Shown here piece by piece: positions 1 through 21,874 of a stretch of 21,874 nucleotides of DNA (positions are counted from its first letter, which is position 1; each line of letters opens with the position of its first letter). Below the pieces are notes generated by a model, which was not told the DNA's origin, made no database searches, and worked only from the letters and a program-made list of their open reading frames with translations. The DNA is taken from positions 1-21,874 of the IMG/VR virus record IMGVR_UViG_3300007533_000025; one strand, 5' to 3'. The translations under genes and the position numbers were made by a program. This DNA comes from a virus.

Positions 1-77
1 CGCTGGCAGATTGGAAAGAGGCACTACAAAAGACTTCGACGTGGTCTAATCACTATCGCGTATACATGCACCAGTAA
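1..77 (+). CDS. Possible 3' end of a rightward gene (partial)
   Basis: Reading from base 3, the plus strand is open through the window edge and ends in TAA at 75-77. The tail contains LADWKEALQK and ends YRVYMHQ. It has a protein-like mix of residues and would converge on the minus-strand gene ending at 99, leaving about 21 bases between them. Only 24 codons are visible, no family can be recognised, and another plus frame also stays open to 47-49. This is a tentative call. Confidence 0.3.
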   Translation, partial: LADWKEALQKTSTWSNHYRVYMHQ

Positions 78-98
78 GATCACGCGCTACAGCACGTC

Positions 99-680
99 CT
101 ACTTCTCGTTGTCGTCCTTCTCTTTGGCTGGCTGGACATACTCCTCGTTGAGTGCCAGCCAATCGACGTACTCGTTGAACTGATATGTCAAGCGTTGCAG
201 CTTCAGGTCCTTCTCTGGCAGACTATCGTACGAGATGGTGATGTGAGGGATGAACTGATCGTAGGACTGCTGAAGGTCGGGCCATTCCCGCACGATGGCA
301 TCATGGCGTGCCGAGACCGCCTCATCCTCAAATTTGGCCACAAGGACATTGTTGCCATCCGACCCCTTCCAGACTTCCAGTTCAAAACCGTTGATCATGT
401 ATGGGTCTTCCAGTACGCCCTCGGACACGAAACCCTTCATGAAATCCGTGGTATAGATCAGGGTACAGTGGAGTTCTTCCTTGGGGACCGGATTCTCAAT
501 GTCATAGTCCTCGCAGAAGTTCATGATCTTGTCAGATGAGGAGCGATCCACGGACAAGGCAATGAAAGTGCCCAAGTCCTGATACAACTCAATCGCACTG
601 TCTTGATTCTTCGCGCTGACATTCCCGCGATCCGGTCCTTCCTTCGGGGTGTCTTCTTGTAATATGTCGCTGATCTTCAT
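99..680 (-). CDS. 2H phosphoesterase, Acb1-like (anti-CBASS cyclic nucleotide phosphodiesterase)
   Basis: This 193-residue protein has the two H-x-T motifs of the 2H phosphoesterase fold: HCT at 71-73 (in ELHCTLIY) and HIT at 146-148 (in FIPHITISY). The spacing of about 75 residues and the hydrophobic strands around each motif fit a single-domain 2H enzyme. In phages with T4-like genes the best-known member is Acb1 (T4 gp57B, about 150 residues), which hydrolyses the cyclic nucleotide messengers of CBASS defence. RNA 2',3'-cyclic phosphodiesterase is the main alternative. The fold appears to begin near residue 35. The preceding segment starts MKISDILQE and is then polar and Gly/Pro-rich, so it looks like an added leader rather than part of the enzyme. 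The ATG lies exactly six bases after a late promoter element and has no ribosome site. The fold is secure; the Acb1 substrate is an inference. Confidence 0.75.
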   Translation of the reverse strand: MKISDILQEDTPKEGPDRGNVSAKNQDSAIELYQDLGTFIALSVDRSSSDKIMNFCEDYDIENPVPKEELHCTLIYTTDFMKGFVSEGVLEDPYMINGFELEVWKGSDGNNVLVAKFEDEAVSARHDAIVREWPDLQQSYDQFIPHITISYDSLPEKDLKLQRLTYQFNEYVDWLALNEEYVQPAKEKDDNEK

Positions 681-685
681 GTTCT

Positions 686-693
686 TATTTAGC
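686..693 (-). promoter_or_regulatory. T4-type late promoter element (GCTAAATA) for the 2H gene
   Basis: On the minus strand the element reads GCTAAATA, followed by AGAAC and the ATG at 680. In T4 the TATAAATA element spans -13 to -6, which puts the predicted transcript start on the A of this ATG. It differs from the plus-strand elements by C for A at the second position, as does the other minus-strand copy at 3619-3626. Confidence 0.55.
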
Positions 694-817
694 GATTCGC
701 GCGTTCAATGCACTTCGTCGGATGTCTTGTCGATTCATAGCCCTGTTTTGGTCGCTGCATAAAACGCGGACATACTTCGCCTTACGCCTCTATTCCCTCC
801 CTCAGTCTAGGCAAACC

Positions 818-835
818 GGGCAATGACAATTGCCC
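818..835. repeat. Short hairpin, 7-bp perfect stem
   Basis: GGGCAAT, loop GACA, ATTGCCC. Neither strand has a T-run after it, so it is not an obvious intrinsic terminator. It may be an operator or an RNA structure. Confidence 0.45.
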
Positions 836-942
836 TCCCTAGCTGTTACCCTAATGTTAAGTGAGTGTTTGTACAGGATTTTTTGTACTTACCAAGCGTT
901 CAATAGTGGAACACGGCATTTCCTCCATGGACCACTACTGTC

Positions 943-977
943 AACTTCTCACTTATCACTATTGGTATAGAGAAGTT
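943..977. repeat. Inverted repeat, 8-bp arms
   Basis: AACTTCTC (943-950) and GAGAAGTT (970-977) are perfect inverted copies separated by 19 bases, inside the stretch without genes. Function unknown. Confidence 0.4.
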
Positions 978-1431
978 ACAAGAAGCTACATGAGGATGAG
1001 AGAACTACTACATATCCTGACCAGAGATACAGTCTTGTGTTCTTCCTCATGGCTACAGAATCGTTTATCGGCCTAGTTTTTCTCATGGATTTCGCCATGC
1101 CGTGTCAAGATTACATAGTTCGACCGTTTATGGTTGCTGTCTATAGCTACAGCTTAACCGACTCGCGCAATCTCATGCTCTGATCCGATCCTGCACCTGA
1201 CAACTGCAACATCAGGCGGTCCCACCTTGTTTCAATCGAAACGATAGACTTCTCGAATCGACCTACTCCTGACCGGGACATGAGAGATAAAGTCCGAACC
1301 TGTGGCGTAGGATTCTTATGCTCTTGTTCTTGTACAAATCCACTGAGCCGAGTCCCTTTACATTTGTATAGCGGCAAGAAAAGTCCTCTACCTGTAAATC
1401 CGCTTGCTGCTGTGGTCATCATCTCCCGTGG

Positions 1432-1989
1432 TTATAGGATCGAGCTATCATAGTATGGACCCTGAAGCTGTTTATCAAGTTCAATCTCAATCTGACTTTG
1501 TGCCTCTTTGGCGCCGGTCTTGGCCAGACGGTCAGCCGTATGATTCCAGTGGGAGGCCGCATGGCCTTTTATCCACGACCACTCGACGTGTTCATGGAAG
1601 GCGTTGGCGGCATCAAGCTGTTCCCACAGGTCACGGTTAGCGACCTCCACGCCACCATTCCTTTTGCCCTTGGCTTTCTTGGTCTTCTTCTTCTTCCAAT
1701 TGCGCTGTTTCCAGCGCGGAATCCACTTGGTGATACCATTGATCAGGTATTGGGAATCGGTGTAGATGGTGATGCGTGAAGGCACATCAACGAACGTCAG
1801 GGCACGCAGTGCCGCTGTCATCTCCATACGGTTGTTTGTGGTGGACTTCTCCGTACCGTATAGCTCCCCTAGCTTCTCACCCGAAGTCCCGCATATGAAC
1901 ACGACACCCCAGCCTCCGGGGCCTTGTGGATTCTCCAGACAGGAGCCATCCGTATAGACGACGATCTGTTGTCTGGAATCTCCGGCCAC
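1432..1989 (-). CDS. rnhA: Ribonuclease HI
   Basis: This 185-residue protein degrades the RNA strand of RNA:DNA hybrids, such as replication primers. All four acidic catalytic residues of the bacterial RNase HI family are visible: D14 in YTDGSC, E56 in NNRMEM, D78 in YTDSQY and D153 in NHTAD. The conserved WIKGHA loop is at 139-144. The basic handle region (about 93-111) is unusually lysine-rich. This type differs from the T4 Rnh protein, which is a 5'-nuclease of the FEN family. Translation would start at GTG 1989-1987, directly after the TAG of the upstream gene and in the same frame. There is no Shine-Dalgarno sequence; the preceding bases read CTCCTCTAG. Expression may therefore depend on reinitiation or readthrough. 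The gene is the last of the leftward block. Confidence 0.93.
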   Translation of the reverse strand: MAGDSRQQIVVYTDGSCLENPQGPGGWGVVFICGTSGEKLGELYGTEKSTTNNRMEMTAALRALTFVDVPSRITIYTDSQYLINGITKWIPRWKQRNWKKKKTKKAKGKRNGGVEVANRDLWEQLDAANAFHEHVEWSWIKGHAASHWNHTADRLAKTGAKEAQSQIEIELDKQLQGPYYDSSIL

Positions 1990-2805
1990 CTAGAGGAGGT
2001 CCATGGCTATGATGTCGTCGATGTCGTGTTGCGATCTCACGTCGTGATAGAACGTCATCGTGATCCATAGTATGGACTCGTTCCACAAAACGCCAGACAG
2101 CGGCTTGCCGATTCGCAGCAGGTCAGACGCAACAAACTCTATGTCATATACGTGGGAATCGCTTCCAATGGGTGCGGAGACGTATACAAGGGGCACGTAT
2201 ACAAGGGGTATACGTGCAAGAATGACCGACGGAATTCTTTCCACGGTGTCAATCTTGACGAAGCGGGAGAGCCGGATGCGGATGCGGATGAAGTTTGGAT
2301 CGACTCCGATACAGGCAGCGGTCGTGCGAATGAGGTCTGGCAGTTGCCGCAGGTAATGAAACTTGTGGTTTTTCGGTGGGACCATGACTTGCAGTTTGGT
2401 GCGTTTGCATGTGTCATCGTGGTCCCAACTCCAAGACAGGGTGTTGTTCCAAAACAGGGTATGGCATGTGTGTTCGTCGAACGGATCACGCGCGGGCACA
2501 TCCGAGGCGTTCAGGTTGTGGTGCCAACTATCCCGGATGCGGTCGATCACACGACACCACCACTCTCTTGTGGGAGTTATGTAAGCGGGACTTTCTGAGA
2601 TTGGTGGCACCATTGGTTCGGGCAAGATGATCGCCTTTCTCAAATGCGAGGGGAAACGAGAATGCGACTCGATTCGATGCCGAGCCCAATCCACATATGT
2701 CTGGATGCCGAGTGGCTTGAATGGGTCGCCTTTAGGCAAGACAATAGTGTAGGATGTCACCTGAACAGACCTCGTGATCGGCACGTATGGGCAGTATATC
2801 ACCAT
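1990..2805 (-). CDS. Hypothetical protein, 271 residues
   Basis: I do not recognise this protein. It is rich in aromatic, His and Arg residues (for example WWCRVIDRIRDSW and SWSWDHDD), with no obvious catalytic motif, signal peptide or membrane segment. Two internal short repeats are present: IRIRIR, and a duplicated PLVYV encoded by a 15-bp tandem repeat. The ATG lies one base after the TAA of the upstream gene (ATGTAAAATG on the minus strand), indicating translational coupling. Its TAG stop is immediately followed, in the same frame, by the GTG start of RNase HI, so readthrough would yield a protein of about 457 residues. It may be part of the nucleic acid metabolism block judging only from its neighbours. 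Confidence 0.7.
   Translation of the reverse strand: MVIYCPYVPITRSVQVTSYTIVLPKGDPFKPLGIQTYVDWARHRIESHSRFPSHLRKAIILPEPMVPPISESPAYITPTREWWCRVIDRIRDSWHHNLNASDVPARDPFDEHTCHTLFWNNTLSWSWDHDDTCKRTKLQVMVPPKNHKFHYLRQLPDLIRTTAACIGVDPNFIRIRIRLSRFVKIDTVERIPSVILARIPLVYVPLVYVSAPIGSDSHVYDIEFVASDLLRIGKPLSGVLWNESILWITMTFYHDVRSQHDIDDIIAMDLL
2180..2209. repeat. 15-bp tandem direct repeat inside a coding region
   Basis: ACGTATACAAGGGGC is followed directly by ACGTATACAAGGGGT. On the minus strand this encodes the duplicated PLVYV of the 271-residue protein. The length is a multiple of three, so the frame is kept. Confidence 0.8.
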
Positions 2806-2806
2806 T

Positions 2807-3085
2807 TTACATGATCCGGTCGCGAAAACCTTCCCAATAGGATTTTGATCGAATAGACGCTTTGATGTGTCCGTGGATGTCTTCCGAGACGTATTTCAAC
2901 TGTCTTTTGATCTCCTGCATGACACTGTCCTTGAATTGGGTCTTGGTCTCGTCATCGACGGGGCGCAGCTCGACCGAATGAAAGGCGTTGATCAGAGTCC
3001 CGATCCTGTACAGTGGGTTCTTGGCGGTCATCCGCTGTTCCCGTCCCTCGCGCGCGCATGATATCATATGTTTGTTGTGGATCAT
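2807..3085 (-). CDS. Hypothetical small protein
   Basis: This is a small, mostly charged protein with no recognised domain. The core runs from NPLYRIGTLINAF to a C-terminal helix containing VMQEIKRQLKYVSEDI. I placed the start at the ATG at 3085 because it overlaps the upstream TGA as ATGA, with GGAAG about nine bases before it. A TTG at 3100 would extend the protein to 97 residues. An internal ATG (MTAKNPLY) preceded by GGGACGGGAAC is a real alternative and would shorten it. It is tightly packed between the nuclease gene and the 271-residue gene, so it is probably translated as part of the same leftward transcript. Confidence 0.65.
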   Translation of the reverse strand: MIHNKHMISCAREGREQRMTAKNPLYRIGTLINAFHSVELRPVDDETKTQFKDSVMQEIKRQLKYVSEDIHGHIKASIRSKSYWEGFRDRIM

Positions 3086-3576
3086 GCGCTGAGCTTCCAA
3101 TGCTTCAGGAACACGAGTGCATCATCCAAAGGCATGACATACCAATTGTGGTAGCTCATGTAGCTCATGATGGTACTCATGTCTGGTAGATTCGGGTTTG
3201 AATGAAACGCCGCATAGGTGCCCTTGCGATTGATCTTGAAGATGATGACCGGCAGTTTGTTGATGTGGTCCGCATCTGTCTCTGCTTGCACGATCCATTC
3301 GTCAAATACCTTGCAACTGCCCTGCATGATCTGGTGGAACTTGGGGTCATCCCCATAGGCTTTGCATTCGATGCAGAAGGGAAAATCCGAATCCCCTGCA
3401 ATCAGGTCCCCCGCCAGAATCTCGTTCACATCGAGTCGGTCGAACGAACCCCGGTTCTGTCCGCCGACGTAGGCGCCGGAGCCGGGTGTGGGTCGAAACT
3501 GGATATCAAATGCTTCGCTCAGTACCTTGCCGATGTGGCGTTCGAATGAAGCGCCCTTCTTTTTCCCGTTTATCAT
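3082..3576 (-). CDS. PD-(D/E)XK nuclease, Holliday junction resolvase-like
   Basis: This 164-residue protein has the layout of archaeal Hjc-type and related phage resolvases. An N-terminal helix with a conserved Glu (GASFERHIGKVL, E12) is followed by RPTPGSGA, a metal-binding Asp (GDLIA, D57), and the ECK motif (E70, K72) of the PD-(D/E)XK superfamily. A role cleaving branched DNA before packaging, as T4 endonuclease VII does with an unrelated fold, would fit its position directly after the gp46/gp47-like genes. A different structure-specific or restriction-like nuclease cannot be excluded. The ATG has no clear ribosome site. A late-type element and a structured leader lie between it and the end of the gp46-like gene. 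It overlaps the next gene by four bases. Confidence 0.8.
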   Translation of the reverse strand: MINGKKKGASFERHIGKVLSEAFDIQFRPTPGSGAYVGGQNRGSFDRLDVNEILAGDLIAGDSDFPFCIECKAYGDDPKFHQIMQGSCKVFDEWIVQAETDADHINKLPVIIFKINRKGTYAAFHSNPNLPDMSTIMSYMSYHNWYVMPLDDALVFLKHWKLSA

Positions 3577-3616
3577 TGTTGTTATGCCAGTTAGCCCCCT
3601 TTGCGGGGGAGATGGC
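3577..3616 (-). promoter_or_regulatory. Structured 5' leader of the resolvase-like gene
   Basis: On the minus strand, just after the late element, an inner stem CCCCC / GGGGG with loop GCAAA sits within a possible outer stem GCCA / TGGC. No T-run follows in either direction, so it is not a standard terminator. It would lie in the 37-base leader predicted from the late element. It might protect the RNA, or control translation of a gene that lacks a visible ribosome site. Confidence 0.45.
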
Positions 3617-3618
3617 TC

Positions 3619-3626
3619 TATTTAGG
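3619..3626 (-). promoter_or_regulatory. T4-type late promoter element (CCTAAATA) for the nuclease gene
   Basis: The minus strand reads CCTAAATAG in the short gap between the gp46-like and nuclease genes. By T4 geometry transcription would start near 3613, giving a 37-base leader before the ATG at 3576. It would allow the nuclease, two unknown genes and RNase HI to be transcribed late, independently of the genes upstream. Confidence 0.45.
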
Positions 3627-3650
3627 CCGAGCCAAGCCCCGGTCATGTAT

Positions 3651-5945
3651 CTATCCGGCCTCCAGTTCACTAAAGCCGTTGTGTTTGACGACCTTGATGA
3701 TCTTGTCCACCCTTGGCAACAGATCGTCCCGGTGCGAGATGATCATCGTGTGATCGGCGTAGCCCTTGATCAGGTTGAATACCTGATTGAATCCGGCCTG
3801 ATCCAGCGCGCTGTCAAGATACTCGTCGATCATCAGGAGATTGGTACTCTTGCCGAGCATCCCGTTCAGATCACGGAACGCCAATGAGGTCGCCAGATTC
3901 AGGCGCAGACGCTCGCCCCGCGAGAGGTTACCGTAACTGACTGGCTCGTCCAGCATGTAGAAGAGGTCCACGGACAGGTCCGGGTTGATCTGCATGAGAT
4001 GCTGGCTGTCGAGCCTTGACAGGTACATGTTCGCCCGCTTGTTGATGTACGGCACGTATTGGTTGATGATGTTCTTTCGAATGAAACTGTTGTTGTCTGT
4101 CAGCAGCTTCACGAGTATGCCGTAGTGGTCATCGATCTTCTGGAGCCGATAGAGTTCGTCCCGATCCTCGGACTGAAGCAGTCCGGCCATCCCCTTCAAC
4201 TGTTCCGTGTACGGGTTCTCTTCCTGTTTCATGGACTCTATCTCTGCAACCAGCGCGTCCCGATCCCGCTCGACGCGTTGCAACTCACGCAGAGACAGAA
4301 GTTCGTTGTCACGAATGCGGGCCTCGACCTTTTCGATGTCGGCCTGCACGACCTTCTTCTCGGCAATGGCGGCATCGAGGTCCTGTTTCGCACGGGCCAG
4401 TTCAGCGTCTTGTGCTTCGAGCTTGTCACTGATTGCGTCGATATCCTGAATGCTCAGGATGCCCGCCAATTCATTTAGAATCCGGGTTTCGGTCTGTTCC
4501 ATGCGTTCGATGCGGTCGGCTTCGCCGGCATCGAGGCCGTGGATCGACGCCTTGAGTTGATCCAGTTCATGGGATTTGGCCATTGCGGCCTTCTCGTTCA
4601 GGTCGATGCTCGCCCGACCCATGAATTGCTGTGCCTCTCGCGTTCCCGATTCGATCTTGTGACGGGCCGATTCGATCCGGGGGGCGAGTTCATCGATGGT
4701 CCGTTCGAGGTCTTCGGTCTCTCGCAGCAGGGCGTCAATGTCGTCCTTCAGCGCCTTTTCGACCTCGGAGTTGACGTATTTCTGTTTGCAGTATGGACAC
4801 TTGCCGCTTTGGATGTGTTCGAGTTCGGACCGCTTGCCGTCCAATTCCTTGCCGATTCTCTGATGCTCATCGCTTGCATCGCGTTCCGTGCGTTCCAGTG
4901 TGGCGAGCTGTTCGCGCTCCGTGTCGATCTCGTGTATCTTGTTGATGAGTCCTTCGGCGTCAAAATCGCCAAATTCGTCATCAAGGCGCTGTGTCAGTTT
5001 TTGTCGAGCCGCCTCATTGTCGCTCCGGATCGATTCCTTGCTTTCAAGCTGGTCCAGCGCATCCAGTCGGGCATCGATTTGCGCCTTGCGCAGGTTATAC
5101 TCCGAGACCTTGGTCTCATGCTCACCGACGACCGTCTCCATTTCCTTGAGCTGTTCCTTCCGTGCCTCATGGTTTTCGAGCGCTTGGAAGTTGGCGTCCA
5201 TCTCATTTTCGATGAACGACTCGATGGTATTCAAGGCCGTACGCCGACTGATTGTAAGTTGCTCCTGATCGGCATCCCATGTGCGCGCCTTCTCCGTGAG
5301 GGCGTTGATCCTCTCCTGTACCTTTGCGTTGTTGGCTTGCGCCGATTCGACCCGCTGTTCTTCCATCTTGATGTCGGTACGATTGTCCTTTGCCCGGCTC
5401 TTCAGGGAGTCCGCGCGCTGCGTCAGCATGTTCAGTGCCAACAGCTCTTCCATGAAGTCCCGCTGTTCGCTACCCTTCATGGCCATGAACGGGGACGTGT
5501 GTGGATACAACAGACAGGTGTTGATGAAGATGTCGAAGGTCATGCCGATGATGTCCTGAATCAGCGCATCGGTGTTGTTCGCCGAGTCCTTCGTGCATTC
5601 CTTGCCGTCCTGATAGACTTCTACCTTGTTCGGCTTGCGCCCGCGTACAACCTCGTAGACGTGTGTGGCGGTGCTGAAGATCAAGCGACACTCCATGTTC
5701 TTCTTGTTGGTGAAGTTGATGAAGTTGTCCTGCTTGATGCGATCCAGTCCCTCTCCAAACAGGGTCCATACCACGGCCTGCAACAGGGCTGTCTTGCCGG
5801 CACCATTCTTGGATTCCCCCGCATCTCCCTTGTCCCGGTTTTCACCGATGATGAGCGCGGTCAGTTCCTCATTCAGGGGAACCGTGGTGGGGGCGTTTCC
5901 GAATGACCAGAAGTTACGTAGTGTTATCGATTGAAAATGAATCAT
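3651..5945 (-). CDS. 46: Recombination nuclease ATPase subunit, T4 gp46-like (Rad50/SbcC family)
   Basis: This 764-residue SMC-type ATPase partners with the gp47-like nuclease next to it in processing DNA ends for recombination-dependent replication. All expected parts are visible: Walker A GESKNGAGKT at 43-52, long coiled coils on each side of a zinc-hook CPYC (C383, C386), an ABC signature NLSRGERLRLN near 672, Walker B NLLMIDE near 701, and a histidine switch in MIISHRDD near 735. It is longer than T4 gp46 (560 residues), mainly in the coiled coils. Its ATG overlaps the TGA of the upstream gene (ATGA), the usual coupling for a two-subunit complex. A long antisense open frame lies within it and looks like a shadow of regular codon use. 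Confidence 0.96.
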   Translation of the reverse strand: MIHFQSITLRNFWSFGNAPTTVPLNEELTALIIGENRDKGDAGESKNGAGKTALLQAVVWTLFGEGLDRIKQDNFINFTNKKNMECRLIFSTATHVYEVVRGRKPNKVEVYQDGKECTKDSANNTDALIQDIIGMTFDIFINTCLLYPHTSPFMAMKGSEQRDFMEELLALNMLTQRADSLKSRAKDNRTDIKMEEQRVESAQANNAKVQERINALTEKARTWDADQEQLTISRRTALNTIESFIENEMDANFQALENHEARKEQLKEMETVVGEHETKVSEYNLRKAQIDARLDALDQLESKESIRSDNEAARQKLTQRLDDEFGDFDAEGLINKIHEIDTEREQLATLERTERDASDEHQRIGKELDGKRSELEHIQSGKCPYCKQKYVNSEVEKALKDDIDALLRETEDLERTIDELAPRIESARHKIESGTREAQQFMGRASIDLNEKAAMAKSHELDQLKASIHGLDAGEADRIERMEQTETRILNELAGILSIQDIDAISDKLEAQDAELARAKQDLDAAIAEKKVVQADIEKVEARIRDNELLSLRELQRVERDRDALVAEIESMKQEENPYTEQLKGMAGLLQSEDRDELYRLQKIDDHYGILVKLLTDNNSFIRKNIINQYVPYINKRANMYLSRLDSQHLMQINPDLSVDLFYMLDEPVSYGNLSRGERLRLNLATSLAFRDLNGMLGKSTNLLMIDEYLDSALDQAGFNQVFNLIKGYADHTMIISHRDDLLPRVDKIIKVVKHNGFSELEAG

Positions 5946-7015
5946 GATTGTTCTTCAGCGACCTCGCGATATAGATCAATCAACAAGTCTCGGTCAATGC
6001 CCTCGATTTCATCGCTGGCTTGAAGGTACTTGACGACCGCCTCGTCTATGTTTTCAACGGATTCGATCTCTTCACTGTTCACGGACTCGACCAACTCCTT
6101 GTATCGGCTCGGGGTATAGTTGATCTTGGTGGTGCGGAACCCGTCATTTTCCAGTTTCTCCTTGATCTTGTCCATTGTCTCGTCATCGATGTCCTCATCG
6201 ATGTTGACCCGCACGGAAGTGTTCTCGGGATCGCCCTTGAGACTGTCGCCCTTGAGGAATTCCTCATGGCCAATGGACCTGACCGTGGCGATATGGAGAT
6301 CGCGGAACTCCAACTCTCCCGTATCGAGGTCGAGGATGGCGAAGCCGCGCTGATCGTCGTTGGCATCGTTGAAGTTGAAGGGGATCGGGGAACCGACGTA
6401 GGTCACGTTGTCCTTTTGTTGGCGCATGTGATAATGCCCGGTCAGGACATGTTCTGCGGACTTGAACACGCGATGGGAGCGGCCGTGTTCCATGACATAG
6501 TGGTCATTCATTCGAAACTTGTTGAATTCGAAGTGACCGAAGACGAACCGTGGTTTTTTTCGATTGAAAAGTTCCACGACTTGGTCCCATTCTTCTGACC
6601 CCGTGACCCATGGGACGAGCATCAGATCGCCCTCGATCCGGGGTCCTTGATCATGGACCGTGAGATACTGGTCCAGCACCGAGGCCGATGTACAGTCCCG
6701 ACTGTGGCGGTAGTAGAGGTCATGGTTGCCAACGATCAGATCGGGCTGATCCCCCACCAGACCCCGGAAGTTGACTAGCTTGCGGGCACCCAAGACGCCG
6801 GTCTCCAAGGTTCGCACGTCAATCTTGTCGCGGTGATGGAAGTAATCCCCGGCGATCACCAGACGGTCAATCCCCTCCTCCTTTCGAACGAAATCAATCC
6901 GGTCCAACACGGCAAGCAGGTTGTCGCCGGTTCGTTCGGAGTTGTTGTTCTCGCCAAAGTGGAGATCGGCGACGATGATGACCTTGTTATTCTTCTTCGT
7001 CTTTGTGTGATTCAT
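5942..7015 (-). CDS. 47: Recombination nuclease subunit, T4 gp47-like (Mre11/SbcD family)
   Basis: This is the Mre11-type metallophosphoesterase and nuclease partner of the gp46-like ATPase. Numbered from the chosen start, the phosphoesterase motifs are VADLHFG (D17, H19), AGDYFHHRD (D57), GNHD (N97, H98, D99), GHFEF (H161) and TGHYH (H194, H196), which together bind two metal ions. The start is taken as the ATG at 7015 (357 residues): GGAA lies seven bases upstream, and the overlap with the sigma gene is then about 29 bases. An upstream ATG at 7063 would add 16 basic residues but overlap by 77 bases. The order sigma–47–46 matches T4. Confidence 0.94.
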   Translation of the reverse strand: MNHTKTKKNNKVIIVADLHFGENNNSERTGDNLLAVLDRIDFVRKEEGIDRLVIAGDYFHHRDKIDVRTLETGVLGARKLVNFRGLVGDQPDLIVGNHDLYYRHSRDCTSASVLDQYLTVHDQGPRIEGDLMLVPWVTGSEEWDQVVELFNRKKPRFVFGHFEFNKFRMNDHYVMEHGRSHRVFKSAEHVLTGHYHMRQQKDNVTYVGSPIPFNFNDANDDQRGFAILDLDTGELEFRDLHIATVRSIGHEEFLKGDSLKGDPENTSVRVNIDEDIDDETMDKIKEKLENDGFRTTKINYTPSRYKELVESVNSEEIESVENIDEAVVKYLQASDEIEGIDRDLLIDLYREVAEEQS

Positions 7016-7427
7016 TCGATTTCCGTGCGTCCTCTTCTTCTTTGTAACGCTCTTCGTATCCATAACTTGGATTCATATTGTTGTTTACAAGTATAGCGTC
7101 CTTGACGTTCTTCTGAGCGTATTCTTTCTTGATGGTCTGGAGGAAGGCATGGTAAACGACCGATGAGAAGAAGGCAAACGGGTTCTTCGATTTATCTGCC
7201 TTGAACTTCATGAAGGCATTGCAACACGCCATTATCCCCGCCGCGATCAGGTCTTCCTTGAATGGGTATTGATTGAAATACCTGTGAGTTGCCCGGCGTT
7301 CCGCCAGCAACATGAACATCTTCCCGAGTTTGTCACTCATTCGACCCCGTTCTTGGCAGGCGATCAACTCTTCGTACAAATCTTTGTTGTTGAGGTAGTT
7401 CTTGTTGTTCTTGTTGGTGTCTTCCAC
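6987..7427 (-). CDS. 55: Late-gene sigma factor, T4 gp55-like
   Basis: This protein is predicted to bind host RNA polymerase and direct it to the TAAATA-type late elements seen across the window. The order YLNNKDLYEEL, KMFMLLAERRATHRYF, KEDLIAAGIMACCNAFMKF, NPFAFFSSVVYHAFLQTIKKE follows T4 gp55 ([41 protein letters not shown]) closely and corresponds to sigma region 2. I chose a GTG start at 7427 (146 residues) because AAAGGAG lies nine bases upstream and the product then begins just before the conserved block. A TTG at 7469 has no ribosome site. T4 gp55 has 185 residues and ends in a hydrophobic-acidic sliding-clamp motif. Here the tail is only charged (ESHKDEEE). The 3' end overlaps the gp47-like gene. 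Confidence 0.9.
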   Translation of the reverse strand: MEDTNKNNKNYLNNKDLYEELIACQERGRMSDKLGKMFMLLAERRATHRYFNQYPFKEDLIAAGIMACCNAFMKFKADKSKNPFAFFSSVVYHAFLQTIKKEYAQKNVKDAILVNNNMNPSYGYEERYKEEEDARKSNESHKDEEE

Positions 7428-7504
7428 GAAGTAGCTCTCCTTTTTTGTCTTCGATTGAAATTGAGACAACAGAGATTCGGTTTAGTTTGGAAACTCTGTC
7501 TATG

Positions 7505-7512
7505 CATAAATA
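7505..7512 (+). promoter_or_regulatory. T4-type late promoter (CATAAATA), sheath unit
   Basis: CTATGCATAAATA ends at 7512. The predicted start near 7518 gives a 19-base leader carrying AGGAAG before the ATG at 7537. The same 13 bases occur at the promoter ending at 12457. Confidence 0.8.
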
Positions 7513-7536
7513 ACTGTAGATAGGAAGTTGAAGCGA

Positions 7537-7728
7537 ATGAAGACCTGTTACGTCAACAAAGCCAACGGCATGCGTCGAATCGTATTCGTTGATGGCTCGA
7601 CACAGTTCCTAGTGAAGGGAGAGTCCTTTGTCTCCAGTCGGAACGTGAGAAAGACGGATGAAGGCATTGATTCTGTTTCGCTTACCAAGACGACCAGAAC
7701 AAGAAAGTCAAAACAGGAGACTGAATAA
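7537..7728 (+). CDS. Small conserved-looking protein ahead of the sheath gene
   Basis: This is a 63-residue basic protein (from MKTCYVNKANGMRR to KSKQETE) with a central stretch, IVFVDGSTQFLVKGESF, that resembles a small beta-structured domain. I do not recognise a family. The ATG at 7537 is preferred over a TTG at 7528 because AGGAAG (7522-7527) is nine bases before the ATG and touches the TTG. Its TAA overlaps the sheath ATG (TAATG), and both lie in one transcript between a late promoter and a terminator. It may be a structural or assembly partner of the sheath, but this rests on position only. Confidence 0.75.
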   Translation: MKTCYVNKANGMRRIVFVDGSTQFLVKGESFVSSRNVRKTDEGIDSVSLTKTTRTRKSKQETE

Positions 7729-9209
7729 TGGCAAGAACAGCACCCGGAATTGACAACAATGTCATTGACCGAACATACGGTGTGCCGCAGGCGGGCGGTG
7801 CAATTTGTGGTGCGGTGATTCACACCAATCGAGGTCCGGAAGCCGTGACCTTGGTTACCAGCGAGAAGCGATTTATCGAGCAGTATGGAGAACCCTCCAG
7901 CGCCACCCCGGCAATGTACTCCGTGATTCAGCTTCTACAGGAAGCGTCACAGGTAAAGATCAAACGCGTGGTGGTCGACGCAAATGCCGCTACCGTTGAC
8001 ATCCAAGAAGACGACGCCGGAACGCCGACAACGACTTTCACGGTCAATGCCGCCAATCCCGGCGCATGGGGCAACAACATTGAAGTGGCCTTTACTTCCG
8101 GTCCGTCCGATCCGGATATCTTCACGCTTGTCGTGTACTACAACGGCAATGAAGTGGAATCGTTTGACGTCAGCGACATCGACGGCAAGAAGGATGGCTA
8201 CGGCAACTCGTTGTTCATCGAAGACGTGATCAATGGGACTTCGGACTACATCTCCATTGTCGATGATCCGGCTTTCGTCACCGCGCCGGTTGCACTGATT
8301 ACCAGTGGTGCCAAGACGCCGCTGGCCAGTGGTGCCGATGACACTACAACGCCGGCCGACAGTGATATCAGCACGGCATGGGACGCGTTCGCCAACGCGG
8401 CCGAGGTCCCCTGCAACTTCTTTGTGAACTGTGGCTACGCCACGGCAACGGTACAGGACAAGATGATCTCCGTGGCCGAGTCGCGCAAGGACGTGTTCGC
8501 ATTCTTGGATATCCCGGAAAGCGACACTTCGGTGACCGACATTACAACGTATGTGGATACTGGTGGTGCCGATCTGACCACTAGCACGAACTATGCTGCT
8601 GTCTATGCGCCTTGGGTACAGGTCTACGACCAGTATACCGACCGCAAGGTCTATGTCGCCCCATCCGCTTTCGCGGCACAAGTTGCGGTCCGCAGCCGCC
8701 GTACGGCCAACATTTGGGACGCACCGGCCGGTCTGCGCCGGGGTCTTCTCAATGCGCTGGCGACCAAGAAGGTGTTCACCGATGGGGAGATGGGGAGCAT
8801 CTATGGGGCCAATGTCAATCCGATTCAACAGTTCACCGGAGAGGGCATTGTCGTATGGGGGCAGAAGACATTGCAGCGTACAGCGTCTTCGCTGGATCGC
8901 ATCAATGTGCGTTTCCTTGTGACCTACATCCAGCAGTCGCTCGGCAAGGCATTGCGCCCGTTCGTATTCCAAGGAAACACCGAGTTCGAGCGTGAGAACG
9001 TCACCGCCCTGATCGACAATTTCCTTTCCGACATCAAGAATCGGAACGGGGTTTACGACTTCTCGGTGATCTGTGACACGTCGAACAACACGCCGACCGT
9101 GATCAGCAACGATCAGATGATCGTGGACGTTTACATCAAGCCGACTCGTACAGCCGAGTTCATCAAGCTGAACACGATCCTCACGGATACTGGTGTGACG
9201 TTTGGTTGA
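7728..9209 (+). CDS. 18: Tail sheath protein, T4 gp18-like
   Basis: The sheath polymer surrounds the tail tube and contracts to drive it into the cell. The 493-residue product has the family's N-terminal layout (APGI, then GAICGAVIHTNRGP, then AMYSVIQLLQEASQVKIKRVV and NPGAWGNNIEV). The C-terminal sheath domain reads RTANIWDAPAGLRRG, SLGKALRPFVFQGN and NRNGVYDFSVICDTSNNTP. It is shorter than T4 gp18 (659 residues), so it probably lacks some of T4's outer protruding domains. AGGAG stands eight bases before the ATG. A strong intrinsic terminator follows the stop, which isolates this highly used gene with the small protein before it. Confidence 0.95.
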   Translation: MARTAPGIDNNVIDRTYGVPQAGGAICGAVIHTNRGPEAVTLVTSEKRFIEQYGEPSSATPAMYSVIQLLQEASQVKIKRVVVDANAATVDIQEDDAGTPTTTFTVNAANPGAWGNNIEVAFTSGPSDPDIFTLVVYYNGNEVESFDVSDIDGKKDGYGNSLFIEDVINGTSDYISIVDDPAFVTAPVALITSGAKTPLASGADDTTTPADSDISTAWDAFANAAEVPCNFFVNCGYATATVQDKMISVAESRKDVFAFLDIPESDTSVTDITTYVDTGGADLTTSTNYAAVYAPWVQVYDQYTDRKVYVAPSAFAAQVAVRSRRTANIWDAPAGLRRGLLNALATKKVFTDGEMGSIYGANVNPIQQFTGEGIVVWGQKTLQRTASSLDRINVRFLVTYIQQSLGKALRPFVFQGNTEFERENVTALIDNFLSDIKNRNGVYDFSVICDTSNNTPTVISNDQMIVDVYIKPTRTAEFIKLNTILTDTGVTFG

Positions 9210-9235
9210 TGGATGGCACCGTTGCCTGATGGAGA

Positions 9236-9262
9236 AAATAGCCCCGAATGGGGCTATTTTTT
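9236..9262 (+). terminator. Intrinsic terminator after the sheath gene
   Basis: AAATAGCCCC (9236-9245), loop GAAT, GGGGCTATTT, then more T: a 10-bp perfect stem with a tetraloop and a T-run. The A-run on the left side might give weak termination in the other direction too. Confidence 0.92.
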
Positions 9263-9294
9263 ATGGCACGCGGCCACATGAAATCCTCTTTGGC

Positions 9295-9302
9295 TATAAA
9301 TA
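9295..9302 (+). promoter_or_regulatory. T4-type late promoter (TATAAATA), tube unit
   Basis: This is an exact match to the T4 consensus TATAAATA, followed by CC. The predicted start near 9308 gives a 25-base leader with AAGGAG before the ATG at 9333. Confidence 0.87.
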
Positions 9303-9332
9303 CCAATACAAACGTCCAAGGAGTACGTGGTA

Positions 9333-9848
9333 ATGGCGAAGAACATTCAAGACCTAAGAAGCATGACCGCACCGCCGCAAAGGGCATACGAATTTGAGGT
9401 GGAGATCGTAGGTCTGTCTACTGGAAGTGAGGAAGGCTTGACTACGCGCGCACAGAGCGTATCCATCCCGGCAACATCGAACGAGGCCATCGAGATCAAC
9501 TACAAGTCCCGCAAGACCTATTTCAGCGGGCGTGATTCCTCGTCCAACACGGTGTCAATCTCGTTCCTCGACGATGAGAATTTCACTGCATACAACTACT
9601 TCCAGAAGTGGAATGATGACCTGATCAACAACCCGGTAACCGGCGGTGGGACAACCCGTGCGCTATATACGGCGACCGTGTTGATCAAGACCATGGCCGG
9701 TGACGACGAAACGGTAACTTCCACGACTCGACTACTCAACGCATTCCCGACCGAAATCGGAGAAATGTCGATGAGCTATGATACGAACCAGCAGGTCACG
9801 TTTGATGTGACCATTCAGTACGACCAGAAACTGTTCGAGCCGGTATAA
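9333..9848 (+). CDS. 19: Tail tube protein, T4 gp19-like
   Basis: This protein forms the inner tube through which DNA passes. Its 171 residues compare with 163 in T4 gp19. The fold's signatures are visible: AYEFEVEIVGL near residue 18, a strand-rich middle with SRKTYFSGRDSSSNTVSISFLDDE, NYFQKWNDDLINN, and the C-terminal FPTEIGEMSMSYDTNQQVTFDVTIQYD. The ATG at 9333 is preferred to a GTG at 9327, as AAGGAG (9318-9323) lies nine bases from the ATG and only three from the GTG. The gene has its own late promoter and terminator, as expected for one of the most abundant tail proteins. Confidence 0.93.
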   Translation: MAKNIQDLRSMTAPPQRAYEFEVEIVGLSTGSEEGLTTRAQSVSIPATSNEAIEINYKSRKTYFSGRDSSSNTVSISFLDDENFTAYNYFQKWNDDLINNPVTGGGTTRALYTATVLIKTMAGDDETVTSTTRLLNAFPTEIGEMSMSYDTNQQVTFDVTIQYDQKLFEPV

Positions 9849-9894
9849 GCTCGAATCTCACACTTCCTCCGTCGCCGCCAAAAAGCGCAAGCTT

Positions 9895-9920
9895 CCCCCG
9901 GACTCCCGCCGGGGGTTTTT
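9895..9920 (+). terminator. Intrinsic terminator after the tube gene
   Basis: CCCCCGG (9895-9901), a 7-base loop, CCGGGGG (9909-9915), then TTTTT. A late promoter for the next unit follows within about ten bases. Confidence 0.9.
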
Positions 9921-9928
9921 GATTGAGC

Positions 9929-9936
9929 GATAAATA
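9929..9936 (+). promoter_or_regulatory. T4-type late promoter (GATAAATA), predicted leaderless start
   Basis: GATAAATA, then CGAAC, then ATG at 9942. The last base of the element is six before the A of the ATG, so T4 geometry puts the transcript start on the start codon. Confidence 0.78.
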
Positions 9937-9941
9937 CGAAC

Positions 9942-10670
9942 ATGGGATTTCAACACAAGATTCGTGACCTGAAGACGCAGATCGCCGAGGCGCGCACCGA
10001 TATCAATCAATTCGGCGCACGCGCCCTGCGTCTGGCGGGTCAAGGCGAGGTCTATCCTGTCCAGACAGGAGAGCCACAGAAGAGCTACATGTGGGAGGTC
10101 GGTTTCGTCGGAGACGCGGACGTGTTCAAGAACGCGCGTCTTTATGCGAAATCCGCGACCATTCCTCCAAGCAGCGTGGAGATCATCGAAGAACAGTTCC
10201 TTGGCAGGAAGATGTACTTCGCCGGCAAGGACAACTCCACGCATTCCGCGACCATTACCTTTTGGGACAACGAGGATATGGAGGTTTATCGGTTTCTTCA
10301 GGAATGGATCAACGTCATTGTAGAGCCGCAATTCGGACTCGGGGTCAGCAAACAACGATTCACGCGGACCATGAAGCTGTTGCTCAAGGACACGTCCGAC
10401 CTGTTCACGACGGCGGACTTCTATCTCAAGGATTGCTTCCCGAGCGAGATCAACGAGGTCTCCCTGAGCTACGATGTATCCAATGCCATCGAGATCACGG
10501 CCACCTTCTACTATGACACCAAGTATGCTGGCAAGCCGCCTCAACCTCCAAGTGGACAGTCGGGGGATTCACTGAAGTCCTATCTCAATCTGGACAAGTA
10601 CGTGAGTGCGTTCACCGGGGACTTCAATGAGTTTGATCTGTCGGTGCCTAACATTCGAGGGTTCTTCTAA
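9942..10670 (+). CDS. 54: Baseplate–tail tube initiator, T4 gp54/gp48-like
   Basis: This 242-residue protein has a tail-tube-like fold. SYMWEVGF near 48, the strand-rich section GRKMYFAGKDNSTHSATITFWDNED, RFLQEWINVIVEP and FPSEINEVSLSYDVSNAIEITATFYYD match the tube protein position for position. An added N-terminal helix and a C-terminal extension ending VPNIRGFF are also present. T4 gp48 and gp54 are tube-like proteins that cap the baseplate and start tube polymerisation, and that role is inferred here; which of the two it corresponds to is uncertain. The ATG has no ribosome site and sits exactly where the transcript from the element at 9929 should begin. Its stop overlaps the next start (TAATG). 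Confidence 0.8.
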   Translation: MGFQHKIRDLKTQIAEARTDINQFGARALRLAGQGEVYPVQTGEPQKSYMWEVGFVGDADVFKNARLYAKSATIPPSSVEIIEEQFLGRKMYFAGKDNSTHSATITFWDNEDMEVYRFLQEWINVIVEPQFGLGVSKQRFTRTMKLLLKDTSDLFTTADFYLKDCFPSEINEVSLSYDVSNAIEITATFYYDTKYAGKPPQPPSGQSGDSLKSYLNLDKYVSAFTGDFNEFDLSVPNIRGFF

Positions 10671-10738
10671 TGGGACAAATGCTTGCCGATGTTCTCGCGC
10701 GCAAGAAGCGCGCACGCCCGCAGAAGAGCTACATGTGG
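10077..10738 (+). repeat. 18-bp identical segment shared by two tube-like genes
   Basis: CAGAAGAGCTACATGTGG occurs at 10077-10094 and again at 10721-10738, encoding QKSYMW at the same structural point of two adjacent paralogues. The identical codons suggest gene duplication or exchange, or chance from strong conservation. Confidence 0.7.
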
Positions 10739-11428
10739 CGGGTGGTGCTTCCGGACATTACCAACACGGATCACATCTCCAGCAGCTCCAGCCGCGCGGT
10801 TGCACGCGCCAAATCTCTTGTGGATACGTACGCTTTTGACGGCGGCGGAATCGACATGGCGGATATCAATCATCGCGTCATGTCCATTAATGCCCCGTTT
10901 CTGAACATCCAGATGGAACAGGTAAACCAGCACAACACGGTATGGCATCGTCCGACCAGAAACGAGATCAGCGAGTTCACCATGGAGGTTGAGGACTATG
11001 AGGACGCCTTGACGTTCAAGTATCTCGATTACTGGCGCAAGACCATCCAGAACCCGGATGGTACCTATAATCCTCCGGCGTTCTTCAAGCGCCGTCTGAT
11101 ACTGCACCGCATGGCAGCATCAAGCAACTTGGACCTGATGACGCATATATACAGTGGATGCTCATTGTCGGCAATTTCCGAATTGGCCAGTGACTACGAG
11201 AGTTCTACCATATTGCGTTACAATGTAACATTCACGGTGGATGACGTTCACACGGTCATCTCGGATATCTCGAACATCAGTGACGAGGCTGAACGTGCGC
11301 TGTTGCGCAAGCACATTCACTTTGCCGGTAGTGATCCGGCCGATCTTCGGAACTTCTTCGAGGGAGAAGTTGTCGATGATGCATACAATGTGTTTGATAA
11401 CGTCATCGCCCGGGTTCCGGGACTATAA
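10670..11428 (+). CDS. 48: Second tube-like baseplate protein, T4 gp48/gp54-like
   Basis: This 252-residue protein begins with a basic stretch (ARKKRARPQKSYMWRVVLP), where PQKSYMW repeats the motif of the gene before it. The rest keeps the tube-fold rhythm: SINAPFLNIQMEQV, EISEFTMEVEDYEDALTFKYLDYWRKTIQNP, a long central strand region, and ELASDYESSTILRYNVTFTVDD. It is more divergent than its neighbour and lacks the FPSEI signature. I infer that the pair acts as T4 gp54 and gp48 do, as successive rings between hub and tube. The ATG overlaps the upstream TAA as TAATG. It could instead be a tail terminator-like protein, though its position argues against that. Confidence 0.65.
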   Translation: MGQMLADVLARKKRARPQKSYMWRVVLPDITNTDHISSSSSRAVARAKSLVDTYAFDGGGIDMADINHRVMSINAPFLNIQMEQVNQHNTVWHRPTRNEISEFTMEVEDYEDALTFKYLDYWRKTIQNPDGTYNPPAFFKRRLILHRMAASSNLDLMTHIYSGCSLSAISELASDYESSTILRYNVTFTVDDVHTVISDISNISDEAERALLRKHIHFAGSDPADLRNFFEGEVVDDAYNVFDNVIARVPGL

Positions 11429-11443
11429 CAGGAGTAGCGACTA

Positions 11444-12319
11444 GTGTTCCTAGAAGATGAAGAGACACACAAAGTGTCCAAGAAGAAAGCCGCATCCAAG
11501 AAGAAAGCCGCATCCAAGAAGAAGATGTCCGCAGAAACGGTGGAATCGGGCGAGAGCTGGTACCATACCGACCTCCCCTCCAGCGGCCTCTTGGGATATC
11601 CACAGGTGGTCGAATACCGAGACATGGTCATGGGAGACGAGAAGACGCTGTCCATGGCCTCCAATGAGAACTACTTCCTGACCTTGAACAAGACCTTGAA
11701 GTCGATCCTTGGCAACCCGGATTGGTACGAGGACATGGCACTCGGAGATCGCGATTACTTGTTGGTCTGGATTTGGGCCAACAATTATGGTGCGGCCAAG
11801 GAACTGGCGTATACATGTAGCGAGTGTGGTCACGAGAACACGGTCACCGTCGATCTGACGCGCCTCGACGTCAGTGAGATCGATCCCGCGATCAATGACT
11901 ATGTCCCATTTGCGATAGACTTGAGATGTGGCACCACGATCCATCTCAACATGCGCCGGGTTGCGGATGAACTCGAACTCGAACAGTACATGAAGGGCAA
12001 TGACGATACCGGGGAGATCATTGAGGCGTTTTTCATGACCTCCATGGAGATCGAGGACATGGAGGGCGCAACACTCAAGGAAAAGGTGAAGTGGGGCGAG
12101 AAGAACATCCGTGTCCGTGAAATGGCGATGGTTCGCATGTTTTACGAACACATCAAGTTTGGCGTCGAGGAACAGTTTACACACAAATGTGAGTCGTGTG
12201 GGGAGGAAAGCCCGCACACCATACCCTTTCGCATCGAGGATATTTTGGAACCTGCGGTATCAGACGACTTTGGAAAGCTGCTATCTGCTAACAAAGGAAC
12301 TCAGGATCAGTCCGATTGA
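11444..12319 (+). CDS. 26: Baseplate hub assembly chaperone, T4 gp26-like, zinc-ribbon type
   Basis: This 291-residue protein carries two CxxC pairs, YTCSECGH (C125, C128) and HKCESCGE (C249, C252), which could form one zinc ribbon brought together from both ends of the core. Proteins of this kind sit before the tape measure in T4-type tail modules and are grouped with T4 gp26 in hub assembly. The start is GTG at 11444, nine bases after AGGAG. The N-terminus is a lysine-rich repeat (SKKKAA), and an internal ATG at 11525 (MSAETVESG) directly after it is an alternative start that would remove it. The next reading frame continues a protein-like sequence beyond the stop, so a longer frameshifted product is possible. 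Confidence 0.7.
   Translation: MFLEDEETHKVSKKKAASKKKAASKKKMSAETVESGESWYHTDLPSSGLLGYPQVVEYRDMVMGDEKTLSMASNENYFLTLNKTLKSILGNPDWYEDMALGDRDYLLVWIWANNYGAAKELAYTCSECGHENTVTVDLTRLDVSEIDPAINDYVPFAIDLRCGTTIHLNMRRVADELELEQYMKGNDDTGEIIEAFFMTSMEIEDMEGATLKEKVKWGEKNIRVREMAMVRMFYEHIKFGVEEQFTHKCESCGEESPHTIPFRIEDILEPAVSDDFGKLLSANKGTQDQSD
11477..11524 (+). repeat. 18-bp tandem repeat encoding SKKKAA
   Basis: TCCAAGAAGAAAGCCGCA occurs twice in tandem (11477-11494, 11495-11512), then a partial third copy through 11524. It codes for a lysine-rich N-terminal tail and is a site where copy number could change without loss of frame. Confidence 0.85.
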
Positions 12320-12428
12320 TGTGATGCAGATGGGGGTTGGGGACGTGAAGTTCTATCTGGATTCCTACCTGAAGGACCTGCGCGAGGAAAAGGCCGCAAA
12401 GGACAATCCAAAGGGTATGACTTTCTGA
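12270..12428 (+). CDS. gp51-like extension or small overlapping hub-assembly gene
   Basis: In the +1 frame relative to the gp26-like gene, the sequence reads ELRISPIDVMQMGVGDVKF, then YLDSYLKDLREEKAAKDN, then a stop at 12426-12428. This is convincingly protein-like and resembles the short helical ends of tail assembly chaperones. No good start exists: the possible TTG (12270), GTG (12321) and ATG (12324) all lack a well-spaced ribosome site. The simplest reading is a +1 (or -2) ribosomal frameshift from the gp26-like frame within about 12270-12319, making a longer chaperone. A separate reinitiated small gene (T4 has gene 51 directly after 26) is the alternative. The coordinate given is the farthest plausible start. 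Confidence 0.55.
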   Translation: MESCYLLTKELRISPIDVMQMGVGDVKFYLDSYLKDLREEKAAKDNPKGMTF

Positions 12429-12449
12429 TCGCGACAGATGTCCCCTATG

Positions 12450-12457
12450 CATAAATA
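12450..12457 (+). promoter_or_regulatory. T4-type late promoter (CATAAATA)
   Basis: CTATGCATAAATA matches the sheath-unit promoter over 13 bases. The predicted start near 12463 gives a 25-base leader before the ATG at 12488, with GGGG and AGG sequences suitable for ribosome binding. Confidence 0.8.
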
Positions 12458-12487
12458 CTTCATAGACCAATACATATGGGGTATAGG

Positions 12488-13849
12488 ATGCAGAACAACC
12501 AAATCCGTACGGAAGATGAAGCGATCCATCTGATCGACGAGTCTGCCATGGCCTTCACCAAGGCGATCAAGATCGAGCGTATGAACGCGCTCAGTGAAGC
12601 CCTCCTGACCGAGCGCATCGGCGGCGGCGACCGAACCATGGACCTCGACTCACCTGCATATGCCGGCTTTGGCGGCGATGAGGGTGTGTCTCCGCAGCAG
12701 TTCACTTTCCGCCAGCTTATTGATGCCAAGCAGAGCGGCCATTACAAGAGTACGGGGGAACTGGCTGATCACTTCCGGGTCGGCAGAAAGATGATGCAAC
12801 GACTGCTGCGCTGGATTCGCACGCAAAAGCCGGAATGGTTGGACGGCGGGGCAGGCGGCGGTCAGACCTTTACCGGTTCCGGACGCAGTGGTCCCGGGGA
12901 CGTAAAGGTATTCGACGGCGAAATCTACAGCAACCACACGATGATCCCGCCTCGACGCTGGCGCAAGTTCAATCTGTTTCACAAGACCTCGGTACGACAG
13001 CGGGTGGCACTTCCCTTCTTCCGGCGTTGGGACAAGATTTTCCTGTTCGGTTATCGTTTCGAATCCTACCCCAACATCTTCTACGAGTTGTGGTTTGATA
13101 CCGGCACGAGTACCTACGAGATTCACGACAAGTATGGTGAGGTCGTGAACAAGGGATATGTCCGCATGAATGACGTCATCAATGCGTTCGTCGATCTGAT
13201 TGGTTCTTTCAAGAGCGATGATCAGAAGAATCTTGGACGCGGATACGAGGAAGAGATCGAGAAGGACCTGAAGCTGGACGCCAAGATGAACCTGAACGTC
13301 GCCGGGCGACATGTCGACGGACAGGGCACTGCCTTTGCCGAGTCTCTGAATCCGACCGCAGAGGAAGTTTTTGCGGGCATTCTCATGGCCGAGGGCGAAG
13401 ATGAGACGTTCACTGAAGAGATGCGTGAGAAGTTGCTGGAACTCACTATCAACACGCGTGACATGCTGGCGCAGTTCGTCAACAGTGACTTGATCCACGA
13501 GTACCACGAAACACGCATGGACCGGCACTTGGTCAAGCAAAAGTTCTGGCATATCTTCACGCGCAGACCGACCATGCCCAACAAGTTCATCAAGGGCATT
13601 GGAAACAAGGCAGCCAAGATTTTGGGTGGTGGCAATGAGGCCACGTTTCTGGTTGGTCTGACCTTGGCTGATAAGGTGGATGTGGAGATTTGGTATGTGA
13701 AACAGCATAAATCCGGGTTTGAGGATGGCAGCAACCGTGCCACCTTTTGGGTCTTCGACCTGACCTCCGGGCGCGTGGTAGAACGCGACATGGATCGTAT
13801 GCGAGATGCGTATCATCTGGCGGCCAAGAAGCTGGCGGCCAAGACATAA
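12488..13849 (+). CDS. Unknown tail-module protein with a helix-turn-helix-like segment
   Basis: This 453-residue protein does not match a family I know. Near residues 88-110 the sequence STGELADHFRVGRKMMQRLL resembles a helix-turn-helix, preceded by FTFRQLIDAK and followed by a Gly/Ser-rich linker. The middle has strongly aromatic strands (WDKIFLFGYRFESYPNIFYELWFDTG). The end is a mixed domain (EATFLVGLTLADKVDVEIWYV) closing with a basic AAKKLAAKT helix. The ATG at 12488 has GGGG seven bases upstream, which is better than the ATG at 12476. It has its own late promoter and lies between the chaperone and the probable tape measure. A virion or assembly role is more likely than gene regulation, but neither is shown. 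Confidence 0.75.
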   Translation: MQNNQIRTEDEAIHLIDESAMAFTKAIKIERMNALSEALLTERIGGGDRTMDLDSPAYAGFGGDEGVSPQQFTFRQLIDAKQSGHYKSTGELADHFRVGRKMMQRLLRWIRTQKPEWLDGGAGGGQTFTGSGRSGPGDVKVFDGEIYSNHTMIPPRRWRKFNLFHKTSVRQRVALPFFRRWDKIFLFGYRFESYPNIFYELWFDTGTSTYEIHDKYGEVVNKGYVRMNDVINAFVDLIGSFKSDDQKNLGRGYEEEIEKDLKLDAKMNLNVAGRHVDGQGTAFAESLNPTAEEVFAGILMAEGEDETFTEEMREKLLELTINTRDMLAQFVNSDLIHEYHETRMDRHLVKQKFWHIFTRRPTMPNKFIKGIGNKAAKILGGGNEATFLVGLTLADKVDVEIWYVKQHKSGFEDGSNRATFWVFDLTSGRVVERDMDRMRDAYHLAAKKLAAKT

Positions 13850-13863
13850 ACTAGAGATTCCAA

Positions 13864-15930
13864 ATGCCTACTGATGAGCACAAACTACAACAATTCGTTG
13901 ATCAACTCGAAGACTTGCTGCACGATTTTCGCAGCAACAAGATCATCGACGAGAACTCGAAAAAGCATCAGCGGCAATTGGAGAAGTTGCTTGATCAGAC
14001 CAGCAAGATTCTCAACAAGAATGCCAGCAAGCAGGAACTCAAGCAGTTCGATGAACTTGTCAAGTACACGCAGCAGTCCTTCAAGGAACTGAAGCGCAAC
14101 AACAAGAACAACGAGGATTTCCAGAAGGAGTTCCACAAGACCTTCGGCAATGACATCGGTGCGGGTTCGGTCAATGCGCGCCTGATGAAGTCCATGGCCT
14201 CGTCCGTATCCGACATGGTTCAATCGGTCAATGCCCTGACCGGCAAGCTCCGCAAGGATGCAACGAATACCTCTATGAACTATCTCACGGGTCCGTTTGG
14301 AAAGATGTTTGAAGAGAGCGTGGACGTGTCCAAGGCCAAGAACATCCTGTTCGGCAACAAGCCACGCGGGCAATTTGACGCGGGCGTCAGTAGGGTGCCA
14401 CAGCGCGGTACCTACACACTCGATCAGAATGAGCGCGTGCTGAGCCCGGATACGAATTCGGACCTGACGAAGTTCCTTGACCGCGCCATGAGTTACAAGG
14501 CGGATGAAAAGGAACGAGACCGGGCGATTTCCATCTACAATCAGCCGCGCCCCACGAGTGATTTCAATGCTCGGGAGATGCGACAGGAGGACTTGCACAA
14601 TGACCTGATTTCGGTATTGAAGACAAACCATGTCGAGACCATCAAGAACCTGCGCATGGTTCGCCGCGCGATCTTCCTCACCGGTCGCGCCGGTCAGAAG
14701 AACTTCTTGGACGCCTTGACGGTATCGTTCGACCGCTTCATGCGTCACCCGATGTGGAACAGCTTGCTTGCCGCAATGACGCCGTTGACATTAATGGGGA
14801 AGGGTCTGCGCCGTCTGCTGTTCGGCAAGAAGAAAAGCGATACGGATCGAATCGTCGAGTCCAATGAGGACATTCTGGAATTTCTTCGAAAAGGACACAT
14901 TGAAAACAAGGCTCCGGCGTTGGGGCAATTCCTGAACCCGCTTCGATACATGGCACAGCGCTATGAAAACCGTGCCGCCCAAGGTCAGGCGCCGACGTGG
15001 TTGCAGGGTATGATTCTCGGCTCGCAGAAAAACCAGATTACCCGTCATGGCTATATGAGCAGCCCGTTGCAGTCCCGACTCCTGTCGGGTGATCGTCGTC
15101 GTGATAGAGAGAACTCACAAGAGGATATGGAAGACATCGTCGGCAATGTGGACATCATTGCCAACGTCATGGAATGGTTCAAATCGCGTTACGATGACAT
15201 GGAGGAGCCAACGCAGGGCAAAAGCCACCCCATGATGCGACTCATCAAGAGGTTCGGATTGCTCGGGCTGGCTGGCCTGACAGTGGCCGGCGGGCTCCTG
15301 AAGGGGCTTGTAATGCGAGTGGTCCCTGCCTTGGGGGGAGTCATCTCCGGGGCTCTTGAGGGTGGCGCGCTGGCCGGTTCATTGGGGCCGGTGCTACTCA
15401 CTCTCGGATTGGCGACGGTCATTGGCGGCGGCCTGTACTATCTGATTTCCCATTGGGTACGAAATGAATTGGAGAATCCTGATTCCGCTATTGGCCGAGG
15501 ACTGCGCGCGACCACGGACCTGCTGGCCAGTGGCACCAAGACCGCGCACAAGGGATTGAAATCGACGGTTGGGAGACTGTGGTCGTGGGAGCTGGACCAA
15601 CTCGGTCGGGGTTGGAACGCAGTAACGGGCGCAGATAACACGTCTACAGCAAAAACCAACATTGGGGGCGTGCCGCATCATGTTGCTCCTCCGGCGTCGG
15701 TAACTGCATCCAATGGGGTCACTCGCCCCAATCCGAAGAAGGATTCAACCCCGGACAAGCTGGACGACACAAATGGCCTGCTGAAGAAGTTGGGAGATAC
15801 CTTGAAAGACCTCAAGGATTACGCCTTCAATTGGATGAACACGGACAAACGGCAGTCCATCGGGCCGAATACGGATGTGCGGCCACTACCGACCGACCCG
15901 TATACCGGCAATTTGAGTAGAGGATTGTAA
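13864..15930 (+). CDS. Probable tape measure protein (T4 gp29 role)
   Basis: This is the longest tail gene fully present (688 residues). Residues 1-95 are strongly helical and charged (QLEKLLDQTSKIL, KQFDELVKYTQQSFKELKRNNKNNEDF), as in a coiled coil. Residues about 460-530 form a long hydrophobic, Gly-rich stretch (LLGLAGLTVAGGLLKGL, then LGPVLLTLGLATVIGGGLYYLIS), typical of tape measures that insert in the membrane during DNA entry. The C-terminus is polar and Pro-rich. T4 gp29 has 590 residues, so the tail would be of comparable length if this is the tape measure. Its position after the assembly chaperone supports the call. No sequence motif proves it; another large structural protein is possible. 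A weak AGAG lies before the ATG, and the stop overlaps the next start (TAATG). Confidence 0.6.
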   Translation: MPTDEHKLQQFVDQLEDLLHDFRSNKIIDENSKKHQRQLEKLLDQTSKILNKNASKQELKQFDELVKYTQQSFKELKRNNKNNEDFQKEFHKTFGNDIGAGSVNARLMKSMASSVSDMVQSVNALTGKLRKDATNTSMNYLTGPFGKMFEESVDVSKAKNILFGNKPRGQFDAGVSRVPQRGTYTLDQNERVLSPDTNSDLTKFLDRAMSYKADEKERDRAISIYNQPRPTSDFNAREMRQEDLHNDLISVLKTNHVETIKNLRMVRRAIFLTGRAGQKNFLDALTVSFDRFMRHPMWNSLLAAMTPLTLMGKGLRRLLFGKKKSDTDRIVESNEDILEFLRKGHIENKAPALGQFLNPLRYMAQRYENRAAQGQAPTWLQGMILGSQKNQITRHGYMSSPLQSRLLSGDRRRDRENSQEDMEDIVGNVDIIANVMEWFKSRYDDMEEPTQGKSHPMMRLIKRFGLLGLAGLTVAGGLLKGLVMRVVPALGGVISGALEGGALAGSLGPVLLTLGLATVIGGGLYYLISHWVRNELENPDSAIGRGLRATTDLLASGTKTAHKGLKSTVGRLWSWELDQLGRGWNAVTGADNTSTAKTNIGGVPHHVAPPASVTASNGVTRPNPKKDSTPDKLDDTNGLLKKLGDTLKDLKDYAFNWMNTDKRQSIGPNTDVRPLPTDPYTGNLSRGL

Positions 15931-16268
15931 TGGCGACTCAGCATATCGATACTATCAATCCGATGTACATCATCACGTTCAAGACGAACAACAAGAATCG
16001 TCGAGCGCAATTGCCGCCGGTCAAGGCGAGGCTTCCAGAGACATTCGGTTTCTCGGTCGGGTCCGAGATCGGGACGCCGTTCTCCGGTTATGTATCGGAC
16101 GGGAACTTTGCCAAGGTCTTTGCCCTGTATGGCGGAGTCACCGCCAAGATTGGGGTCGTGACCACCAAGGCATACATGGGGCCGGAGCCGACCGAGATGA
16201 GCCTGTGCTGGAGTTCGACGCATACTATTCTGGTGCGGAAGAGGTCATCTTCCCTATTGCCTGCCTGA
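15930..16268 (+). pseudogene. Tail/baseplate structural protein, N-terminal part of a split gene
   Basis: The first about 92 residues (from MATQHIDTINPMYIITFK through RRAQLPPVKARLPETF to YMGPEPTEMSL) look like a normal tail protein. After CTG at 16203-16205 the frame gives CWSSTHTILVRKRSSSLLPA and stops, which looks like out-of-frame translation. The natural continuation, LEFDAYYSGAEEV, lies in the -1 frame from 16208. I read the pair as one gene of about 254 residues broken by a one-base loss, a sequence error, or a ribosomal frameshift. No classic slippery heptamer is seen at the join. The start overlaps the tape-measure stop as TAATG with AGAGGA before it. Confidence 0.6.
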
Positions 16269-16693
16269 TGTCGATGGCAGTTGGCACCAACTACACAATT
16301 GAGGAGGGCGTGCGCAAGGTACTGGACTACATGCACTGGTTCAATGTTGATGAGCGACTGGTAGAGGGTCTGGTCAAGAAGGGCGGGCTTTCCAATCAAC
16401 GCGCCAAACAGGCGCAGACCATCACCGATCACATCCAGTACATGAAGTCTCCCGGCACGGCCACGATTCAGTTTGGCAACATCATGACATTGCGCGACTG
16501 TTTCATTTCAACCGTGGAGCCGCAGTTCACGAACATCCTTGACAATCAGGGGTATCCGATGCAGGCCACGGCCAGTGTGACGATTCAGCTACGTCATCCG
16601 GTTACCATGCCGAAGGTCGGCCAAATCTTCGGCTCTCGCCACTTCGAGGGTAACGATGCCGATGCGTTCATCAAGCACAAGGAGGGCAAGTAA
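16205..16693 (+). CDS. Tail/baseplate structural protein, C-terminal part of the split gene
   Basis: This frame opens with GTG at 16205 and gives 162 residues: LEFDAYYSGAEEVIFP, TNYTIEEGVRKVLDYMHWF, then GTATIQFGNIMTLRDCFIS and GYPMQATASVTIQLRHPVT. The end has the pattern of a beta-rich structural domain in tail hub or adaptor proteins, but I cannot name the family. No ribosome site stands before the GTG. It most likely continues the protein begun at 15930, because EMSL followed by LEFDAYY makes a seamless strand. If the frame change is real in the phage, the two halves may be made separately by reinitiation at this GTG, or fused by frameshifting. It is followed closely by the gp53-like gene. 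Confidence 0.65.
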   Translation: MLEFDAYYSGAEEVIFPIACLMSMAVGTNYTIEEGVRKVLDYMHWFNVDERLVEGLVKKGGLSNQRAKQAQTITDHIQYMKSPGTATIQFGNIMTLRDCFISTVEPQFTNILDNQGYPMQATASVTIQLRHPVTMPKVGQIFGSRHFEGNDADAFIKHKEGK

Positions 16694-16695
16694 TC

Positions 16696-17013
16696 ATGAC
16701 GTTGAAACGCTCCGACTTCTATGCCATTGCCACGGTGAACGGTAACCGGGAACTGGACCTGATCAACAGTAATATCAATCGAATGGACTTGGACATCATC
16801 GCGACCTTCGTGGTGCCGGAGGCCATGGTGGGACGAGCCGACGTCATCTCCTATCTCTACTATGAGAGCGTGGACTATGACTGGTTGATCTTGTGGCACA
16901 ACGACATTCGTGACCCCTTCACAGAACTGGTCGCGGGCATGGTGCTGGAGATTCCCTCTTTGGTGGACTACTACAACTTCCACAACAATTACGCCAAACG
17001 CACGAGCAACTAA
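16696..17013 (+). CDS. 53: Baseplate wedge protein, T4 gp53-like (LysM-type)
   Basis: The 105-residue protein carries the LysM-like core of gp53: RADVISYLYYESVDYDWLILWHNDIRDPF, then AGMVLEIPS, where the aromatic pair and the NDIRDPF turn are characteristic. In T4, gp53 (196 residues) ties adjacent wedges together, so this is a reduced version. AGGAGG lies about ten bases before the ATG, one of the best ribosome sites in the module. The stop overlaps the next start as TAATG. The function is inferred from fold and position among baseplate genes. Confidence 0.77.
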   Translation: MTLKRSDFYAIATVNGNRELDLINSNINRMDLDIIATFVVPEAMVGRADVISYLYYESVDYDWLILWHNDIRDPFTELVAGMVLEIPSLVDYYNFHNNYAKRTSN

Positions 17014-18254
17014 TGGCCACGAACATACTGTTACGAGAACAATGGGGAGACAACTTCTACGCCAGCCTTGATACCTATAGTTCCGAGGAGATCAAGACGG
17101 CATGGCTGACCCTTGACAATCTGGCCTTGATCGAGAGTCTGTCGGCGGCAAGTTCCACATTGGTTGCGCGTGTATTCGACTCGGCCGGTATCCTGAACGC
17201 GGGCGGGGTGTATTTCGATCCAAGCAAGCCGTTTCATCTGAGTTTGGGGCAATCGTCCAGTGTAAACACACGATATGGTTTCTCTCTGTCCACCATGAAG
17301 ACGATGGAGATGACCCCGGGGTATTCCGGGAACTCCTATGTCGAGATGAACTTCCTCAATCAGTACTGGAGCGCCCTGTTGCATGAACGCAAGTCGCGTT
17401 CGTGGAAGGAGGTTCGCTATTCCGAGGTTGTCAACGAGATCGCCGAAGAGATTGGCTTCGAGGACATCCAGATCGAACAGACCAAGGGACGGTTCGATGT
17501 GATCCAGCCGTATTGGAGCAACTATCAACTGCTCCAGTGGATGGCCATGCGGTCCGTCAATGCCTCTGGCATACCGGGCTATGAACTCGGCGTTCGTGCG
17601 GACGGCACGTTTTTCTTCAAGACCTTCAACCGGCTCTTTGAACAAAAGCCGAAGAACCAGATCATGATCGCCGCGCGCAATGAGGATATGACCCCGGACA
17701 ACAAGTTCGACCTTGGATTTCATTTCAAGATCGAGCAGAACTATGCCTACATGGTTGCCCGGGGTGCTGGCGGGGTAACCGGCCAGTATTTTGATTGGGA
17801 CACCAAGACCTTTCACCGCGACGACAAGAAGGTATCCGAATCCCCACAGTCACAGTTGTCCGACTGGTACTATCTGGCACCGTCTCACGAGACTTCTCCA
17901 TTCAAGCTTGATGGGGGCCGGGATATGGAGACAGACGCTCAGGCGGCTCACAGGGCGCTACAGGCGGCCTCCTCGATCCAGTCCATCACCTTGTCCGTTG
18001 CTGGTAACACGGACTACAAGATCGGAGACCTTGTCAATCTCGTCATTTTGCCAAGCGAGGCATTCACCGAGAAGATCGCTCGCATCCACTCGGGTTATTA
18101 CATGATCTCGCAGACCTCGCATGAAATCCATGCCCGCAAGAACCAGTTCGTGACCGAATTGCGACTGGTTCGTCAGGGGCCGAATGTGAGTACACTTGAC
18201 GGCATGGAACTGACTAAATCGGTCACAGGCAAGAAGCTGACGCCGATCAAATAA
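17013..18254 (+). CDS. 27: Baseplate hub protein, T4 gp27-like
   Basis: This 413-residue protein is the likely hub that holds the spike at the end of the tube (T4 gp27 has 391 residues; P2 gpD and Mu gp44 share the fold). Supporting features are the central segment QPYWSNYQLLQWMAMRSVNA (165-184), which corresponds to the hub-family helix after the second domain, followed by ADGTFFFKTFNRL, and a C-terminal strand domain with GDLVNLVILPSEA and GYYMISQTSHEI. The identification rests on this layout and on its place just before the spike gene rather than on a catalytic motif. It begins at an ATG overlapping the upstream TAA, and its own TAA lies within the next late promoter. Confidence 0.78.
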   Translation: MATNILLREQWGDNFYASLDTYSSEEIKTAWLTLDNLALIESLSAASSTLVARVFDSAGILNAGGVYFDPSKPFHLSLGQSSSVNTRYGFSLSTMKTMEMTPGYSGNSYVEMNFLNQYWSALLHERKSRSWKEVRYSEVVNEIAEEIGFEDIQIEQTKGRFDVIQPYWSNYQLLQWMAMRSVNASGIPGYELGVRADGTFFFKTFNRLFEQKPKNQIMIAARNEDMTPDNKFDLGFHFKIEQNYAYMVARGAGGVTGQYFDWDTKTFHRDDKKVSESPQSQLSDWYYLAPSHETSPFKLDGGRDMETDAQAAHRALQAASSIQSITLSVAGNTDYKIGDLVNLVILPSEAFTEKIARIHSGYYMISQTSHEIHARKNQFVTELRLVRQGPNVSTLDGMELTKSVTGKKLTPIK

Positions 18255-18257
18255 ATA
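18250..18257 (+). promoter_or_regulatory. T4-type late promoter (AATAAATA), overlapping a stop codon
   Basis: AATAAATA then CCCTTATC and ATG at 18266. The gp27-like TAA (18252-18254) is inside the element. The predicted start at 18263 leaves a 3-base leader with no ribosome site. Confidence 0.75.
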
Positions 18258-18265
18258 CCCTTATC

Positions 18266-19132
18266 ATGAGACTAAGCCAAATAGACTTGACCACAAAAGA
18301 CCAGCAACGTCAGATCGATGAACTGTTCGAGATCAAGGACCTGCCGATCCAACAGGCCATCATCACGGAAGATGCCAAGGAGTATGCGGGAGAACTGGAG
18401 TCGGCGCAGTCCGAGTTCGAGGGCATGGACGAAACGGATGATCTGGAAGCTGCCTATGACGAACTCTCCACCCTGACCGCCGCCATGGAAAGCGGTAATT
18501 TCGGGCTGTTGATTGGCAAGCGCGGCGGTCGGCTGGATCACAATGACATACTGGAAATCCGCCGGGAGATCGCGGACATCTTTCGTAATAATCGGCTGTT
18601 CTCCGGTGAGAATATCTATCGTGGCAAGGACGGGTGGGAACGCCTGCGGCTCGTACCACAGGCCATCGAATCGTCACTGAACGAGTGGGGCTCTTACGCG
18701 ATCTCTGCGGCACTGGCGTGGACCAGCATTGGTTTCTTTGCCAGCGCAGGCTTGGCCACCCTTCCCATTATTGGCCTGATCGGTGGTGCCATCTTGTCCG
18801 TGTTGTTCCTTGCCGCCGGCATCCATAACCATTTCATTCACAAGTCGATCAAGACTGCCGCCCGGGTACTGAACATCCTCGATGCTTATGAGGACATGAA
18901 CAGCAACCGCAAGGTTGATGACCGCAGTACCATTCACAAGTTCTTCGATTGGCTTATGCGCAAGAGTCCGTCCGACATTCGAGCGGACGCACAGGAAAAA
19001 GTGCAGGACTCCGCCAAGAAGGCCGCCAAGCGCTTCGAACGTCTAACCAAGGGGTTGCCGGACTACATCTACTATTACGATCAAAGCGGTGACAAGAAAC
19101 AGTATCCCACAATCGAATTGTTCACGGGATAA
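18266..19132 (+). CDS. Unknown membrane-associated protein in the baseplate cluster
   Basis: This 288-residue protein has two adjacent hydrophobic segments, about 144-161 (YAISAALAWTSIGFFASA) and 163-187 (including LPIIGLIGGAILSVLFLAA), which would form a membrane hairpin. Before it lies a charged helical region with an acidic stretch (EGMDETDDLEAAYDEL), and after it a basic helical region (DAQEKVQDSAKKAAKRFERL). I do not recognise a family. Placed between hub and spike genes, it may be a virion protein released into the host membrane during infection, or an assembly factor bound to the membrane; holin-type lysis is less likely given its size and context. It has a late element whose predicted transcript starts three bases before its ATG, and no ribosome site. 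Confidence 0.75.
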   Translation: MRLSQIDLTTKDQQRQIDELFEIKDLPIQQAIITEDAKEYAGELESAQSEFEGMDETDDLEAAYDELSTLTAAMESGNFGLLIGKRGGRLDHNDILEIRREIADIFRNNRLFSGENIYRGKDGWERLRLVPQAIESSLNEWGSYAISAALAWTSIGFFASAGLATLPIIGLIGGAILSVLFLAAGIHNHFIHKSIKTAARVLNILDAYEDMNSNRKVDDRSTIHKFFDWLMRKSPSDIRADAQEKVQDSAKKAAKRFERLTKGLPDYIYYYDQSGDKKQYPTIELFTG

Positions 19133-19134
19133 CC

Positions 19135-19788
19135 ATGCTGCACTCGAACCTCGAACGAGACAAGTCACAGGACTACTTCTATGGGTTCTATCGCGGGGTA
19201 GTTGTTGACAACCTTGACCCGCTGAAGGCCGGGCGCGTGCGCGTGCGCGTGTTTCCCCTGTATGACAATGTTCCCGATGATGAGCTTCCTTGGGCAATCC
19301 TTTCCGATCCGTTCATGGGCGGTCTGGCCAATGCCGGCGGCGCTTTTATCCCCAACATCGATGCACATGTGTTCGTGTTCTTCGAGGCCGGCGATCACAT
19401 GCATCCGGTCTACTTCGGTGGGGCTCCGGCCATGGTGGACAATACCCCGGACCTTCCGGAGGAATCCCGCACCAATGGCCAGTATCCACACAATCATGTG
19501 TTTCGCACCACCAACGGGATCGTGATCGAGATCGACAACACCAAGGACAGCGAGCGCGTGACAATCAAGGAGCCGAGCGGCACCACCATGCAACTCGACA
19601 AGAACGGATACACGATCACCGACCCACATGATACAACCATCAATACCACCGGAGATGTCAATATAACGGCGCAGGGTAACGCCACTGTCAACGCGCAAGG
19701 CGATGCCACCATTCAGGCCAGTGGTAACGTGAATGTTACGGCCAGCGGCAATATCGTGGCGTCCGGTACACTGATTCAATTGAACTGA
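19135..19788 (+). CDS. 5: Baseplate spike protein, gp5/gpV-like, without lysozyme domain
   Basis: This 217-residue spike has an N-terminal OB-fold (residues about 15-110: GFYRGVVVDNLDPLKAGRVR, LPWAILSDPF, HVFVFFEAGDHMHPVYFGG). A linker follows, and then a beta-helix of short repeats with GDVNITAQGNATVNAQGDAT and SGNVNVTASGN. This is the P2 gpV and T4 gp5 plan. T4 gp5 (575 residues) also carries a lysozyme domain between the two; nothing of that kind is present here, so cell-wall digestion must be done by another protein if at all. The stop is just before the next late element. A GCGCGT repeat near 19231 encodes RVRVRV. Confidence 0.9.
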   Translation: MLHSNLERDKSQDYFYGFYRGVVVDNLDPLKAGRVRVRVFPLYDNVPDDELPWAILSDPFMGGLANAGGAFIPNIDAHVFVFFEAGDHMHPVYFGGAPAMVDNTPDLPEESRTNGQYPHNHVFRTTNGIVIEIDNTKDSERVTIKEPSGTTMQLDKNGYTITDPHDTTINTTGDVNITAQGNATVNAQGDATIQASGNVNVTASGNIVASGTLIQLN

Positions 19789-19794
19789 TAAATA
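19787..19794 (+). promoter_or_regulatory. T4-type late promoter (GATAAATA), predicted leaderless start
   Basis: GATAAATA, then CCCAT, then ATG at 19800. The spacing equals that at 9929 and at 686: the T4 rule puts the transcript start on the A of the ATG. The spike stop codon (19786-19788) overlaps it. Confidence 0.78.
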
Positions 19795-19799
19795 CCCAT

Positions 19800-20195
19800 A
19801 TGGCCTCCAAGACCAAAACCTATTCAGACGTAGACATGCGTCTGTCGATTGATGTTGACGGCTCACCCAAGATCAATGAGGGGGCAGAAGCGATCATGCA
19901 ATCAATCAAGATGATCCTGTCTACCGCTCCCGGAGAGCGGGTGAAGCTTCCAGAATTTGGATCGTCGTTGCGGGAATACCTGTTTGAGCCGCTGAATCAG
20001 GACAATGCCAACGAGATCGCGCATGAGATCGAGACCTCATTGGCCACATTTGAACCGAGGATCGAGGTAATCAATGTGGGGGTCAAGGTGGACGACATCA
20101 ATGAACTCTATGACATCACCGTCAATTTTCGGTATGCCGGTACCGGCGAGAGCGATCAATTTGCCGGCCGCGTGCGTGCCTTCAATACGGGATAA
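19800..20195 (+). CDS. 25: Baseplate wedge protein, T4 gp25-like
   Basis: The 131-residue product (T4 gp25 has 132) is a wedge component that contacts the sheath and is conserved across contractile systems, including type VI secretion (TssE). The conserved core is present: KTYSDVDMRLSIDVDG, PGERVKLPEFGSSLREYLFEP, and FEPRIEVINVGV with the hallmark EPR triad. Alignment with T4 at TYSDVD/LYSDID supports the ATG at 19800 as the real start, although no ribosome site precedes it. The late element ends six bases before the start codon. The gene is followed after ten bases by the gp6-like gene, an order also known in other contractile tails. Confidence 0.93.
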   Translation: MASKTKTYSDVDMRLSIDVDGSPKINEGAEAIMQSIKMILSTAPGERVKLPEFGSSLREYLFEPLNQDNANEIAHEIETSLATFEPRIEVINVGVKVDDINELYDITVNFRYAGTGESDQFAGRVRAFNTG

Positions 20196-20204
20196 TGGGA
20201 CAAG

Positions 20205-21874
20205 ATGACAGATTACACGAAATACGACTACCAAGCGCTGGTTGATGCAATCACGAACAAGGTGAAGGATGCCGATGGGTGGGGTGATGCCTACAACTCC
20301 AGTATGGGACAAGCCATCATTCAGAACGTGGCCTATATCGTCGATCAGTTGAACTACATGATGGAACGGCGCACGCAGGAAGGTTATCTGCCTACTGCGC
20401 AACTTCCATCATCCATTCGTGCGCTTGCCAATGCCAGCGGTTACCGGCCACGCCGGCAGGTATCGTCCAAGGGCACCGCACGGCTGACTTTGGTGGATAG
20501 TGGTGGCAATCCGATCACCGCCGAGGGTAGCGTATTCGTTCCAAAGTACACGGCGGTGACCTACAACGGCGTGGACTTTCTGACCGATGCCGACGCAACC
20601 ATCGACCCGGGCGGCAATCAGGTGGACGTGGAACTCATTCAGGGCTCGCTCAAGAGTTACACGGAAGACCCTGCGGATGTGACCACGAACCTGTTCAAAT
20701 ACAACTACATCCTGTTTGCCGACTACATCAACATGGAAGAGACCTCGATCCGGGTAACTTCCAATGGTTCGGACTTTACCGACGTGATCACCGACAGTCC
20801 GAATGCGCCTCCACTGGAGGCCATTTCGTTCGCGGATTCCACTGACAAGGTGTTCGACGTTCGCATCGCGAACAACGGCATGCGCATCGTGTTCGGCGAC
20901 GGCCTGTTCGGGTTCCAGCCGGATGCCCCGGTAACGGTGCAGTGGATCGAGACCTTGGGGGGAGAAGTCAAGGTTTCGAAGATCAATGCCGCATTTTCAT
21001 TTGAATCTTCCACGCTGACAGACGACATCGTGCAGACGCCGATGAACACCTATCACTACACCTTGCAGAACATCGAGGCCGTGGATGGGGGTCTGGCCGA
21101 GGAAGACGCGGATCAGATCAAGTTGTTGGCCCCGGAGTACACGCGTACAGGCAATCGCGCCATTACCAAGGAAGACTGTGTGTTCTGGTCCAAGCGTGCA
21201 GGTATCGGCGGCATCGTAGACGTGTACGTCTATGGAGAAGAGGAACGCGGCATTGACGCGTTTAACATGAATAACATCTACATCACCTACCTGACCTCGG
21301 ATGGGACCGCGATGAGCACGACCGAGCAGGACAGCTTCCGTGCCTATATGGATGAACTCAAGCCAATCACGACCCATCTGGTCTTGCAGAATGCAGAACA
21401 GGTACTTCTCGATATCGACCTGAGCGTGAAGCGAGACCCGGCACTGGAAATCTCCAACGCCGAGTTGTACCTGTACCTGAAGGCACAAATGGAGAACTAC
21501 TTCGCGTTCGCGGACGGTTCAATGTCCAAGCAGTTCTACTACTCCGCGTTTCTGGACTTCTTCCATAACCTGACAATCACCAAGGGTGGAGTTGCATACA
21601 ACGTGGCCGAATACGTTTACGCGACCGTGAGCCCGATGAAGAAGGTCAATCTGTGGACTGATGCGGAACCTTACGTGTTCGCCAGCGCGTACAACTTCGA
21701 TGTGGTTACCGGGACGACCGGTGATGTGTATGCACTGGACGTGAGTTACACCGACGGTTCCGGTAATGTACAGAACACGCAGGTAACATACACACAACAG
21801 GCCGGCGACAGCGCCACGACGATTGCCTCCAGTCTGGCCTCCAGTCTGGACGCACTGGATGGCCTGACAGCATC
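20205..21874 (+). CDS. 6: Baseplate wedge protein, baseplate J/gp6-like (partial, runs off the right edge)
   Basis: An ATG at 20205, after GGGA, opens a frame with no stop before the window ends, giving at least 556 residues. It starts MTDYTKYDYQALVDAI. The baseplate J signature lies near 292-345: VDGGLAEEDADQIKLLAPEY, then GNRAITKEDCVFWSKRAGIG and IVDVYVYGEEE. An upstream domain has FGDGLFGFQPDAPVTVQWIE, typical of the same family. In T4, gp6 (660 residues) forms the inner iris of the baseplate that triggers contraction; P2 gpJ and Mu gp47 are relatives. The last visible part (SYTDGSGNVQNTQVTYTQQA) looks like the start of a further beta-rich domain. Tight spacing after gp25 supports the call. 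Confidence 0.9.
   Translation, partial: MTDYTKYDYQALVDAITNKVKDADGWGDAYNSSMGQAIIQNVAYIVDQLNYMMERRTQEGYLPTAQLPSSIRALANASGYRPRRQVSSKGTARLTLVDSGGNPITAEGSVFVPKYTAVTYNGVDFLTDADATIDPGGNQVDVELIQGSLKSYTEDPADVTTNLFKYNYILFADYINMEETSIRVTSNGSDFTDVITDSPNAPPLEAISFADSTDKVFDVRIANNGMRIVFGDGLFGFQPDAPVTVQWIETLGGEVKVSKINAAFSFESSTLTDDIVQTPMNTYHYTLQNIEAVDGGLAEEDADQIKLLAPEYTRTGNRAITKEDCVFWSKRAGIGGIVDVYVYGEEERGIDAFNMNNIYITYLTSDGTAMSTTEQDSFRAYMDELKPITTHLVLQNAEQVLLDIDLSVKRDPALEISNAELYLYLKAQMENYFAFADGSMSKQFYYSAFLDFFHNLTITKGGVAYNVAEYVYATVSPMKKVNLWTDAEPYVFASAYNFDVVTGTTGDVYALDVSYTDGSGNVQNTQVTYTQQAGDSATTIASSLASSLDALDGLTA

Follow-up and report, generated by a model that had tools for sequence, protein, structure and literature searches.

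Sequence Evidence for a Probable Class of Leaderless Late Messages in T4-Type Phages

Introduction

Late transcription in phage T4 is a textbook system, and T4 late messages are regarded as leadered and driven by a Shine-Dalgarno (SD) sequence. The locus described here raises the question of whether some T4-type late messages are made without any leader. It lies in a 21,874-base stretch of DNA (hereafter the window), an uncultured virus record with a GC content of 53%, in which the late promoter element of a gp54-like tail gene is found five bases before the start codon:

9895..9919, plus strand: intrinsic terminator, seven G-C pairs followed by TTTTT, between the tube gene and the gp54-like promoter
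9929..9936, plus strand: T4-type late element GATAAATA of the gp54-like gene, -13 to -6, assigned from the sequence; its spacing is kept in five further lineages
9937..9941, plus strand: five-base spacer CGAAC, -5 to -1, giving a predicted transcript start at 9942
9942..10670, plus strand: gp54-like gene (tail-tube-family paralogue, baseplate tube initiator), predicted leaderless; phrog_45, 7e-25; no SD

A sequence-only reading of the window had placed the octamer at -13 to -6, and the T4 late-transcription review does number it from -13 (PMC2988020). Since the octamer begins at -13 and five bases follow, +1 would fall on the A of the ATG. We refer to the arrangement with exactly five intervening bases as N5.

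Late Promoter Elements of the Window

Profile matches identified genes for RNase H, a gp46/gp47-like pair and a gp55-type late sigma factor, together with a tail region encoding sheath, tube, gp54-like, gp48-like, hub, gp5-like and gp25-like proteins. The closest cultured genome found to have this gene order is that of Alishewanella phage Slickus01 (35% sheath identity). Rfam and tRNA scans of the window were both empty; the gp45 profile, PF02916, had no match anywhere, controls included, and the window is a fragment. The window carries the sigma factor gene, as does each of the five other contigs checked:

6987..7469, minus strand: gp55-type late sigma factor; phrog_234, 3e-27 (1e-29 at the genome level)

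Its product is the factor expected to read the late elements, an assignment that we infer from the T4 system and from the presence of the gp55 gene. Besides the gp54-like promoter, the elements and closely associated features are as follows:

686..693, minus strand: late element variant GCTAAATA (Aeh1-type) of the Acb1 gene; five bases, then ATG at 680
7505..7512, plus strand: leadered-class late element CATAAATA; ATG at 7537, 24 bases away
9295..9302, plus strand: leadered-class late element TATAAATA of the tail tube gene; ATG at 9333, AAGGAG present
12450..12457, plus strand: leadered-class late element CATAAATA; ATG at 12476 or 12488, homologues also leadered (22-31 bases)
18250..18257, plus strand: late element AATAAATA; eight bases, then ATG at 18266; predicted three-base leader without SD
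18266..19132, plus strand: tail-region gene, predicted near-leaderless; no PHROG or Pfam match
19787..19794, plus strand: late element GATAAATA of the gp25-like gene; five bases, then ATG at 19800; overlaps the TGA stop of the upstream gene, which ends at 19788

A base-by-base check found the N5 spacing at all three sites where it had been claimed (gp54-like, gp25-like and the minus-strand gene), and the eight-base fourth case as well. The minus-strand site does have the five-base spacing, but its element is GCTAAATA rather than NATAAATA, matching the (a/g)C variant of Aeromonas phage Aeh1 at -13/-12; the review gives this late variant as (a/g)CTAAATA (PMC2988020). The Aeh1-type element is an exception in the window, where most elements are NATAAATA. 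A second CTAAATA variant, CCTAAATA, occurs at 3626-3619 on the minus strand, with no ATG within the next 42 bases.

The exact heptamer ATAAATA is present six times in the window, always on the plus strand and each time before a tail-region gene. Two of the six form ATAAATA-N5-ATG (9930-9944 and 19788-19802), against 0.03 expected, and none of 100 dinucleotide shuffles yielded at least two. With the base at -12 left free (TAAATA-N5-ATG), three occurrences compare with 0.05 expected from dinucleotide shuffles. This enrichment, and the same spacing in relatives (below), bear out the earlier judgement that chance is unlikely. SD sequences had been described as lacking at the closely spaced starts and present at all three leadered elements. 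The former statement stands for the three starts counted (9942, 19800 and 18266). The latter stands for two of three by scan: 9295 has a clear AAGGAG and 7505 an AGGA about 11 bases from the ATG, while 12450 has no canonical site.

Spacing in Related Phages

Searching with the gp54-like or the gp25-like protein alone yielded no relatives; alignments were needed. Relatives were found via sheath and gp54 alignments, and the whole records of uncultured relatives, along with cultured phages, were then read. With genes called as simple open frames, we counted, at each distance downstream of ATAAATA, the ATG codons that open a frame of 40 codons or more.

The uncultured relatives nearest the window (sheath identity 42-48%) contain N5 starts. 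When related phages were examined for a fixed NATAAATA-N5-ATG spacing, as the sequence-only reading had called for, a sharp peak at exactly 5 emerged in six gp55-encoding contigs or genomes: the uncultured G003, G032 and G042, Pelagibacter phage HTVC008M, Stenotrophomonas phage RAS14 and Xanthomonas phage XacN1. G042 (230 kb) has 32 starts at distance 5, where no other distance has more than 6, plus five further N5 sites with GTG in place of ATG; its close kin G043 (68 kb) has 7 N5 starts. The others number 8 in G032 (75 kb), 5 in G003 (21 kb), 9 in HTVC008M, 7 in RAS14 and 5 in XacN1, where one lies in the terminal repeat and is counted twice. In 20 permutations, shuffled heptamers gave means of 0.05-1.15 at distance 5 across these genomes. 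Poisson P values for distance 5 against the mean of other distances range from 9e-33 (G042) to 0.004 (XacN1 and the window) and, like all p values given here, are overstated because related sequences are not independent. GenBank start codons coincide with the N5 ATGs for the seven HTVC008M N5 genes in the annotated stretch. Examples of N5 genes in the cultured phages are those at 19456, 31132 and 49760 in HTVC008M, at 200386 and 281509 in RAS14, and at 125682-126974 (minus strand) in XacN1.

The remaining elements mostly lie about 18-40 bases from the start, usually with an SD in SD-using genomes. Spacing is two-humped in RAS14 and XacN1, with one group at 5 (to 8) and another at about 20-34. 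The same ATAAATA count found no N5 start in T4, 121Q, Slickus01 or Syn9, and one each in S-PM2 and TM30; late elements of Slickus01 are all leadered. The jumbo phage PA5oct has eight N5 sites. N5 is not a general T4-type trait. Variable spacing with ribosome sites, which the sequence-only reading had held to count against it, is seen in T4, 121Q, Slickus01 and the majority of the cyanophages tested; the nearest relatives do not show it. Judging from these genomes, the N5 trait is spread over some T4-type lineages and is specific to certain genes.

Wider occurrence was sampled among IMG/VR loci with TGATAAATA-N5-ATGGC, a sample drawn by pattern that speaks to breadth, not frequency. Among the matches listed, 83 of 118 starts open a frame of at least 60 codons, compared with 68 of 118 for the same pattern at N4 and 64 of 120 at N7. 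One gp25-like family recurs in this set and accounts for about 25 of the 83 long-frame N5 starts. The idea that the N5 class has a promoter sub-sequence of its own was considered and rejected: G at -13, found at 16 of 23 sites in the window clade, is found at only 2 of 32 in G042, so that there is no general N5 promoter sub-class.

The gp54-like Gene and Its Terminator

The gp54-like gene is at N5 in six lineages (the window, G003, G032, L014, L089 and L104); those proteins that were aligned share only about 32-39% identity with that of the window, and near-copies L007, L116 and L117 agree. Shortly upstream of the gp54 element, all six lineages carry a strong hairpin with a T-tract. Given this terminator, read-through from the tube gene should stop before the element, leaving gp54 reliant on its own promoter. 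The adjacent hub gene is leadered, by 18-22 bases, in G003, G032, L014 and L104, and sheath genes have a clear SD in the window, G003, G032, HTVC008M, RAS14 and XacN1. With the gp54-like spacing kept, the hub leadered and the sheath provided with an SD, leaderless or leadered status looks like a property maintained gene by gene.

Features of the N5 Starts

SD presence was assessed by a simple SD score. It is rare at N5 starts (0/2 in the window, 0/5 in G003, 0/8 in G032, 2/9 in HTVC008M, 1/7 in RAS14 and 0/5 in XacN1) and frequent at leadered elements (2/2 in G003, 13/15 in G032, 6/6 in HTVC008M, 18/32 in RAS14 and 20/41 in XacN1). Pooled over the five SD-using genomes, the figures are 3 of 34 against 59 of 96 (p 6e-8). 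G042 and G043 are SD-poor, with sites at 9% and 3% of starts respectively, and are uninformative on this contrast because they hardly use SD sites.

Bacterial transcripts usually start at a pyrimidine-purine dinucleotide. A pyrimidine occupies -1 at 67 of 75 distinct N5 starts, versus 585 of the 1306 remaining ATG starts of these genomes (p 4e-15, kinship ignored). G042 (31/32) and the window clade (20/23) show the preference most strongly; the same comparison shows no visible signal in XacN1. Leadered promoters, both of these phages and of T4, mostly have A or G as the sixth base past the element. With a pyrimidine at -1 and A at +1, the N5 starts look as a transcription start is expected to. 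In some bacteria a pyrimidine directly preceding the start codon is known as a translation-related signal too (PMC3160421), so the -1 signal is supporting, not decisive.

Genes with Closely Spaced Promoters

Two further N5 genes of the window could be assigned to families:

99..680, minus strand: anti-CBASS protein Acb1 (2H phosphoesterase superfamily), predicted leaderless; Pfam PF23474, 6e-21; phrog_755
19800..20195, plus strand: gp25-like baseplate wedge gene, predicted leaderless; PF04965, 3e-20; phrog_261, 6e-29

The distance between element and gp25 start is 5 in the window and HTVC008M, 6 in G032, 8 in G042 and 9 in L089. In the nearest cultured jumbo phages gp25 is leadered or has no element. 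These distances, and the leadered gp25 genes of Slickus01, PA5oct and Phosso, rule out gp25 being universally leaderless.

The minus-strand gene, earlier called simply a 2H gene, is a member of the Acb1 family, and its late expression is predicted from the leaderless Aeh1-type promoter. The Acb1 N-terminus, MKISDILQED, resembles the capsid-targeting sequences of T4 and includes a (L/I)xE site of the gp21 type. N-termini of this kind, seen also among N5 genes of G042, RAS14 and XacN1, occur in 31 of 72 N5 genes (43%), 27 of 99 leadered genes (27%) and 239 of 1819 other frames (13%). They are not specific to leaderless genes, leadered late genes being enriched over other frames too; their enrichment in late-promoter genes hints at packaged, ejected proteins.

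N5 genes include those for the portal protein and a tail-tube-family protein in G042, gp2 (DNA end protector), tail tube cap, tape measure and baseplate initiator in HTVC008M, and endolysin in XacN1. RAS14 and XacN1 have an N5 family in common (phrog_34216), and phrog_15511 is another. No sheath or tube gene is among the identified N5 genes, which fits a low-dose role without proving it. In G042 (L133-L144), an uncultured jumbo T4-type phage, one N5 gene has a weak match to the tubulin PhuZ (phrog_4733, 6e-4).

Homing endonuclease genes with an N5 element of their own were seen in G003 (L087/L088; 12035 and 13780), G032 (L126; 24095) and L091 (105 and 5516). The GIY-YIG/SegE type is Pfam-confirmed at G003 12035 and G032 24095, the others being judged by their similar N-termini. 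Each having its own element, these mobile genes seem to take a leaderless late promoter along with them.

Divergent, back-to-back N5 promoters occur in G042 (131800/131835 and 149815/149826) and G032 (18545/18571). One such pair shares a palindromic ATAAATATATTTAT. In this arrangement two predicted leaderless genes run in opposite directions from starts that are separated by a few bases.

Discussion

The elements, their fixed spacing and conservation, the lack of SD sequences, the terminators and the gp55 gene can be read directly from the DNA. They make it very probable that some T4-type phages have a conserved leaderless class of gp55-driven late messages. The class put forward in the sequence-only reading gains support from the N5 peak, the scarcity of SD sites, the initiator-like base at -1 and the conservation at the gp54-like gene in six lineages. 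The elements would be gp55-dependent T4-type late promoters from which RNA synthesis begins on the A of the start codon. The resulting messages, devoid of 5' leader and SD, would be read by ribosomes binding the 5'-terminal AUG. We infer promoter use by gp55, the exact RNA start and leaderless translation from these features. In the window lineage and several others the late programme would be split by gene. The leaderless set would comprise gp54-like, often gp25, Acb1 and homing endonucleases, and elsewhere portal, tape measure or gp2. Sheath, tube and hub would form the leadered set, served by the same promoter element or by read-through, with leader and SD.

Other explanations must be weighed against this one. 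The promoters might simply be squeezed between stop and start codons, translation proceeding from longer polycistronic messages through coupling or read-through and the short-leader transcript being incidental. The upstream frame's stop does lie in or beside the element at 13 of 32 sites in G042, 5 of 9 in HTVC008M and 1 of 2 in the window, where the gp25 element overlaps the preceding gene's TGA. Compaction alone, however, predicts a range of short distances and not an exact peak at 5; moreover, a strong terminator separates the upstream gene from the gp54 element in all six lineages, and Acb1 has no adjoining upstream gene on its strand in the window. We regard this explanation as unlikely. 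A displaced gp55 start site, leaving a true leader of one to several bases (near-leaderless) or a negative one with the AUG lost, would accommodate the minor classes at 6-8 (6, 4 and 2 starts at 6, 7 and 8 in G042; 3 and 2 at 6 and 7 in XacN1; one at 8 in the window). The peak is nevertheless at 5, and the mostly purine sixth base of leadered promoters fits a start there, making displacement quite unlikely.

It is very unlikely that ATAAATA acts not as a promoter but as a translation signal, an AT-rich site for ribosomal protein S1 as in SD-poor bacteria. G042 and G043 are indeed SD-poor, and hosts of that kind are known to have AT-rich start regions. Yet in these same genomes the heptamer also precedes late genes that have an SD, at a distance of 18-40 bases, permuted AT heptamers give no comparable peak at 5, HTVC008M, RAS14 and XacN1 use SD sites freely, and the heptamer is the known gp55 target (PMC2988020). 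Chance occurrence of an AT-rich motif could be entertained on the three or four cases of the window taken by themselves; with a GC content of 53%, shuffles giving 0.03-0.05 and relatives sharing the spacing, it is already refuted and its probability is negligible.

The leaderless reading can be compared with known systems. T4 late promoters (TATAAATA; gp55, gp33, gp45) are like those of the window in octamer, gp55-type gene, placement before tail genes and purine sixth base. They differ in that no ATG opening a long frame lies at 5 bases, the elements being 12-36 bases from the start, usually with an SD. Middle and late mRNAs of Thermus phage phiYS40 are mostly leaderless, and a shift in host IF2/IF3 levels favours leaderless messages (PMC3594737). 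The window phage would resemble phiYS40 in having later messages without a leader, here predicted from sequence. The Thermus host of phiYS40 belongs to a phylum rich in leaderless genes; here the promoter is the gp55 octamer, and leadered and predicted leaderless late genes share one genome. A -10 box directly ahead of the start codon marks leaderless genes that are common in Deinococcus-Thermus and Actinobacteria and are also present in Xanthomonadales (PMC12340547, PMC3160421); two of the cultured phages with the N5 trait infect Xanthomonadales. Such "TA-led" genes, read as leaderless, resemble the N5 genes in having a -10 element about 10 bases before the start codon (PMC3160421, PMC12340547), but use a host sigma factor and a TANNNT box in place of a phage late sigma factor and octamer. 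A full-text literature search, with subscription papers and preprints outside its scope, found no report of leaderless late mRNAs in T4-type phages. In pelagimyophages, the cyanophage method is reported to have failed to predict late promoters (PMC7029224), likely because the promoter lies against the start codon.

More tentatively, one promoter element might serve two translation classes within the late programme of several T4-type lineages. A leadered, SD-driven class would supply high-copy proteins (sheath, tube), and a leaderless one low-copy parts (gp54-like, gp25, portal, tape measure, gp2), counter-defence (Acb1) and homing endonucleases; the five-base spacing would then be a dosage or timing setting selected for each gene. 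If the leaderless class is real, and conserved in phages that infect Pelagibacter, Xanthomonadales and many uncultured hosts, late translation in such infections would lean on non-canonical initiation, and ATAAATA-N5-ATG would provide a simple rule to locate late promoters and true start codons in metagenomic phages.
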